A stretch of DNA of 64,000 nt from Hymenobacter lapidiphilus (GTDB lineage: Bacteria > Bacteroidota > Bacteroidia > Cytophagales > Hymenobacteraceae), in the NCBI RefSeq assembly GCF_013377885.1, contig NZ_JABKAU010000017.1, positions 1 through 64,000 on the forward strand, in the 5' to 3' direction. Shown piece after piece: positions 1 through 64,000 of the stretch (its first letter is position 1; each line of letters starts with the position of its first letter). A model generated the notes under the pieces. It saw only the letters and a list, made by a program, of their open reading frames with translations, had not been told where the DNA came from and did no database searches. The translations under genes and the position numbers were made by a program.

Positions 1-94
1 GGGGGGGGGGGCTTGCCCCCGCCCGCCGTTGAACGGCTCAGGTCTGAATCGTTCAACGGCGGGCGGGGACAAGCCCCGCACCCTACATCGTTCG
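1..94. repeat. Family A palindromic element A-1 (cut by window edge)
   Basis: Long imperfect inverted repeat. A GC-rich arm containing CCCGCCCGCCGTTGAACG is mirrored by CGTTCAACGGCGGGCGGGG across a loop containing CTGAATCG. The right terminus reads ACCCTACATCGTTC. The left arm begins with a run of G that may mark an edge or a degenerate copy. It belongs to the same loop subtype as the elements near 40.4 and 58.8 kb. It lies just past the 3' end of the PhzF-like gene and could act as its transcription end. Confidence 0.75.
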
Positions 95-117
95 AATAGC
101 AGTTCTACCTTCCCCAA

Positions 118-1020
118 TCACAGCCGCAGCTCGCCTTGCACCACTACCACACCCTGGCCGCTGATGTGGACAGCCTCGATGGCTTCGGGAGGGCCCTGCA
201 CCGCTACATGGACTGTGCCGGGGCGGCCCATCCAGTGGCCCTGTTCGGCAATGAAATCGGGAGTGGAAAGCAGGCCGTAGTGCCAGAGGTAGGCGGCCAT
301 GCCGCCGGTAGCCGAGCCGGTTACCGGGTCTTCGGGCAGGTCGGGGGGTGTGCAGAAGTGGCGGGCGAAGGTGGTGCCGCCGGGCGTGGCCCCTTCGAGG
401 CAAAACAGGTGGGAGCTGAAAAAGCCGCTGGCCCGGCGGTAAGCATCCAGCGCCATCGGGTCGGGTAGGTGGGCCCGCCGCAACGTGGCCGCGTCGCGCA
501 GCGGCACCATAAGCTGGGGCGTACCGGTGCTCACCGTCTGCACCACGGCGCCGGGCAGCAGGTCGGCGGGCATTAGGCCGAACAGCGGCAGCACCTCGGC
601 CGGCTCGTGCAGCGGCCCGAATTCGGGGCGGCGCTGGGTCATACGGATGAAGTGGGGCAGGCCGGCTTCGGCAGGCGAAACCCGGATGGCTACCGGGCCG
701 TGCAGTAACTCCAGCTGTAGGTCGTGGGGGCGGCCATCGGTGGGGCGGGGCAGGCGGCCGGTGTGCAGCAGGGCCGTAATGGTAGCAATGGTGGGGTGGC
801 CGGCCAACGGAATTTCCTCGCCCGGCGTGAAGTAGCGTACCCCGAACTCGGCCACCGCCGAGCGGCGTACAAAGGCCGTTTCCGACTGGTTGAACTCCTG
901 GGCCAGGCGCTGCATTTGGGCGTGACTGAGGTCGTCGGCATCGAGCACCACGGCGCAGGGGTTGCCGCCCAACGCCGTATCAGTAAAGGCATCAACCAGC
1001 AAAAACGGGTAAACGGGCAT
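118..1020 (-). CDS. PhzF family isomerase/epimerase
   Basis: A 300-residue cytosolic protein with the two-lobed PhzF (diaminopimelate-epimerase-like) fold. Visible signatures are GNPCAVV at residues 19-25, NQSETAFV with the probable catalytic Glu at about 47, and EDPVTGSATG near residue 230, which forms the second half of the active-site cleft. Family members isomerise small cyclic or aromatic acids; only phenazine biosynthesis is well characterised. No phenazine genes are nearby, so the substrate is unknown. It is monocistronic: a palindromic repeat lies on each side. The ATG chosen is about 20 bases downstream of a TATCTTTA -7-like element. The family call is firm, the function open. Confidence 0.9.
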   Translation of the reverse strand: MPVYPFLLVDAFTDTALGGNPCAVVLDADDLSHAQMQRLAQEFNQSETAFVRRSAVAEFGVRYFTPGEEIPLAGHPTIATITALLHTGRLPRPTDGRPHDLQLELLHGPVAIRVSPAEAGLPHFIRMTQRRPEFGPLHEPAEVLPLFGLMPADLLPGAVVQTVSTGTPQLMVPLRDAATLRRAHLPDPMALDAYRRASGFFSSHLFCLEGATPGGTTFARHFCTPPDLPEDPVTGSATGGMAAYLWHYGLLSTPDFIAEQGHWMGRPGTVHVAVQGPPEAIEAVHISGQGVVVVQGELRL

Positions 1021-1043
1021 GGTGTTAAAGCGAAAATGAGGCT

Positions 1044-1051
1044 TAAAGATA
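1044..1051 (-). promoter_or_regulatory. Possible -7 element of the PhzF-like gene
   Basis: Read on the minus strand the bases are TATCTTTA, one base from the Bacteroidetes -7 consensus TAnnTTTG, and they lie about 23 bases upstream of the ATG. No clear TTG at -33 is seen, so support is moderate. Confidence 0.35.
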
Positions 1052-1096
1052 AACGGCCAGCTCTCCTTGCAGAAAGCCGGCCGACTTATGGAAACA

Positions 1097-1197
1097 GAAC
1101 GTCATGCTGAGCGGAGTCGAAGCATCTCTCCCGCTTCGTTGAATTAGCACTGCAACCAAGCGGGAGAGATGCTTCGGCTGCGCTCAGCATGACGTTC
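1097..1197. repeat. Family C palindromic element C-1
   Basis: Inverted repeat with outer arms GAACGTCATGCTGAGCG / CGCTCAGCATGACGTTC and inner arms GAAGCATCTCTCCCGCTT / AAGCGGGAGAGATGCTTC. It sits between the M48-type peptidase and the PhzF-like gene, both transcribed leftward. It is immediately followed by a tandem heptamer repeat. Confidence 0.85.
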
Positions 1198-1200
1198 CTT

Positions 1201-1228
1201 TTCTCACTTCTCACTTCTCACTTCTCAC
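1201..1228. repeat. Tandem heptamer (TTCTCAC)x4
   Basis: Four perfect head-to-tail copies of TTCTCAC fill the space between element C-1 and the stop codon of the leftward M48-type gene. Similar 7-bp tandem arrays of different sequence adjoin other family C elements near 12.0, 16.9, 18.2 and 62.0 kb. Confidence 0.85.
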
Positions 1229-2116
1229 CTACGACGGGTCCGTCAACATGGCTACTTGGCGGCCGTTGGGGTCGTAGATTTCGCCCATCCGGCTGATGTA
1301 GAGGCGGCGTTGCTGGCCGTCGATAAGCACATAAGGGTAGCTGAGGCTTTCGGAGCGGGTGAGGCGGCCGACCACTTCGGCAGCCTGGCCGGCGCGGTCG
1401 AGGCGCACTACGCTTAGGCGGTCGGTCACGTAGAAATCGACCTCAGGCTTGGCCTGAAATGTTATTTTACCCAACACACTTACCGGCGCGGCGCGGCGGG
1501 CTACTACCTGCCGCACCGGCGCGGGCTGGGTAGTCATCATAGCAGGCTCGGCCGAAGGAGCAACTCCGCGAGTGCTGGCCGTAATTTGCTGGCTGGCCCG
1601 CTGCCAGCCCTGGCCGATAGCCGTCAGGCGGGTCCGACGGCCGGGGTGAGTGGGGGAGGCCTGCTCATCGGACACTACGGCCATGCCGGCCTGCGCCTGG
1701 GCGAGGCTGGCGCCCATCTTGCGCAGCACGAAGCCCGAAAACTCGTCGGCTTCCAACTCGTCGGTGGGGTTGGAGCCGCCGGCGCGCAAGGTGTGGCCGT
1801 TGAGGTGGTGGCCCATTTCGTGAGCCAGAATGCTGATGCCTGCCCAGTCGGTGCGGCCGGCCCGGTTCACGGCCGACACGAACTGCGGATTGTAGAGCAG
1901 ATAGCGCTGACCACCATACACTACGGCCGCCGCGTTTTGCACCTCGCTGGTGGCACGCAGCTGGAAGCGGGGCTTCAGGCCCACCACATCGGTGATTTCG
2001 CGTAGCACATCGCGCTGGCCGCTGCCGCTGCTCTGGGCCGAAACGGTGCCGCCCAGCAGCAGGCCGGTAGCCAGCAGGCCGGCAAAGCGCCGGAAAAATC
2101 GAAGGTTGATAGTCAT
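1229..2116 (-). CDS. Exported M48-like zinc metalloprotease
   Basis: About 295 residues. An N-terminal signal peptide (Arg-rich start, LLATGLLLGGTVSAQ) indicates export. The zinc site is HEMGHH at about residues 99-104, with a downstream ELEAD (about 120-124) as third ligand, the arrangement of M48 (Ste24/HtpX-like) peptidases. The second half has no recognised domain and ends in a beta-rich tail. The start was placed at MTINLRFF because it directly precedes the signal peptide; a longer non-ATG start 36 bases upstream would bury it. The substrate is unknown; a role in envelope protein turnover is an inference. Confidence 0.85.
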   Translation of the reverse strand: MTINLRFFRRFAGLLATGLLLGGTVSAQSSGSGQRDVLREITDVVGLKPRFQLRATSEVQNAAAVVYGGQRYLLYNPQFVSAVNRAGRTDWAGISILAHEMGHHLNGHTLRAGGSNPTDELEADEFSGFVLRKMGASLAQAQAGMAVVSDEQASPTHPGRRTRLTAIGQGWQRASQQITASTRGVAPSAEPAMMTTQPAPVRQVVARRAAPVSVLGKITFQAKPEVDFYVTDRLSVVRLDRAGQAAEVVGRLTRSESLSYPYVLIDGQQRRLYISRMGEIYDPNGRQVAMLTDPS

Positions 2117-2265
2117 GGATAGGTGGAGTAGAGTGCGTTTGCAGGAAGGCAACTACCTTGCCGGAACGGCGCTAATAAGAGAGTATGGCAGTACCGGAAG
2201 GTTGTCAGTAGAACGACAACGGCGCCGAATTTATTCCGCCTCAGGCTGAAAAGATAGGTATGCAG

Positions 2266-2364
2266 AACGGGTAGGGTGCGGGGCTTGTCCCCGCCCGCCG
2301 CTAAACGAAACCACGCGTTACCGTTCAACGGCGGGGCGGAGACAAGCCCCGCACCCTACCCGTT
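2266..2364. repeat. Family A palindromic element A-2
   Basis: About 99 bp with arms AACGGGTAGGGTGCGGGGC / GCCCCGCACCCTACCCGTT and an internal CGGCGGG core. It occupies the gap between the MFS exporter stop codon and the start region of the M48-like peptidase, where it could terminate the exporter transcript. Confidence 0.85.
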
Positions 2365-2369
2365 TTGGC

Positions 2370-4031
2370 TCAGGTGGCCTCGCCGGCGGTGCTGGCAATC
2401 AGGCGGGTGCTGCCGGGCGGCATGGGCGTCTGGCCAGCTACCGGGTGGTAATGCTGGGCTAGCAGGTGCGACACGTGCGGCCGCCCGGGCCCCTCGTGCA
2501 GCTGGCGCAGACTCACTTTCAGCTTGGCCTCCTCGCGGCCCACCCCGCGCTGGTGCTGGCGCAAATACTCCTCCCACGACTCCGAGAGAAAGTATTCCAT
2601 GAGCCGGTCGGGGTCGGCCAAATCAGCGTACAAGCCCCAGCCGATGGCTCCCTCGCGGCGGCGGATGCGCCCCAACTGCTCCATGTAGTAGGTGAAGGCC
2701 GCCCGGTTTTCTGGGGCCACGCGGTAGGTTGTAGTCGTGATGACCGGGCCCTCGGTGGGGTCGGGCTGCTCGGCCAGCACAGGCGCAGGGCGCTGGCGAG
2801 TGGGGGTATGGTCGAGGGCTTCGGGAGCCGTTTGCAGCGAGTAGCGACGGGCCAGCAGCAAGCTCAGCAGCAACCAGCCGGCCGAACCCGCCAACGCCAC
2901 CGGCAGGCCCGCCCGCTCGGCAACCGCGCCCCACACCACGCTGCCCACCGCCATACCGCCCTGAATAACGAGCAGGTAAATACTGATGGTGCGCGCCTGC
3001 ACCCAGCGCGGCACCACCGTTTGTACGCCCACACTGAACGAGTTGAGCACCAGCATCCAGGCCATGCCTACCAGCACCAGCGCCCCGTATAGTAGCCACG
3101 GCGCATCCACATAGCCCAGGCCCAGCAATCCGCCGGCAAACACGGTCGTGGCCAGCGCCACCCGACTATCAATGCTCAGGCGGCGGTTGAGGCGCGGCAG
3201 CAGCACGGCCGCCAGCACCGCGCCCAGGCCCATGCAGGTGAGCAGCAGTGAGTAGAACGACGTAGGTCGGAGCAGCCGCTGGGCTACCACGGCCGGCATC
3301 AGGGCAAACAGCGCACTACCCCCGAACGTGAAAGCGGCTCCGCGCAGCAAAATTCGCTGGACCGGGGGCGCGAAACGGGCGTAGCGCAGCCCGCCGCGCA
3401 TGGCCATAACCAGCCGCTCGGTGGCCAGCGTGCTCACTGGCTGGGGCTGACGCTGCCAGCTGTACACCATGTAAATAGTGCCCAGAAACGACAGCCCGTT
3501 GAGCAGAAACGCCGCCCCGGCCGAGAAGTAGCCGATAACCAGGCCACCCAGCGCCGGCCCTATTGCCCGGGCCAGATTGAAACTGACGCTGTTGAGGGCA
3601 ATGGCCTGGGGCAAATCGGCGGGCGGCACCACCTCGGGCGTTACCGACTGCCACACCGGGTTGTTGAGCGCCCCGCCCAGCCCCAGCAGAAACGTGAGGC
3701 TCAGCAGCAGCCAGGGCGAGGCAAATCCGCCGAAAGCCATGCCCGCCAGCAGCAAAGCCACCAAGGCCATCCAAGTTTGGGTGAGGATGAGCAGCTTGCG
3801 CCGGTCGAGCAAATCGGCCAGGGCACCGGCGGGTAAACTTAGCAGAAACACGGGCAGCGCCGAGGCCGTCTGGAGCAGGGCCACCAGCACGGGCGAATCC
3901 GTCAGCTCGGTCATCAGCCCCACGGCCCCCACGTTCTGCATCCAGGTGCCCACGTTCGACACGAACGAGGCAATCCAGAGCATCCGAAAAATCGGAGTTT
4001 TCAGTGGCGTAAACGGCGACGAAGAAGCCAA
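2370..4031 (-). CDS. MFS exporter (MFS_3/EntS-like) with C-terminal ABM-like domain
   Basis: A polytopic inner-membrane transporter of the MFS_3 group (EntS-like effluxers, PF05977). The opening FRMLWIASFVSNVGTWMQN and the following hydrophobic segments over about 400 residues are typical. The last ~110 residues are soluble and resemble an antibiotic-biosynthesis-monooxygenase-like dimeric alpha/beta domain, from VITTTTYRVAPENRAAF to a Trp/Tyr-rich helix. A fused ABM-like tail is seen in other MFS_3 proteins and may bind ligand. No ATG lies upstream of the first membrane segment. A TTG giving about 10 residues before SPFTPLKTPIF fits the family length best; a GTG 99 bases further upstream is the alternative. 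The exported substrate is unknown. Confidence 0.85.
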   Translation of the reverse strand: MASSSPFTPLKTPIFRMLWIASFVSNVGTWMQNVGAVGLMTELTDSPVLVALLQTASALPVFLLSLPAGALADLLDRRKLLILTQTWMALVALLLAGMAFGGFASPWLLLSLTFLLGLGGALNNPVWQSVTPEVVPPADLPQAIALNSVSFNLARAIGPALGGLVIGYFSAGAAFLLNGLSFLGTIYMVYSWQRQPQPVSTLATERLVMAMRGGLRYARFAPPVQRILLRGAAFTFGGSALFALMPAVVAQRLLRPTSFYSLLLTCMGLGAVLAAVLLPRLNRRLSIDSRVALATTVFAGGLLGLGYVDAPWLLYGALVLVGMAWMLVLNSFSVGVQTVVPRWVQARTISIYLLVIQGGMAVGSVVWGAVAERAGLPVALAGSAGWLLLSLLLARRYSLQTAPEALDHTPTRQRPAPVLAEQPDPTEGPVITTTTYRVAPENRAAFTYYMEQLGRIRRREGAIGWGLYADLADPDRLMEYFLSESWEEYLRQHQRGVGREEAKLKVSLRQLHEGPGRPHVSHLLAQHYHPVAGQTPMPPGSTRLIASTAGEAT

Positions 4032-4261
4032 ACGGTGAGTAGTAGGGTGATGAGGTGGTAAGTTTCTATTCAGGCGATGCCATAAGCTATGCGCACAACG
4101 CCGGCAGCTTCTAATACTTCCAAGCCCCACTCATACGGCTGTCAGCTCCTTTCGAACAATCCGCAACCACATCCACCGCAAAAAGGCCACCGTTACCCTT
4201 GCTGTAACACATGGCCCCTATCACCTCACCGCCTCACTGCTTAAGCAAAGTTGCACAGCTC

Positions 4262-4370
4262 GCCAGCACGACGTAGGGGCGGGGCTTGTCCCCGCCCGCC
4301 GTTCGCACCGCTACAACGGTAATCTTTCAACGGCGGGCGGGGACAAGCCCCGCCCCTACATCGTGCTGGC
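4262..4370. repeat. Family A palindromic element A-3
   Basis: About 109 bp with outer arms GCCAGCACGA..GTAGGGGCGGGGC mirrored by GCCCCGCCCCTAC..TCGTGCTGGC. The loop carries AACGGTAATC, the subtype also found near 23.5 and 33.2 kb. It lies just downstream of the ABC exporter gene, whose stop codon begins 17 bases away. Confidence 0.85.
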
Positions 4371-4386
4371 TACCGCGCAAAGTTAT

Positions 4387-6162
4387 TCACCGGCCCACCG
4401 CTGCCAAGGGCCGCTCGCCGATTTGCTGGCGCCACATGGCGTAGTAGAGGCCGCGCTGTTCGAGCAGCTCGGCGTGGCGGCCGGCTTCCGCTACGTGGCC
4501 GCGTTCGAGCACAAAAATGCGGTCGGCGTGCAGCACGGTGCTCAGGCGGTGGGCTATGAGGATGGTGATGTGCTGGCGCGAGCCCGACAGTTCGCGCACC
4601 GTCTGGCTGATTTCTTCTTCCGTAAGTGAGTCGAGGGCCGAGGTAGCCTCGTCGAACACCAGCAGCGTGGGGTGGCGCAGCAGCGCCCGGGCGATGCTCA
4701 GGCGCTGCTTCTCGCCGCCCGAAACCTTCACGCCGCCCTCGCCAATCACCGTGTCGAGGCCCAGCGGGGCGCGGGCCAGCAACGACTCGGCTGCCGCCTG
4801 GTGTAGGGCTTCAATGCACTGCTCGTCGGTAGCGTTGGGGGCCACAAAGCGCAGGTTCTCGCGGATGGTGCCGGCAAACAGTTGCGTATCCTGAGTTACG
4901 AAACCGATCTGCTCGCGCAGGGTGTCAAGGTCGAGCTCGGGACCCGGGATGCCGTTGTAGAGAATCTGGCCCTCGGCGGGCGGATACAGGCCCACCAGCA
5001 GTTTCACGAGGGTAGTCTTGCCCGAGCCGGAAGGGCCCACGAAGGCAATGGTTTCGCCCAGCTTGGTGCGGAAGCTGATGCCGTCGAGGGCCGGCGCGCT
5101 GGCCGTGAGGTGCTGGAAACGCACATCGTCGAACTCCAGCGTTTCGATCTGGTCGATGACTTTGGGGTGGGTCGGCTTCACTTCCTTGGGCGTGTCAAGA
5201 ATCTGCTGGTAATTGGCCAGCGAGGCCTCGGTTTCGCGGTATATATTGATGATGGTGCCCATCTCCTGGAGCGGCCCAAAAATGGCGAACGAGTAGATAA
5301 AGAACGAGAAAAACTCGCCCACCGAAATCGTCTGCTGTACCACCAGAAACAGCAGCATAAGCAGAATCAGGTTGCGCATCAGGTTCACGAACGTGCCCTG
5401 CACAAACGACAAGGAGCGCAGGTACCGCACTTTGCGCAGCTCCAGCTTCAGGATTTTCTCAGTCGTGGCATTCAGGCGCAGCGTCTCCTGCTGGGCCAGC
5501 CCCAGGCTTTTAATCAGCTCGATATTGCGCAGGCTTTCGGTGGTAGAACCCGCCAGCGCCGTGGTTTCGGCCACAATCGTTTTCTGAATCACCTTGATGC
5601 GCTTGCTCAGAAACAAACTCAAAGAGCCCAGCAGCGGAATGGTGAGGAAGTACACCGCCGCAATGGGCCAGTACACGCTCAGGGCATACCACGTTACGAA
5701 AACAATGCCCACCAGCGAGATAAACAGGATGTTGACGAAGCTCAGGATGATCTTCTCCACGTCGGTGCGTACCTTCTGGAGCTTGCCCAGCGTTTCGCCG
5801 CTCCGCTGGTCTTCGAACACCTGGTAGGGCAGCTCCAGGGAGTGGCGCAGGCCATCGGAGTACAGCTGGGCCCCGAGGCGCTGGGTGATGACGTTGGTAT
5901 AATAGTCCTGGAAATTCTTGGCGATGCGACTCACCATCGCCACGCCCATCGCCTGCAGAATCAGCAGGCCCGCTCCACCGGTCAGGAAGGTCCAGAACCC
6001 GTTTTCGAGCACGTTGGTCCCGCCTTTCACCACATGCCGGTCAATAATCTGCCGGAAAATATAGGGGTCAAGGAGAGAAAAGACTTGGTTTATGGCGGCC
6101 AACAGCAGCGCCAAAGCCAATAGTCCCCGGTAGTGCCGGAGGTAGGAAAAAAGAATTTTCAT
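4387..6162 (-). CDS. ABC exporter, fused permease and ATPase
   Basis: A 591-residue half-transporter of the type IV ABC exporter fold (MsbA/MdlB-like), expected to dimerise in the inner membrane. Residues ~1-320 form six hydrophobic segments (type-1 exporter transmembrane domain). The nucleotide-binding domain has Walker A GPSGSGKTTL, signature VSGGEKQRLS, Walker B LLVFDEATSALD and the H-loop IAHRLST. It is monocistronic, with no periplasmic adaptor or partner half beside it. The substrate (lipid, peptide or drug) cannot be read from sequence. Confidence 0.93.
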   Translation of the reverse strand: MKILFSYLRHYRGLLALALLLAAINQVFSLLDPYIFRQIIDRHVVKGGTNVLENGFWTFLTGGAGLLILQAMGVAMVSRIAKNFQDYYTNVITQRLGAQLYSDGLRHSLELPYQVFEDQRSGETLGKLQKVRTDVEKIILSFVNILFISLVGIVFVTWYALSVYWPIAAVYFLTIPLLGSLSLFLSKRIKVIQKTIVAETTALAGSTTESLRNIELIKSLGLAQQETLRLNATTEKILKLELRKVRYLRSLSFVQGTFVNLMRNLILLMLLFLVVQQTISVGEFFSFFIYSFAIFGPLQEMGTIINIYRETEASLANYQQILDTPKEVKPTHPKVIDQIETLEFDDVRFQHLTASAPALDGISFRTKLGETIAFVGPSGSGKTTLVKLLVGLYPPAEGQILYNGIPGPELDLDTLREQIGFVTQDTQLFAGTIRENLRFVAPNATDEQCIEALHQAAAESLLARAPLGLDTVIGEGGVKVSGGEKQRLSIARALLRHPTLLVFDEATSALDSLTEEEISQTVRELSGSRQHITILIAHRLSTVLHADRIFVLERGHVAEAGRHAELLEQRGLYYAMWRQQIGERPLAAVGR

Positions 6163-6659
6163 GCAGAAGAGAGAGGAAGAATCGGAGAAAAAGCAGTAGG
6201 TCTGGCGGAAGGTTTTGCTATAGCTGTTCTGCTTTCACCCCAGCCGCAGACAATATCCGGCCGGCACGGCGAGGCTTCTGGTGGCAGCAAAGCTGTTTAC
6301 AAAGTAGAAAGAACGTCATGCTTCGACTGCGCGGACGCCAGATGAAGCATGACGTTTCATAGGTGTCACTGAGTTTCTAAACAGTTTCAGCTTTAAACCG
6401 AAGATTTACTATATCCGTACCGTTGAGTAGCTGCGCACAAGTAATCGTACTGAATTCCGAACGTCATGCTCTGTCTGGCGGTCACTCAGTACCACGTTGC
6501 TGCCAGGCTGTGTTAAACGCTGTTGTTTCTATGAATGGGTGCTCAGGGTACCACCCAAACAACTTCTGCCGGATGCGCAGAGTGCTTTTCAATACTAATT
6601 TTGAAGCATTAAAGGTACCATCCGAATAGCTTCTACTTTCTCCCTTCATTGTTTGCTTC
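6163..6659. other. Intergenic stretch with degenerate family C sequence
   Basis: A divergent gap of almost 500 bases between the ABC exporter and the bestrophin-like gene. Apart from the short family C element listed separately, a stray GAACGTCATGCTCTGTCTGGCG fragment occurs near 6460, matching the edge of longer family C copies. Open frames here are short and resemble nothing recognisable. Promoters for both flanking genes must lie here, but no convincing -33/-7 pair was found. Confidence 0.5.
6289..6388. repeat. Short family C element bounded by AAGCTGTTTA
   Basis: The outer ends AAGCTGTTTAC and CTAAACAGTTTC are the termini of the long family C form seen near 46.2 and 56.1 kb. Inside is a compact hairpin, AACGTCATGCTTC / GAAGCATGACGTT, around GCGCGGACGCCAGAT. 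The same GCGGACGCCAGATGAAGCAT string occurs in the 46.2 kb copy. This appears to be an internally deleted copy. Confidence 0.75.
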
Positions 6660-7574
6660 ATGTTATTGAAAACCAAAATTCCCCTGCTTTATATATTTGG
6701 TGGAATAAAAACGGAATTGTTTTTTGTCTTTTTCTATGCCGGCCTTATTGCCCTCGAGGATAAATACATTCACCTGGTCACAATCTCCATTCCGCTGAGC
6801 GTGCCCATGGTTCTGGGCACGGTTCTGTCGTTGCTGCTGGCTTTCAAGTCCAACCAAGCCTACGACCGGTGGTGGGAAGCGCGCATTGTCTGGGGGGCCA
6901 TCGTCAACGATTCCCGAACCCTGGTGCGGCAGATCCTGTGCTTCGCGGAAACCCCCTACGACTCCGATGAAATGCTGGAATGGCAGGCGCGGCTGACCAA
7001 CCGGCAGATTGCCTGGCCTTACGCGCTGGGCATGACGTTGCGCAAGCAGATGGAGCTGGACAAAATCAGCCCCTATTTGTCGCCGGAGGAGTTGAAGTTC
7101 GTCGCCACGCACGAGAACATTCCTAATGCCCTGTTGCAGCTCCACGCCCAGGATCTGCGCCACGGCCTGCAACAGGGTTGGATCAACCGCTATCAGCAGA
7201 TGGAAATAGACGGTACGCTGACCAAGCTGACCGACTCAATGGGGCGGTGCGAACGAATCAAGAATACGGTGTTCCCGGTAACATACTCTTTGTACACGCA
7301 CTTTTGCCTGTTCTTTTTCGTAATGCTCCTGCCCTTCGCGCTCCTCGAAGTATTTGGCATACTGGAGGTATTCATCGTGCTGGCCATCTCGACGGCCTTT
7401 TTTCTGATTGAGAAAATGGCCATCCACCTGCAGGACCCCTTTGAAAATAAGCCCACCGATACGCCCGTAACGGCCATTGCCCAAACCATCGAGCGAAACC
7501 TGAAACAGATGGTTGGCGACCATCAGTCCGTGCATCAGGTGAAAGCACCCGATTCGCACTTTTATATGCTATAA
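6660..7574 (+). CDS. Bestrophin-like anion channel family protein
   Basis: About 304 residues of the bestrophin/UPF0187 (RFP-TM) family, inner membrane. The signature FKSNQAYDRWWEARIVWG at about residue 62 follows two N-terminal hydrophobic segments. A second hydrophobic pair lies at about residues 205-245, followed by the conserved DPFENKPTDTP stretch. Family members form pentameric chloride or cation channels; the transported ion here is not determinable. It stands alone and is convergent with the next gene with only about 11 bases between stop codons and no obvious terminator. Confidence 0.9.
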   Translation: MLLKTKIPLLYIFGGIKTELFFVFFYAGLIALEDKYIHLVTISIPLSVPMVLGTVLSLLLAFKSNQAYDRWWEARIVWGAIVNDSRTLVRQILCFAETPYDSDEMLEWQARLTNRQIAWPYALGMTLRKQMELDKISPYLSPEELKFVATHENIPNALLQLHAQDLRHGLQQGWINRYQQMEIDGTLTKLTDSMGRCERIKNTVFPVTYSLYTHFCLFFFVMLLPFALLEVFGILEVFIVLAISTAFFLIEKMAIHLQDPFENKPTDTPVTAIAQTIERNLKQMVGDHQSVHQVKAPDSHFYML

Positions 7575-7585
7575 ACCGGCACTAC

Positions 7586-9760
7586 CTAAAGCCTTACCCC
7601 GATGCCGGGGCCGAACAGGAAGAACATCTGGCCCTTGTTTACCAGATAGCCGGCCCCCAGGTACAGCGGAAATGTGAGTTTGGCGTCGGAGCGGGTGGGG
7701 TACACCGAGCCCAGCACCACGAGGCCCAGGTCGCGGGAGGCGTTGGCGTTGGAGCTGAGGTTGAAGGCGTTGAGGGCCACGAAGCCCGCGCCCACCTTGT
7801 AGGGCCGCAGCTTATTTATTTTGTTGGGGTTATAAAAGCTCAGCTGGGCCAGCGTGGCCAGGCTGATGCCGCTGAAGGCCGTGTAGTTGTTGGCTTCGCC
7901 ACCGCCGAGCTGCTTGGTGAGCAAACCGGCCGGGAAACTGATGTCGATATCGAACTTCACGCGCCGCTGTAGTACCAGTTCCAGCCGCTGCGTAAAGCCG
8001 GGTTCCTGGTACTGGGCCTGCGTGTGCTTCACGGTAATAATAATCTTGCTCCAATCGTCGAGGTCGTAGCTTTTGCGGGCGCTCAGCAGGTTGTTGAGGC
8101 TGATGTTGCCCACCTGGCACTGCTTGTCCTGGTAGAACGGCGCGCGCACCGATTTGCCGTCGGGGCAGATGACCACATTATCAATAGTGCGCATCTCAAT
8201 CAGGTCGCCCTTGGCGTTCTGGGTCCTGATTTCAAACGTCAGGTACTGCTTGCCATACAGCTGCTCGGGCGAGTCGATGGCCCCGGTATTGAAGCTGAAC
8301 ACCACGTCGCGGATGGTACGGTCGTAGAGGATAGGGCCGTTGAGGCGCGTAACGGGCCGAACGGCCTCCCCGAAGGTAACGCCCACAAAATCGAGCGGGT
8401 GGGGCTTCTGGAACTCACGCACCGCCAGCGCAAAACCGGTGTTCTGGCCGGCGTTATCAATGGCAATGCGCTTCTTGTCGATGCCCACCGGTACCTGCAC
8501 CCGGTACACCACTGCCGCATCCGAGCGCACGCTGGAGTCGGAGGGCACTACGCGCACGTCTTCAAAATGAAAGCGGCCCCGCAGCAGGGCCACGCCTTCG
8601 AGGCGCACGTCCACGGTTTCGCCGGGGTTCACGGTGTTGGTGCTGGTCCAGTCGCCGCCGCGGTGGCGCACGCTCAGGCCCGTAACAGCCGTGGGGGGCG
8701 AAATATTGAAGTTGGTGATGTACTTGGCCTGGTCGTTTTCCTTGATGTAGAGGTAGCTGTCGGCCTGGCGGTGGGTGTTGTACACGCGCAACCAGCACAG
8801 CACCCGGTCGTTGGTCAAGTACTGGCGCGTAAACAGCTCGGCAATCAGCGTGCCGCCGGCCTCCTCCTGATCTTCGATGCGGTAGGTACGCTTAAGGTTG
8901 AAGCTGCGGCCGTTATCCAGAATCAGCTCCACGCCCTTGCGGCGCGACTCTTCATCGAGCGTAATCTCCTTTTTATCGACGCTCAGAAAGCGCAGGCGCG
9001 AGCTTTTTACGGTGAACTCCTGGCGCAGCGGGGGCAGGGCGTAGGTAACGCGGCGGTTACGGTCGGTGAGGAAGGGCTGCTCGGTTTGGGGCTGCAGCGT
9101 GAGCACCCGGCTGCCGGTGTTGTTGGGTAGCACGTGCAAGCGCAGGATGCCTTTCTCGCGGTCGAGGCGGTAGTCGATGTCTTGGCCACGGGTCCATTCG
9201 GGGCTCAGGCGAATGTTTTTGGAGTTGTTGCTGGTCAGCTCGAACACCTTTTCCTCACCCACAAACAGCTCCGTATCGGCGGGCCGCAGCTCCAGGGTGG
9301 TACTCGTTACGGGCAGCAGCTTCACTACCTGGGTGCGCGGGGCAAAGCCACCCGCCACGGCCGGCTGCTGAAATGTGAGGCTCAGGAAGCGGGCGTCGCC
9401 GAGACTGCGGAAGCGCAGCTTGGCCCGGTAATACTGCCCGCCGTCTACGGGTGTCAGCGAGTCGAGCAGCGTGAAATCGGCCGAGCGTTGCAGCTGCAAG
9501 GGGCCGGCGGCCGGGTCGGTGGGGGCCACCCGCAGCTCGGCCGCGTCGTCGCCGGGGCGGTAGCTGAAGTAGAGGTGGGGCTCCTCCTGCACTGTAGCCA
9601 TATTGCGGCTCAGGTAGAAGGTGGTAGTATCGAGGCGCAGGCTCAGCTCGCGTAGCAGTGGGGCAGGGGCCTGCTGGGCGCGGGCGTTCAGGCACAGGCC
9701 AAGCACTAACAGCAGGGCGGGCAGCAGCTGGCCCGCCCGGAATCCGGACAAATAAAACAC
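7586..9760 (-). CDS. Large exported beta-rich protein of unknown function
   Basis: I do not recognise this protein. With the GTG start chosen it has about 724 residues and a clean signal peptide (hydrophobic LLPALLLVLGLCL, then ARAQQ). A TTG start 78 bases upstream would add 26 residues ahead of the signal. The middle is a succession of beta-strand-rich segments with alternating polar residues. The last ~130 residues (FDIDISFPAGLL onward, closing on FFLFGPGIGVRL) look like amphipathic strands ending in a hydrophobic residue, as in outer-membrane barrels. A surface or outer-membrane location is inferred. It is preceded by a tRNA gene and its terminator. Confidence 0.75.
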   Translation of the reverse strand: MFYLSGFRAGQLLPALLLVLGLCLNARAQQAPAPLLRELSLRLDTTTFYLSRNMATVQEEPHLYFSYRPGDDAAELRVAPTDPAAGPLQLQRSADFTLLDSLTPVDGGQYYRAKLRFRSLGDARFLSLTFQQPAVAGGFAPRTQVVKLLPVTSTTLELRPADTELFVGEEKVFELTSNNSKNIRLSPEWTRGQDIDYRLDREKGILRLHVLPNNTGSRVLTLQPQTEQPFLTDRNRRVTYALPPLRQEFTVKSSRLRFLSVDKKEITLDEESRRKGVELILDNGRSFNLKRTYRIEDQEEAGGTLIAELFTRQYLTNDRVLCWLRVYNTHRQADSYLYIKENDQAKYITNFNISPPTAVTGLSVRHRGGDWTSTNTVNPGETVDVRLEGVALLRGRFHFEDVRVVPSDSSVRSDAAVVYRVQVPVGIDKKRIAIDNAGQNTGFALAVREFQKPHPLDFVGVTFGEAVRPVTRLNGPILYDRTIRDVVFSFNTGAIDSPEQLYGKQYLTFEIRTQNAKGDLIEMRTIDNVVICPDGKSVRAPFYQDKQCQVGNISLNNLLSARKSYDLDDWSKIIITVKHTQAQYQEPGFTQRLELVLQRRVKFDIDISFPAGLLTKQLGGGEANNYTAFSGISLATLAQLSFYNPNKINKLRPYKVGAGFVALNAFNLSSNANASRDLGLVVLGSVYPTRSDAKLTFPLYLGAGYLVNKGQMFFLFGPGIGVRL

Positions 9761-9885
9761 GGCAACAAGAGTAAAAACGGCTCCCGACCCACCGGTAGCC
9801 CGTGCAAAGGTAGGCGGCTGCGCCAAGCCGTTGCACAACAGGGCTCCTTTTCAACAGAAATCCCGTACCACAGGGCCGGAAAAGC

Positions 9886-9921
9886 AAAAAGGCTTTCCGC
9901 GTAGTGCGAAAAGCCTTTTTT
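9886..9921 (-). terminator. Terminator of first tRNA-Glu
   Basis: On the minus strand AAAAAGGCTTTTCGC pairs with GCGGAAAGCCTTTTT around a short loop and ends in a T run. It lies two bases past the 3' end of the tRNA. Confidence 0.8.
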
Positions 9922-9922
9922 G

Positions 9923-9994
9923 TAGTCCGTAGGGGAATCGAACCCCTGTTGGTAGAATGAAAATCTACTGTCCTAACCCCTAGACGAACGGACC
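9923..9994 (-). tRNA. tRNA-Glu (anticodon TTC), copy 1
   Basis: A 72-nt cloverleaf is visible. The acceptor arm GGTCCGT pairs with ACGGACT, with G-U as the first pair. The anticodon stem GTAGA/TCTAC encloses TTTTCAT, giving anticodon TTC. The T arm AGGGG-TTCGATT-CCCCT is standard. No CCA is encoded. The sequence is identical to the second copy near 15.6 kb, and both carry the same promoter architecture upstream. Confidence 0.95.
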
Positions 9995-10031
9995 GGTTAG
10001 AAAACGAAAGCGTTTTTCCGTTTTGGTGGTG

Positions 10032-10061
10032 CAAAGATACAGGCCAAATAATGCGGGGCAA
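10032..10061 (-). promoter_or_regulatory. Bacteroidetes-type promoter of tRNA-Glu copy 1
   Basis: On the minus strand TTG is followed by exactly 19 bases and then TATCTTTG, matching the Bacteroidetes sigma consensus (TTTG-N19-TAnnTTTG). It lies 37 bases upstream of the mature tRNA 5' end. Confidence 0.8.
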
Positions 10062-10261
10062 GGGCAAGGCGTAAAAAAACCAGTAAAAGCCGATAAGTGA
10101 TACAGAATCAGCGGAATTGTTTTGTCCGAACCAGCCCCGACAGCGCCCATCCGGGCAGGTGGGCGGAACTCGCACCGGCCCGAAACGGTACAAGTAGGGG
10201 GAAAGGCCACTTGGCCGGTGGGACATTACACCCTTTACCCCGACCTTTTTTGCACCTACTT

Positions 10262-12046
10262 ATGATGAAACACACCTATGATATGGGCCTGATTGGCAAC
10301 TGCGCCTTTCTGGGCCTGATTGGCACCGACACGGCCGTGCGCTGGCTCTGCTGGCCCCGCTTCGACAGTAGTTTCGTATTCGGCTCGCTGCTCGATGAGC
10401 AGAAGGGCGGCGAGTACAGCATCCGGCCCGTAACCGAGGGCGGCTTCGAGAGCCGGCAGTACTATGCGGCCAACACCAACGTGCTCGTAACCGAAATAAC
10501 CACCGACGAGGGCCGCTACCGGGTTACCGACTTCGCTCCACGCTTCTCGCAGTACGAGCGTTATTATAAGCCGCTGATGTTTATCCGGAAGGTGGAGCCG
10601 CTGGAGGGCACGCCCCGCGTGCGGGTAACCTGCCGGCCAGTGGCCGAGTACGGCGAGCAGCAGCTCAGCCGCCGCCGCAGCTCCAACCACATTGCGTTTC
10701 TGGGCATGGAGGAGGAAATCCGCCTCACTACCAACCTGCCCCTGACTTACGTGCTCGACGAGGAAGCTTTCGGCCTCAACGAAACCAAATATCTGGTGCT
10801 CACCTACGGCGCGCCGCTCGAAGCCCCATTGGAAAGCACCTGTGAAACCTTTCTGCAGAACACGCTCGGCTACTGGCGGCAATGGGTGAAGAGCACCAGC
10901 ATCAGCAACTTCCACCAGCCGGCCGTTATCCGCTCGGCGCTGGCCCTCAAAATGCACCAGTACGAGGACACCGGAGCTATTATTGCGGCCAGCACCACCA
11001 GCCTGCCCGAGGCCCCCGGCAGCACCCGTAACTGGGACTACCGCTACTGCTGGATGCGCGACACGTTCTACACGCTCACGGCCTTCAACAACATCGGCCA
11101 CTTCGAGGAGCTGGAGCGCTACTTCCATTACATCGCCAACATTTCGAGCAGCATTACGGGTAAATACCAGCCGCTGTACGGCATCAGCGGCGCTTCGCAG
11201 CTCACAGAGCAGGAGCTGCCGCTGGCCGGTTACTTAGGCAACCAGCCCGTGCGCATCGGCAACGACGCTTACACCCACATCCAGAACGACGTGTATGGGC
11301 AGGTGCTGGTGGCTCTGCTGCCGCTGTACGTGGATGCGCGCTTCGTGAACCCCGAGCACCGCAACCCCGAAAAGCTGGTGTACGAGGCCCTGCATCAGAT
11401 TGAAGCTACCATGGACCAGCCCGACGCCGGCCTGTGGGAGTTCCGCAATCTGGCCCAGCGCCACTGCTACACCTACCTGTTCCATTGGGCCGGCAGCCAC
11501 GCCGCCTGCCACGTAGCCCGCTCGCTGGGCGATACTGAGATGGAGGCGCTGGCCTCCCGCCTCATGCAGGCCGCCGCCGACCGTATCGAGCAGTGTTTCA
11601 GCGAAGAGCAGCAAGCCTACACCAATGCCATCGGCTCGCCCCACCTCGACGCCAGCACCATTCAGCTGATCATGATGGGCTACCTCGACCCGGCCTCCGA
11701 GCGGGCCGCCCGCCACCTCGAAGCCCTGGAGCGCGCCTTGAAAACGCCCGAAGGCCTGTTCTACCGCTACCGCCACCCCGACGATTTCGGCACACCCGAA
11801 ACCACCTTCCTCATCTGTTCCTTCTGGTACGTGGAGGCGCTGGCCTGCGTGGGCCGGGTAGATGAAGCTATTACCGAGTTCGAGCACCTGCTCACCTACA
11901 CCAACCATCTGGGCCTGCTCTCGGAAGATGTGGACGCCAAAACCGGTTCGCAGTGGGGCAACTTTCCCCAGGCCTACAGCCACGTGGGCCTCGTCAACGC
12001 CGCCTTCCGCATCGCCAAAAAGCTGGATAGCCCAAGTTTCCTGTAG
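10262..12046 (+). CDS. GH15 family glycoside hydrolase (glucoamylase/trehalase type)
   Basis: About 594 residues with no signal peptide, so probably cytosolic. The N-terminal GTDTAVRWLCWPRFDSS is the typical start of the bacterial GH15 beta-sandwich. The (alpha/alpha)6 barrel has NWDYRYCWMRDTFYT at about residue 258 and the C-terminal motif EDVDAKTGSQWGNFPQAYSH. GH15 enzymes invert alpha-glucosidic bonds, and some bacterial ones are trehalases. The gene faces the trehalose synthase/phosphatase fusion tail to tail, so trehalose hydrolysis is a reasonable but unproven role. The start was placed at tandem ATGs because the upstream frame is unlike the family. The stop codon lies inside a long hairpin. 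Confidence 0.9.
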   Translation: MMKHTYDMGLIGNCAFLGLIGTDTAVRWLCWPRFDSSFVFGSLLDEQKGGEYSIRPVTEGGFESRQYYAANTNVLVTEITTDEGRYRVTDFAPRFSQYERYYKPLMFIRKVEPLEGTPRVRVTCRPVAEYGEQQLSRRRSSNHIAFLGMEEEIRLTTNLPLTYVLDEEAFGLNETKYLVLTYGAPLEAPLESTCETFLQNTLGYWRQWVKSTSISNFHQPAVIRSALALKMHQYEDTGAIIAASTTSLPEAPGSTRNWDYRYCWMRDTFYTLTAFNNIGHFEELERYFHYIANISSSITGKYQPLYGISGASQLTEQELPLAGYLGNQPVRIGNDAYTHIQNDVYGQVLVALLPLYVDARFVNPEHRNPEKLVYEALHQIEATMDQPDAGLWEFRNLAQRHCYTYLFHWAGSHAACHVARSLGDTEMEALASRLMQAAADRIEQCFSEEQQAYTNAIGSPHLDASTIQLIMMGYLDPASERAARHLEALERALKTPEGLFYRYRHPDDFGTPETTFLICSFWYVEALACVGRVDEAITEFEHLLTYTNHLGLLSEDVDAKTGSQWGNFPQAYSHVGLVNAAFRIAKKLDSPSFL

Positions 12047-12126
12047 AACCCAGAACTGAGAAAAAAAGGTGTCATTCTGAGCTCCGCTCAGAATGACACC
12101 TTTTTTTCTCAGTTCTGGGTTCTACA
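12042..12126. terminator. Long perfect hairpin between convergent GH15 and otsAB (family C core)
   Basis: An almost perfect inverted repeat with arms of about 41 bases. The core GGTGTCATTCTGAGC / GCTCAGAATGACACC is a family C hairpin. The outer arms carry three 7-base units of form AGAANNN (AGAACCC, AGAACTG, AGAAAAA) on the left, mirrored on the right. The TAG stop of GH15 is inside the left arm and the otsAB stop begins three bases beyond the right arm. T runs on both strands make it a good bidirectional terminator. Confidence 0.85.
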
Positions 12127-12128
12127 CC

Positions 12129-14306
12129 CTACATCAACATCTCCCGCAGCAGCTGGCGCACTTCGGTAGGCGAGTCTACGTGGTAGCGGGCCAGCGAGCG
12201 TGGGGCGGGGCCGACCTTGATGGTGTAGGCCTCGGGCGGCATCACGCGGAACGTGTCCTCGTCGGTGCGGTCGTCGCCGATGGCCAGCACGAAATCGGCG
12301 GGGTAGGTGGCCATCCAGCGGGCGGCGGCGGTGCCTTTGTTAATACCGGCCGTCTTGATTTCAATCACCTTGTTGCCTTCCATTACCTGTAAATCGGCAT
12401 TGGCGGTGATAAAGGTGAGGTGGTTCATCAGCTCACGGGCCCGCATGTCGCCCAGCTCGGCATCGGCCCGGCGGAAATGCCAGACCAGTGAAAAGTCTTT
12501 TTCCTCGACGAACGAGCCGGCCGTGCGGGCCACGTACAGGTCGAGGATGGTGCGGATTTCGTCCTTCCAGTCGTTGTTGAGGGCCTGAAACAGCTGCCAG
12601 TCTTCGCCCACCGGCCGCAGCCACACACCGTGCTCACAAATAAAATCGACCGGTAGATGGCCCAGCCAGCCCTCCAGCGTGGCCCGGTCGCGGCCGCTGA
12701 TGATGACAACGCGGTTTTGCGGAATTTCGGTGAGGGCGCGCAGCAACAGGCGCAGCTCCTCGTCGGGGCCCGCCTGCTGCGGGTCGTTATGGAAGGGGCT
12801 GAGCGTGCCGTCGTAGTCGAGCAGCAGCAGGCGGGCGGGGGCGGCGTGGTAGTCGCGCAGTAGTTGGGCAGTCAGGTCGGGGGAGAGCATGTCGGTATCG
12901 AGGGAAAGTTGCTGTTGTTTGGCGTAAGCCAGCCGGCTCATAAACAGGTTGGTCCAGGCAAATACGTCGTACTGGCGCACCAGCCGGCGCATGGCCCGCA
13001 TGCGGCGCGCCTGCTCGTCGGCGGGCATCACCAGGGCCTCGTGCAGGGCGGCGGTCAGCTGGTCGAGGTCGGTGGGGTTGATGATGAGCGCGTCGGACAG
13101 CTCGCGGGCCGCGCCGGCCCGCTCGCTCAGAATCAGTACCCCGTGGTCGTTGGCCTTGGTGGCCACGAATTCCTTGGCTACCAGGTTCATGCCGTCACGC
13201 ATGGGCGTTACCAGCCCCACTTCGGCCAGGCGGTAGAGCGAGGCCAGCTCATCGAGCGGGAACGAGCGGTAGAAGTAGTGGATGGGCGTCCAGCGCATGG
13301 TGCGGTAGGCGGCGTTGATGCGGCCCACCAGCTCGTCGATTTCCTCCTTCAGGGCCGCGTACTGGGCCACTTGGTCGCGCGAGGGCACCACCACCATAAT
13401 CAGGCTTACCTGCCCGCGCCATTCGGGGTGGCGCACCAGCAACTGCTCGAAGGCTCGGAGCCGCTCGGCAATGCCCTTGGAGTAGTCGAGCCGGTCGATA
13501 GACAGAATCACCCGCATGTCGCCCAGCACCTGCCGGTAGCTGGCCTCGTGCTGCCGGGCCGATTCGGACGCGGCGGCCCCGGCGTATCGGTCGTAGTCGA
13601 TGCCCATCGGAAAGGTATCGACCAGTACCGTGCGCTGCCCGACTTCAAGGCGACCATTATGGGCCGTAAAGCCCAGCAGGTGCGACACGGAGCTGAGGAA
13701 GTGGCGCATAAACCCGAAGGTGTGGAAGCCAATTAAATCGGCACCGAGCACGCCGGCCACCAGCTCGCGGGCCCAGGGCAGCACCCGGATCAGCTCGTAA
13801 GAGGGAAACGGAATGTGCAGAAAGAAGCCGATGGTGGCCCGGGGCCGGGCGGCCCGCAGCATGGCCGGCAGCAGCAGCAACTGGTAGTCGTGTACCCAAA
13901 TGGTGTCGTCGGGGCCGGCCATGGCCAGCACGGCCTGGCAGAATTTCTCGTTCACGGCCACATAGGCAGCCCAGTGGGCGGGCTCGTAGGTGGCGTACTG
14001 CGGGAAGTAGTGAAAGGTAGGCCAGAGCGTGGAGTTGCTGAAGCCCTCGTAATAGTCGCGGATTTCGTCTTCGGTCAGAAACACGGGCTCCATGCTGTCC
14101 TGGCGCAGTTGCTCACGCACGTAGCCCTCCTCGGTGGCATCTTCCACAAACAGGCCCGGCCAGCCCACCCACACGTTGCCGGCCTGCTGGTAAATTGAAC
14201 CGAGGCCCGTTGCCAGGCCGCCTTCGCTGGCCTGAAACGTGAGCGAATCATCGGTGCGAAGTACTTTGGTGGGCAGGCGGTTGGAAACGATAATAGTGCG
14301 GGACAT
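12129..14306 (-). CDS. otsAB: Bifunctional trehalose-6-phosphate synthase/phosphatase
   Basis: A 725-residue fusion. Residues 1 to ~475 are a GT20 trehalose-6-phosphate synthase (OtsA), opening with RTIIVSNRLPTK and containing VWVHDYQLLLLPAML and DRLDYSKGIAERL. From about residue 495 follows a HAD-type phosphatase (OtsB) with LLLLDYDGTLSPFH and a later GDDRTDEDTF. It makes trehalose from UDP-glucose and glucose-6-phosphate in the cytosol for osmotic or desiccation tolerance. The start was placed at MSRTIIVSNR, as in the family; an upstream in-frame start would add 14 unrelated residues. The convergent neighbour may break trehalose down. Confidence 0.96.
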   Translation of the reverse strand: MSRTIIVSNRLPTKVLRTDDSLTFQASEGGLATGLGSIYQQAGNVWVGWPGLFVEDATEEGYVREQLRQDSMEPVFLTEDEIRDYYEGFSNSTLWPTFHYFPQYATYEPAHWAAYVAVNEKFCQAVLAMAGPDDTIWVHDYQLLLLPAMLRAARPRATIGFFLHIPFPSYELIRVLPWARELVAGVLGADLIGFHTFGFMRHFLSSVSHLLGFTAHNGRLEVGQRTVLVDTFPMGIDYDRYAGAAASESARQHEASYRQVLGDMRVILSIDRLDYSKGIAERLRAFEQLLVRHPEWRGQVSLIMVVVPSRDQVAQYAALKEEIDELVGRINAAYRTMRWTPIHYFYRSFPLDELASLYRLAEVGLVTPMRDGMNLVAKEFVATKANDHGVLILSERAGAARELSDALIINPTDLDQLTAALHEALVMPADEQARRMRAMRRLVRQYDVFAWTNLFMSRLAYAKQQQLSLDTDMLSPDLTAQLLRDYHAAPARLLLLDYDGTLSPFHNDPQQAGPDEELRLLLRALTEIPQNRVVIISGRDRATLEGWLGHLPVDFICEHGVWLRPVGEDWQLFQALNNDWKDEIRTILDLYVARTAGSFVEEKDFSLVWHFRRADAELGDMRARELMNHLTFITANADLQVMEGNKVIEIKTAGINKGTAAARWMATYPADFVLAIGDDRTDEDTFRVMPPEAYTIKVGPAPRSLARYHVDSPTEVRQLLREMLM

Positions 14307-14363
14307 CGGGCGGCGGTAAAGTAGTCGAATCCTTATGTTACGACACAAACCGGCGGGAGGTCA

Positions 14364-14765
14364 TCAATTATCTTGCTTGTAGCCGCTACCTGGCCCGGCC
14401 AAAACGCTTGGTTCGGTACGGCCAACCATACCTAAGTGCGTGTGCCGGAAGCCGGTGGCGTATTTGAGGCCGTAGCCCAGCAGCCGGTCAAAGGCGGAGT
14501 GGAAAAGTAGCACCGTACCGGCCAGCAGCAGCAGAGGCTGGCCCAGCGCCCAGCCGGCCGTGCCCACTACCAGGGCCAGGGCTTTGTGATGGAGCAGATT
14601 GTAGGTAAAGGCCCCCAGGCGTGGGCCGGCCAGGTAGCCCACCATGCCCAAATCGGGCAGCAGGAACAGGGCTGGCAGCTGCCACCAGGGGTAGGGGAGG
14701 TGGGCGAAAACCAGGGTGGCCACCAGCAGTTCGGCCAGTTCTTCGAGTTTGAGCAGCGTTTTCAT
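14364..14765 (-). CDS. DUF4260 family membrane protein
   Basis: About 133 residues with several hydrophobic segments and the DUF4260 pattern: LKLEELAELLVATLVFA at the start, LLPDLGMVGYLAGPRLG in the middle, YNLLHHK and FDRLLGYGLKY near the end. The function of the family is unknown; an inner-membrane location is inferred. It lies between the Crp-like regulator and otsAB on the same strand, with about 70 bases before the regulator's stop codon, so cotranscription with the regulator is possible. Confidence 0.8.
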   Translation of the reverse strand: MKTLLKLEELAELLVATLVFAHLPYPWWQLPALFLLPDLGMVGYLAGPRLGAFTYNLLHHKALALVVGTAGWALGQPLLLLAGTVLLFHSAFDRLLGYGLKYATGFRHTHLGMVGRTEPSVLAGPGSGYKQDN

Positions 14766-14837
14766 GGAGCGGCTAACCGGGGGTGAAACAACACCCCAAA
14801 GGTCCGGCCCGCACGGTACCTGAATCGTTAACAAACG

Positions 14838-15431
14838 CTAAGAAATACTGCCGTCGTGGCCCTGCACCCGCGCCCGGATGCGGCTCAGCGACACCGGCGT
14901 AACGCCCAGGTACGAGGCAATATAGTGCTGCGGAATACGCTCCAGAATTTTGGTTTTGTGGCTGGCCAGCAGGGCTTGGTAGCGCTGCTCGGGGCTCAGC
15001 AGCAGCAACTCGGCCAGGCGGGCATCGGTACCCAACAGGTGGTATTCAGCCAGCCGCCGCCCAAACCGCTCGTACACCGGAAATTCGTCGTAAAGCCCGC
15101 GCAGCACGGCGTACGGAAATATCAGCAGCTCGGTCGGGCCCAGGGCTTCGATGCCAAACGCGCTGGGCTGGCCGGTCAGGCAGCTGTGGTAGTCGCCCAG
15201 TAAATGATTTTCAAAGAAGAAGTAAGTGGTGCGCTCCTCGCCACTGGGGCGGGTATAAAACAGCCGGCAGCTACCAACCAGCACCAGGGCCAACTCCGCT
15301 GAGGGCGCGCCCTGCCTCACAAAAAGCTCCTTGCGCCGCAGCTGGCGCGGCCGCAGGGCGGCGGCCAGCGGGGCCCACTCGGCGTCGGTGAGAGGCACAA
15401 AACGGTGGATGTAGGCGCGCAGCGGGTGCAT
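14838..15431 (-). CDS. Crp/Fnr family transcriptional regulator
   Basis: About 197 residues. The N-terminal half is a cyclic-nucleotide-binding-like beta barrel (LRRKELFVRQGAPSAELALV, then GSCRLFYTRPSGEERTTYF). The C-terminal region has a winged helix with IPQHYIASYLGVTPVSLSRI as recognition segment, the pattern common in Bacteroidetes Crp-like proteins. The canonical E. coli cAMP-contact pattern is not conserved, so the ligand is unknown. It is preceded by the second tRNA-Glu and a perfect palindromic terminator, so it needs its own promoter. Confidence 0.9.
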   Translation of the reverse strand: MHPLRAYIHRFVPLTDAEWAPLAAALRPRQLRRKELFVRQGAPSAELALVLVGSCRLFYTRPSGEERTTYFFFENHLLGDYHSCLTGQPSAFGIEALGPTELLIFPYAVLRGLYDEFPVYERFGRRLAEYHLLGTDARLAELLLLSPEQRYQALLASHKTKILERIPQHYIASYLGVTPVSLSRIRARVQGHDGSIS

Positions 15432-15463
15432 CGGGGCAAGGTACGCGGCCAGACCGAAAAAGC

Positions 15464-15499
15464 GAAAACCCGCTCCGTACTAGTACGGAGCGGGTTTTC
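15464..15499. terminator. Perfect 36-bp palindrome, terminator after second tRNA-Glu
   Basis: GAAAACCCGCTCCGTACT is followed by its exact reverse complement, centred on CTAG. It lies between the tRNA and the Crp-like gene on the same strand. On the minus strand a short A/T tail supports a terminator role. It differs in sequence from the terminator of the first tRNA-Glu. Confidence 0.7.
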
Positions 15500-15528
15500 A
15501 AGCGGTGGCCAAAACGAAGGCGGCGGAG

Positions 15529-15600
15529 TAGTCCGTAGGGGAATCGAACCCCTGTTGGTAGAATGAAAATCTACTGTCCTAACCCCTAGACGAACGGACC
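15529..15600 (-). tRNA. tRNA-Glu (anticodon TTC), copy 2
   Basis: Identical over all 72 bases to the copy near 9.95 kb: acceptor GGTCCGT/ACGGACT, anticodon loop TTTTCAT, T loop TTCGATT. Flanks diverge immediately outside the gene except for the promoter motifs, which suggests a duplication that kept gene and promoter spacing while the terminators differ. Confidence 0.95.
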
Positions 15601-15632
15601 AGATAAGCAGGCCGCGGTGCGTTTTGGTGCTG

Positions 15633-15662
15633 CAAAGATAGATAGCCAATTGAGCGGCGCAA
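15633..15662 (-). promoter_or_regulatory. Bacteroidetes-type promoter of tRNA-Glu copy 2
   Basis: Minus-strand TTG, 19 bases, then TATCTTTG: the same motif, spacing and distance to the tRNA (about 33 bases) as at copy 1, with a different spacer sequence. Confidence 0.8.
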
Positions 15663-15754
15663 GGGGTAGGTTTGAAAAAAAGCGGCTCACCGACCTGAAT
15701 AGACTGATTTTCAACCCGAAAAATTTGTTGTTGAGCGGCGGCTGGGCGTATTAG

Positions 15755-16894
<1,140 letters not shown>

Positions 16895-16903
16895 GTTTTT
16901 CTG

Positions 16904-16938
16904 AGCTGTTAGCTGAGAGCTTTTAGCTGTTAGCCTGA
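16904..16938. repeat. Degenerate tandem heptamers AGCTNNN, left of C-3
   Basis: Five consecutive 7-base units: AGCTGTT, AGCTGAG, AGCTTTT, AGCTGTT, AGCCTGA. They begin 10 bases after the gap stop codon and precede the family C element. A matching array lies on its other side, forming an inverted pair (GAGCTGTTAGCTGAGAGCTT against its complement near 17108). Confidence 0.75.
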
Positions 16939-16960
16939 CGTGCTGGATGAACCATACGTA

Positions 16961-17062
16961 GAACGTCATTCAGCGCGAAGCGAAGAATCTCGCGGACTAT
17001 CATTGGAATAAGTTTCCAAGTGACGGCCTGCGAGATTCTTCGCTTCGCGCTGCATGACGTTC
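16961..17062. repeat. Family C palindromic element C-3
   Basis: The arms begin GAACGTCATTCAGCGCGAAG / CTTCGCGCTGCATGACGTTC, then GAAGAATCTCGC / GCGAGATTCTTC. It sits between gap and the lipid kinase gene, with 7-base tandem units on both sides. Confidence 0.85.
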
Positions 17063-17072
17063 TTTTGTTGTC

Positions 17073-17129
17073 AGCTTTCGGCTCTCCAACGAAAAGCTGA
17101 CAGCTACAAGCTCTCAGCTAACAGCTCCA
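17073..17129. repeat. Degenerate tandem heptamers AGCTNNN, right of C-3
   Basis: Five in-register units (AGCTGAC, AGCTACA, AGCTCTC, AGCTAAC, AGCTCCA) at 17095-17129, preceded by two looser ones. The array ends eight bases before the ATG of the lipid kinase, so it forms the leader of that mRNA. Confidence 0.75.
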
Positions 17130-17136
17130 AATAAAA

Positions 17137-18006
17137 ATGCGTCTCTGCTTTATTCTCAACCCGACTTCGGGCACCAACCGCAGCCAGAACGTGGCGGCCC
17201 TGCTCACCGAGCACGCCACGGCGGCCGGGGCCGAGTTCGATATCATGCCCACGCAATATGCCGGCCATGCTGTGCTGCTGGCCCGCGAGGCTGCCGCGGC
17301 CGGTTGCCGGGTGGTGGTAGCGGTGGGCGGCGACGGGACGGTGAACGAGGTGGCCCGGGGCCTGCTGGGCACTGGCGCGGCGTTGGGCATCGTGCCCCGC
17401 GGCTCGGGCAACGGCCTGGCCCGCCACCTGCACGTACCCCTCGATTTGCCCGCCGCCGTGCGTCGGGTTTGCAACCCCACGTTTCAGCGCATCGACGCGG
17501 GCCAGATCAACGGGCACTGGTTTTTCTGCACCGCCGGGCTGGGGTTCGATGCCCACGTGAGCCGCCTGTTTGCCCAGGCCGGTACCCGCGGGCTGGCCAC
17601 CTACGTGAAAGTGGCCCTGTGCGAATACCGCCATTACCGCCCTACGGCGGTGCAATTGACGCTGGAAAACGAAGCCGTGCGCGACACCCACTGCTACGTG
17701 CTGGCCTTCGCCAACGCTTCGCAATACGGCAACAATGCCTACATCGCGCCCCGCGCCAACATTCAGGACGGCCTGCTGGATCTGTGCCTGATTGATGCAC
17801 TACCGCTCTGGCGGGCCGTGCGCGTAGGAGTGGGGCTGGCGCTGGGCACGCTGCCCAGCTCGGGCGGAGCGCAGTTCCACCGCAGCCGCCACATCCGGGT
17901 GCAGGCCGCCACTCCGCTAGGCTTCCACGTCGATGGCGACTACGTGGCCGACGCCACCGACTTCGAGGTGTTGCTGGAGCCACTGGTGCTGGAAGTGGCG
18001 GTGTAG
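17137..18006 (+). CDS. Diacylglycerol/lipid kinase family protein (YegS-like)
   Basis: A 289-residue protein with the DAGK catalytic fold: FILNPTSGTNRS at the N-terminus, the nucleotide-binding VAVGGDGTVNEVARGL at about residue 64, and PRGSGNGLARHL about 20 residues later. The C-terminal beta-sandwich contains DGLLDLCLID and FHVDGDYV. Family members phosphorylate diacylglycerol or related lipids at the cytosolic membrane face; the exact lipid here is unknown. It has a short, repeat-derived leader. Confidence 0.92.
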   Translation: MRLCFILNPTSGTNRSQNVAALLTEHATAAGAEFDIMPTQYAGHAVLLAREAAAAGCRVVVAVGGDGTVNEVARGLLGTGAALGIVPRGSGNGLARHLHVPLDLPAAVRRVCNPTFQRIDAGQINGHWFFCTAGLGFDAHVSRLFAQAGTRGLATYVKVALCEYRHYRPTAVQLTLENEAVRDTHCYVLAFANASQYGNNAYIAPRANIQDGLLDLCLIDALPLWRAVRVGVGLALGTLPSSGGAQFHRSRHIRVQAATPLGFHVDGDYVADATDFEVLLEPLVLEVAV

Positions 18007-18056
18007 GGAAGGTTGGTATAGGAGTGACCGAATGGATTGTTGAGCGACATTATAAA

Positions 18057-18175
18057 GCGTCTCTCATGCTGAGCGGAGCCAGAGGCGCAGTCGAAGCATC
18101 TCTACCGCTTCGTTGCCATCAACAGGAGTTACCATTGCAGTAGAGATGCTTCGGCTGCGCTCAGCATGAGAGGCG
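18057..18175. repeat. Family C palindromic element C-4
   Basis: Outer arms CTCATGCTGAGCGGAGC / GCGCTCAGCATGAG, inner arms GAAGCATCTCTACCGC / GCAGTAGAGATGCTTC. On the minus strand the loop reads CAATGGTAACTCCTG, which recurs in the element near 43.3 kb and gives these copies an orientation. Located between the lipid kinase and SUI1 genes. Confidence 0.85.
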
Positions 18176-18181
18176 TATTAT

Positions 18182-18202
18182 CCCTAATCCCTAATCCCTA
18201 AC
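18182..18202. repeat. Tandem heptamer CCCTAAT x3
   Basis: CCCTAAT, CCCTAAT, CCCTAAC in a row, ending two bases before the SUI1 start codon, so they occupy the position of a ribosome-binding site. The array follows element C-4 by about six bases. Confidence 0.8.
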
Positions 18203-18204
18203 TC

Positions 18205-18540
18205 ATGAAAATTAACCGACAGGGCGTGGTGTACTCCACGAATCCCGAATTCAGCTACGACGAACCCACTGAATCAACGGCTGCCACGCTGCCGCCCCAG
18301 CAGCAAAATTTACGTGTGCAGCTCGATAAGAAGGCCCGTGGGGGCAAACAGGTGACGCTGATAACCGGCTTTGTGGGCCAGGAAACCGATTTACAGGAGC
18401 TGGGCAAGCTGCTCAAAAGCCGCTGCGGCGTTGGGGGCAGCGCCAAGGATGGCGAAATCCTCATCCAGGGCGACTTTCGAGATAAAATGCTGGCCCTGCT
18501 GCTGGAAAAGGGCTACAAGGCCAAGAAAGCTGGCGGTTGA
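18205..18540 (+). CDS. SUI1/eIF1-like translation initiation factor (YciH family)
   Basis: A 111-residue protein. After an unstructured N-terminus comes the SUI1 fold: [38 protein letters not shown] and [20 protein letters not shown]. Bacterial YciH-type proteins resemble eIF1 and can influence start-codon selection or stress translation; the role here is inferred. The ATG directly follows a heptamer array rather than a Shine-Dalgarno site. Confidence 0.93.
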
Positions 18541-18606
18541 GGAAACTGACCGGTTGGCCGCAGATATGCTGTAACCGTACAATCACACCAACTTATCCCG
18601 CAATAG

Positions 18607-19032
18607 ATGCCTGACGTTACGCTCCCGCCTGTTTCCAGTGCCTACACGCAGGTTGAGGAAGCCGTGGTGCATGTGGTGCTGTGGCTGAAGCTGGGGGCCG
18701 AGACGGTGGGAGCGGGCATTATTGTGCTGGGCATCGTGGTGGGAGGCTATCTGTTCGTCAAGGCGTTGGCCTCGCGCCGAACGGCCGATTTTACGGCCAT
18801 CCGCCTCACCCTGGCCCGGTATCTGGCGCTGGCGCTCGAATTTCAGCTTGGGGCCGACATTCTTTCTACGACCATTGCGCCGAGCTGGGAGCAGATTGGC
18901 AAGCTTGGGGCCATTGCCGTCATCCGCACGGCTCTCAACTTTTTCCTCTCCCGCGAAATGAAGGATGAACACCGCGCTGCAGCCGAGCACCACGTGCAGC
19001 GCCAGGCTCGTCAGCACGACCAGCCAGAGTAG
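18607..19032 (+). CDS. DUF1622 membrane protein
   Basis: About 141 residues with the DUF1622 layout: a first hydrophobic helix (AGIIVLGIVVGGYLFVKAL), then the conserved RLTLARYLALALEFQLGADIL, then AVIRTALNFFLSREMKDE with a charged C-terminal tail. The function of the family is not known. It follows SUI1 by about 66 bases on the same strand and may share its transcript. Confidence 0.88.
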   Translation: MPDVTLPPVSSAYTQVEEAVVHVVLWLKLGAETVGAGIIVLGIVVGGYLFVKALASRRTADFTAIRLTLARYLALALEFQLGADILSTTIAPSWEQIGKLGAIAVIRTALNFFLSREMKDEHRAAAEHHVQRQARQHDQPE

Positions 19033-19078
19033 AGCTACTCATCGCCTAACTGGTCAATGGGGCGCGAAGAACGGGTAA

Positions 19079-21307
<2,229 letters not shown>

Positions 21308-21327
21308 GGATTCCAAGTTGTGGAGGT

Positions 21328-21432
21328 CGCTGTAGGGGCGGGGCTCGTCCCCGCCCGCCTTTGAACGACTGTTCGCATTCCCCGCACGTGTCGTTCAACG
21401 GCGGGCGGGGACAAGCCCCGGCCCCTACAGCG
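21328..21432. repeat. Family A palindromic element A-4
   Basis: Arms CGCTGTAGGGGCGGGGC / GCCCCGGCCCCTACAGCG with CCCGCCCGCC cores. The right flank TACTGGCAAACTCACT resembles that of the element near 23.5 kb (TACTATCAAACTCGCT), so the repeated unit extends beyond the hairpin. Confidence 0.85.
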
Positions 21433-21470
21433 TACTGGCAAACTCACTCCGCAGCTTAAAATATCAAAGT

Positions 21471-21521
21471 AAAAATGGCCGTTGAGCGACTCCTAAAACG
21501 GAGCGTTCAACGGCCATTTTT
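21471..21521. terminator. Bidirectional terminator between GH97 and kdsB
   Basis: AAAAATGGCCGTTGAGCG pairs with CGTTCAACGGCCATTTTT across a 15-base loop with an inner CTCC/GGAG stem. A and T runs on both sides suit the convergent genes. The CGTTCAACG core of family A is reused here. Confidence 0.85.
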
Positions 21522-21531
21522 AATGCCTGAT

Positions 21532-22272
21532 TCAACTTCTGAGGAAACGAAGCGCCCGTTCCACGTCTTCCGGTGTGTCAATTCCTATAGTTTCCAGCGC
21601 TGTTTCGGCGGTTTGGATGGAGTAACCAGCTTCGAGCCAGCGGAGCTGTTCGAGGCTTTCGGCTAGTTCCAGGGGCGAGGGTGGGAGTTGGGTGAGGGCG
21701 CGTAGCACGGCGGGGCGGTAGGCGTAAAGGCCGATGTGGCGCAGGTAGCGGTGCTGGGCCAGCCACTCGCTTTGGGGGTACTGGCGCTGGTAGGGCAGGG
21801 GGTGGCGGCTGAAATACAGTGCCCGGCCCTGGCCATCGAGCACCACTTTAGGTAGGTGCGGGCTCAGCAGCTCATCCTCGCTGACAACTGGCTTCACCAG
21901 CGTCCCGATTTGGGTGGCGGGGTTGGTGAACAGGTCCAGCAGCGCGTTTATCTGGTCGGGATGAATGAACGGCTCGTCGCCTTGGATATTCACCACGCAA
22001 TCGGCCGCTATGCCCAGCTGCTCGTAGGCGTCGCGCACGCGGTCGGTGCCGCTGGGGTGGTCGGGACTCGTGAGCACGGCCTCGCCGCCGAAGCCGCGCA
22101 CGTGGTCGAGGATACGCTCGTCGTCGGTGGCCACTACTACCCGCTGCAGGTTGGCCTGTTGGGCCTGCCGCACTACGCGTTGTATCATGGTCTGGCCGCC
22201 GAGGTCAATCAGCGGCTTGCCGGGCAGACGGGTAGAGGCGTAGCGAGCGGGAATGATGCCGATGGCGAGCAT
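21532..22272 (-). CDS. kdsB: 3-deoxy-manno-octulosonate cytidylyltransferase
   Basis: A 247-residue cytosolic enzyme that activates Kdo with CTP to CMP-Kdo for lipopolysaccharide inner core. Signatures are GIIPARYASTRLPGKPL at the N-terminus, VVATDDERI, VVNIQGDEPFIHP and a C-terminal IGIDTPEDVERAL. The ATG used directly precedes LAIGIIPARY; a longer non-family N-terminal extension is in frame but unlikely. It is divergent from the LysM protein gene. Confidence 0.95.
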   Translation of the reverse strand: MLAIGIIPARYASTRLPGKPLIDLGGQTMIQRVVRQAQQANLQRVVVATDDERILDHVRGFGGEAVLTSPDHPSGTDRVRDAYEQLGIAADCVVNIQGDEPFIHPDQINALLDLFTNPATQIGTLVKPVVSEDELLSPHLPKVVLDGQGRALYFSRHPLPYQRQYPQSEWLAQHRYLRHIGLYAYRPAVLRALTQLPPSPLELAESLEQLRWLEAGYSIQTAETALETIGIDTPEDVERALRFLRS

Positions 22273-22470
22273 AAGGAGAGGGGCAAGTGGATAGAGCGCA
22301 AGAAACGGCAAAAGCCGCGAACCGCCGGCCGTATTATGCCGGGCGGCCTCCGGGATAATCAGATTACAGGCCACACAGGTGGTGCTAAGGCCTGAATATG
22401 TAACTTTAGGCAAAGTTTATGCAGCTGCGCCGGTTCCGGTTTGCTCGTCTGCTTTGTGTACTGCTCTCCT

Positions 22471-23433
22471 ATGTCCCGTTTTCCGTTGCTGACTGCTGCT
22501 CTCGTTTTCTCCGGCCTTTCTGCGTGGGCGGCTCCCGCGCCGGTAGCCCCGCCCGATTCCATCGGCGTCGAGTACCGCAACAACAAGCTGCTGATTCGCC
22601 ACCGTGTAACGGCGGGCGAAACTATCTACGGCCTTTCGCGCCGCTACAAAGTGCCCGTTGAGGACATCGTAGAGGCCAATTCGGGCCAGAAAGGCCAGCT
22701 CAACATGGGCCAGATAGTACTCATTCCGCGCACTAGGGTGGTGCTTACGCCTGCCCCGGCTACCGCTGCCCGGGCTGCCACAACCGTTGCTGCTCCAACT
22801 GCGTCGGTGCGCGCGCTGCCCACCGATGCCGACGGCAACCGCTTGTACAAAGTGACGCCCGGCATGACGCTTTACGCCATTGCTCGCCGCTTCCAGACCA
22901 CCCCCGCCGAGTTGGCTCGCCTCAACGGCTTCAGCGCCGACCATAGCGTGCGCGTTGGCGAAGTGGTGATTATAGCAGCTCCGGCCACCGGTGCGGCTGG
23001 CCCGCCCGCGCCCGTAACGGCTGCCGCCCGCCCCACGGCCCGCGAAAAAGCCGTGGCCCGCGACGCCGAGCGCGAGAAAGCTCGCGACGAGGCCAGCTCG
23101 CCGGCCGTAACGCCCGAAGCCAAGGACACCTCGGCACCCGCCCCAGCCCGCGTCAATGAGGCCGGCCGTCGCGTTACGGAAAGCGGCCTGGCCATGGTCA
23201 TTCCCACCGATGCCTCGGACAAGTACCTGGCCCTGCACAAAACGGCTGCCGTGGGCACCATTATGGAGGTGCGCAACATCATGAACGGCCAGGCGGTGTA
23301 CGTGCGCGTCATCGGCCGCCTGCCCGACACCGGCGAAAACGACAAGGTGCTGCTGCGCCTCTCCAAGCGCGCCGTGCAGCGCCTCGCCACTCCCGACCAG
23401 CGCTTCCGTGTAGAAACCAGCTACGTGCCGTAG
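22471..23433 (+). CDS. Exported LysM protein with C-terminal double-psi beta-barrel-like domain
   Basis: About 320 residues with a signal peptide (LLTAALVFSGLSAWAAP). Two LysM repeats follow: HRVTAGETIYGLSRRYKVP at about residue 45 and YKVTPGMTLYAIARRFQTT at about 130, separated by an Ala/Pro/Thr linker. A low-complexity charged linker precedes the C-terminal ~90 residues (ESGLAMVIP, EVRNIMNGQAVYVRVIGRLP), which resemble the RlpA-like double-psi barrel. It likely binds peptidoglycan in the periplasm; whether the barrel cleaves glycan is unclear. Confidence 0.88.
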   Translation: MSRFPLLTAALVFSGLSAWAAPAPVAPPDSIGVEYRNNKLLIRHRVTAGETIYGLSRRYKVPVEDIVEANSGQKGQLNMGQIVLIPRTRVVLTPAPATAARAATTVAAPTASVRALPTDADGNRLYKVTPGMTLYAIARRFQTTPAELARLNGFSADHSVRVGEVVIIAAPATGAAGPPAPVTAAARPTAREKAVARDAEREKARDEASSPAVTPEAKDTSAPAPARVNEAGRRVTESGLAMVIPTDASDKYLALHKTAAVGTIMEVRNIMNGQAVYVRVIGRLPDTGENDKVLLRLSKRAVQRLATPDQRFRVETSYVP

Positions 23434-23467
23434 GCTGGTGCTGAGTAGTGACATTACGCTTATCAGA

Positions 23468-23564
23468 ACGCTGTAGGGGCGGGGCTTGTCCCCGCCCGCC
23501 GTTTGCGCCGGTTCAACGGTAATCGTTTAACGGCGGGCGGGGGCAAGCCCCGCCCCTACAGCGT
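23468..23564. repeat. Family A palindromic element A-5
   Basis: Arms ACGCTGTAGGGGCGGGGC / GCCCCGCCCCTACAGCGT, loop with AACGGTAATCG. Located downstream of the LysM protein gene and upstream of TIGR02757. It shares its right flank with the copy near 21.4 kb. Confidence 0.85.
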
Positions 23565-23673
23565 ACTATCAAACTCGCTTCACAACTTGGGGTAGCTGCT
23601 AGGGATTGGTGCAACCGGCCTTTGCTGATGCTAACGACTTCAAAGCGTTACTCTCATTACTCAATACCGAAAC

Positions 23674-24432
23674 ATGAACCACGCCCAGGTGCGGGCGCTG
23701 CTCGACGACAAGTACCGCCACTACGACCAGCCCGGCTTTATTGCCCTCGACCCCATCAGCATTCCGCACCAGTTCACGGCCCGGGCCAATGTGGAAATCA
23801 GCGGGCTATTTGCGGCCGTGCTTGCCTGGGGGCGCCGGCCCACCATCATCAGCAAGTGCCGGGAGCTGCTGCGGCGCATGGACGACGCGCCCCACCAGTT
23901 CATCACCCAGCACCACGACGACGACCTCAAACGCCTGCTGGGCTTCTGCCACCGCACCTTCTGCGACACCGACCTGCTGTACTTTGTACACTGGCTGCGC
24001 TGGTATTACGGGCAACACGCGTCGCTGGAAGACGCTTTCCTGCAGGGCACCACTCAGAAACAGCGGCTGGAGAACTTCCATAACCTGTTCTTCAGCCTCG
24101 ACGATGCGCCCCAGCGCACCCGCAAGCATGTGGCCACGCCCGCCCGCGGCTCGGCCTGCAAGCGCCTGAACATGTACCTGCGCTGGATGGTGCGCCAAGA
24201 TGAACAGGGTGTGGACTTCGGCCTCTGGACGCGCCTGTCGCCCGCCGACCTCATCTGCCCCTGCGACGTGCACGTGGAGCGCGTGGCCCGCCGCCTGGGT
24301 TTGCTGGAGCGCAAACAAGTCGATTGGCTGGCTGCCGAAGACCTGACAGCTCACCTGCGCACCTTCGACCCGCTCGACCCTGTGAAGTACGATTTCGCGC
24401 TGTTTGGGCTCGGGGTGGAGGGCGAAATGTAG
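23674..24432 (+). CDS. TIGR02757/DUF2400 family protein
   Basis: A 252-residue cytosolic protein of the TIGR02757 family, common in Bacteroidetes. It begins ALLDDKYRHY and has DPISIPHQFTARANVEISGL, FAAVLAWGRRPTII, then LNMYLRWMVRQDEQGVDFGLW and CPCDVHVERVARRLGLL. The last part resembles the helix-hairpin-helix DNA glycosylase fold (LDPVKYDFALFGLGVEG), so nucleic-acid binding is possible, but no activity is established. Its start was chosen at the ATG directly before NHAQVRALLDDKY. Confidence 0.9.
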   Translation: MNHAQVRALLDDKYRHYDQPGFIALDPISIPHQFTARANVEISGLFAAVLAWGRRPTIISKCRELLRRMDDAPHQFITQHHDDDLKRLLGFCHRTFCDTDLLYFVHWLRWYYGQHASLEDAFLQGTTQKQRLENFHNLFFSLDDAPQRTRKHVATPARGSACKRLNMYLRWMVRQDEQGVDFGLWTRLSPADLICPCDVHVERVARRLGLLERKQVDWLAAEDLTAHLRTFDPLDPVKYDFALFGLGVEGEM

Positions 24433-24696
24433 CGTCGGTCGTATATAATTCTGGCCTACTAAGCACTTAGGCCACCGGCCTGAGTGGCGGACCTGGTTTG
24501 TTAAACGAAATCGGGCCGTAAGCGCGCTGTAAGGCTGTTTAAGCTAAACCGTAGCATTTTTATCAGGCGGGCCGTGGTGGGCGGCAAGTTGGTCGGATAT
24601 GGGTTGAAAGCGGCACACTGAAATGTAACAGATTGATGGTCTGATGCGTACAAAAAAGCCTCAAGTAAATTGTATCACTACTTTAAAGTTTCAATT

Positions 24697-25311
24697 ATGA
24701 ACTTCAAACACCTAATCTTGGCCCTGGGCACTACGCTGCTTATGGCCGGCTGCAATGAAACCAAGCAAGCTGTAACCGTAGGCGCCGACGAGCGGGGCGG
24801 AGCAACCAACATACCGGGCTACGTTAATAATGCTACCGACGGCCCTGATTTCTCTAAGTACAAGAGTTACTCCTGGGCTTCACAATTGCAGGATGAGCAA
24901 CAAAATACGTATTTCCTTAACGACCTGATTTTTAAAACTATGCTGCGCGATGCAGTATCCAATGAAATGGCTTCGCGGGGCTACAATTACATGCCTACCG
25001 GCGGCGATTTAATACTAAATTTCCGGGTATTCGAGGAGCCAGTTACGCTGAAAACTATGGATAACATGGGCACGGGCTACTGGGGGACTACGGAATCGTA
25101 CGCCTATGATGTTAACCGCTTTGGGGAGGTGCAGCTTGATAAAGGCAGTATTATCGTGCAGATGATTGACCGTCAGAAGGGTCAGGAAGTGTGGCAGGGC
25201 TATGCTTCAGGCCTGACAGATGGCAACGTGTTCAACAAAAAAAAGGATAAAGTGTACTCCGCCGTTGGTGCTATCTTCCAAAAGTATGAGTACCGCGGCG
25301 ACAAGCTGTAA
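24697..25311 (+). CDS. DUF4136 lipoprotein
   Basis: About 204 residues with a lipoprotein signal (LALGTTLLMAGC, acylated Cys at about 18). The DUF4136 core includes FSKYKSYSW near residue 52, then AVSNEMASRGYNY and DLILNFRVF, and it ends with AVGAIFQKYEY. An envelope location is inferred; the family function is unknown. Base composition is visibly less GC-rich than its neighbours. The upstream 260 bases hold no recognised feature apart from an AT-rich ACTACTTTAAAG that could be part of a -7 region. Confidence 0.88.
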   Translation: MNFKHLILALGTTLLMAGCNETKQAVTVGADERGGATNIPGYVNNATDGPDFSKYKSYSWASQLQDEQQNTYFLNDLIFKTMLRDAVSNEMASRGYNYMPTGGDLILNFRVFEEPVTLKTMDNMGTGYWGTTESYAYDVNRFGEVQLDKGSIIVQMIDRQKGQEVWQGYASGLTDGNVFNKKKDKVYSAVGAIFQKYEYRGDKL

Positions 25312-25337
25312 AGCTGCATCAGTCTTGTGAGAGCCAT

Positions 25338-25376
25338 AACGGGCCGGCTTCCGCATTTTGCGGGAGCCGGCCCGTT
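25338..25376. terminator. Strong hairpin after the DUF4136 gene
   Basis: AACGGGCCGGCTTCCGC pairs with GCGGGAGCCGGCCCGTT around ATTTT. A T run is lacking, but the position 27 bases after the stop codon fits a terminator. Confidence 0.6.
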
Positions 25377-25516
25377 GGTGGTTAGTAGTGCGCCTTTGCC
25401 GAATCTTCTGCCGCGTTAAACTGTTGTATTCAGTCCCGTGAAGCCGCCGGCTCAGGACCGTTGCCGTATCTTCGCAGCGCCATTCAATTACCAGTACTTA
25501 CTACCTAGCACCCAAT

Positions 25517-27940
25517 TTGATTCTTCCCCAGAATTTCGAGCAGAAAATAGGCTTCTCCCAACTGCGGGACATGCTCAATGAGTTGTGCCTGAGTGGCTTG
25601 GGTCGGCACTTTGTAAGCAAGATGAGCTTCCAGACGCAGGCCGAGCAGCTCCAGAAGCTGCTGCTGCAAACCGACGAGTTCCGCCAGCTCCTCAACAGCG
25701 GCGTCGACTTCCCCGGCAGCCATTACCACGACGTGAACCCGTACCTGGTGCGGGCCAACCTGCCGGGCTCCTACCTCGATGTGTCGGCGTTTTTCGCCAT
25801 CAAGATGAGCCTGCGCACCATCCGGGAGGCCCTAACGTTTTTCTCGCGGGCTGAAGATGACCTGTATCCCACGTTGCGCCTGCTGGGCATCGGCGTGCAG
25901 GTCGACCGTAACCTGCTGGCCGCCATGGACAAGGTGGTGGACGACGAGGGCCTGGTGCGCGACGACGCTTCGCCGCTACTGCGCCAGCTGCGCCAGGAGT
26001 TGATTTCGCGGCAGATGATGCTGCGCAAGCAGATTGGCAGCATTCTGCGCAATGCCCGCCAGCAGGGCTGGGTGCCCGAGGGCGCCGAGCCCACCATCCG
26101 GGGTGGGCGGCTGGTGCTGCCGGTGGTGGCCGAGCACAAGCGCCGCGTGAAGGGCCTGATTCATGACGAGTCGGCTACCGGCCAGACGGTGTACATCGAG
26201 CCCGAGGCCGTATTCGAGCTCAACAACGACATCAAGGACCTCGACAATGCCTATCAGCGCGAGCTGATGCGGATTCTCACCCAGCTCACGGCCCAGCTGC
26301 GTCCCCACATTCCGGATTTGCGCAAGGCTTACCAGTACCTGGGCCTCATCGACTTCATTCGGGCCAAGGCCCAGCTGGCCCGCCGCCTCGAAGCCACGCT
26401 GCCCGTGCTGCACCCGCAGCCGATGATGCGCTGGAAGCAAGTGCGCCACCCACTGCTCTACCTCACTTTCCTGGCCCACGCCAAGGACGACCCCCGTGAG
26501 GTAGTGCCGCTTGACATTGAGCTGACGACCGAGCAGCGGATTCTGCTGATTTCGGGACCCAACGCCGGCGGTAAGTCGGTGAGCATGAAAACGGTGGGCC
26601 TGGTGCAGTACATGCTGCAGTGCGGGCTGCTGATCCCGGCCGGCGAGAAATCGGAAGCCGGCATGTTCGATGATGTGTTCATTGATATTGGCGACGAGCA
26701 GAGCCTGGAAAACGACCTGAGCACGTACTCCTCGCACCTGCTCAATATGAAGCAGTTTATCACGCTGGCCAACAAGCGCAGCCTGGTGCTGATTGACGAA
26801 TTCGGTACCGGCACCGAGCCCAGCCTGGGCGGGGCCATTGCCGAGGCCGTGCTGGAGCAGCTCAACCGCGCCCGGGCATTCGGTGTCATCACCACCCACT
26901 ACACCAACCTGAAAAACTATGCCGAGCGCACGCCCGGCATCGTGAACGGGGCCATGCGCTACGACCCCGATAAGCTGCAGCCGCTCTACCGCCTCGAAAT
27001 CGGTAAGCCGGGCTCCTCGTTTGCCATCGAAATTGCCCGCAAAATTGGCCTTCCCCGGCAGCTCGTGGAGCGGGCCAGTCAGCTTGTGGGCAAGGATAAA
27101 ATCCGCTACGACCAGCTGCTCGAAGGCCTCGAAAAGGAGAAAACCGAGCTGGAGCTGCGCACCGCCGAAGCCGCCAAAGCCGAGCGCCGCCTCAAGAAAG
27201 CCGCCCAGGAGTACCAGGACCTCAAGCGCTTCCTCGACGATACCACCCAGGAAACCCTACGCACGGCCAAAGCCCAGGCCAAAACGCTGCTGCGCGACAC
27301 CAACCAGAGAATCGAGGCCACCATCCAGGAAATCCGCCTGGGCCAGGCCGATAAGGAGCGTACCAAGGAGGCCCGCGGCAAGCTCGACACGTTTGTGCGC
27401 GAGAAGCTGCAGATTGAGCCGCCCAAAGCCCGCGCCACCCGCGAGCTGGCCGACGCCGCCACCCTCAAACCCGGCGATAAAGTGGCGTTGCTGGGCCAGG
27501 AGGGCCACGGCGAAATCATGGCCGTGAAAGGTAAAACGGCCGAAGTATCGTTCGGGGGCATGAAAACCATCGTCAAGATTGGCCAGCTCGAAAAGCTCAC
27601 GCGCTCCGAAATTCGGGAGCGGGAGAAGCAAGCGGCCCGTCTGGCTCCGGCTCAGTATGCGGGCTCGGGCTTCAACACTACCGGCCGCATGGCCACCTTC
27701 AACCCCACGCTGGATTTGCGCGGCGAGCGGGCCGAGGACGCCGTAACCAAAATCCAGAGCTACGTCGATGAGGCCATCATGCTGGGCATCCCGGAAATCA
27801 GAATCCTGCACGGCCGCGGCAACGGCGTACTCCGCCAGATTGCCCGCGATTATCTGCACCGCACCCGCGAAGTGGCCAGCGTAGCCGACGAGCACGCCGA
27901 CCGCGGCGGCGACGGCGTAACGGTGGCGGTATTGAAATAG
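25517..27940 (+). CDS. mutS2: MutS2 family ATPase/endonuclease
   Basis: About 807 residues. The core and clamp helices lead to the MutS ATPase: Walker A GPNAGGKSVSMKT at about residue 351, Walker B LVLIDEFGTGTEPS, and the signature segment EQSLENDLSTYSSHL. A coiled coil (KEKTELELRTAEAAKAERR) follows, then a C-terminal Smr nuclease domain with LDLRGERAED and ILHGRGNGVLR. MutS2 limits recombination or rescues collided ribosomes, depending on species. No ATG precedes the conserved PQNFEQKIGF, so TTG appears to be the start. A TATCTTCG element lies about 45 bases upstream. Confidence 0.95.
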   Translation: MILPQNFEQKIGFSQLRDMLNELCLSGLGRHFVSKMSFQTQAEQLQKLLLQTDEFRQLLNSGVDFPGSHYHDVNPYLVRANLPGSYLDVSAFFAIKMSLRTIREALTFFSRAEDDLYPTLRLLGIGVQVDRNLLAAMDKVVDDEGLVRDDASPLLRQLRQELISRQMMLRKQIGSILRNARQQGWVPEGAEPTIRGGRLVLPVVAEHKRRVKGLIHDESATGQTVYIEPEAVFELNNDIKDLDNAYQRELMRILTQLTAQLRPHIPDLRKAYQYLGLIDFIRAKAQLARRLEATLPVLHPQPMMRWKQVRHPLLYLTFLAHAKDDPREVVPLDIELTTEQRILLISGPNAGGKSVSMKTVGLVQYMLQCGLLIPAGEKSEAGMFDDVFIDIGDEQSLENDLSTYSSHLLNMKQFITLANKRSLVLIDEFGTGTEPSLGGAIAEAVLEQLNRARAFGVITTHYTNLKNYAERTPGIVNGAMRYDPDKLQPLYRLEIGKPGSSFAIEIARKIGLPRQLVERASQLVGKDKIRYDQLLEGLEKEKTELELRTAEAAKAERRLKKAAQEYQDLKRFLDDTTQETLRTAKAQAKTLLRDTNQRIEATIQEIRLGQADKERTKEARGKLDTFVREKLQIEPPKARATRELADAATLKPGDKVALLGQEGHGEIMAVKGKTAEVSFGGMKTIVKIGQLEKLTRSEIREREKQAARLAPAQYAGSGFNTTGRMATFNPTLDLRGERAEDAVTKIQSYVDEAIMLGIPEIRILHGRGNGVLRQIARDYLHRTREVASVADEHADRGGDGVTVAVLK

Positions 27941-27960
27941 GCAAATGATCAGGAAATAAG

Positions 27961-28087
27961 ACCGTCATGCTGAGCGAAGGCGCAGCCGGAGTCGAAGCAT
28001 CTCTACCGGAATGGTGAACCTAACGACAGGATTACTATTGCGGTAGAGATGCTTCGACTGCGGCTGCGCCTTCGCTCAGCATGACGG
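27961..28087. repeat. Family C palindromic element C-5
   Basis: Long hairpin: ACCGTCATGCTGAGCGAAGG / CCTTCGCTCAGCATGACGGT outside, GCAGCCG / CGGCTGC and GAAGCATCTCTACCG / CGGTAGAGATGCTTC inside. The loop is GGATTACTATTG-like. It lies between mutS2 and rlmF. Confidence 0.85.
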
Positions 28088-28197
28088 TGTTTCCAACAAG
28101 CACGACCACTCGCTTCAAACGCCGCCCTACAAAGCCGTAACTTGCCAAAAAGTACCCCAATTCTTCGGGCGCTTTCTCACTTTCAGTATCTAAGCTC

Positions 28198-29127
28198 TTG
28201 CATCCTCGCAACCCCCACAACGGCCGCTACGATTTCGCTCAACTCACGGCCGCCAGCCCCACCCTTGCGCCCTTCGTGGTGTCCAATCCGGCCGGTGACA
28301 ACAGCATCGATTTCGCCAATCCCGCCGCCGTGAAGGCCCTGAACCAGGCGCTGCTGCGGCAGCACTACGACGTGCAGCACTGGGATGTGCCGGCCGGCTA
28401 CCTCTGCCCGCCTATCCCCGGCCGCGCCGACTATCTGCATTACGCCGCCGACCTGCTGGCCACTGACAACGCGGGAATAGTGCCCACCGACAAAGCCGTG
28501 CACGTGCTCGACATTGGTGTGGGCGCGAACTGCGTGTACCCCATCATCGGCAGTAAGGCCTACGGCTGGCGCTTTGTGGGCTCCGAAACTGATTCGGTAG
28601 CCCTGAAAGCAGCCAAAAGCATGGTGGCGGCCAACCCGGCACTGGCAAACCGGGTGGAGCTGCGGGTGCAGAGCCATCAGGCTTTCGTGTTCGAGGACAT
28701 CGTGAAGCCCCGCGAGGAGTTCGATCTGGTGGTATGCAATCCGCCCTTCCATTCCTCGGCTGAGGAGGCTGCCAGCGGCAGCCGCCGCAAGGGCCGCAAC
28801 CTGGGCTACCCCAAAACGCCCGGCGGTGCGCCGGTGCTTAACTTTGGGGGGCAGAATACGGAGCTGTGGTGCGAGGGTGGCGAAGAGGGCTTCCTCAAGC
28901 GCATGGTGGCCCAAAGCGTGGCCGTGCGCGAGCGGGTGCTGTGGTTTAGCACGCTCATCTCCAAAAAGGAAACGCTGCCCAGCATCTACCACTTCCTCAA
29001 ACTGGCCGGCTCGCCCGAAACCCGCACCATTGAGATGAAGCAGGGCCAGAAAATCAGCCGCATCGTGGCCTGGACCTTCCAGACGCCCGAGCAGCGCCAG
29101 GAGTGGGCCGCGCGGCGCTGGAAATGA
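28198..29127 (+). CDS. rlmF: 23S rRNA (adenine-1618-N6)-methyltransferase
   Basis: A 309-residue SAM-dependent methyltransferase that modifies A1618 of 23S rRNA. It matches RlmF throughout: LHPRNPHNGRYDF at the start, SIDFANPAAVKALNQALL, YLCPPIPGRADYLHY, the SAM motif VLDIGVGANCVYPIIG and the catalytic NPPF box in VVCNPPFHSSAEEA. No ATG is available upstream in frame, so a TTG was used; it gives a normal family length minus the variable N-terminal tail. The stop codon overlaps the next gene's ATG (ATGA). Confidence 0.94.
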   Translation: MHPRNPHNGRYDFAQLTAASPTLAPFVVSNPAGDNSIDFANPAAVKALNQALLRQHYDVQHWDVPAGYLCPPIPGRADYLHYAADLLATDNAGIVPTDKAVHVLDIGVGANCVYPIIGSKAYGWRFVGSETDSVALKAAKSMVAANPALANRVELRVQSHQAFVFEDIVKPREEFDLVVCNPPFHSSAEEAASGSRRKGRNLGYPKTPGGAPVLNFGGQNTELWCEGGEEGFLKRMVAQSVAVRERVLWFSTLISKKETLPSIYHFLKLAGSPETRTIEMKQGQKISRIVAWTFQTPEQRQEWAARRWK

Positions 29128-29513
29128 AATATCACCGCATTTTTATAGGCTACGACGAACCTAGCTTCGATACATTCAATGCCGTATCTCAGCTTATGGG
29201 TGTAGAGCCGGAACCCTGGGAAAAGGACTGGTTTAGTCCGGAGGAACCTAACTCTTGGTCCTATCTAGTTTTCACCGACGATGACGCTCCTTACTTCGAC
29301 TTTATCAACGTATTCCTGAATCTACTAGAGCCAAAGTTCGCCGCATTATTGCAGTTGGGTATAACAAAGGATCGTATCAGTTTAACCCTCGCCTATTTAT
29401 ATAAGCATCAATGTGCACTTGGGTTCGATGCGCAGGAGATGTTGCGATTGGGTGCAAGTGGTATAGGGTTAGCAATTGACTGTTTTGAAGAAAAAGAGAA
29501 TATCCAACAATAA
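29124..29513 (+). CDS. Small DUF4279-like protein
   Basis: About 129 residues. It resembles DUF4279: an N-terminal strand (YHRIFIGYDEPSFD), QLMGVEPEPWEKDW, then NSWSYLVFTDDDAPY, a helix-rich middle and a final SGIGLAIDCFEE strand. The function is unknown. The ATG overlaps the rlmF stop (ATGA), indicating translational coupling, yet base composition is more AT-rich than rlmF, suggesting later acquisition. A strong bidirectional terminator follows. Confidence 0.75.
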   Translation: MKYHRIFIGYDEPSFDTFNAVSQLMGVEPEPWEKDWFSPEEPNSWSYLVFTDDDAPYFDFINVFLNLLEPKFAALLQLGITKDRISLTLAYLYKHQCALGFDAQEMLRLGASGIGLAIDCFEEKENIQQ

Positions 29514-29546
29514 AAAAGGCGGCTCCCGATTTCGGGAGCCGCCTTT
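29512..29546. terminator. Bidirectional terminator
   Basis: AAAAAAGGCGGCTCCCG pairs with CGGGAGCCGCCTTT around a short loop. It separates the rlmF pair from the convergent phospholipase-D-like gene. Confidence 0.88.
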
Positions 29547-29604
29547 CATGCGTCAATAGAGCCGGTGAAAAGGTGCACTTCGCACCTCTCAGGACCTGAC
29601 TTCT

Positions 29605-31914
29605 CTACTCCACTACTACGCGGCTGATCTGCGTGGCTTCAGGGGTTACAATCTGCACCATGTACAGGCCGGCTTTCAGGGCAGAAGCGTCTACGCTTAC
29701 GTCCTGGCCGTTGAGAGGCTGGGTTTGGTCGAGTACCACGCGGCCGGTGGCGTCGCGCAGCACTACGCGGGCCGTGCGGGCGGCGCCCGTCTGCACGCGC
29801 AGGCGGAACTTGCCGGTGGTGGGGTTGGGGTACACCTGCACGCTGCTGCGCTGGATGCTGGCGTTTTTGGTGGCCAGCACCAGGTTGCACACCTGCACGC
29901 CGTTGTTCTGGTCGGCAATGCGCTGGGCAAACTCTTGGTAGTACTGGTTGGCAATGCGCTCATCGTGTACAATCAGCGTGTTCTCGTCGTTTTCGGTGTT
30001 GGCCGACAGGCTCCAGTTGTGCGAGCCCACGAACACCTGCGGGTCCGACTGCGGCGCGGTGGCGTCGATGATGGCGTATTTGTGGTGCATGATGCCGGTC
30101 GGGTTATCCAGCATGAGGCGCGTGCCGAGCACGGTTTTGATGTTGTCGAAAATGTCCTGGGCGGCGGAGTTGGCCTGAATACTCTCCATAAGCATCTCCG
30201 AGCAGCCGGCTATGTTTTTGGTCCGGATCTGATTGGCAATGGCGTTGCCGATATCGGTCTGGGTGAGCAGCATCGTGGCAATGTGCAGGTCCTTGTCGGC
30301 CGTCTGGATGGCGTCGATCAGGCGGCCGTTCACGTTGTCGGTGGGCGAGAACCACGATTCTACCTGCTTGCCGGCAATGCTGAAGTAGTGCGGCGTGTTG
30401 TCGGTTTTGCGCGAACCGAACAGGGCCGTGGCCTGGGTGCCGCCACCCCACATCTCATTGAACTCGACGGTGTAAGTGCGGGCCAGCGACTGGTCCTGCA
30501 CGGCAATGGAGTTGTTGCGGTCGGTGCTGAGCTGGGCGGGCGTCCAGTTGGTCGAACCAGTCCACACCCAGGGCTGGTTGGGCTCGGTGCTGTTGGCGTC
30601 AATCACCACAAACTTGTTGTGCATGATGTTCTGCAGCGTCTGGCGCTTGATGCGCGGGATGGCGGGGTCGAGGCTGGAGAGGCTGATGTTGGCGTTTTCG
30701 CCTTCGTAGATAACGCGCACGGCCACGCCGCGGGTTTTGGCGGCATTCACGGCCGTTACAATTGTGGCGCTGTTCCAGTTATAGATAGCAATATCGAGCG
30801 TCTGCTTGGCCAGGCCAATGTAGCGGGCCACTGTGTCGGCCATGGCGCCATTGGGCAGGTACAGGGCAGTGTTACCGGGCAATGCCAAGGCCGCATTTAC
30901 GGGGTTGGTGAAGTAGGTGCGCATCTTACCCGTCGAGCGCGAAGCCGTAATCATGGGTACTACCCGCGACTCGGATAGGCCCACGGCGTTGGTGCTGCTG
31001 GCCTTCACGTAGTAAATGGTGGCCGGCTGCAGGCCCGTGATGGCGAGGCTGTGGCTGGTGGTGCTGGCCGTGTTGTTCACGGCCGTAAACGGGCCGGCAG
31101 GGCTGGCGGCGTACTCCAGCTTGCTGCTGCCGGCGTTCTGGGTAACGAAGTTTACCGTGAAGCCGGTGGTGCTGATGTTGGTGGGGTAGGGCGTGGCCAG
31201 GAAATTAGGCGTGTTGCCCTGCCGGAAGTCGGCGTAGAGGCGCGGCAGCAGCTGGTAGCCAGCCGCGGCACCGCCGCCCGTTGGGGCCGTTGTGGTGAAC
31301 TGGCTCATGATGCCAACCACATCGAAAACGCCGGTTGGCGAAGGCTTGCCCACCAGTCCGTCGGGACCATCGGAAGCCCGGTTCACGTACATCACAGTGG
31401 CGGCATTGCCACTCACGCGGTAAGAGGTGTTGGCCGAAAAGGCCGATACCGGCGCGCCCGCAACTGTGGTTACAGTGGTGGCATCCACCAGCTTCACCAG
31501 CTGGCCCTCGTACTGCTCGGCGTAGGCAGCGGTAGCAGTAGTTACCGAAAACTCGATGGGCTTAGGCAGCGGCCGGTTGCCGGCTACCACTTCGAGCGAG
31601 GTGATAGGGTCGATTTCGAGCAGCCCCCGGAAATCCTTGAGCACGCCGGTAACCAGAATGGAGTCGCCGGCTACTACTGAGCCGAGTTGGGTGGCCGAAT
31701 ACACGGCAATGCCGCCGGTGCCGTCCTGCATGTAGCGGATGGCTCCCAGTTCGGCGCCGTTGGTAACGATACCACGGAGCGTAACGGTGGCTCCCGAAGT
31801 GTTGAAGGCCGGAGCCTGGGCCCGGGCGGCCCCAATAGTAATGGCGGTTTGCGCCTGCGCCGACTGCCAGCTGGCTAGGCTCAGCAGCAACGCCAGCAAG
31901 GGTAATTTTTTCAT
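29605..31914 (-). CDS. Secreted phospholipase-D-like protein with T9SS sorting domain
   Basis: About 769 residues. A signal peptide (LLALLLSLASWQSAQAQ) is followed by an OB-fold-like segment (TLRGIVTNGAELGAIRYMQD), a fibronectin type III domain (YPTNISTTGFTVNFVT to YYVKASSTNAVG) and two PLD half-sites: HNKFVVID with GSTNWT, and HHKYAIID with GSHNWS. The final ~75 residues (VQVYPNPTTGKFRLRV to GLYMVQI) are a type A PorSS C-terminal domain that routes proteins through the type IX system to the surface or medium. Hydrolysis of phosphodiesters in lipids or nucleic acids is expected; the target is unknown. Confidence 0.92.
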   Translation of the reverse strand: MKKLPLLALLLSLASWQSAQAQTAITIGAARAQAPAFNTSGATVTLRGIVTNGAELGAIRYMQDGTGGIAVYSATQLGSVVAGDSILVTGVLKDFRGLLEIDPITSLEVVAGNRPLPKPIEFSVTTATAAYAEQYEGQLVKLVDATTVTTVAGAPVSAFSANTSYRVSGNAATVMYVNRASDGPDGLVGKPSPTGVFDVVGIMSQFTTTAPTGGGAAAGYQLLPRLYADFRQGNTPNFLATPYPTNISTTGFTVNFVTQNAGSSKLEYAASPAGPFTAVNNTASTTSHSLAITGLQPATIYYVKASSTNAVGLSESRVVPMITASRSTGKMRTYFTNPVNAALALPGNTALYLPNGAMADTVARYIGLAKQTLDIAIYNWNSATIVTAVNAAKTRGVAVRVIYEGENANISLSSLDPAIPRIKRQTLQNIMHNKFVVIDANSTEPNQPWVWTGSTNWTPAQLSTDRNNSIAVQDQSLARTYTVEFNEMWGGGTQATALFGSRKTDNTPHYFSIAGKQVESWFSPTDNVNGRLIDAIQTADKDLHIATMLLTQTDIGNAIANQIRTKNIAGCSEMLMESIQANSAAQDIFDNIKTVLGTRLMLDNPTGIMHHKYAIIDATAPQSDPQVFVGSHNWSLSANTENDENTLIVHDERIANQYYQEFAQRIADQNNGVQVCNLVLATKNASIQRSSVQVYPNPTTGKFRLRVQTGAARTARVVLRDATGRVVLDQTQPLNGQDVSVDASALKAGLYMVQIVTPEATQISRVVVE

Positions 31915-32049
31915 CAAACGAGAAGCAGAAAAGGGGTGGGGAAAGCAGACTACCCGCAGGCAGGCATGAGACAAAGATCTTGATTTCAACGACAAAAAAC
32001 GAGGCGGCCGGATGAAGTTTACATGATGCCGGCCTGGGCCCGCCCGCCG

Positions 32050-33078
32050 CTACATAATGTTCACTTCGGGGTGCAGCTCGATGCCGAATTTCTCGCGCAC
32101 CGAGGCAATGATTTCGTAGGCCAGGTCGCGGATGTCCTGGCCCTGGGCGCCGCCGTGGTTCACGAGTACCAGCGCCTGCCGGTCGTGCACGCCGTGGGGG
32201 CCGCGGCGCAGGCCCTTCCAGCCGCACTGCTCGATAAGCCAGCCGGCGGGCACCTTCACGCCGCCCGGCACGGGGTAGCCTGGCAGGCCTTCAAACTGGC
32301 CTTTCAGCTCATCGAACTTGGCCTGCGAGACTTCGGGATTCTTGAAAAAAGAGCCGGCGTTGCCAATCTGGGCCGGGTCGGGCAGCTTGCTGCGGCGGAT
32401 GCTGCTGACGGCCTCGCTGATGTGCAGCGGCGTAGGCTCGCCCTCGATGCCCATGTCCTGCAGGGTCGTCTGGATGTCGCCGTAGCGCACGTTGGGCCGC
32501 GCCTGCCGGTGCAGTCGCAGCAGCACGCTGGTCACGATAAACTGGTTTTTGAGCGGGCCCTTGAACACGCTCTCGCGGTAGCCGAAGCCGCACTCGGCCC
32601 CCGAAAACGTGCGCAGCCGGCCGGTAGCCAACTCCAGGGCTTCCAGCTGCTCGAACGTGTCTTTCAGCTCGGCCCCGTAGGCGCCGATGTTCTGGAGCGG
32701 CGCGGCACCCACCGTGCCCGGAATCAGCGACAGGTTTTCGATGCCGCTCAGCTCCTGACCCAGCGCGTACTGCACCAGCGCGTGCCAACTTTCGCCGGCT
32801 CCTGAACGCACCAAGGCCGTTTCGTCGTCCTGGTCCACCACTTCGAGCCCCCGAATTTCGTTTTTGAGCACTACGCCCTCGAAGTTGCGGGTGAAGAGCA
32901 GGTTGGAGCCGCCGCCGAGAATGAGCTTTTCGGCGGCCTGCACCTCGGGCAGGGCCAGCAGCGCCCGCAGTTCCTCAACCGAAGCAAAGCGGGCAAACCA
33001 GCGGGCCGTTACCTCCAGGCCAAACGTGTTGTAGGGGCGGAGCGAAACGTGGGCTTCGAGAACAGGAGCGGGGCTCAT
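32050..33078 (-). CDS. murB: UDP-N-acetylenolpyruvoylglucosamine reductase
   Basis: A 342-residue FAD enzyme that reduces UDP-GlcNAc-enolpyruvate to UDP-MurNAc in peptidoglycan synthesis. Visible are LRPYNTFGLEVTARWF, the FAD loop LILGGGSNLLFT, IPGTVGAAPLQNIGAYGAE, the type I MurB segment GYRESVFKG, and the C-terminal Glu region in GIELHPEVNIM. Its start lies about 25 bases from a perfect TACCTTTG -7 motif. It is divergent from the DUF547 gene. Confidence 0.96.
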   Translation of the reverse strand: MSPAPVLEAHVSLRPYNTFGLEVTARWFARFASVEELRALLALPEVQAAEKLILGGGSNLLFTRNFEGVVLKNEIRGLEVVDQDDETALVRSGAGESWHALVQYALGQELSGIENLSLIPGTVGAAPLQNIGAYGAELKDTFEQLEALELATGRLRTFSGAECGFGYRESVFKGPLKNQFIVTSVLLRLHRQARPNVRYGDIQTTLQDMGIEGEPTPLHISEAVSSIRRSKLPDPAQIGNAGSFFKNPEVSQAKFDELKGQFEGLPGYPVPGGVKVPAGWLIEQCGWKGLRRGPHGVHDRQALVLVNHGGAQGQDIRDLAYEIIASVREKFGIELHPEVNIM

Positions 33079-33103
33079 AGCAGCGGGCAAAATGGTGAGA
33101 GCC

Positions 33104-33111
33104 CAAAGGTA
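33104..33111 (-). promoter_or_regulatory. -7 element of the murB promoter
   Basis: On the minus strand TACCTTTG matches TAnnTTTG exactly, with TTA 19 bases further upstream as a weak -33. The implied leader is about 20 bases. Confidence 0.6.
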
Positions 33112-33142
33112 CATTAGTTGCCAGATTGGCTAACTGCAGTCA

Positions 33143-33259
33143 AGCACGGTGTAGGGGCGGGGCTCGTCCCCGCCCGCCGTTCGCACCATTCCAACGGTAA
33201 CCGTTCAACGGTACTCGTTCAACGGCGGGCGGGGACAAGCCCCGCCCCTACACCGTGCT
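33143..33259. repeat. Family A palindromic element A-6, extended loop
   Basis: Outer arms AGCACGGTGTAGGGGCGGGGC / GCCCCGCCCCTACACCGTGCT are nearly perfect. The loop is longer than in other copies, with the AACGGTA-CGTTCAACGG unit present twice in tandem. It lies in the divergent murB/DUF547 gap. Confidence 0.85.
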
Positions 33260-33371
33260 GTTTCCGACCTGCCAGTAACTCCAGCCCCGATACAGCTGTT
33301 CAGGCTGTCTACTCCGTATATGCCAGCCTGGCACCACTAGCCGGGCACTCCACCGAACTTTTCCTTCTGAT

Positions 33372-34181
33372 ATGCAGCGTATTTCCCGCTTTACTTCCCG
33401 CCTGGCCTTGGGCACTTTGCTGACTGCCGGCGCGCTGGCTTCGGCCGGTTGCGGCTATGTGGGCTACCTGATTCCGCTCAACCCGACCTCGCAAAGCGGC
33501 CGCAGCCTCGACCATTCGGCTTGGGACGGGCTGCTGAAAAAGTATGTCGACGAGCAGGGAATGGTGAATTATAAGGGCCTCAAGCAGGATAGCGCTTCGC
33601 TGAACGCCTACCTGAAAACGCTCGGCGACAATCTGCCAGCCAAGAATTCGCCCGCCGATGAGAAGTTGGCCTACTGGCTCAACGCCTACAACGCCTTCAC
33701 GCTGCAGCGCATCATCCGGGCCTATCCGGTGAAAAGCATTAAGGACCTGGGCGGCGACAAAATCTTCGTCAATACCGTCTGGGACCAGGATTTCATCCCG
33801 CTTGGCGGCAAGCGCTACACGCTCAACGACATCGAGCACCGCATCATCCGCAAGCAGTTCGACGACAACCGCATTCACTACGCGCTGGTGTGCGCCGCCA
33901 TGAGTTGCCCGCCGCTGCGGCAGGAGGCGTATGTGGGGGGCAAAGTGCAGGAGCAACTCGCCGACCAGGGCCGCAGCTTCATCAACAACCCCCAGAAAAA
34001 CGACCTCACGCCCGCCGCTACGCCCAAACTGTCGGCCATCTACAGCTTCTACCCCGGCGACTTCGAAAAGAACGGTAGCACCTCCATCCAGGACGCCGTC
34101 AACCGCTACGCCAAGCAGAAAATCGACCCCAACGCGAAGCTGAGCTACAAGGAGTACAACTGGAGCCTGAACGAGCAATAA
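33372..34181 (+). CDS. DUF547 lipoprotein
   Basis: A 269-residue protein. The signal peptide ends in a lipobox (LASAGC, Cys about 27). The DUF547 domain contains LDHSAWDGLLKKYVDEQG, KLAYWLNAYNAFTLQRI at about residue 95 and the conserved IHYALVCAAMSCPPLR with paired Cys and His near residue 175. The fold resembles papain/transglutaminase-like proteins, so an envelope hydrolase is conceivable, but no function is proven. Confidence 0.9.
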   Translation: MQRISRFTSRLALGTLLTAGALASAGCGYVGYLIPLNPTSQSGRSLDHSAWDGLLKKYVDEQGMVNYKGLKQDSASLNAYLKTLGDNLPAKNSPADEKLAYWLNAYNAFTLQRIIRAYPVKSIKDLGGDKIFVNTVWDQDFIPLGGKRYTLNDIEHRIIRKQFDDNRIHYALVCAAMSCPPLRQEAYVGGKVQEQLADQGRSFINNPQKNDLTPAATPKLSAIYSFYPGDFEKNGSTSIQDAVNRYAKQKIDPNAKLSYKEYNWSLNEQ

Positions 34182-34209
34182 CGAGCTATGCGCTTACTGG
34201 AAGTTTAGA

Positions 34210-34252
34210 GAACGATGTAGGGGCGGGGCTTGTCCCCGCCCCTACATCGTTC
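34210..34252. repeat. Minimal family A hairpin A-7
   Basis: A perfect 19-base stem, GAACGATGTAGGGGCGGGG / CCCCGCCCCTACATCGTTC, with loop CTTGT. It keeps only the outer arms of family A and lacks the CGTTGAACG interior. Located between the convergent DUF547 and sugar MFS genes. Confidence 0.85.
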
Positions 34253-34282
34253 TTCATTGCGCGTTGCATGACGTTCTAACTG

Positions 34283-35695
34283 CTAACCACGCTGCACCCG
34301 GTAGCCGTTCAGGGCATAGAAAAGCAGGTAGGCATAGCAGAGGGCCGGTAGCACGAAGGCCACGCGCAAGCCGCCGCCGTGGGTGGCCACCAAGCCCATG
34401 AGCGGCGGAATAATAGCCCCGCCCACGATGGCCATAATTAGATACGACGAGCCTTGTTTGGTGAAGCGGCCCAGTCCGGTAATGGCCAGTGGGAACACCA
34501 CGGGCCAGATGATGGCGTTGCACAAGCCGCAGAGCACCACCAACCACAGAGCAGTTTCGCCCTGGCTGAAAATGGAGAGTACCACCAGCGCCACGCCCGC
34601 GGCGCACACGCCGGCCAGCAGCTTGCGGGCATCGAAGCGGCTGAGCAGCGGAATGCCGATGATGCGGCCCACCATTACGCCAAACCAGTAGGAGGCCACC
34701 AGCACCGCGCCCACGGCCTTGGTGAAACCGGCCGAAGTGTCGATGGCTTCGGGCGTGTTGCCGAACAGTGCGGCGGCCCAGTTGGTGGCTAAGCTGAGGA
34801 TGCGCACCAACTCCTGGGTAAAGCCGCTGAGTTGGCGGATGTCCTGGGCCTCGCCGTAGCGGATGATGAACGAGCCGATGCCCACTTCTACGCCCACGTA
34901 TACGAAAATAGCCACCACGCCCAGTGTGAGGTGGCGGAAGCTGAGGGCCGACGAACGGCCGGTTTCGGCGGCGGCCTGTGCTGCGGCAGCATCATCATCG
35001 GCGGGCAGGCTCTCGATTTCGGGCAGGCGCACCACAAAAAACAGCAGCGCCAGCACCGCCAGAAATACAGCCAGGCCGATGTAAAGCGGCTTTACCAGCG
35101 CGGCTTCCTCGTTCAGGCGCTGCTCCAGCGGTAGTTGGGCCAGCTGGGCCTTGAGTACCGTGGAGCCTCCGAACAGAATCAGGCCGCCTATTAGCGGCGA
35201 AAGGGTGCCGCCTAGCCCGTTGGCTACACCCACGATGCTCACGCGGCTGGCGGCGGTGCGCGCCGGCCCCAACACGCTCACGTAGGGGTTGGCGGCCACC
35301 TGCAGCAGCGTAATTCCGGCCCCCAGAAAGCTCAGCGCCAGCAGAAACAGCGAAAACGTGCGCGAGTTGGCCGCCGGTACAAACAGCAGCGCCCCCACGC
35401 CCATCACGAGCAGGCCCAGCACAATGCCGCGCTGAAACCCGAGCTTCTCCAGCACCCGTCCCGCCGGCAGCGACATCAGAAAATAGGCCCCAAAAAAAGC
35501 CGACTGCACGGCCGTCGACTGGAAATCGGTGAGCTGGCACACGTCCTTGAGGTAGGGCATGAGCACGTCGTTGAAGTTGGTGACGGCCCCGAACAGGAAG
35601 AACAGGGTGGTCATGAGCACCATCGGGCCCACGTAGGAGCGGGTGGCGGCCGGTGCGGCGGCAGTAGCGGGGGAGGAGGCGAGGGGAGCGGCCAT
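34283..35695 (-). CDS. Sugar:cation symporter of the FucP/glucose-galactose MFS family
   Basis: About 470 residues and 12 predicted hydrophobic segments. Family marks are LFFLFGAVTNFNDVLMPYLK near the start, SAFFGAYFLMSLPAGRVLEKLG, and VAANPYVSVLGP, typical of FucP/GluP-like permeases. It probably imports a monosaccharide with H+ or Na+ across the inner membrane; the sugar is unknown. Residues ~225-250 form an Ala-rich acidic cytosolic loop (DDDAAAAQAAAETG). It is a distant paralogue of the second sugar MFS gene near 59.5 kb. Confidence 0.92.
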   Translation of the reverse strand: MAAPLASSPATAAAPAATRSYVGPMVLMTTLFFLFGAVTNFNDVLMPYLKDVCQLTDFQSTAVQSAFFGAYFLMSLPAGRVLEKLGFQRGIVLGLLVMGVGALLFVPAANSRTFSLFLLALSFLGAGITLLQVAANPYVSVLGPARTAASRVSIVGVANGLGGTLSPLIGGLILFGGSTVLKAQLAQLPLEQRLNEEAALVKPLYIGLAVFLAVLALLFFVVRLPEIESLPADDDAAAAQAAAETGRSSALSFRHLTLGVVAIFVYVGVEVGIGSFIIRYGEAQDIRQLSGFTQELVRILSLATNWAAALFGNTPEAIDTSAGFTKAVGAVLVASYWFGVMVGRIIGIPLLSRFDARKLLAGVCAAGVALVVLSIFSQGETALWLVVLCGLCNAIIWPVVFPLAITGLGRFTKQGSSYLIMAIVGGAIIPPLMGLVATHGGGLRVAFVLPALCYAYLLFYALNGYRVQRG

Positions 35696-35723
35696 GCAGG
35701 GAATCAGGGGAAATATGCGGCCT

Positions 35724-35731
35724 TAAAGATA
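35724..35731 (-). promoter_or_regulatory. Possible -7 element of the sugar MFS gene
   Basis: Minus-strand TATCTTTA, one base from consensus, about 28 bases upstream of the ATG. The -33 region is not convincing. Confidence 0.35.
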
Positions 35732-35786
35732 GGCGGTTGCCCTATCTTCCTTTGTAAGCAGTTTGAATCAGTCGGTAAAGACGTTT

Positions 35787-35894
35787 GAACGATGTAGAGA
35801 CGCAATATTTTGCGTGTCGTCGTTGCTGATGTTACTTTCGATATCCGGGCCGTTCAACGACGAGACGCAAAATATTGCGCCTCTACACTGTTCT
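35787..35894. repeat. Family B palindromic element B-1
   Basis: Arms GAACGATGTAGAGACGCAATATTTTGCG / CGCAAAATATTGCGCCTCTACACTGTTC with a CGTTCAACGACGAG interior. The outer GAACGATGTAG is shared with family A copies, but the GC block is replaced by an AGAGACGCAA block. The right end overlaps the 3' end of the DUF1810 gene and provides its stop codon. Confidence 0.8.
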
Positions 35895-36311
35895 TCCCAA
35901 CCCGAGCAGCGCCAGCGTCTTGGCGTCAGGCCGACCATCATAGAACCGCTCCAGCACCCGCCCAAACACCGCTGGCGCACCCGGTGCAGCCCCGAACAGC
36001 GTCATAGAAGAGCGCAGCTTCAAATCGTCGGGGCTGCCGAAGATGCGGGTGGCGTCGGACGAATCCAGTTGCAGCAGCGCCTCGCAGATTTCGACCAGCC
36101 GCGGCCCCAGCACCGGGTGGGCCAGGTAGGCAGCGGCTTCGGCCGCATCTGTTATTCCGTAGAACCGGGCCGTTTCGCTGAAACCCAAGCCCCGCAGTTG
36201 CGGGAAAATAAACCACATCCAATGGCTGCGCTTGCGGCCGTTCCTGATTTCCGCCAGGGCGGTGGGGTAAGTGGCCTGCTGGGCGTCGAGGAAGCGTTGG
36301 AGGGTGGGCAT
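35883..36311 (-). CDS. DUF1810 family protein
   Basis: About 142 residues of the DUF1810 (YbaK-unrelated, PF08837) family: LQRFLDAQQATYPTALAEI, then KRSHWMWFIFPQLRGLGFS and FYGITDAAEAAAYLAHPVLG, and DDLKLRSSMTLF. The function is unknown; the protein is small, soluble and cytosolic. The last residues (GRTV) and the stop codon come from the adjoining family B repeat, so the native C-terminus may have been replaced. A 5' ATG matching the family was chosen over an upstream extension of repeat-like sequence. Confidence 0.88.
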   Translation of the reverse strand: MPTLQRFLDAQQATYPTALAEIRNGRKRSHWMWFIFPQLRGLGFSETARFYGITDAAEAAAYLAHPVLGPRLVEICEALLQLDSSDATRIFGSPDDLKLRSSMTLFGAAPGAPAVFGRVLERFYDGRPDAKTLALLGLGRTV

Positions 36312-36480
36312 GCAGTGGGATTGAATATATATTGAATATATGGATGATAACGGTTTGGCGCTTAGCGAAGAAGCGGATTTCGAAGCGCTAAATTGTCTGT
36401 CATCGTCAATTTGACACGAAGAACGATGCTTCATTTAAGTACTGAACCCGCTTTTTCCCCAAACGCATGTTAGTAATTAT

Positions 36481-36897
36481 TTATTCTGACGGCGAATAAA
36501 TAATTGCTAATAAAAATGGGATTGTAATAGCAATCGAGATAAATAAAGATTTCCAAATATTTTTGTATACGTGACTGTTATCGGGAAAATATTTTTTGAA
36601 GAAATATTCAGATAAAATTAATCCCCAGCCCATATTCAATAAATATGTCAATAAGCTTGTCGCCTTCTCCATACTATTAACAATAAGTATCGTCAATATA
36701 GTAAACAGAATCGAGGTAACTAGGACAATATTTGCTTCTTTTTTCTTGTTGTCGTCAATTAAGTTCTGACGCAATAAAACACCGCCAAAGATTGGAGCAA
36801 AAATTATTGAAAAACCCAAAATTGCCTTTTTTGAATAAATTTTAACTGCATTACCTTGATTCAGTTCTGTTGTAGTTGAATTATTTTCTTCTTTCAT
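36481..36897 (-). CDS. AT-rich orphan membrane protein
   Basis: 138 residues, not recognised. A polar N-terminus (Asn/Thr-rich) precedes four likely membrane helices: AILGFSIIFAPIFGGVLL, then VLVTSILFTILTILIV, LLTYLLNMGWGLIL and SLFISIAITIPFLLAIIY, with a lysine-rich loop DDNKKKEA. Base composition falls to roughly a quarter to a third G+C, against about 60% or more on either side, and codons end in A/T. The AT-rich island extends about 70 bases past each end. This suggests recent horizontal acquisition, but no integrase or repeat borders it. Confidence 0.7.
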   Translation of the reverse strand: MKEENNSTTTELNQGNAVKIYSKKAILGFSIIFAPIFGGVLLRQNLIDDNKKKEANIVLVTSILFTILTILIVNSMEKATSLLTYLLNMGWGLILSEYFFKKYFPDNSHVYKNIWKSLFISIAITIPFLLAIIYSPSE

Positions 36898-37077
36898 GAT
36901 TTTGCATTAAAATATTTGTTTATGTTGTTCATTAAACTTACTGCTGACATTATGGTAAACGCAACTCAGTAGCGATTACCTAACCAACGGTAGCTGTACC
37001 CCCACCACCATCCGCCGCGCCAAGATACACGCTTGCCCCAGATTCCCGACCTTTGCGGCTTCACCTGATTCTACCCT

Positions 37078-38283
37078 ATGTCTGCCAACCGCCGCGACCA
37101 GCCGTTTTACATGACCGCCACCACCCAGTTCGGGCTCGAAGAAGTGCTGGCCCAGGAGCTGCGCGAGCTGGGCGCAAAAATTGAGAAGGTTGGGCAGCGG
37201 GCTATCGAATTCAGCGGCAACCAGCAGCTGCTCTACGAAGCCTGCCTGTGGTGCCGCACGGCCGTCCGCATCCTGCGGCCCTTCGCCGGCTTCTCGGCCC
37301 CCGACGAGAAGTCCCTGTACCGCGAAGTAGGCCGCATCGACTGGAGCAAGTACCTGCGCCAGGACCAGACGTTTGCCATTACGGCCGTCGTCAACAAGTC
37401 CAACCTGGAGCACTCGTTGTTCGTGGCCCAGCTCACCAAAGACGCCATCGTCGACCAGTTCCGCAACCGCACCGGCGAGCGGCCCAACGTGGATCTGCGC
37501 AACCCCGACATCCGGCTGCACCTGCACATGCTGGAGAACGAGGTGGTGCTGAGCCTCGACGCCTCGGGCGAGTCGCTGCACAAGCGCGGCTACCGGCAGC
37601 AAACCAACGTGGCCCCGCTGAACGAGGCGTTGGCCGCTGGCCTGCTGCTGCTGTCGGGCTGGGATGGAAAAACGACGCTCGTCGACCCCATGTGCGGCTC
37701 GGGCACCATCCTTACCGAAGCCGCCCTCATCGCCCAGCGCATTGCGCCGGGGCTGTACCACCAGGGCAAGTTCGGGTTCGAGCACTGGGCCGATTTCGAT
37801 GCGACCCTTTGGGAAACCGTGCAAATGGATGCGCGGCAAATGCGGCTCGATGAGCCCCAGTGCTACATCGGCGGCTCCGACCTAAGCCGCGAATTCATCG
37901 AGCTGGCCCGCGAAAACGTGGCCGCTGCCGACCTCGAAGACTTCATCCGCCTCGGCGTGCGTGACGTGAAGGACGCAGTTGCCCCACCCCGCGAAGAGCC
38001 CGGAATTGTGCTGACGAACCCGCCCTACGGCGAGCGAATCGGCGAGGAAACCGAGATGGACGAGCTTTACAAAACCATCGGCGATACACTCAAAACCGGT
38101 TTCCAGGACTACGACGCGTATATCTTCACCGGCAACCTGCAGGCCGCCAAGCGCGTCGGCCTCAAAGCCAGCCGCCGCATCCCGCTCTACAACGGCCCCA
38201 TTGATTGCCGCCTGTTGAAATATGAGCTCTACCGCGGCACACGGAAAGCGGTGAAGGAAGACGAGGAGGGCGCCGGAGAGTAG
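37078..38283 (+). CDS. THUMP-domain class I SAM-dependent RNA methyltransferase (RlmL N-terminal/YpsC type)
   Basis: About 401 residues. The N-terminal ferredoxin-like/THUMP region (ATTQFGLEEVLAQELREL to NVDLRNPDIRLHLHML) binds RNA. The methyltransferase half has DPMCGSGTILTEAALIA at about residue 203 and the catalytic LTNPPYGERIG at about 313. Related proteins methylate guanine N2 of 23S rRNA (G2445 in E. coli RlmL). The exact base here is inferred only. The gene is monocistronic and followed by a family C repeat. Confidence 0.92.
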   Translation: MSANRRDQPFYMTATTQFGLEEVLAQELRELGAKIEKVGQRAIEFSGNQQLLYEACLWCRTAVRILRPFAGFSAPDEKSLYREVGRIDWSKYLRQDQTFAITAVVNKSNLEHSLFVAQLTKDAIVDQFRNRTGERPNVDLRNPDIRLHLHMLENEVVLSLDASGESLHKRGYRQQTNVAPLNEALAAGLLLLSGWDGKTTLVDPMCGSGTILTEAALIAQRIAPGLYHQGKFGFEHWADFDATLWETVQMDARQMRLDEPQCYIGGSDLSREFIELARENVAAADLEDFIRLGVRDVKDAVAPPREEPGIVLTNPPYGERIGEETEMDELYKTIGDTLKTGFQDYDAYIFTGNLQAAKRVGLKASRRIPLYNGPIDCRLLKYELYRGTRKAVKEDEEGAGE

Positions 38284-38300
38284 CTGAGAATAGAGAAAGC

Positions 38301-38404
38301 CTGTCATGCTGAGCGGAGCGAAGGACCTTATCCCGTAGGTACGAGTCGTTACCACGATTTTTGTTCTCTTGGGATAAGGTCCTTCGCTCCGCTCAGTATG
38401 ACAG
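38301..38404. repeat. Family C palindromic element C-6
   Basis: CTGTCATGCTGAGCGGAGCG / CGCTCCGCTCAGTATGACAG outside, AAGGACCTTATCCC / GGGATAAGGTCCTT inside. The inner arm differs from the GAAGCATCTCTACCG version, so family C has interchangeable inner stems. Between the THUMP methyltransferase and GH13 genes. Confidence 0.85.
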
Positions 38405-38448
38405 TTTATTTCCGCATTATCTTGCCTCCTTACAACCTCACCCCGCTC

Positions 38449-40323
38449 ATGAAAAAACTGCTCCTGCTGCTGTTGGTTCTGTTGCCGCTACTGACTATTG
38501 CTCAGTCCATCACCCGCGTGAACCCGACCAACTGGTGGGTGGGCATGCAGGAGCCCAAGGTGCAAGTGCTCGTGTACGGCCCGCAGGCCGGCACGCTGGC
38601 CTACTCGGTCAATCATCCGGGCGTTACGCTCACCGAAACCCACACCGTCGAGAACCCCAACTATGCGTTTCTCGACCTCACCATTGCTCCCGATGCCAAG
38701 CCTGGTACCGTGCGGCTGGTGGGCCGGAGCGGCAACAAGCTCATCACCCATAAATGGGAGCTGAAAGCCCGCGACAACCGTCCCAAGGGCCAGGGTGTAA
38801 CCGATGCCGACCTGATTTACCTGGCCATGCCCGACCGGTTCGTGAACGGTGACCCGCGCAACGACAAGTACGCTGACCTGGCCGACCCCAACGCCGACCG
38901 CGCCAACCCCTTTTACCGCCACGGCGGCGACCTGCAGGGTGCGGCCCAGCGCCTCGATTATCTGCAAGACCTGGGCGTAACGGCCGTGTGGTTAACGCCC
39001 GTTATCGAAAACAACCAGCCCCTGACCGATGAGGGCGGCACCATGCGCTCGGCCTACCACGGCTATGGTTTCACCGACCATTACACCGTTGACAAGCGGC
39101 TGGGCGGTAATGCGGCCTACCTCAATTTCGTACAGAATGCCCATAGTCTGGGTCTGAAAGTGGTGCAGGATGCCGTGTACAACCATGTGGGCATCAACCA
39201 CTGGTTTGTGAAGGATTTGCCCTCCAAGGACTGGCTGCACCAGTGGCCCAGCTACACCAATACCAGCTACCGCTATCAGCCCATTACCGACCCGCACGCG
39301 GCCAAAATAGATCGGTTGGTAACTACCGACGGCTGGTTCGTGCCCTTCCTGCCCGACCTCAATCAGCAGAACCCCTACGTGGCCAACTTCCTGATTCAGC
39401 ACGCACTCTGGTCGGTCGAAAACTTCGGGGTGGATGCCTGGCGGATTGACACCTACCTCTACAACGACCAGCCGTTTATGAACCGCTGCAACGCGGCGCT
39501 GCTGGCCCAGTACCCCAACATCCACATCTTCGGCGAGTCGTGGGTGAACAACGTGGTGGACCAGGCTTACTATGTGCGCAACAAGATTGATTTCCCCTTC
39601 AAATCAAACCAACCCGGCGCCCTCGACTTTGTGCTGGAAGGCGGCATGCTGGCTGCCCTGAAGGAAGTGGGCACCCCCGGCGCTACCGGCTGGGACAACG
39701 GCGCCCAGCGTGTATACCAGGCCCTGTCCCAGGATGCCGTGTACCAGGACCCCGGCAAGCTGGTTACCTTCCTCGATAACCACGACCACAACCGCTACCT
39801 CTCGGAAGTAGGGGAGGATGTGGCCAAGTATAAAATGGGGCTGACCTGGATGCTGACCACGCGCGGCATTCCGAGCATTTATTACGGCACCGAAATCCTG
39901 ATGAAGAACTACAAGGACCCCTCGGATGCTGAAGTACGCCGCGACTTTCCCGGTGGCTTCCCCGGCGACAAGGACGATAAGTTCACTGCCGCCGGCCGCA
40001 CTGCCGCCGAAAACGACGCCTTCAACTTCGTGCGCACCCTGGCTACTTACCGCCGCGACCACCCCACGCTCAGTTCGGGCCAGCTGATGCAGTACCTGCC
40101 CGAAAACGGCCTCTACGTGTACTTCCGCTATGATGCCAACGGTACCGTAATGGTCGCCACCAACACCACCGACAAGGAGGCTGCATTGCCCACCGCCCGC
40201 TTCTCGGAGCGCATGAGCGGATTCACGAAAGCGAAAAACGTGCTGACGAGCGAGGCCGTAACCGACCTGAACACGCTGACTCTGCCCGCTAAAACGGCCG
40301 TAGTGCTGGAATTAGGGAAGTAA
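38449..40323 (+). CDS. Exported GH13 alpha-amylase/cyclomaltodextrinase-like enzyme
   Basis: A 624-residue protein with signal peptide (LLLLLLVLLPLLTIAQS). The N-terminal beta-sandwich (INPTNWWVGM-like: RVNPTNWWVGMQEPKVQ) matches the cyclomaltodextrinase N-domain. The (beta/alpha)8 barrel has DAVYNHVG (region I), VDAWRIDTYLYN with the nucleophile Asp (II), HIFGESWV with the acid Glu (III) and FLDNHDHNRYLS (IV). It hydrolyses alpha-1,4 glucans or cyclodextrins, probably in the periplasm or on the cell surface. It is not part of a SusC/D operon here; GH97 near 20 kb could act on its products. Confidence 0.94.
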   Translation: MKKLLLLLLVLLPLLTIAQSITRVNPTNWWVGMQEPKVQVLVYGPQAGTLAYSVNHPGVTLTETHTVENPNYAFLDLTIAPDAKPGTVRLVGRSGNKLITHKWELKARDNRPKGQGVTDADLIYLAMPDRFVNGDPRNDKYADLADPNADRANPFYRHGGDLQGAAQRLDYLQDLGVTAVWLTPVIENNQPLTDEGGTMRSAYHGYGFTDHYTVDKRLGGNAAYLNFVQNAHSLGLKVVQDAVYNHVGINHWFVKDLPSKDWLHQWPSYTNTSYRYQPITDPHAAKIDRLVTTDGWFVPFLPDLNQQNPYVANFLIQHALWSVENFGVDAWRIDTYLYNDQPFMNRCNAALLAQYPNIHIFGESWVNNVVDQAYYVRNKIDFPFKSNQPGALDFVLEGGMLAALKEVGTPGATGWDNGAQRVYQALSQDAVYQDPGKLVTFLDNHDHNRYLSEVGEDVAKYKMGLTWMLTTRGIPSIYYGTEILMKNYKDPSDAEVRRDFPGGFPGDKDDKFTAAGRTAAENDAFNFVRTLATYRRDHPTLSSGQLMQYLPENGLYVYFRYDANGTVMVATNTTDKEAALPTARFSERMSGFTKAKNVLTSEAVTDLNTLTLPAKTAVVLELGK

Positions 40324-40331
40324 CACGAAGC

Positions 40332-40443
40332 TACCAAAACGGAGTAGGGTGGGAGGCTCGTCGCCGCCCGCCGTTGAACGGTCCACCTGGGATTCGTTCA
40401 ACGGCGGGCGGCGACGAGCTCCCCACCCTACTCCGTTTTGGTA
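40332..40443. repeat. Family A palindromic element A-8
   Basis: Long arms TACCAAAACGGAGTAGGGTG / CACCCTACTCCGTTTTGGTA with the CCGCCCGCCGTTGAACGG interior. The central block is CTCGTCGCCG rather than CTTGTCCCCG, a compensated variant (both arms changed). Lies between convergent GH13 and the copper-binding gene and may terminate both. Confidence 0.85.
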
Positions 40444-40464
40444 GGAGGTTTTACTGCTTTAAAG

Positions 40465-40809
40465 CTATTTCTGGTAGCTCTTGCAAGCTTCCACGCAGGC
40501 GCGGCAGGCTTCGGCACACTGCTGGCAATGGTCATGCTTATGCTGGCCGCACTCGTCGGCGCACTTCTGGCAGATTTCGATGCACTCCTTGAGCACGTGC
40601 TGGGCGTGGTCGGAGCCGCGGGCGATAAAGGCGTGGGTGAGGCGGCAGATGTCGGCGCAGTCGCGGTCGAGGCGGATGCAGGGCACCATCATCTGGATGT
40701 TGTCCTCTTGCAGGCAGGCGGTGGCGCACATTTCGCAGGCGGCAATGCAGCGGGCGAGGGCGTCGAGAACCTGCTGGTTCTGGGTGGCGGAAGTGGTGGA
40801 TTGGCTCAT
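40465..40809 (-). CDS. Four-helix-bundle copper-binding protein (DUF326/Csp-like)
   Basis: About 114 residues with 13 Cys in paired CxxC/CxxxC spacings: LARCIAACEMCATACLQED, CADICRLTH, CIEICQKCADECGQH and HCQQCAEACRACVEAC. This is the DUF326 (copper storage protein Csp1/Csp3-like) pattern, in which a tetrameric four-helix bundle packs Cu(I) inside. There is no signal peptide, which suggests a cytosolic Csp3-like store. Three His near the middle could guide copper entry. Upstream extension is non-family, so the MSQSTTSATQ start was used. Confidence 0.92.
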   Translation of the reverse strand: MSQSTTSATQNQQVLDALARCIAACEMCATACLQEDNIQMMVPCIRLDRDCADICRLTHAFIARGSDHAQHVLKECIEICQKCADECGQHKHDHCQQCAEACRACVEACKSYQK

Positions 40810-40953
40810 ACTGAAATGGGAATAGATTAAATGAATTGTTAGCCTCTTGTACGGGAGCCTACTACGGCCGGACGTGCACGATTTTGCGGAACGTGTGCAC
40901 GATTCCCGCTTTGCGCAGGTTCTTTTCCTGCTTTCCTCCGCCGCCATTTACCG

Positions 40954-40962
40954 TATCTTTAC
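40954..40962 (+). promoter_or_regulatory. TATCTTTA motif directly before recQ
   Basis: A -7-like TATCTTTA ends only about four bases before the recQ ATG. If used, the transcript would start at or within a few bases of the ATG (near-leaderless). It could equally be a chance match, and no TTG -33 is present. Confidence 0.25.
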
Positions 40963-40965
40963 GCT

Positions 40966-43233
40966 ATGTTATTCGCCGCCGAACCCCTCGCCCCGACCAT
41001 CGAATCTGCCCGCCTCGTGCTGAAAAAGTACTACGGCTACGACACGTTCCGGCCGATGCAGGAGGACATTATCCGCAACATTATGGGCGGGCAGGATACG
41101 GTGGTGCTCATGCCCACCGGCGGCGGTAAAAGCGTCTGTTTCCAGGTGCCGGCCGTGGTCCAGGAGGGCGTTTGCATCGTGGTTTCGCCGCTGATTGCGC
41201 TCATGAAAGACCAGGTGGAGGCCCTGAAAGCCAACGGTATTTCAGCGGCCTACATCAACTCCAGCATCGGCGCAAGCGAGGCCAATAACATTGCCGCCGA
41301 CTGCCTCAACGGCCACCTCAAGCTCCTCTACGTAAGCCCCGAAAAGCTGCTCTCCGACGGCTTTCTGAGCTTTTTGAAGCGGCTGAAAGTGAGTATGTTC
41401 GCTATTGATGAAGCCCACTGCATCAGCTCCTGGGGTCACGATTTCCGGCCCGAGTACACCAAGCTGCGCATCCTGCGCGAGCAGTTTCCCGAAATCCCCA
41501 TCATCGCCCTCACCGCCACCGCCGACCGCCTCACCCGCCGCGACATTCAGCAGCAGCTGCGCCTGAGCAAGCCCAAGGTGTTCCTGTCGAGCTTCGACCG
41601 GCCCAACCTCAATCTCATCGTGCGGCCGGGACAGGACAGGGTGGGGGGCATTCTGGAGTTTCTGGAGCGCCACCAGGGCGAGGCGGGCATCATCTACTGC
41701 CTGAGCCGCAAGCAGTGCGAAACGCTGGCCCAGAAAATCCAGGCCAAAGGCATCAAGGCGGGCTACTACCACGCCGGCCTTACGCCCAACCAGCGCAGCG
41801 CGGTGCAGGAAGACTTTCTGAAGGACGATTTGCAGGTGATTGTGGCCACCATTGCCTTTGGCATGGGTATCGACAAGAGCAACGTGCGCTGGGTGATTCA
41901 TTACAACCTGCCCAAAAACATCGAAGGCTATTACCAGGAAATCGGCCGCGCCGGCCGCGACGGGACGCCTGCCACGGCGCTGCTTTTCTACTCCTTCGGC
42001 GACGTAATGAGCCTGCGCGACATGCTCACCAAGGAAAACCCGCAGCTCACCCAGCTCAACCTGACCAAGCTGGAGCGCATGCAGCAGTTTGCCGAGGCCG
42101 CTGGTTGCCGCCGCCGCGTGCTGCTCAACTACTTCGGCGAAACCCTGGACCACGACTGCGGCAACTGCGACATCTGCCGCAACCCGCCCACCACCTTCGA
42201 CGGCACCGAAATAGCCCAGAAGGCGCTGTCGGCGCTGGTGCGGGGGCGCGAGCGGCTCAGCATCAGCCTGCTGATCGATGTGTTGCGCGGCATGCGCAAC
42301 CAGGCCGTGCTCAGCGGGGGCTTCGACCAGATAAAAACCTACGGCGCGGGCCGCGACTTGCCTTACCTCGACTGGTACAGCTACGTGCATCAGATGCTCA
42401 ACGACGGGCTGGTATACATTGCTTACGAGGAAGGCTACGCGCTGAAAATCACGGACCTGGGCCGCGAAGTGCTGCTGGGCCAGCGTCCGGTGTCGATGAA
42501 AAAGTTTCAGCCCGCCGAGAAGGCCGAGAAAAAGCCCCGGGGCCGCAAAGCCGCCGCTGCTTCGGCTGCCGCGCCTGCTTCGCGCGAGGCCCAGCTGTTC
42601 GAGGCCCTGCGCGCCCTGCGCAAGCGCATTGCCGACGAGCAGGGCGTGCCGCCCTACGTTATTTTTACGGATGCCACGCTGACCGAAATGGCAGCCGAGC
42701 GGCCGGTAAACCGAGTGGCCATGCTGGGTATTTCGGGTGTGGGCATGAAGAAGTTCGACACCTACGGCGAGGCCTTCATCCGCGAGGTGATGGCCCACGG
42801 CGGCAACCCCGCCGCCCAGGCCGAGTTCGACGATGCGCTGCCCGCCGGCCTCGACCCCGACGACGCAGCGTCGCCCCGTGCCCCGCGCAAAAAGGAGAAA
42901 GTTAAGAAAGAGGCGAACACCGAGGCTGGCTCCACCGTCGAAACTACGTATCAGCTGCACCGCATGGGCCTGAGCCCCGAGGCCATTGCCGAGCGCCGTG
43001 GCCTTGCTCTGAGCACCATTCAAAGCCACTTAACCACGCTTTATACCAACGGGTTCGAGCTGCGGATGGAGGATTTTCTCTCGGCCCAGGACCTGGCCAA
43101 CATCCAGACGGCCGTGGCCCAGCTCGGCGGCCAGCCGCTGCTGCGCGACCTGTTCGACCATCTGCGCGAAGATTACGACTACTTCCGGCTGCGGCTGGCC
43201 CAGCAGTATTTCCGGCGCCTGCGCGGAGAGTAG
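40966..43233 (+). CDS. recQ: ATP-dependent DNA helicase RecQ
   Basis: A 755-residue 3'-5' helicase acting in recombinational repair. Order: helicase core with Walker A PTGGGKSVCFQVP and the RecQ-specific DEAHCISSWGHDFRPEY, second RecA lobe ending GRAGRDG, zinc-binding C-RRRVLLNYFGE with CGNCDIC, winged helix (RQC), HRDC at about residues 535-615 (QLFEALRALRKRIADEQG), then an extra C-terminal helix-turn-helix (YQLHRMGLSPEAIAERRGL). The linker after HRDC is rich in Asp, Pro and Lys. It is monocistronic. Confidence 0.96.
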   Translation: MLFAAEPLAPTIESARLVLKKYYGYDTFRPMQEDIIRNIMGGQDTVVLMPTGGGKSVCFQVPAVVQEGVCIVVSPLIALMKDQVEALKANGISAAYINSSIGASEANNIAADCLNGHLKLLYVSPEKLLSDGFLSFLKRLKVSMFAIDEAHCISSWGHDFRPEYTKLRILREQFPEIPIIALTATADRLTRRDIQQQLRLSKPKVFLSSFDRPNLNLIVRPGQDRVGGILEFLERHQGEAGIIYCLSRKQCETLAQKIQAKGIKAGYYHAGLTPNQRSAVQEDFLKDDLQVIVATIAFGMGIDKSNVRWVIHYNLPKNIEGYYQEIGRAGRDGTPATALLFYSFGDVMSLRDMLTKENPQLTQLNLTKLERMQQFAEAAGCRRRVLLNYFGETLDHDCGNCDICRNPPTTFDGTEIAQKALSALVRGRERLSISLLIDVLRGMRNQAVLSGGFDQIKTYGAGRDLPYLDWYSYVHQMLNDGLVYIAYEEGYALKITDLGREVLLGQRPVSMKKFQPAEKAEKKPRGRKAAAASAAAPASREAQLFEALRALRKRIADEQGVPPYVIFTDATLTEMAAERPVNRVAMLGISGVGMKKFDTYGEAFIREVMAHGGNPAAQAEFDDALPAGLDPDDAASPRAPRKKEKVKKEANTEAGSTVETTYQLHRMGLSPEAIAERRGLALSTIQSHLTTLYTNGFELRMEDFLSAQDLANIQTAVAQLGGQPLLRDLFDHLREDYDYFRLRLAQQYFRRLRGE

Positions 43234-43253
43234 AACAGCGGGTGAGCTATTTG

Positions 43254-43361
43254 GAACGTCATTCTGAGCGAAGTCGAAGAATCTCGCGTGCAATGGTAAC
43301 TCCTGACAGCAGTATTACTTTGGCACGCGAGTTTTTTCGATTTTGCCCAGGATGACCGTTC
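43254..43361. repeat. Family C palindromic element C-7
   Basis: GAACGTCATTCTGAGCGAAG and the degenerate right arm GATGACCGTTC, inner GAAGAATCTCGCGTGC / GGCACGCGAG. The loop reads CAATGGTAACTCCTG, the same asymmetric string seen on the opposite strand of the 18.1 kb copy. The right arm has diverged (TTTTTTCGATTTTGCCCAG). Confidence 0.75.
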
Positions 43362-43543
43362 TTTTTTTGGTACCGCATTAGCTGCTATTCAGCTTGCCTG
43401 AGCTAGCGGACTTTCAGCCTATCGCAAAAATTTTAGTAAAATTTTCGGCTAATTGAATTAGTATTATCGCAACGGAGTTTCTATCTTCGTGAGCCGGTCC
43501 CTATGGGCCTTTTTTGTCCTGTTTTCCCGGCTTCTTCTGCGTT
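43362..43543 (+). promoter_or_regulatory. Upstream region of the XRE-S24 regulator
   Basis: This AT-richer leader contains AAAATTTTAGTAAAATTTT, a near-palindrome that could be an operator for autoregulation, and a TATCTTCG -7-like motif near 43481. No matched -33 is clear. The operator idea rests on position and symmetry alone. Confidence 0.3.
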
Positions 43544-44362
43544 ATGATCAATACGAACCTCAAATTCTGGCGACGCGAACTGAGCCTAACCCAGGCGCAG
43601 ATGGCCGAAAAGCTTGGCATCAAACGCTCGTTGGTAGGTGCTTATGAGGAAGGCCGGGCCGAGCCCAAGCTGGCTACCCTCGTGAACATGGCCCGCCTGT
43701 TCGGCATCACGCTCGATGCGCTGGTAACCACCGACTTCAGCAAGAAAAAGAACGCCAAGGCCGCTGCCCAGTTGCAGGCCCAGAACGCCCAGATGGCGGC
43801 CACCGACACCAGCGCCGTGTATGCGGGTGGCGGCAAGCTACGTATCCTCGCTCTCACCGTCGACCGGGAGCAGAACGAAAACATCGAGCTGGTGCCCCAG
43901 AAGGCGGCTGCCGGCTACCTCAATGGCTACGCCGACCCCGAGTATCTGGAAGAGCTGCCTAAGTTCCGGTTGCCTATGCTGGGCAGCTCGGGCACATTCC
44001 GGGCCTTCGAAATTGCCGGCGACTCGATGCTGCCCATTGCCAGCGGCACCGTGATTGTGGGCCGCTACATCGATGACTGGCTGAACCTAAAGGACGGCAC
44101 GCCCTGTATCATCGTCAGCAGCAAGGAGGGTATCGTGTTCAAGCGGGTCTTCAACCGCCTCAAAGACAACGCCATGCTGGCGCTGCACTCCGACAACCCG
44201 CTGTATTCGCCCTACGAAATCGATGTGGAGGACGTGGTGGAAATCTGGGAGGCCAAGGCTTACATCAGCAGCACCTTCCCCATTGCCGACCTTTCGCTGA
44301 CCCGCCTGGCCAGCATCGTGCTCGACCTGCAGCAGCAGGTTTCCACCATGAAAAAGGTGTAG
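43544..44362 (+). CDS. XRE-family regulator with S24 (LexA-like) peptidase domain
   Basis: About 272 residues. The N-terminal helix-turn-helix is NLKFWRRELSLTQAQMAEKLG with RSLVGAYEEGRAEPKL as recognition part. A linker follows, then an S24 domain with a possible Ala-Gly cleavage site in QKAAAGYLNGYADP, the nucleophile Ser in EIAGDSMLPIASG and the Lys in GIVFKRVFNRL. This is the layout of LexA/CI-like self-cleaving repressors; whether it cleaves is unproven. It follows recQ, so a DNA-damage role is attractive but inferred. The start was chosen at MINTNLKFW, just ahead of the HTH. Confidence 0.9.
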   Translation: MINTNLKFWRRELSLTQAQMAEKLGIKRSLVGAYEEGRAEPKLATLVNMARLFGITLDALVTTDFSKKKNAKAAAQLQAQNAQMAATDTSAVYAGGGKLRILALTVDREQNENIELVPQKAAAGYLNGYADPEYLEELPKFRLPMLGSSGTFRAFEIAGDSMLPIASGTVIVGRYIDDWLNLKDGTPCIIVSSKEGIVFKRVFNRLKDNAMLALHSDNPLYSPYEIDVEDVVEIWEAKAYISSTFPIADLSLTRLASIVLDLQQQVSTMKKV

Positions 44363-44451
44363 CGAATTGAGATAATGGCCGCAGGCCGCCCCCGCGGAAT
44401 GAGGTCGATTTTAACGGACCATAAACAGAAGTGGTTGATCCGTTCTCCCAT

Positions 44452-44488
44452 CCGGCCCCGTTGCCTTTACCGGCAGCGGGGCCGGCTC
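44452..44488 (+). terminator. GC-rich hairpin after the XRE-S24 gene
   Basis: GGCCCCGTTGCC pairs with GGCAGCGGGGCC around TTTACC. Only a short T stretch follows, so termination is plausible but not certain. Confidence 0.5.
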
Positions 44489-44574
44489 TTGAGAGGGTTA
44501 CGCACACCCGGACCTAACTTCCGGGGGCGGGCTGCGTAAAATCGGGACACTACTCACCTGACTTCTCTTTCCCG

Positions 44575-45294
44575 ATGCTGAAGCTGATTCCTGCCACCGA
44601 CCGTTACCACGCCACCCCGACCAACTGGTTGAGCAGCTATTATCTGCTCAGCTACGCCGACTATAACGACCCCGATAACGAGCATTTCGGCCCGTTGCGG
44701 GCGTTCAACGACGCCACCATTCAGGGCAAGGGTGGCTATCCGCAACAGCCGCGCTCCGAGATGGAGATTGTGACGCTGGTACTCGATGGCGAGCTGCAGC
44801 ACGACGACACGGTAGGCAACCGCGGAACCATCAAGAAAGGCGATGCGCAGCGTATTACGGCCGGTACAGGCCTGGCGCATGCCGAGATGAACGCCACCGA
44901 TACGCCCACGCACATCTACCAGATATGGCTGCTGCCGAGCCAGAGCGGTCTGGCTCCCTGCTACGAGCAGAAGGATGTGAATCTGTTTGATGCTAGCAAC
45001 AAGCTGGTTCCGATAGCCTCGGGCCAGAAAGTGCTCGAAGATCTGCTATACATCAACTCCAATAGCACTATTTACTGGTGCAACCTCGACGCCGATGAGA
45101 CAGTGCGCTTTAAAACCTTTCCCATCCGGAACACCTTCATATATGTGCTTGAGGGGCATATTTTTGTAAACGGCCTCGATGTAGGTACCAGCGACCAGCT
45201 ACGGGCCACCGATGAGCATGTACTCGAAATACAGGCGACGGCTGATGCCCGCTTTGTGCTGCTCGATCTGCCGGTTTCTCCGGCTAACTACTAA
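44575..45294 (+). CDS. Pirin-family bicupin with altered metal site
   Basis: A 239-residue cytosolic protein of the pirin/YhhW bicupin family: EMEIVTLVLDGELQHDDTVGN, IKKGDAQRITAGTGLAHAEMN and YQIWLLPS are all typical. In most members the first metal-binding pair is H-P-H in FPTHPHRDMEI. Here the equivalent stretch reads GYPQQPRSEMEI, replacing both His by Gln and Arg, while the later His and Glu of GLAHAEMN remain. Iron binding and quercetinase-type activity are therefore doubtful. The C-terminal half is a second cupin (TFPIRNTFIYVLEGHIFV). The GAF gene follows nine bases later. Confidence 0.9.
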   Translation: MLKLIPATDRYHATPTNWLSSYYLLSYADYNDPDNEHFGPLRAFNDATIQGKGGYPQQPRSEMEIVTLVLDGELQHDDTVGNRGTIKKGDAQRITAGTGLAHAEMNATDTPTHIYQIWLLPSQSGLAPCYEQKDVNLFDASNKLVPIASGQKVLEDLLYINSNSTIYWCNLDADETVRFKTFPIRNTFIYVLEGHIFVNGLDVGTSDQLRATDEHVLEIQATADARFVLLDLPVSPANY

Positions 45295-45303
45295 ATTCAC
45301 TGC

Positions 45304-46020
45304 ATGAGCATTTCCTTTCCCGACAGCCTGATTCCAGCCGATGAGGCCGCCCGGCTGCGGGCCCTGCATCTTTATCAGATTGCGAATACACCTCCTGAAC
45401 CCATCTTTGACGAATACGTTGCCTGGGCAGCGAAATTGTTCAGCACCCCCATTGCTGTAATTTCTCTGGTTGATGAAGAGCACGTTTGGTTTAAAGCGGC
45501 GGCCGGAGTCGATGGCGTGCCCCAGCTGCCCCGCAACTCCAGCCTTTGTTCGGCGGCCATTCTGGTCGATGTGCCTATCGTCACCTCCGACTACTCGCCC
45601 GACAGCTGCCAGATCATCAAACAAGATGTGGCTTTGCAGATGGGCCTGAACTTCTACGCCGGCGCGGCGTTACGTACGCCCGATGGTTCCCGCATCGGTA
45701 TGATGGCCGTAATAGGGCAGGAGGAGCGGGTCTTGTCGGAGGCGGAAGAGGAAGTGTTGAAGCACTTGTCAGTACTCGTCAGCCGTACCATTGAACTGCG
45801 GTTCCAGTATCTGCAGGCTGAGCATAACGCCGACTGGGAGGCCGCTCAGCGCGAGCTTTCTGCTACCCTCGACGATAACGCGACGCTCACCCGTTACCTG
45901 ATGGCCCGCAACAATGGCCTCAACCTCAACGACCCCGGAATACATACCCTCGTGGTTGCCCGCATGGCCGGTATGACCAAAGTTCTGGACCGCCGGATAG
46001 GCGAAAACGACGTGCAGTAG
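45304..46020 (+). CDS. GAF-domain protein
   Basis: 238 residues. A short helix (DEAARLRALHLYQIANTPPEP) leads into a single GAF domain: AAKLFSTPIAVISLVDEEHVWFKAAAG, ITSD-like IVTSDYSPDSC and YAGAALRTPDGSRIGMMAVIG. A helical C-terminal tail lacks any kinase, cyclase or output domain. It may sense a small molecule or redox state. It probably forms an operon with the pirin gene, whose stop lies nine bases upstream. A terminator follows. Confidence 0.9.
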   Translation: MSISFPDSLIPADEAARLRALHLYQIANTPPEPIFDEYVAWAAKLFSTPIAVISLVDEEHVWFKAAAGVDGVPQLPRNSSLCSAAILVDVPIVTSDYSPDSCQIIKQDVALQMGLNFYAGAALRTPDGSRIGMMAVIGQEERVLSEAEEEVLKHLSVLVSRTIELRFQYLQAEHNADWEAAQRELSATLDDNATLTRYLMARNNGLNLNDPGIHTLVVARMAGMTKVLDRRIGENDVQ

Positions 46021-46042
46021 CAACCAGTTGCTGCGTGCTGCC

Positions 46043-46077
46043 AAAAAAAGACTGCTCCTCCCGGGCAGTCTTTTTTT
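46043..46077 (+). terminator. Rho-independent terminator
   Basis: AAAAAAAGACTGC pairs with GCAGTCTTTTTTT around a nine-base loop, 20 bases after the GAF gene stop codon. Confidence 0.88.
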
Positions 46078-46110
46078 TATTACAAATGACCTCGGATAAC
46101 TTCTTATAAT

Positions 46111-46273
46111 GAAGCTGTTTAGAAAGTCAAAAGAACGTCATGCTGAGTGTAGCCGAAGCATCTCTACCGTTTCGTTACAGTCATTTAGCGAAGCGGTAGA
46201 GATGCTTCGGCTGCGCGGACGCCAGATGAAGCATGACGTTCTGATTGATTCCGGGTACTTCCTAAACAGCTTC
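46111..46273. repeat. Long family C element with AAGCTGTTTA ends, adjoining a broken gene
   Basis: Termini GAAGCTGTTTAGAAAGT / ACTTCCTAAACAGCTTC, then AACGTCATGCTGAG, and inner arms GAAGCATCTCTACCG(T/C)TTCG / CGAAGCGGTAGAGATGCTTC. The right part contains GCGGACGCCAGATGAAGCAT, as in the short copy near 6.3 kb. Its right boundary coincides with the point where the esterase-like reading frame loses homology. Confidence 0.85.
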
Positions 46274-46554
46274 AATTCATGCAGTGGCACTGTAGCGCGA
46301 AGATCCGCTATGCCGCCACCGGGCATGCAAAGTACCGGCAGCACCCAATCGGGTGGGCCCGGGGGCGTGTACACGTTGATGCGCCGGGCTTCGCACAGCA
46401 CCCGCGTGGCCAGCGTAAACGTCTGGCCAATGGTAAGCGCGGTGGCTGGGGCTGGTTGCTGCTGTGCCGTTGTGGGCAGGATAACGCCCAGCATCACCGT
46501 AAGCAGCGGAAGCGCCAGTTGGGCGCGGGCTGGAAAAGGACGGGAGGATTGCAT
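46274..46554 (-). pseudogene. N-terminal fragment of an exported Fes-like esterase
   Basis: From an ATG, a signal peptide (LALPLLTVMLGVILPTTAQ) is followed by TFTLATRVLCEARRINVYTP and WVLPVLCMPGGGIADL, matching the start of Fes/esterase-D-like alpha/beta hydrolases (typically VLGE-R-INVYTPP and YPVLY-PDGG). About 90 residues are present instead of about 270 or more; no catalytic Ser, Asp or His segment survives. The frame then runs into the family C element and stops inside it. The lost part is not found on the other side. It lies just downstream of the M2 peptidase on the same strand. Confidence 0.7.
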
Positions 46555-46567
46555 GGCAGAAAGAGGT

Positions 46568-46593
46568 ACGGTCCGGCAAAGCTGCCGGACCGT
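46568..46593 (-). terminator. Hairpin after the M2 peptidase gene
   Basis: ACGGTCCGGC pairs with GCCGGACCGT around AAAGCT, just beyond the peptidase stop codon. No strong T run follows. Confidence 0.5.
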
Positions 46594-46598
46594 GGGAA

Positions 46599-48443
46599 TT
46601 ACATGGTGTACTTGCGGCCTTTGTTCTTCTCTTTGAGGTAGGCCATCAAAGGCTGGAAATACTCGACCATGGCGCGGGCCGAGAGGTCTTCGCCGGTTTT
46701 CTCCTTTAATACCGTGCGCCAGTCCTTGCTCGCGCCGGGCCGCATAATGTCGGCCAGGAACGTGCCGACCTCCTTGCTGCCGTAGTAGTTGGTGGCGTGC
46801 GGGTCCTGCTTGAGGATGTTTTTGGCAATGTGGTCGTGGAGCTGGAACAGGATGACGTAGCTCAGGGCATAGTCGTAGTACTGGGCCGGGTCGTCGTTGA
46901 TGTGGGTTTTGGTGGCCGGGTCCAGGTACTGCTCGCCGCGGGTAGTGGGCGGCACGATGCCCTGATATTGCTTGGCCAGCTCCCACCAGCGGGCATTCAG
47001 TTGGTCGGCGGGCAAGTTGTCGGCGTAGAAGCTGTTTTCCCACTCGCTCATCACGCCCGAGGCAAACGGAATAAACACCACCGAGCCCAGCGCCTCCTTC
47101 AGCAACGACTGCATCTCGTCGGTTTTTACCTTGGGGTCAATCAGCCCCAGCCCGGCCAGAAACGGCTTCTGGCGGGCCGCCAGGCCCATCAGGCTGCCCA
47201 TGGCCTCGTGGTAGGCGCGGTTGGCCCCGCCGCGCAGCAGCACCGGCACCTCGGGGTTGGTATAGCTGAGGTAGTAGTAGATGTGGCCCAGCTCGTGGTG
47301 GGTGGTTTCGTACCACTCGGTGTTGGGCTCCACGCTCATCAGGCTGCGCACGTCCTGCTCCAGGTTCATGTGCCAGGCCGAGGCGTGGTTGTTCTTCTTG
47401 TAATCAGCGCCCTTGGGCAGCGGGTACAGGCTGGATTTCTCGTAGAACACCGGCGGCAGCGCCGGGAAGCCCAGGCTCTGGTAGAACCGCTCGGCCTGCT
47501 GCACCTGCCACTCGGCCCCTTTCTTGGCCAGCACGGGGTCGAGGTCGAGGCCTTTTACGTCCACCATGCTGCTCCAGTCCTGGCCCCAGCGGTTGGGCAG
47601 CCACGAAGCCGGCAGGTAATCGGGTACCTGCTTCACGCCGTACTGTTTGGCCAGCTCGTAGCGGGCGTAGGTGTGCAGCTCGCGGTAGAGCGGGCGCAGC
47701 TCGTCGTTGAGCTGGCGTACCAGCGTCATCATCTCCTGCCGGTTCAGGCCGTAATCGGAGGCTTGGTAGGTGAAGTAGTCGGGGTAGCCCAGGGCCTGCA
47801 CCGTCTGGTTGCGCAGGTCGCGCAGGTTCAGCAGGCCGGGTTTCAGCGTTGGGCCAATTTCCTTGCTGGCTTCCCAGAGCTGCTGGCGCTTGGCTGGGTT
47901 CTTCTCCTTCCGCAGCAGCTCGTCGAGGTCGTTGGTGGTTACCGACTTGCCCTGGTATTTGTAGTCGAAGCCGTAGAGCTTTTCGGTCTGTTGGGTTTCG
48001 GCCTTGATGCGGGCCTTCACCACGTCGGCAATGGTTTGGGGCGAGTTGGCGGCGTTGTACAGGGCCGTTTCGAGCTGCTTCACTTGCAAACCGGACAGCT
48101 CGGCTTTGTGCTCCAGCAGCTGGCGCAGGCGGGTAATGTTCTCTGTCGAGCCGGTGAAGGCAGCCATCCGCTCGTTGGCGCGGGCCGTAGCCCCGGCGTT
48201 GGCTGTATCGCCAGGTACGATATGCGTGTTGGAGCGCCATTCGGCTTCGGCCGACGCCGTGTACAGGCGCTGGTATTCACCCGAATAGTAGTTGAGGTAA
48301 GTTTCGGCCAGCGCGGGCCAGTGGGGCGCGGCCGGGGCCGGCTGGGTTTCGGGCGGTGCCGTAGCTACCGGAACCTGGGCAGTGGGGGCGCAGGCCGCGA
48401 GCAGCGTGGCGGTGGCGAGTACGGGGAAGAAGGACTTTTTCAT
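46599..48443 (-). CDS. M2-family zinc dipeptidyl carboxypeptidase lipoprotein (ACE-like)
   Basis: About 614 residues. A lipoprotein signal ends LLAACAP. The all-helical M2 fold carries the zinc motif HHELGH (in YETTHHELGHIYYY) with the third ligand Glu in AYHEAMGSLMGLAA about 25 residues later. The active-site-like stretch FIPFASGVMSEWENSFYAD and the region EKSSLYPLPKGADYKK are typical of the family. It probably removes dipeptides from peptide C-termini at the envelope. The lipobox ATG was preferred over a longer N-terminal extension. Confidence 0.93.
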   Translation of the reverse strand: MKKSFFPVLATATLLAACAPTAQVPVATAPPETQPAPAAPHWPALAETYLNYYSGEYQRLYTASAEAEWRSNTHIVPGDTANAGATARANERMAAFTGSTENITRLRQLLEHKAELSGLQVKQLETALYNAANSPQTIADVVKARIKAETQQTEKLYGFDYKYQGKSVTTNDLDELLRKEKNPAKRQQLWEASKEIGPTLKPGLLNLRDLRNQTVQALGYPDYFTYQASDYGLNRQEMMTLVRQLNDELRPLYRELHTYARYELAKQYGVKQVPDYLPASWLPNRWGQDWSSMVDVKGLDLDPVLAKKGAEWQVQQAERFYQSLGFPALPPVFYEKSSLYPLPKGADYKKNNHASAWHMNLEQDVRSLMSVEPNTEWYETTHHELGHIYYYLSYTNPEVPVLLRGGANRAYHEAMGSLMGLAARQKPFLAGLGLIDPKVKTDEMQSLLKEALGSVVFIPFASGVMSEWENSFYADNLPADQLNARWWELAKQYQGIVPPTTRGEQYLDPATKTHINDDPAQYYDYALSYVILFQLHDHIAKNILKQDPHATNYYGSKEVGTFLADIMRPGASKDWRTVLKEKTGEDLSARAMVEYFQPLMAYLKEKNKGRKYTM

Positions 48444-48487
48444 GGGGGCGGGGCGAGAGGCAGCAGAGGGGGTGTTTTGAATAGCAA

Positions 48488-48560
48488 AGAAGCTGTTCGC
48501 GTCACTTTTTCGGGTTTCTGAACGCGTAGAACCCGGAAAAGGAACGCAAACAGCTTCCAA
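48488..48560. repeat. Long imperfect hairpin between mtfA and the M2 gene
   Basis: AAGCTGTTCGCGT / ACGCAAACAGCTT at the ends and TTTTTCGGGTT / AACCCGGAAAA inside, with ACGCGT near the loop. It resembles the AAGCTGTTTA termini of long family C elements but has a different interior. It may terminate the mtfA transcript. Confidence 0.6.
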
Positions 48561-48583
48561 GTTACACGGCCAGCCGAAATGCC

Positions 48584-49528
48584 CTACGCTGCTGCCTGCT
48601 CCTGGGCCAGGTGGCAATCCTTGTATTTGCGGCCGCTGCCGCAGGGGCAGGGCGAGTTGCGGCCGAATTTGCGGCGGCTCCGCAGCGTTTTAAGCCACTC
48701 CCGCGGATCGACGGCGCGGCGCAGGAAACGACTTTTAGGGTTCTGGCGGAAGGCCAGCAGCAATAGGCCGTACAGCTCGGGGTGGTGCTGCTGCAGTTTC
48801 TCGGGCTTCTCGAAGAAGTACTCCGTAACCACGGCAAAAAACTCGGCCTCGTTGGTGCCCGCGTAGTCGTTGATTTCGGAGTTGCCGGCCCGGATGGCCT
48901 CAATTTCGCGCTTCATTACGGCTTCCCACTCGGGGCGCAGGGCCTCGGGCAGGGCTAGGCCGGGCACGCCGTCAATCACGCCGTCAGCCTCATCAAGCAG
49001 GTGGGCAAACTCATGAATGCCCACATTCTGGCGGTCGAGCGAATCCTGGAAACCCCGCTCCAGCGACGTTTTCGACAGGCGCATGTAGTGCGAGGTCTGG
49101 AAGCCCTGCACGCTACCGAGTAGGGTGCCTTCGAGGCCCACGTACTCCTTGTTGGGGTCGCGTTGCATCGTCCAGGCGTCGGGCACCACCAGCACCTCGC
49201 TCAGGTTGCCGTACTCCCAGTCAGGGAAGCCGAATACCGGAATAATGGCCGAGGCGGCTACCAGCAGCCGGGTGGCATCGTCCAGCTCGGTTTGTACGCC
49301 CGTTACGCGGGTCTGGGCCAGAAACAGCTGTACACGTTTCTCGAAGCGTGTTCTGTCGATTTCGGTAAGCGACAGGTAGAAGGCCACCCGCTCGCTGAGC
49401 ACCAGCCGCCAGGCCGCCGGGAAGTCCTCGGCCAGGGCCGCCTTTTTAAGGCGGGTGTCCTGGGTGAGGTAACGATAGAAAAAGAAGCCCACCAGGGCCA
49501 TCAGCGCGAAAAAGAACAGGTAAGGCAT
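48584..49528 (-). CDS. mtfA: MtfA-like zinc peptidase fused to SEC-C zinc finger
   Basis: 314 residues. An N-terminal membrane anchor (YLFFFALMALVGFFFYRYL) precedes an MtfA domain with VGIHEFAHLLDEADG (HEFAH at 172-176) and the later NEAEFFAVVTEYFFEKP, which supplies the third zinc ligand. The final ~22 residues form a SEC-C motif (GRNSPCPCGSGRKYKDCH), a zinc-binding module found at the end of SecA. E. coli MtfA is a soluble aminopeptidase linked to glucose-transport regulation; here the anchor and SEC-C tail suggest a different, perhaps secretion-related, partner. Confidence 0.92.
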   Translation of the reverse strand: MPYLFFFALMALVGFFFYRYLTQDTRLKKAALAEDFPAAWRLVLSERVAFYLSLTEIDRTRFEKRVQLFLAQTRVTGVQTELDDATRLLVAASAIIPVFGFPDWEYGNLSEVLVVPDAWTMQRDPNKEYVGLEGTLLGSVQGFQTSHYMRLSKTSLERGFQDSLDRQNVGIHEFAHLLDEADGVIDGVPGLALPEALRPEWEAVMKREIEAIRAGNSEINDYAGTNEAEFFAVVTEYFFEKPEKLQQHHPELYGLLLLAFRQNPKSRFLRRAVDPREWLKTLRSRRKFGRNSPCPCGSGRKYKDCHLAQEQAAA

Positions 49529-49796
49529 GAGGCGCTAAACGGCCGGCCGGTGCTCAGGGTTGGGCTTACTGTACAGGGCCGGCTCCCGGTCACGTTCATG
49601 CATTAGTAGATGCTTGAGTTAGCCGGCAGGTCGGGATGTTGAATTTCTGAGCAGCGTCGCCGATTTAAGTGTGCTGCCGGTTCGACTGATTGTCATTTTT
49701 TGCGTTACCAGTTCACATGCTTTTCCAGGCCGCCAGCTCCCACATATCTGTCGGCCTGCCAATGCTTCTTTCAATTCCCATCAATTCCCACTTTTT

Positions 49797-52700
49797 ATGA
49801 AAATTCCCTTACTCGTTGTGGGGCCACCGGCCTTGCGCCGCGTGGCCCCCTGGCCCCTTTTGGGCGCGGTGCTGCTCGGCGGCAGTGGCCAGGCAACTGC
49901 TGCAGTCCAGTCGGTGGCCAACCTGAACATTCCCGGCCGGTCCATTGCGGACCCAACGGCCGCACAACCCGATGCACCCATAACGGGCCGGGTAGTGGAC
50001 GAGAAGGGCGGTGGGCTGCCCGGCGTGAACGTGGTAGTGAAAGGCACCAACAACGGCACCCAGACCGATGCCGACGGCCGCTTCACCCTCACGGTGCCCG
50101 ATAACGCCACGCTTATCTTCTCTTCCGTGGGCTACACCAGCCAAGAGGTGGCCGTTAACGGCCGCGCTACTCTGGACATCAGCCTGGCACCCGATGCGCA
50201 GGCACTGAGCGAGGTGGTGGTAGTGGGCTACGGCACGCAGCAGAAGCGCGACCTGACCGGCTCGGTGGCCCGCATTGAGGCCAAAGAGATTGTGAACCAG
50301 CCGGTGCAAACGCCTACCCAGGCGCTGCAGGGCAAAACGGCCGGTGTGCAGATTATCACCGACGGTACGCCCAATGCCCAGCCCACGGTGCGCATCAGGG
50401 GTACGGGCACGCTGCTGGCCGGGGCCAACCCGCTTTATGTGGTGGATGGGGTGCAGACCACGGACATCCGGAACCTGAGCAATTCCGACATCGAAACCAT
50501 CGACGTGCTGAAGGATGCCTCGGCCGCCGCTATTTATGGTGTGCGTGGGGCCAACGGGGTAATTATTGTGACTACCAAGCAGGGTAAGCAGGGCAAGCCC
50601 GTGCTGAGCTACAATAATACCGTGGGCTTCAAGCAGGCCACCCGGCTGGTAGACATGGCCGACGCCGGCCAGTACGTGAACTACCTCAAGGATACGGCTC
50701 CTAACGTAACGCTGCCCGACTTTACGGGCAGCACCAACTGGTACGACCAGATTCTGCGCACTGCTACTTACCAAAACCACAACCTGGCCGTGTCGGGGGC
50801 CAACGAGAACGTGCGCTACTACTTCAGCGGCAACCTGCTGCAGGACGACGGTTTGGCCATTACCAACCGCTTCAAGCGGCTCACGGTGCGCTCGAACACC
50901 GAGTTCATCCTTTCTTCCAAGGTCAGCATCAGTTCGCAGGCGTCGTTCAGCCGGGCCGATACGCGTGATGTAAACTTTGCCACCGCTTTCCAGAACGCCT
51001 ACCGGGCCTCGCCGCTGATTACCGCCAAGCAGGATGGGCGCTACGGCAACACCTCGGCTTTTGGCAACGTGGGCAACCCGCTGCTCGATATTGAGCAGAA
51101 CAACAACAAGTCGCTTGAAAACCGCTTGCAGGGCAATGTGGGCCTCAACCTGACCCCGATCGAGGGCCTGACGCTGCGTTCGGCCATCAACGTAGACCTG
51201 AGCTACAACAACCGCCGGGTGTACAACTACCAGTACGCCAATGATGAGAAAACCTTTCTGAAAGCCGGCGGCAACCAGCGCAACGACCGGAGCGCCCTGT
51301 TCGTGACGCAGATAAACAGCACCCGCTACCTGTGGGAAAATACAGCCACCTACCAGCGGCTGCTGGGCGACAAGCACAACCTGACCCTGCTGGTGGGCAC
51401 CGTGACGGAGGAAGGCCAGACCAATTCGCTGGCCGGCTCGCGCTTCGATGTGCCCGCCGACCCCAACCAGTGGTATCTGGGCACCGGCGACCCTAACACG
51501 GCCGTTAACAGCTCGCCAGCTTTGGGCAAAGACCGCCGCCTGTCAGCGCTGGGCCGCATCAACTACGTGTACGACGGCAAATACCTGTTCACGAGCAACC
51601 TGCGCTACGACGGAACGTCCAAATTTAACTCGGACCAGCGCTGGGGTCTGTTCCCGTCGGTGGGTTTGGGCTGGGTGCTTACCGAGGAAAGCTTCCTGAA
51701 AGACCAGCAGCTGCTGAGCTTTTTAAAGCTGCGGGCCAGCTACGGCCGCCTCGGCAACGACCAGATTGACCCCAACTCCTACATCACGACGGCCGATATT
51801 AACATCCCGTACGTGTTCAATTCCCGGCCGGTGCTCGGGGCCGTTATCAGCCAGATAAAGGACCGTAACGTGCGCTGGGAAGTCACCCGCGAGTACGATG
51901 CGGCCCTGGAATTCGGCCTGCTCGACAACCGCCTGAGCGGCGAGGTAACCTACTACGACAAGCTGACCACCGACGCGCTGATTCCGGTAAACATCCCGGC
52001 CTTGTTCGGCGACCCTGACAATCAGTACATCACCAACGCCGCCGACATCAGCAACCGGGGTCTGGAGGCGGCCCTGAACTGGCGCGCCAACGTGGGGGAG
52101 CGGTTTAGCTACAATTTTGGCGTTAATGCCACCTTCAATAAGAACCGCATTGAGAAGCTGAACGGCGGGCAGGCCCTGTTTGGGGGTGCCAACAACGTCA
52201 CGCGCTCCGGCAACGGTGTGGCGGCCGGTACCTTCTACGTGCTTAAGGCCGTGGGCGTGTTCCAGAACCAGGCCGAAATCGATGCTTATCCTAAGTACAC
52301 TTTTGAGACGCCGAAGCCCGGCGACCTGAAGTACGCCGATGCTAACGGCGACGGCACCATTGACCTGCGCGACCGGGTGAATGCAGGCTCTTACCAGCCG
52401 CCCATGTATTTCGGTATCAACGGCGGGCTCACCTTCAGCGGCGTCGACCTCTCGTTTGTGTTCAGCGGCAACGTGAACAACGACGTGTATAACCGCAAAA
52501 AACAGGCAACCGGACAGGTAACCGACAACATCGAGGCCGACTTCGCCGACAACCGCTGGACGCCGACCAACCCTTCGAACACCGATCCGGCCAGCATCCG
52601 CAACAACACGCCCAACTCCACTTACTTCATCGAGTCGGGCTCCTACATCCGGCTCAACAACTTGGTGCTGGGCTACACGCTGCCCACCGAGCTGGTTAAG

Positions 52701-52874
52701 AAGATCCGGATGTCGTCGTTGCGCATCTATGCCACGGCCCAGAACCTGTTCACGGTTACCAACTACTCAGGCTTTACGCCGGAGCTGCCGGGTGGCCCGC
52801 TGGATTCGGGTATCGAGGCTACCACATACCCCACCAGCCGCACGCTGGCCCTGGGCCTGAACGTTAACTTTTAA
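49797..52874 (+). CDS. SusC/RagA-type TonB-dependent outer-membrane transporter
   Basis: About 1025 residues. After a signal sequence comes a CarboxypepD-reg-like domain (ITGRVVDEKGGGLPGVNVVV), the TonB-contact segment LSEVVVVGYGTQQKRDLTGS, a plug (LQGKTAGVQI, RIRGTGTLLAGANPLYVVDG, IYGVRGANGVIIVTTK) and a long beta-barrel closing on TSRTLALGLNVNF. It imports oligosaccharides together with the SusD lipoprotein encoded 12 bases downstream. The glucanase/glucosidase pair that follows suggests a beta-glucan ligand. Its start was set at the ATG before IPLLVVGPPALRR. Confidence 0.96.
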   Translation: MKIPLLVVGPPALRRVAPWPLLGAVLLGGSGQATAAVQSVANLNIPGRSIADPTAAQPDAPITGRVVDEKGGGLPGVNVVVKGTNNGTQTDADGRFTLTVPDNATLIFSSVGYTSQEVAVNGRATLDISLAPDAQALSEVVVVGYGTQQKRDLTGSVARIEAKEIVNQPVQTPTQALQGKTAGVQIITDGTPNAQPTVRIRGTGTLLAGANPLYVVDGVQTTDIRNLSNSDIETIDVLKDASAAAIYGVRGANGVIIVTTKQGKQGKPVLSYNNTVGFKQATRLVDMADAGQYVNYLKDTAPNVTLPDFTGSTNWYDQILRTATYQNHNLAVSGANENVRYYFSGNLLQDDGLAITNRFKRLTVRSNTEFILSSKVSISSQASFSRADTRDVNFATAFQNAYRASPLITAKQDGRYGNTSAFGNVGNPLLDIEQNNNKSLENRLQGNVGLNLTPIEGLTLRSAINVDLSYNNRRVYNYQYANDEKTFLKAGGNQRNDRSALFVTQINSTRYLWENTATYQRLLGDKHNLTLLVGTVTEEGQTNSLAGSRFDVPADPNQWYLGTGDPNTAVNSSPALGKDRRLSALGRINYVYDGKYLFTSNLRYDGTSKFNSDQRWGLFPSVGLGWVLTEESFLKDQQLLSFLKLRASYGRLGNDQIDPNSYITTADINIPYVFNSRPVLGAVISQIKDRNVRWEVTREYDAALEFGLLDNRLSGEVTYYDKLTTDALIPVNIPALFGDPDNQYITNAADISNRGLEAALNWRANVGERFSYNFGVNATFNKNRIEKLNGGQALFGGANNVTRSGNGVAAGTFYVLKAVGVFQNQAEIDAYPKYTFETPKPGDLKYADANGDGTIDLRDRVNAGSYQPPMYFGINGGLTFSGVDLSFVFSGNVNNDVYNRKKQATGQVTDNIEADFADNRWTPTNPSNTDPASIRNNTPNSTYFIESGSYIRLNNLVLGYTLPTELVKKIRMSSLRIYATAQNLFTVTNYSGFTPELPGGPLDSGIEATTYPTSRTLALGLNVNF

Positions 52875-52886
52875 TCTGCACCGCGC

Positions 52887-54428
52887 ATGAAAACGATATT
52901 TCCTCGCCTGAACCGCCGCTTCCGGCTGGCCGCCCTCGGGCTGGCCCTCACCGTTGGGGCCGTGGGCTGCAAGGACTTCCTCGAGGTGGCCCCCCAAGGC
53001 CAGCTTACTGAAGACCAGATTAAAACCGACCCCGCCGCCGCCCAAAAACTAGTGGATGGCGTGTATAACGTGATGTATCTGGGCGGTTTCGGCTCCGATA
53101 TCCACGGGCTGCAGTACGTGATGCTGACCGATGTGGCTTCCGACGATGCCGACAAGGGCAGCTCGCCCCAGGATTACGGCCCGGCGCTGGAGGTTGATAA
53201 CCTAACCCTCAACTCCACCAACGACATCGTCAACAACGCCTGGCAGGGCTATTTCCAGGGCATCAACCGGGCCAACCAGGCCCTCGATAAGCTGCCGCTG
53301 AGCCCGGCTCCCGAGGCTACCCGCAACCGTCTGATAGGGGAGGTGCGCTTTTTGCGTGGCTACTTCTACTTCAACATGGTGCGCTTGTTCGGGGGCGTGC
53401 CCAAGCTTGATCGGGTGCCGCTGGCTTCGGAAATCAACGACCCAAGCCTGCAGAGGCGGGCCACGGCCGAAGAAATCTACCAGCTCATTATCGATGACCT
53501 GCAGTTTGGAGTAGATAACCTGCCGCTGAAAGGCGCCACCGAAACCGGCCGCGCTACCAAGGCTGCTGCCCAGGCGCTGCTGGCCAAGGTGTACCTCTAC
53601 CAGAAAAACTACCAGAAAGCCTACGACCTGACCAGCGAGATTGTACAGGGCAAATCGGGCAACTACGGCCTGCTGCCCAGCTACGAAAACATCTGGCGCG
53701 AAGTGGGGGCCAACAGCGAGGAATCGGTGTTTGAAGTGCAGACCGGCATCAACGCGGCCTGCAACAACTCGGCCGTCAACCTGTACGTGGTTAGCCAGGG
53801 CCCGCGCTCGGGCGGCAAAGGCGGCTGGGCCGATCTGGGCTTCGGCTTCAACAACCCCAGCCAGCAGCTGGCCGACGCCTACGAGCCCGGCGACAAGCGC
53901 CGGGCGGGCAGCATCATCTTCATCACGACGGCCAAAACCGGCACCGTGCTCTGGGATGGGTTCCGCATTCCGAGCCAGGATTCGGTGGAGAACTCGCGCT
54001 ACAGCTACAAGGCCTACCATAGCCGAACCAAGGAGAAAACCTGCGGCAACAACGACTACCTGCCCAAAAACATCCGCATCATGCGTTACGGCGAGGTGCT
54101 GCTGCTGAATGCCGAGGCGGCCTTCCAGCTGGGCAAAACGGCCGAGGCCACTACGGTACTTAACCAGCTGCGCGCTCGTGCTGGCCTGCCCGCCCGCACC
54201 AGCCTCACGCTGGCCCAGATCTGGCAGGAACGCCGGGTGGAGCTGGCTCTGGAGCACGACCGATTCTTCGACCTGGTGCGCCAGGAAAGCGTGCAGCCCG
54301 GCCGCATTGTGCCGCTGTACGCCGCCCACGGCAAAACCTTCCGCAAAGGCAGAAACGAGCTGTTCCCCATTCCGCAGCAGCAGATTGACCTAAGCGGCGG
54401 CGTGCTCACCCAGAACCCCGGCTACTAA
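52887..54428 (+). CDS. RagB/SusD family surface glycan-binding lipoprotein
   Basis: A 513-residue protein with lipobox GAVGC (Cys about 28) and the SusD opening KDFLEVAPQGQLTEDQI. TPR-like helices include INRANQALDKLP, RFLRGYFYFNMVRLFGGVPKL and KAAAQALLAKVYLYQKNYQKA. The C-terminal segment has NIRIMRYGEVLLLNAEAAFQ and WQERRVELALEHDRFFDLVR. It forms the lid on the SusC barrel and delivers the glycan. The upstream SusC gene ends 12 bases before, so the pair is cotranscribed. Confidence 0.96.
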   Translation: MKTIFPRLNRRFRLAALGLALTVGAVGCKDFLEVAPQGQLTEDQIKTDPAAAQKLVDGVYNVMYLGGFGSDIHGLQYVMLTDVASDDADKGSSPQDYGPALEVDNLTLNSTNDIVNNAWQGYFQGINRANQALDKLPLSPAPEATRNRLIGEVRFLRGYFYFNMVRLFGGVPKLDRVPLASEINDPSLQRRATAEEIYQLIIDDLQFGVDNLPLKGATETGRATKAAAQALLAKVYLYQKNYQKAYDLTSEIVQGKSGNYGLLPSYENIWREVGANSEESVFEVQTGINAACNNSAVNLYVVSQGPRSGGKGGWADLGFGFNNPSQQLADAYEPGDKRRAGSIIFITTAKTGTVLWDGFRIPSQDSVENSRYSYKAYHSRTKEKTCGNNDYLPKNIRIMRYGEVLLLNAEAAFQLGKTAEATTVLNQLRARAGLPARTSLTLAQIWQERRVELALEHDRFFDLVRQESVQPGRIVPLYAAHGKTFRKGRNELFPIPQQQIDLSGGVLTQNPGY

Positions 54429-54548
54429 CCCTGGCCATAACGCGAAGCTCCCCTTCGCGCGTCGTTGCTGACTGCCAAACAACATCGTTCAACGGAGCAC
54501 GAAGCCGGGGCTTCGTGCTCCGCCCATTCCTCACCTGGCCCGGTATGC

Positions 54549-54583
54549 GGCCCTGAGCCACGCACCTTGTGTGGCTCAGGGCC
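54549..54583 (+). terminator. GC-rich hairpin between susD and GH144 genes
   Basis: GGCCCTGAGCCAC pairs with GTGGCTCAGGGCC around a nine-base loop, 24 bases before the GH144 ATG. Without a T run it may be an attenuator or processing site that lowers enzyme relative to SusCD expression rather than a full stop. A smaller palindrome, GGAGCACGAAGCC / GGCTTCGTGCTCC, lies 30 bases upstream. Confidence 0.5.
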
Positions 54584-54606
54584 CTGCCGTGTCGCATCTC
54601 ACTGCT

Positions 54607-55995
54607 ATGAAGCTATTCTTTCTGTTTCTGCTGAGCTTTGTGCTGCTGCTGCCCGAACCCGGGCAGGCGCAGCGCAAGCCGGCCGCCAAAAAGGCCGCCC
54701 TGGCTACTGCTGCGGTAGGTATCACGCCGGCCGGCAGCGGGGTCAAGCGCCCCCGCAACCTCACCGATGAGCAGCTGCTGGACTTAGTGCAGCGCCAGAC
54801 GTTCCGCTACTTCTGGGACTTCGGCCACCCCGTGTCGGGCATGGCCCGGGAGCGGAGCAACGTGAGCTTCGACTACGGCGACGAGGTAGTAACTACCGGC
54901 GGCACCGGCTTCGGACTGATGGCCATTATCGTGGCCGCTGAGCGCGGCTGGATTACCCGGGAGCAGGCCGCCGAGCGGACGCTTAAAATCGTGAACTTCC
55001 TCTGGAAGGCCGATATGTACCACGGCGTGTTTCCGCACTGGCTCAACGGGGCCACTGGCAAAACCATCCGTTTCAGCCCCAAAGACGACGGCGGCGACCT
55101 GGTGGAAACTTCCTTTTTGTTCGAAGGCCTGATTTGTGCCCGCCAGTACTACACGCGCGACACGCCCGCCGAAAGTGCGCTGCGCAACAAGATTCTCTGG
55201 ATGTGGGAAGGCGTGGAATGGAACTGGCACCAGCAGGGCGGCCAAAACGTGCTCTATTGGCACTGGAGCCCCAACAACGGCTGGAGCATGAACCACCAAA
55301 TTCATGGCTGGAACGAGTGCCTGGTGACCTACGTGATGGCCGCCTCCTCGCCCAAGTACGCCATTGATAAAGCGGTGTACGACCAGGGCTGGGCCACCGG
55401 CAACTACTTCAAGAACGGCAAGGAGTTCTACAAAACCAAGCTGCCGCTGGGCTTCGACTACGGCGGGCCGCTGTTCTTCTCCCACTACTCGTTTCTGGGC
55501 CTCGACCCGCGCGGCCTCAAAGACCAGTACGCCGACTACTTCGCCCAAAATAAAGCCCACACGCTCATCAACCGCGCCTACTGTATCGATAACCCCAAGC
55601 ACTATAAGGGCTACGGGGCCGATACCTGGGGCCTCACGGCCTCCGACAGCTACAAAGGCTACGCAGCGCATTCGCCCACCGAGGATCTGGGCGTGATTTC
55701 GCCCACCGCCGCCCTCTCGGCCATGCCCTACGCCCCGGAGTTTTCGATGCAGGCCCTCAAGCATTTCTACAACGATTTGGGCGACAACATCTGGGGCGAG
55801 TACGGCTTCGTGGACGCATTCAGTGAGGAGCACAACTGGCAGGCCAAGTCCTACTTGGCCATCGACCAGGGCCCCATCGTGGCAATGATTGAGAACCACC
55901 GCACCGGCCTGCTCTGGAAGCTGTTCATGAGCAGCCCCGATGTGCAGCGCGGCCTCACCAAACTCGGCTTCGAAAGCCCGCACCTCAAAAAGTAA
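54607..55995 (+). CDS. GH144-type glucanase (glycoamylase family, probable endo-beta-1,2-glucanase)
   Basis: About 462 residues with signal peptide (FLFLLSFVLLLPEPGQAQ). The Glycoamylase (PF10091) domain has LLDLVQRQTFRYFWDFGHP, VVTTGGTGFGLMAIIVAAER, YHGVFPHWLNGATGK and DGGDLVETSFLFEGLICARQ, then GADTWGLTASDSYKGY and SFSEEHNWQAKSYLAIDQGP-like DAFSEEHNWQAKSYLAIDQG. Stand-alone secreted members from Bacteroidetes are GH144 endo-beta-1,2-glucanases (e.g. from Chitinophaga). It lies directly after SusCD and before a GH3 beta-glucosidase, which supports that activity, though the substrate remains to be proven. Confidence 0.88.
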   Translation: MKLFFLFLLSFVLLLPEPGQAQRKPAAKKAALATAAVGITPAGSGVKRPRNLTDEQLLDLVQRQTFRYFWDFGHPVSGMARERSNVSFDYGDEVVTTGGTGFGLMAIIVAAERGWITREQAAERTLKIVNFLWKADMYHGVFPHWLNGATGKTIRFSPKDDGGDLVETSFLFEGLICARQYYTRDTPAESALRNKILWMWEGVEWNWHQQGGQNVLYWHWSPNNGWSMNHQIHGWNECLVTYVMAASSPKYAIDKAVYDQGWATGNYFKNGKEFYKTKLPLGFDYGGPLFFSHYSFLGLDPRGLKDQYADYFAQNKAHTLINRAYCIDNPKHYKGYGADTWGLTASDSYKGYAAHSPTEDLGVISPTAALSAMPYAPEFSMQALKHFYNDLGDNIWGEYGFVDAFSEEHNWQAKSYLAIDQGPIVAMIENHRTGLLWKLFMSSPDVQRGLTKLGFESPHLKK

Positions 55996-56017
55996 GGGGC
56001 AAGGCTCAGAAAATGAA

Positions 56018-56310
56018 TGAGCAGTTGGGACGGCGTAGAGACGCATTATTTTGCGTCTCGTCGTTGAACGGCCGGGTTGGCTACTTGAAGCTGTTTAAGA
56101 AGTCAAAGGACCGTCATGCTGAGCGGAGCCGAAGCATCTCTACCGCTTCGTAGCAGTCGTTCAACGAAGCGGCAGAGATGCTTCGGCTCCGCTCAGCATG
56201 ACGTTCTGATTGATTCCAAGTACTTCCTAAACAGTTTCCTTAACAGCAGCAACAGCAACAACGTAGAGACGCAAAATCTTGCGTCTCTACTACGCCGTCC
56301 CAACTGCTCA
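56018..56310. repeat. Composite element: family B interrupted by family C
   Basis: Outer arms TGAGCAGTTGGGACGGCGTA / TACGCCGTCCCAACTGCTCA are perfect over about 21 bases, followed inward by GAGACGCA..TTTTGCGTCTC hairpins of family B. Between them sits a complete long family C element. It fills most of the gap between GH144 and GH3 genes. Confidence 0.8.
56087..56238. repeat. Long family C element nested in family B
   Basis: Ends GAAGCTGTTTAAGAAGT / ACTTCCTAAACAGTTTC, then GTCATGCTGAGCGGAGC / GCTCCGCTCAGCATGAC and GAAGCATCTCTACCGCTTCG / CGAAGCGGCAGAGATGCTTC. Nearly the same sequence and right flank (GTTCTGATTGATTCC) as the copy near 46.2 kb. Confidence 0.85.
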
Positions 56311-56463
56311 GGAGAATAACCGCATCGTACCGATGCTGTCCGAACAGCCAGGGCCGCAGATCGGGTTTGGCAAAGGCGCTGCCCCGTCTATTTTGGTTGA
56401 CGCTGGAGTACTCGGTGTAGCGCGTCCGGCCCCTTTCTTCACTACTTCAATTCCTAACTCCTT

Positions 56464-58806
56464 ATGAAACATCCGTTCCGCACTGCCCTGCTGATGGGCC
56501 TATGGTTGCTTACGCCCCTGCTCGACGCTCCCCAATCGGTAGCCGCCGCCACGGCCGTTGCCGCTACGCCCGGTTCAGCGGCCGACGACGACCAGGCCAA
56601 GATGAACAAGTTCATTGCTGACCTGATGCAGAAGATGACGGTGGACGAAAAAATCGGGCAGCTCAACCTGATTACCGTGGGTTTCGACGTAACCGGGCCG
56701 GTGGTAAGCAAGGACGTGGACGCCAGCATCCGGCGCGGCGCGGTGGGGGGCGTATTCAACACGTTCACGCCCAAGGCCGCCCGCAAGCTCCAGGAAATGG
56801 CCGTGAAGCAGACGCGTCTGCGCATCCCGCTCATGTTTGGCTACGACGTCATCCACGGCCACCGCACCATTTTCCCGATTTCGCTGGGCCTGGCCGCCAG
56901 CTGGGATTTGGCGGCTATTGAGCAGAGCGCCCGCATTGCGGCCGAGGAGGCTTCGGCTGATGGCCTGAACTGGGTGTTTTCGCCGATGGTGGACATCAGC
57001 CGCGACCCGCGCTGGGGCCGGATTTCCGAGAGTGCGGGCGAAGACCCCTACCTGGGCTCGGAGATTGGCCGCGTGATGGTGCGCGGCTACCAGGGCACCG
57101 ACCTGACGAAAAACAACACCGTAATGGCCTGCGTGAAGCACTTCGCCCTCTACGGTGCCGCCGAGGGCGGCCGCGACTACAACACCACCGACATGAGCCG
57201 GGTGCGCATGTACAACGAGTACCTGCCGCCTTATAAAGCGGCCATTGATGCCGGAGCGGGTTCGGTTATGTCGTCGTTCAACGACATCAACGGCGTGCCC
57301 GCCACGGGCAACAAGTGGCTGATGACTGACTTACTGCGCAAGCAATGGGGCTTCCCCGGCTTCGTGGTGACCGACTACACGGCCATCAACGAAATGACCG
57401 CCCACGGCATGGGCGACGATGCCCAGGTGTCGGCGCTGGCCCTGAACGCGGGTATTGACCAGGATATGGTGGGCGAAATTTTCCTCAAGAACCTGGCCCG
57501 CAACCTGAAAGACGGCACTGTGCAGCAGGCGGATATCGACACGGCCTGTCGCCGGATTCTGGAGGCTAAGTGGAAGCTGGGTTTGTTCGAGGACCCCTAC
57601 CGCTACACCGACGAGAAGCGGGCGAAGCAGACGATGATGAAGCCCGAGTACGTGGCCGCCGCCCGCGATATTGCCCGCAAGAGCTTGGTGCTGCTGAAGA
57701 ACCAGGGCCAGACCCTGCCGCTGCGCTCCACCGGCACCATTGCCCTGATAGGCCCGCTAGCCTCGCGCCAGCGCGACATGATCGGCTCGTGGAGTGGGGC
57801 CGGCGACTGGAAACAGGCCGTGTCGCTGGAGCAGGGCATCCGCAACGTGGCGGGCAGCTCGGTAAAAATTGTGACGGCTCAAGGCGCCAACTTCATCGAC
57901 GACGCGCAGATGATTGCCCGCCTCAACGCCCACGGCGGCGAGCTGAACGTGGACCCGCGTAGTGCTGACGAGATGATTGCCGAAGCCGTAAAGGCCGCCC
58001 AAAGTGCCGATGTAATTGTGGCCGCCGTGGGTGAGTCGCAGGGCATGACGGGTGAGGCCGCAAGCCGCGCCGACATCGGTTTGCCCGCCCCCCAAATGGC
58101 GTTGCTGAAGGCGCTGAAGAAAACCGGCAAGCCGCTGGTAATCGTGCTGATGGCGGGCCGGCCGCTCACGCTGCCTTGGGAGCAGCAGAACGCCGATGCC
58201 ATCCTGGAAACCTGGTTTGCGGGCTCTCAGGCCGGCAACGCCATTGCCGATGTGCTGTTTGGCCGCTACAACCCCTCGGGTAAGCTGCCGGCCACCTTCC
58301 CCGAGTCGGTGGGTCAGATTCCGCTGTATTACAACCACAAAAGCACCGGCCGCCCCTACGCCGGCGTGGCCCTCGACAAGTACAAGTCGCGCTACCTGGA
58401 CGTCAGCAACGACCCGCTATACCCGTTTGGCTTCGGCCTTAGCTACACCACCTTCAAGTACGGCAAGCCCGAGCTGAGCACTACCAGCCTGGCCTCCGGC
58501 GCTATGCTTGATGTGAAAGTAACGGTGCAGAACACCGGTAACTACGACGGCGAGGAAATAGCCCAGCTCTACCTCCGCGACCTGGTAGGCTCGATTTCGC
58601 GGCCCGTGAAGGAGCTGAAGGGCTTCCAGAAAGTGATGCTAAAGAAGGGCGAAACCCGCACGCTCACCTTCCGCCTCAACCCCGCCGACCTCAGCTTTTA
58701 CAACACCGACCTCCAGTTCGTAGCCGAGCCCGGTGACTTCGAGGTAATGGTGGGCGGCAACTCCCGCGACGTGCAAACGGCCGCTTTCAAGCTGCTGGGC
58801 AAGTAG
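56464..58806 (+). CDS. bglX: GH3 family exported beta-glucosidase (BglX-like)
   Basis: A 780-residue enzyme with N-terminal signal (ALLMGLWLLTPLLDAPQ). The GH3 N domain begins MQKMTVDEKIGQLNLITVG and has FGYDVIHGHRTIFPI, FSPMVDISRDPRWGR and the nucleophile Asp in GFVVTDYTAINEM. The C domain has KSLVLLKNQGQTLPL and ends with a fibronectin-like domain (VTVQNTGNYDGEEIAQLYL). It probably releases glucose from beta-linked oligosaccharides in the periplasm. In Bacteroides a GH3 enzyme adjacent to a GH144 gene prefers sophorose-type beta-1,2 links, consistent with this context. Confidence 0.95.
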   Translation: MKHPFRTALLMGLWLLTPLLDAPQSVAAATAVAATPGSAADDDQAKMNKFIADLMQKMTVDEKIGQLNLITVGFDVTGPVVSKDVDASIRRGAVGGVFNTFTPKAARKLQEMAVKQTRLRIPLMFGYDVIHGHRTIFPISLGLAASWDLAAIEQSARIAAEEASADGLNWVFSPMVDISRDPRWGRISESAGEDPYLGSEIGRVMVRGYQGTDLTKNNTVMACVKHFALYGAAEGGRDYNTTDMSRVRMYNEYLPPYKAAIDAGAGSVMSSFNDINGVPATGNKWLMTDLLRKQWGFPGFVVTDYTAINEMTAHGMGDDAQVSALALNAGIDQDMVGEIFLKNLARNLKDGTVQQADIDTACRRILEAKWKLGLFEDPYRYTDEKRAKQTMMKPEYVAAARDIARKSLVLLKNQGQTLPLRSTGTIALIGPLASRQRDMIGSWSGAGDWKQAVSLEQGIRNVAGSSVKIVTAQGANFIDDAQMIARLNAHGGELNVDPRSADEMIAEAVKAAQSADVIVAAVGESQGMTGEAASRADIGLPAPQMALLKALKKTGKPLVIVLMAGRPLTLPWEQQNADAILETWFAGSQAGNAIADVLFGRYNPSGKLPATFPESVGQIPLYYNHKSTGRPYAGVALDKYKSRYLDVSNDPLYPFGFGLSYTTFKYGKPELSTTSLASGAMLDVKVTVQNTGNYDGEEIAQLYLRDLVGSISRPVKELKGFQKVMLKKGETRTLTFRLNPADLSFYNTDLQFVAEPGDFEVMVGGNSRDVQTAAFKLLGK

Positions 58807-58810
58807 TCTG

Positions 58811-58916
58811 GAAGAACGGGTAGGGTGCGGGGCTTGTCCCCACCCGCCGTTGAACGGTCCAGGGCTGAATCGTTCAACGGCGGGCGGGGACAAGCCCCGC
58901 ACCCTACCCGTTCTTC
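58811..58916. repeat. Family A palindromic element A-9
   Basis: GAAGAACGGGTAGGGTGCGG / CCGCACCCTACCCGTTCTTC outside with CCGTTGAACGG / CGTTCAACGG inside, and CTGAATCG in the loop, as in A-1. Lies immediately after the GH3 stop codon. Confidence 0.85.
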
Positions 58917-58944
58917 TACACCTGAGTTAGTCAGGCCAGTAAGC

Positions 58945-58979
58945 AAAGAGCGGCGCTTCCTCAGGAAGCGCCGCTCTTT
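58945..58979. terminator. Bidirectional terminator between GH3 and sugar MFS genes
   Basis: AAAGAGCGGCGCTTCCT pairs with AGGAAGCGCCGCTCTTT with almost no loop. A/T runs occur on both sides, and the flanking genes are convergent. Confidence 0.88.
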
Positions 58980-59003
58980 TAATTTTGGATGAATCTGGTG
59001 GAG

Positions 59004-60275
59004 CTATGCAACGGCCGCCGGGCGGTGGCCCTTGAGACCATACCACATGATGTAGGCGTAGCAGAGAACCGGCAGAAAAAAGGCCCAGCGCAGCCCGCTG
59101 CTGTCGGCCACCATACCAAACAGCAGCGGAATAATGGCTCCTCCCACGATGCCTACGTTAAGCAGGCCCGAGGCCTCCTCGGTGTGGCGGCCCAGGTCGC
59201 GTACAGCCAGCGTGAAGATGGTAGCAAACATGATGGAGTTCATCAGGCCCACGGCCAGCAGGCTCCACATGGCCAGCGCGCCGGTAGTGCTCACCGACAG
59301 CAGCACCAATAGCACCGCGCCCAGCGCATTAAAGGCCAACAGGCGGCCCGGGTTGAACTTGTTGAGCAGGTAAGCCCCCATAAAGCGGCCCACCATGGCC
59401 CCGCCCCAGTACCAAGCCACTTTGTCGCCGGCCATTTTGGGCGAGAGGCTCATCACGTCGGGCAGGTGCAAGTAGTTGACGATGTGCGAGCCGATGGCCA
59501 CCTCGCCGCCCACATAGGCGAAAATAGCCAGTACCCCGAACACCAGGTGGCGGTAGTGGTAGGCGCGGCGGCTCAGGTCTTCGTTTTCTGAGGTGGCGTG
59601 CTTGATTTTGGGCAGCTTGAGCATCGCCAGCAGCAGGCTGATGAGCACCAGCACGCCGCCAATGGCCAGGTAGGGGGTCTGCACAGCCTTTACGTCGATG
59701 GCCGCGGCTGAGGCGGCGGTGTCGAGGTCGGGCAGGTTGTTGAGGATGAGAGCCGAGCCCAGCAGTGGGGCCACCGTGGTACCCAGCGAGTTAAAGGCCT
59801 GCGTGAGGGTCAGCCGCGCCGGAGCCGACTGCGCCGGACCCAGAATAGCCACGTACGGGTTGCCCGCCACCTGCAGCAGCACCACGCCGGTAGCCAGCAC
59901 GAACAGCGCCCCCAGAAACAGCCCGTAGCTGCGGCTGTCGGCGGCCGGGTAGAACAGGAACGAGCCAAGTGCGGCAATCAGAAACCCGGTCAGCATGCCC
60001 CCCTTGTAGCCCACGCGCTGCACCAGCCGCCCAGCCGGAATGCCCATCACAAAATAGGCTCCGAAAAAGCACAGGTTGATCAGGTTGGCCTGGGTGTAAG
60101 TAAGGCTGAAGATGGCCTTCAGATAGGGAATCAGTATGTCGTTCAGACAGGTGATAAAGCCCATCATAAAGAACAGCACCGTGAGCGAGGCCAGGGCCGA
60201 TGTGTAGTTGGGCGTTTCGGCCCCGGGCACGGTTTCGGCGGCCGTCAGAGAAGTGGCAGATATGGGAGCAGCCAT
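59004..60275 (-). CDS. Sugar MFS symporter (FucP/GluP family), second copy
   Basis: About 423 residues with 12 hydrophobic segments: TVLFFMMGFITCLNDILIPY near the start, NLCFFGAYFVMGIPAGRLVQ, then GNPYVAILGP and the late SIMFATIFTLAVRDLGRH. It is shorter than the first FucP-like gene and shares its motifs. It faces the GH3 gene tail to tail, so it is the likely inner-membrane importer for glucose or a disaccharide released by the glycan locus, but it has its own transcript. Confidence 0.92.
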   Translation of the reverse strand: MAAPISATSLTAAETVPGAETPNYTSALASLTVLFFMMGFITCLNDILIPYLKAIFSLTYTQANLINLCFFGAYFVMGIPAGRLVQRVGYKGGMLTGFLIAALGSFLFYPAADSRSYGLFLGALFVLATGVVLLQVAGNPYVAILGPAQSAPARLTLTQAFNSLGTTVAPLLGSALILNNLPDLDTAASAAAIDVKAVQTPYLAIGGVLVLISLLLAMLKLPKIKHATSENEDLSRRAYHYRHLVFGVLAIFAYVGGEVAIGSHIVNYLHLPDVMSLSPKMAGDKVAWYWGGAMVGRFMGAYLLNKFNPGRLLAFNALGAVLLVLLSVSTTGALAMWSLLAVGLMNSIMFATIFTLAVRDLGRHTEEASGLLNVGIVGGAIIPLLFGMVADSSGLRWAFFLPVLCYAYIMWYGLKGHRPAAVA

Positions 60276-60303
60276 AGCGGGAAAGAAAGGGACAGGAAAA
60301 CCA

Positions 60304-60333
60304 GAAGCCGCGCCCAGGATCGGACGCGGCTTC
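60304..60333 (-). terminator. Terminator of the DEAD-box helicase gene
   Basis: On the minus strand GAAGCCGCG pairs with CGCGGCTTC across a 12-base loop, followed by TGGTTTTCC. It lies between the helicase stop codon and the sugar MFS start. Confidence 0.7.
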
Positions 60334-60373
60334 CAAATTAGCCTATTTTGGCGTAATAGTAGCGTTTGGCCAG

Positions 60374-61789
60374 TTAAGCCACTATCGATACGCGCACTTT
60401 GCGGCCCTTTACTTTGGTGCCGGCCAGACGCTCGGCTACCAGTTGGGCCTGCTCGCGGGGCACGGCCACGTAGCTGTAGTAATCGAACACCTCAATGTGG
60501 CCTACCTGCTCGCGGGCTACACCGCCCACGTTCACGAAGGCACCAACTAAGTCGTGGGCGCTTACCTTATCCTTTTTGCCGGCCGATACGTGCAGGGTTA
60601 CGTTTTCGGGGCGTGGGGCTTTGGGGGCGGCCGGTGGCAGCTTGGGGGCGTGCAGAGGCGTCCATTTGATGCCCTCGGCAATGGGCCACTTACTTACGTG
60701 GGCGCGCTCTTTTTCGGTGGCCAGTAGGTGGGCCGTGCCAGCGGCGCCGGCGCGGGCCGTGCGGCCGGCACGGTGCTGGAAACCGTCGGCCTTGTCGGGG
60801 GCGTCATACTGTACCACCGTATCGAGCTGGGTTACGTCGATGCCGCGGGCGGCTACGTCGGTGGCTACCAGCACCTGGCTGGAGCCGTTGCGCAGCTTGA
60901 GCAAGGCTTTGTCGCGCTCGGGCTGGGGCATTTTGCCGTGCAGCACCTCGGCTGCTACGCCGCGGCCCACCAGAAACCGGGTCAGCTCCATGCACCGGTC
61001 GCGGGTGTTGCAGAAGATAAGGGCGCGGCCGGTTTCGGGCAGGTTGAGTAGGTGCAGCAGCGCGGCCGGCTTCTGTTCGATGGCGCCGAAGTGGCCGAGC
61101 AGCGTCAGGTTTTCGGGCAGCTCGTCGGTATCCTGGCCCGCGTTTACCACGCGCGGCCGGGTCAGGTTCTTTCGAATCAAATCCAGCACTTTATCCGACA
61201 TCGTGGCCGAGAACAGCAGGGTCTGGCGGCGGCGCGGCAGGCGCTTGATAATCTCCACCAGCTCATCCTGAAAGCCCAGCTCCAGCAGCTTATCGGCTTC
61301 ATCCAAAATCAGGGTTTTGAGCTGGTTCGGGATGATGGTGCGCCGCTCGAAGTGGTCGAGCAGGCGGCCGGGCGTGGCCACCACAATGTGCGGGGCCTGG
61401 GTGAGCGAAGCGGTTTCTTCGCGGAAGGCGTGGCCGCCGTAGAAAGCCGCCACCCGCAGGTTGGGCATGTACTTGCCCAGCTTTTTGAGGGCGTCGCGCA
61501 CCTGCAGGGCCAGCTCGCGGGCCGGTACCAGCACAATAACCTGCACCGCATCCTGCTTCAAATCGAGCAATTGCAGTACCGAGAGGCCGTAAGCTGCGGT
61601 TTTGCCCGAGCCGGTGGGTGCCTGTCCGGCCACATCCTGCCCGGCTAGGGCCATAGGCACTACCTGCTCCTGCACGGGCGTAGGCGTCTGGAACTGGAGC
61701 TCTTCCAGGGCTTGCAACAGCTCTGGTGTCAGGCCTAAGTCGGCGAAGGTAGCGGCGGCGGCGGGGGTATTCGGTTCGGTCGGGGTCAT
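60374..61789 (-). CDS. DEAD-box ATP-dependent RNA helicase with DbpA-type RNA-binding domain
   Basis: About 471 residues. It starts with the Q-motif region (FADLGLTPELLQALEELQFQ, TPTPVQEQVVPMALAGQDV), then Walker A QAPTGSGKTAAYG, DEAD box TLILDEADKLLELG, SATMSDK and the C-terminal lobe with HRAGRTARAG. The last ~75 residues (VTLHVSAGKKDKVSAHDLVG to KVKGRKVRVSIVA) match the DbpA RNA-binding domain that recognises 23S rRNA hairpin 92, so a role in large-subunit assembly is likely. The start chosen, MTPTEP, follows a short upstream in-frame alternative. Confidence 0.93.
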   Translation of the reverse strand: MTPTEPNTPAAAATFADLGLTPELLQALEELQFQTPTPVQEQVVPMALAGQDVAGQAPTGSGKTAAYGLSVLQLLDLKQDAVQVIVLVPARELALQVRDALKKLGKYMPNLRVAAFYGGHAFREETASLTQAPHIVVATPGRLLDHFERRTIIPNQLKTLILDEADKLLELGFQDELVEIIKRLPRRRQTLLFSATMSDKVLDLIRKNLTRPRVVNAGQDTDELPENLTLLGHFGAIEQKPAALLHLLNLPETGRALIFCNTRDRCMELTRFLVGRGVAAEVLHGKMPQPERDKALLKLRNGSSQVLVATDVAARGIDVTQLDTVVQYDAPDKADGFQHRAGRTARAGAAGTAHLLATEKERAHVSKWPIAEGIKWTPLHAPKLPPAAPKAPRPENVTLHVSAGKKDKVSAHDLVGAFVNVGGVAREQVGHIEVFDYYSYVAVPREQAQLVAERLAGTKVKGRKVRVSIVA

Positions 61790-61860
61790 ATTCAGAGATT
61801 CAATCAGCAAAGATAAGGCTTTGCGAGAGGGGAGAGGGGAATAATGAAGGGATATACAGA

Positions 61861-61983
61861 GAACGGCATTCTGAGCGCAGCCGGAGGCGCAGTCGAGGAA
61901 TCTCTACCGTTTGATTGTAACGATTCAGACGAAGCGGTAGAGATTTCTTCGACTGCGCCTCCGGCTGCGCTCAGAATGACATT
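61861..61983. repeat. Family C palindromic element C-10
   Basis: Arms GGCATTCTGAGCGCAGCCGG / CCGGCTGCGCTCAGAATGAC, then AGGCGCAGTCGA and inner AATCTCTACCGTTT / GAAGCGGTAGAGATT. Located between the BrkB-like gene and the helicase promoter region; a heptamer array follows it. Confidence 0.85.
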
Positions 61984-61989
61984 TTTCCA

Positions 61990-62010
61990 CTACCCACTAC
62001 CCACTACCCA
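61990..62010. repeat. Tandem heptamer CTACCCA x3
   Basis: Three perfect copies of CTACCCA directly after element C-10. The stop codon of the leftward BrkB-like gene falls in the third unit. Confidence 0.8.
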
Positions 62011-62954
62011 CTAATCTCCTCTTCCTCCACCACATCGACCAGCTTGTAGCGCACGGCCGATTTTTTTGGGCGGATGTCGAGGCCCGCGTATTGGGCGTAT
62101 GCTTTGGTAAAACAGGCGCCGAAGTAGAAAATCATGGCTGAATAGAACACGAACAGCAGCACCAGCACGATGCTGGAGGCCGGCCCGTAGATGGGGCCCA
62201 GGTTGCGCGGCACTAGCAGCATGCCCAGCCCGCTTTCGCCCAGGCTGATGAGGCTGCCCGTGAGCATTGCCCCGCGCCAGACAGCCTTACGCGGTATTTT
62301 GGCCGAACTCAGATTGCGGAACGTAACGCCGCACCAGCCCACCAAAATCAGCAATGAAAACAACCGGTTGACTATTTCCAGTACCACATTGCTGAAGGTA
62401 GCATTGAAGTATTCGGCGTAGCTGGCCACAAAGCCCAATGCTGCATCCGACAGAAAGGCGAGCATCGAGAGCAGGCCGGTGGCCAGCAGCAGGCCCAGCG
62501 AGCGGGCCCGCTCCTTGAGCACGGTGCGCAGCTGGCCGGTGCGGCGGCGTACCCGCACCTGCCATATCTGGTTGAGTGAGTGCTGTATAACGCCGAACAG
62601 GGTGGTGGCAATGAACAGCAGAAACGCGAAGCCCAGCCACGTAACCAGCCGGCTGCGCTGTACATCGGTTACGTTGCGCAGAATCTGTTCGACCAACCCC
62701 GCTGCCGAGGCCCCCAGCAAGTGCGAAAGTTTGGTAAGCAGCAGCACCCGCACCTGCGAAGCCGAGTACAGATAGCCCAGCCCCTGAATAAGTATGATGA
62801 CGATGGGTGGCAGGGCAAATGTGGCAAAAAAGGCCGTGGCCGCCCCCAGCCGCAGCGGGTCGTGGTTGCCGAACTCGCGGGCCGCGTGGCGCAGCAGCAG
62901 CCAGAATACAACAAACGGATGGCGAGCTAGGGGCCGCAGGTGTACTTTTGTCAT
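62004..62954 (-). CDS. YihY/BrkB-family inner-membrane protein
   Basis: 316 residues of the YihY/BrkB (UPF0761) family with about six hydrophobic segments. Marks are NHDPLRLGAATAFFATFALPP near residue 30, LGFAFLLFIATTLFGVIQHSLNQIW at about 110, AVWRGAMLTGSLISLGESG and YGPASSIVLVLLFVFYSAMIFYFGACFTKAYA. Despite the old label ribonuclease BN it is a membrane protein of unknown transport function. The final residues (EEEISG) and stop overlap a heptamer repeat. Confidence 0.9.
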   Translation of the reverse strand: MTKVHLRPLARHPFVVFWLLLRHAAREFGNHDPLRLGAATAFFATFALPPIVIILIQGLGYLYSASQVRVLLLTKLSHLLGASAAGLVEQILRNVTDVQRSRLVTWLGFAFLLFIATTLFGVIQHSLNQIWQVRVRRRTGQLRTVLKERARSLGLLLATGLLSMLAFLSDAALGFVASYAEYFNATFSNVVLEIVNRLFSLLILVGWCGVTFRNLSSAKIPRKAVWRGAMLTGSLISLGESGLGMLLVPRNLGPIYGPASSIVLVLLFVFYSAMIFYFGACFTKAYAQYAGLDIRPKKSAVRYKLVDVVEEEEISG

Positions 62955-63104
62955 GGAAGGCGCCGGCCGGCTCAGGTTCAGCCGAACCGGCAGTTGTACG
63001 AAGGTACGTTCGGCGCCGCCGAAACGAAGTAATATCCTTGTTTACGCTGGCTTCCGACGCCATTATGCAAGGCTGGGTAATCCCCATCCTCAACTCCCAA
63101 TGCT

Positions 63105-64000
63105 ATGCGTAACTTATGGTCAGTGGCAAGTGCCCGGCCGGCCTTGGTGGGCTTTGGCGGTGCACTGCTGTTGTTTGGGGTGTATCTGTTTAGCTCGCCT
63201 TACTACGCGCTGCCCTTCGATTCGCGGAGCTACTGGGAGTTTGCCCGCGACCTGGAGCGCAATGGTAGTTTCTCGATTTTTAACCTCACTACTCCACTAC
63301 GCGGCTACCTCTATCCGTTGCTCAATTATCCGCTTACGGTGCTGGAGCGAACCCTGCTGCCGGGGCAGCAGTTAGCGCTGGTAAAGGCCGAAGGCGCACT
63401 GGTAGCGGCGCTGCTGTTCGGGCTGGTAGCGCCGCGCTTCTGGCAAACGGCTACCGGCCAGCCCGTGCCGCTGGGGGGGCGGCTGGCTTTCGTCGGGCTG
63501 GGCTTCCTGTTCTGGCGCGGCCATTTCAATTTTCTGCTTTCCGATTTTCCGGCACTGCTTTTCCTGCTTAGCGGGGCTGTGCTGGTAGTGCGTGCCCAAT
63601 CGGGTGCGCGGTTGTTGCTGGGTGGAGCCGTGCTGGTGGGGGCCATCTATATTCGTCCGGTGTATGTGCTGGCGCTGCCCTGCATTCTGCTATGGTGGCA
63701 CCTGCGCCCGGCTTGGGGCCATGCTCGCCCGTCGTGCTGGGTGAGGTGGGGGGCGCTGGCTATTGGCGCTACGCTGGTGGCGACCCCGCAGCTGCTTATC
63801 AATCAGTATAATTTCAAGTCAAACAGCCCTTTTGTGCTGAGTCGCAATACGAAAGGCAGCCAGGATAACCTGTATCTGTGGCATCTGAACCAAGGCCTTG
63901 GTATTCAGAAGTTTGAAACCAACATCGGCTCTGCCTACCCCAAGCCCCAGGTTATTTACACCGATGCTACTGCCAAAGTGCTGCTGGCCGCGCATCCCTC
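63105..64000 (+). CDS. Polytopic membrane protein, GT-C/ArnT-like (cut by window edge)
   Basis: An open frame of about 298 codons runs off the window. It starts MRNLWSVASARPALVG, then a hydrophobic helix, then FDSRSYWEFARDLERNGSFS on the outer side, followed by at least six further hydrophobic segments (ALLFGLVAPRFW, LAFVGLGFLFWRG, ALLFLLSGAVLVV, ALAIGATLVATPQLLI). The pattern of a first helix, an acidic loop containing an Asp and many helices resembles dolichol-phosphate-type glycosyltransferases (GT39/GT-C), as does RPVYVLALPCILLWW. This is a resemblance, not a confident family call. Confidence 0.6.
   Translation, partial: MRNLWSVASARPALVGFGGALLLFGVYLFSSPYYALPFDSRSYWEFARDLERNGSFSIFNLTTPLRGYLYPLLNYPLTVLERTLLPGQQLALVKAEGALVAALLFGLVAPRFWQTATGQPVPLGGRLAFVGLGFLFWRGHFNFLLSDFPALLFLLSGAVLVVRAQSGARLLLGGAVLVGAIYIRPVYVLALPCILLWWHLRPAWGHARPSCWVRWGALAIGATLVATPQLLINQYNFKSNSPFVLSRNTKGSQDNLYLWHLNQGLGIQKFETNIGSAYPKPQVIYTDATAKVLLAAHP

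Follow-up and report, generated by a model that had tools for sequence, protein, structure and literature searches.

REP dimers tagged with GTAG, which include the REPINs, are palindromic repeats in which two hairpins form a head-to-head pair around a spacer, with the GTAG tags on the outside of the hairpin arms. These repeats lie outside genes and occur together with a tyrosine transposase gene that they flank, as described in the available text of PMC3733652 and PMC3116915. REP dimers located inside longer palindromes have already been described as well (section 7 of PMC3733652, from the portion available). Another group of REP dimers, made of units in opposite orientation, has the tag CGTC with AT next to it where the stem starts, and apparently has no dedicated transposase, as far as the available part of PMC3733652 goes. 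In the Bacteroidota, the BrickBuilt MITE of Porphyromonas gingivalis has IS5-family-like ends and contains other repeats; some BrickBuilt elements are without target duplications and possibly lie nested in other mobile DNA (PMC4596501, partial text). Among the papers listed by the literature search, none dealt with these repeats in Hymenobacter; others may exist.

A GTAG dimer, a CGTC dimer and a MITE come together at one intergenic site in the DNA analysed here, a stretch of 64,000 nucleotides from a contig of Hymenobacter lapidiphilus (the window). The site is a nest of known kinds of element, and it has three layers because the MITE inserted into a GTAG dimer (family B) itself holds a CGTC-tagged palindromic dimer: a CGTC dimer lies in an IS5 MITE (family C), which lies in the GTAG dimer (Table 1). 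The initial annotation had described a family B element with perfect 21-bp outer arms that is split by a complete family C element. Both parts of this description hold, with every base of the outer arms paired and with an insert of full length that has paired ends and a CTT triplet on either side. The left end of the insert is exactly GAAGCTGTTTA, and the right end, TAAACAGTTTC, has one mismatch against a perfect inverted copy of the left end. Within the outer arms, the GTAG...CTAC tags stand on an inverted pair, 56035-56066 and 56259-56290, that is 88% complementary. For the whole block of 293 nt read as RNA, a single long hairpin of -189.1 kcal/mol is predicted (raw prediction).

Table 1. 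Features of the nested site (positions in the window)
Feature	Position	Strand	Evidence
Left outer arm of the family B host palindrome; GTAG tag at 56035-56038	56018-56038	+	21/21 complementary to 56290-56310
Left half of the GTAG REP dimer: hairpin GAGACGC...GCGTCTC and spacer, ending in the triplet CTT	56035-56086	+	Inverted-repeat pair; similar intact dimers elsewhere in the genome
Target duplication CTT, left copy	56084-56086	.	Direct repeat
Family C, assigned as a 152-bp MITE of an IS5-family element; ends GAAGCTGTTTA / TAAACAGTTTC	56087-56238	+	Ends shared with the full-length IS at G000:C56:167419-168352
Palindrome in family C: CGTC-tagged REP dimer (CGTCATGCTGAGCGGAGCCGAAGCATCTC...)	56109-56206	+	Arms of 43 nt, 95% complementary
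Target duplication CTT, right copy	56239-56241	.	Direct repeat
Right half of the GTAG-tagged REP dimer	56239-56290	+	Inverted-repeat pairs
Right outer arm of family B	56290-56310	+	Inverted-repeat pair

Family C is present in many copies in this genome. The 17-bp end pattern, with up to two mismatches, was matched 89 and 94 times on the two strands of the 4.6-Mb genome, and a reversed-pattern control gave one match on each strand, so that paired ends occur far beyond chance. From 78 sources taken among the matches listed, at least 68 distinct family C elements were read (up to three mismatches per end), and 12 of the 78 yielded no paired ends. An exact 3-bp direct repeat adjoins 51 of the 68 elements and is absent in 17, compared with 3.4 exact repeats when the flanks are swapped; flanks that match over 4 bp were found at none of the 68. 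The frequent lengths are 79, 101, 150-153, 162 and 174 bp, next to a single element of 934 bp. The ISL2 subgroup of the IS5 family has a 3-bp A-N-T target, and ANT accounts for 15 of the 51 target triplets of family C and TNA for 2. The exact end pattern was also detected in 67 of 120 genomes of the genus, including the genome studied here. A plasmid search with the MITE matched 15 records, all from Hymenobacter, and in none of these did a place cover 80% of the query.

With a length of 152 bp, the window copy cannot accommodate a transposase gene. An intact 934-bp element with the same 17-bp ends, flanked by a TTA repeat, encodes a protein of 285 amino acids that was identified as an IS5 transposase (NCBIfam NF033580, 137.8 bits, cut-off 110), with additional matches to Pfam DUF4096 and DDE_Tnp_1. 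This is the only intact close copy found in the genome; a second transposase copy, in contig C41, is 81% identical over residues 1-175 and broken into two matches. All four of the full-length elements from other species that were taken among the matches listed have the same ends and exact 3-bp repeats, and the two of these that were scanned are both IS5. Among 44 named transposase loci, 35 have paired ends of the family C type (up to four mismatches per end) and 28 of those 35 have a 3-bp repeat; many of these loci are repeated copies from two genomes, and two of the four full-length elements are probably the same loci as entries among the 44. Hymenobacter is the host of 30 of these 44 relatives.

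Ends in common with a full-length insertion sequence, a partner that codes for an IS5 transposase, a duplication of fixed length and the lack of an own transposase thus come together in family C, and judged by these sequence features it is a MITE of an IS5-family insertion sequence. It resembles the IS5 family (NF033580), as represented by ISBf6 of Bacteroides plasmids, in the transposase family, in the ends common to coding and non-coding copies and in the short duplication, and the transposase found here shares about 48% amino-acid identity with that of ISBf6. Compared with BrickBuilt, which contains a minisatellite and makes duplications of varied length (PMC4596501, partial text), family C contains a palindromic dimer and makes duplications of 3 bp. 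The site links one miniature family to a specific IS5 transposase.

The host of the insertion can be read by taking out the element C together with one CTT, which leaves a GTAG dimer of 101 bp, and nine other dimers of the same GAGACGC type measure 79-106 bp. It has GTAG tags on the outside, two inverted stem-loops and a short spacer. By similarity to a GTAG dimer of the window that is richer in GC, 40 GTAG-dimer-like places were found in the genome, this query included; fewer were found of the GAGACGC subtype, of which the window element is a member. The genome has one Y1 transposase gene (Pfam PF01797, Y1_Tnp, 30.2 bits, cut-off 23), which is bordered on either side by GTAG dimers, an arrangement that has been described for REP-associated transposases (PMC3733652 and PMC3116915, in the text available). 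These many copies, and a Y1_Tnp gene flanked by GTAG dimers, are what characterizes a REPIN family, and the sequence comparison thus points to family B being a REPIN-like, GTAG-tagged REP dimer, a likeness that is drawn from the text descriptions of the GTAG REP families rather than from stem sequences (PMC3733652, available part). Family B has probably been spread by this single REP-type tyrosine transposase. The enzyme scores 60.9 bits against the REP-associated model NF047646, below the cut-off of 80, and the dimers beside its gene are of the GC-rich subtype and not of the GAGACGC subtype, so that its link to the subtype in the window is one that we infer.

The outer arms of family B are not new in kind, since section 7 of PMC3733652, in the portion available, has dimers within longer palindromes. 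Several other GTAG dimers have outer flanks that are complementary for at most about 22 nt, and in L160, L168 and L161 this extends over about 20 nt, with sequences that differ between the copies. Complementary outer flanks of GTAG dimers are partly common to subfamilies. They may go back to an inverted duplication made on insertion, to a target that was already palindromic, to copying between arms or to subfamily sequence. Beside the tyrosine transposase gene, at positions 1016-1155 of locus L149 (G000:C67), a 14-bp unit, CCATTGACCGGTTC, is repeated in tandem, and these units are placed between the two halves of a GTAG dimer.

Family B and family C are separate units, as had been proposed: only two of the 68 family C elements are found in GTAG dimers, and the 40 GTAG-dimer-like places stand against these two. 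Examination of the junctions for a short target duplication, which had been suggested as a check, revealed the CTT repeat. The target repeat of 3 bp that adjoins family C consists of spacer sequence from the host, and on this ground family C would have arrived after family B. The earlier proposal that family C moved when family B was already in place is supported by this repeat and by a sister site, L066, at which a family C element with an AGT repeat lies in the spacer of another GTAG dimer. Between the same two flanks (91% identical), the related genome G027 has an uninterrupted GTAG dimer without family C, and L066 minus the element and one AGT aligns with G027 through the dimer, with a poorly conserved spacer. 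In terms of sequence, the pair of L066 and G027 supports, as direct evidence, the order in which the host dimer precedes family C. For this sister site, 16 genomes were searched and four were read (G027, G067, G002 and G099); G067 has a short GTAG palindrome there, G002 a CGTC-type palindrome and G099 other DNA. At the other L066 loci inspected, the two anchors did not turn up near each other, and in the relative G004 the two halves of the site match on different contigs.

The counterparts of the window site were searched in 120 genomes of the genus, one per species, and the neighbouring gene was matched (E 1e-70) in 48 of these, including the genome studied here. From 21 other genomes, 28 loci were read; for 13 of these genomes, no next gene was found within 1.5 kb, and 400 bp were read there. 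An intact family B element at this site, for which a check had also been proposed, was not present in any of the 21 genomes read; likewise, two GTAG patterns and the family C ends (up to one mismatch) gave no match there. CGTC-type motifs were observed at the counterpart in six of the 21. G004, which is 89% identical over about 20 kb, and G008, which is 92% identical in the neighbouring gene, have neither family B nor family C at the site. Both were considered as empty sites for family B and set aside, with intergenic letters too different for the edges of B to be read. From the CTT repeat and the sister case together, we infer the order at the window site, where the arrival of family C after family B is supported by sequence.

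A single explanation covers these observations, and it is considered highly probable. A GTAG-tagged REP dimer would have settled between two genes, and later an IS5 transposase, acting in trans, would have placed the 152-bp MITE into the spacer of the dimer, with duplication of the three target bases CTT. The MITE would already have carried the CGTC-tagged palindromic dimer in its middle when it was inserted. The site would in this way show which of two miniature mobile families came first.

The least improbable of the alternatives, itself unlikely, is a preference of the IS5 transposase for hairpins or cruciforms, which would make nesting in palindrome spacers a targeted event. Seven of the 68 family C elements lie between palindrome arms, with scores from 23 to 42, and 61 lie outside; for swapped flank pairs, 99.9% score 17 or less and the highest score is 26. 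Next to the window copy and L066 in GTAG dimers, the nested copies are L065, L077, L109 and L120 in CGTC-type palindromes and L116 in another repeat. An exact 3-bp repeat is present in five of the seven (CTT, AGT, AGC, AAC and AAC) and absent in L065 and L116. The copy in L116 (G000:C63:7850-8650, positions 262-515) is flanked directly by a 51-nt inverted repeat, with no direct repeat. A preference of the MITE for palindromes looked likely at seven of 68, but this number matches the share of intergenic positions that are in palindromes. Of 2646 intergenic positions sampled in the window, 244 (9.2%) pass a palindrome test that, with a score of at least 20 and crude gene calls, is slightly looser than the test applied to the nested copies, and under random intergenic insertion the probability of seven or more nested elements among 68 is 0.44. 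Compared with the rate over all positions, genes included, seven of 68 would be far too many (2e-5), but this comparison takes no account of the loss of insertions in genes. Targeting of palindromes was therefore rejected; nesting is about as frequent as expected, since palindromes are common between genes here.

Still less probable is that template switching at the hairpin made family C grow in place, or that the arms on the outside were lengthened around it. The arms of inverted repeats in this genome do look homogenised, and the 51-nt repeat without a direct repeat at L116 would fit such growth. Nevertheless, direct 3-bp repeats, fixed ends in common with a coding insertion sequence and flanks free of inverted repeats, as at 61 of the 68 sites, are signatures of transposition and are not produced by template switching. 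Growth in place is contradicted for family C overall, and it may hold for the extreme outer arms of family B. The least credible alternative, that B-C-B is one composite element moving as a unit, could draw on the second family C element in a GTAG dimer and the five in other palindromes, but it is already largely contradicted by the 61 elements outside palindromes, by the several kinds of host among the seven nested copies, in place of the same B-C-B arrangement at many sites, by the existence of the L066 host without family C in G027 and by 20 more GTAG-dimer-like places read with their flanks, none of which has family C between the arms at the lengths listed.

With the insertion of an IS5 MITE into a GTAG dimer as the preferred reading, the interest of the nest is mostly in the CGTC-type palindrome that the MITE contains and in the coordinated change of its arms. 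At 56112-56202, the CGTC tag followed by AT in the stem and the head-to-head dimer fit the description in section 6 of PMC3733652 (available part). A pattern scan of the window gave eight CGTC-type dimers, of which six are free and two are inside family C. The CGTC-type palindrome pattern, in its basic or a variant form, or a sequence close to it, is present in 61 of 67 MITE-sized copies. A large set of the CGTC dimers found here is inside an IS5 MITE, and their likeness to the described CGTC dimers is drawn from the tag and the dimer orientation (PMC3733652, available part); judged by eye, the arm module is longer than a stem of 8-9 bp with a loop of 4-5 nt and varies between copies. No published description of CGTC-type palindromes as cargo of IS5 MITEs was found in a non-exhaustive search of partly available literature. 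The IS5 MITE may be one concrete vehicle for CGTC repeats, which are reported, in the available part of PMC3733652, to have no dedicated transposase.

The inner palindrome uses interchangeable modules, such as GAGCTTGCC, GAGCGCAGTC, TCATCTGGCGTCCGCGCAGCC and others. In 37 of 53 readable inner palindromes the same module is present on both arms; 15 of the 68 elements were set aside, 12 of them without an inner palindrome or with a short one (including the 934-bp insertion sequence) and three with arms off the pattern. When modules were shuffled, a mean of 6.6 same-module pairs and a maximum of 19 in 5000 trials were obtained, and the comparison of 37 with 6.6 does not represent a probability, as the shuffling ignores relatedness. 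Copies that share an identical 26-nt spacer can differ in module on both arms, as L007, L068 and L071 do. In the group with the 26-nt spacer of the window copy, L003 and L004 are uniform for GAGCTTGCC and the window copy is uniform for GAGCGGAGCC; L002 combines an arm of one type with an arm of the other, and the arms of L005 are one letter apart. Paired change is also observed in a GTAG dimer of the window (40331-40444), in which three positions are changed identically on both arms relative to G004, among seven differences in the left arm and six in the right arm in all.

Paired change of this sort can be produced by template switching between the arms of a hairpin, a known mechanism (PMC8794818 and PMC8604942, partial text). 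It is likely that template switching keeps arms of this kind perfect, and this may perhaps include the 21-bp outer arms of the nested site. It is conceivable, though this is put forward tentatively, that the CGTC dimers have partly spread as cargo of the IS5 MITE, with exchange of a module on one arm followed by template-switch copying to the other. In such a process, exchange with another REP copy would first swap the module on one arm, and template switching would then copy the new module to the other arm; pairing in the hairpin would thereby be kept through the change of sequence. L003 and L004, L002 and the window copy would represent steps of such a swap, with the direction of change being a guess. 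Hymenobacter would be a good system for studying how palindromic repeats spread and stay paired.

Further palindromes were observed in the window. At 16896-17134, a CGTC-type palindrome (16960-17063) lies inside a longer, different inverted repeat (16896-16941 and 17089-17134), and at 12042-12126 a GTCATTCTGAGC core is enclosed by a perfect inverted repeat of 41 nt that has a loop of 3 nt. The palindrome at 38301-38404 and that in the matching gap in G004 (L143) are CGTC-type palindromes of different subtypes, which may reflect either replacement or independent insertion at one place. A palindrome of 69 bp bounded by GAAGCTGTTCGCG-type ends occupies 48489-48557. G004 lacks it and has a single CAA at the corresponding point; in the window, the triplet to the left of the palindrome is AAA, and the repeat is imperfect. 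This element probably belongs to a second, smaller MITE family.
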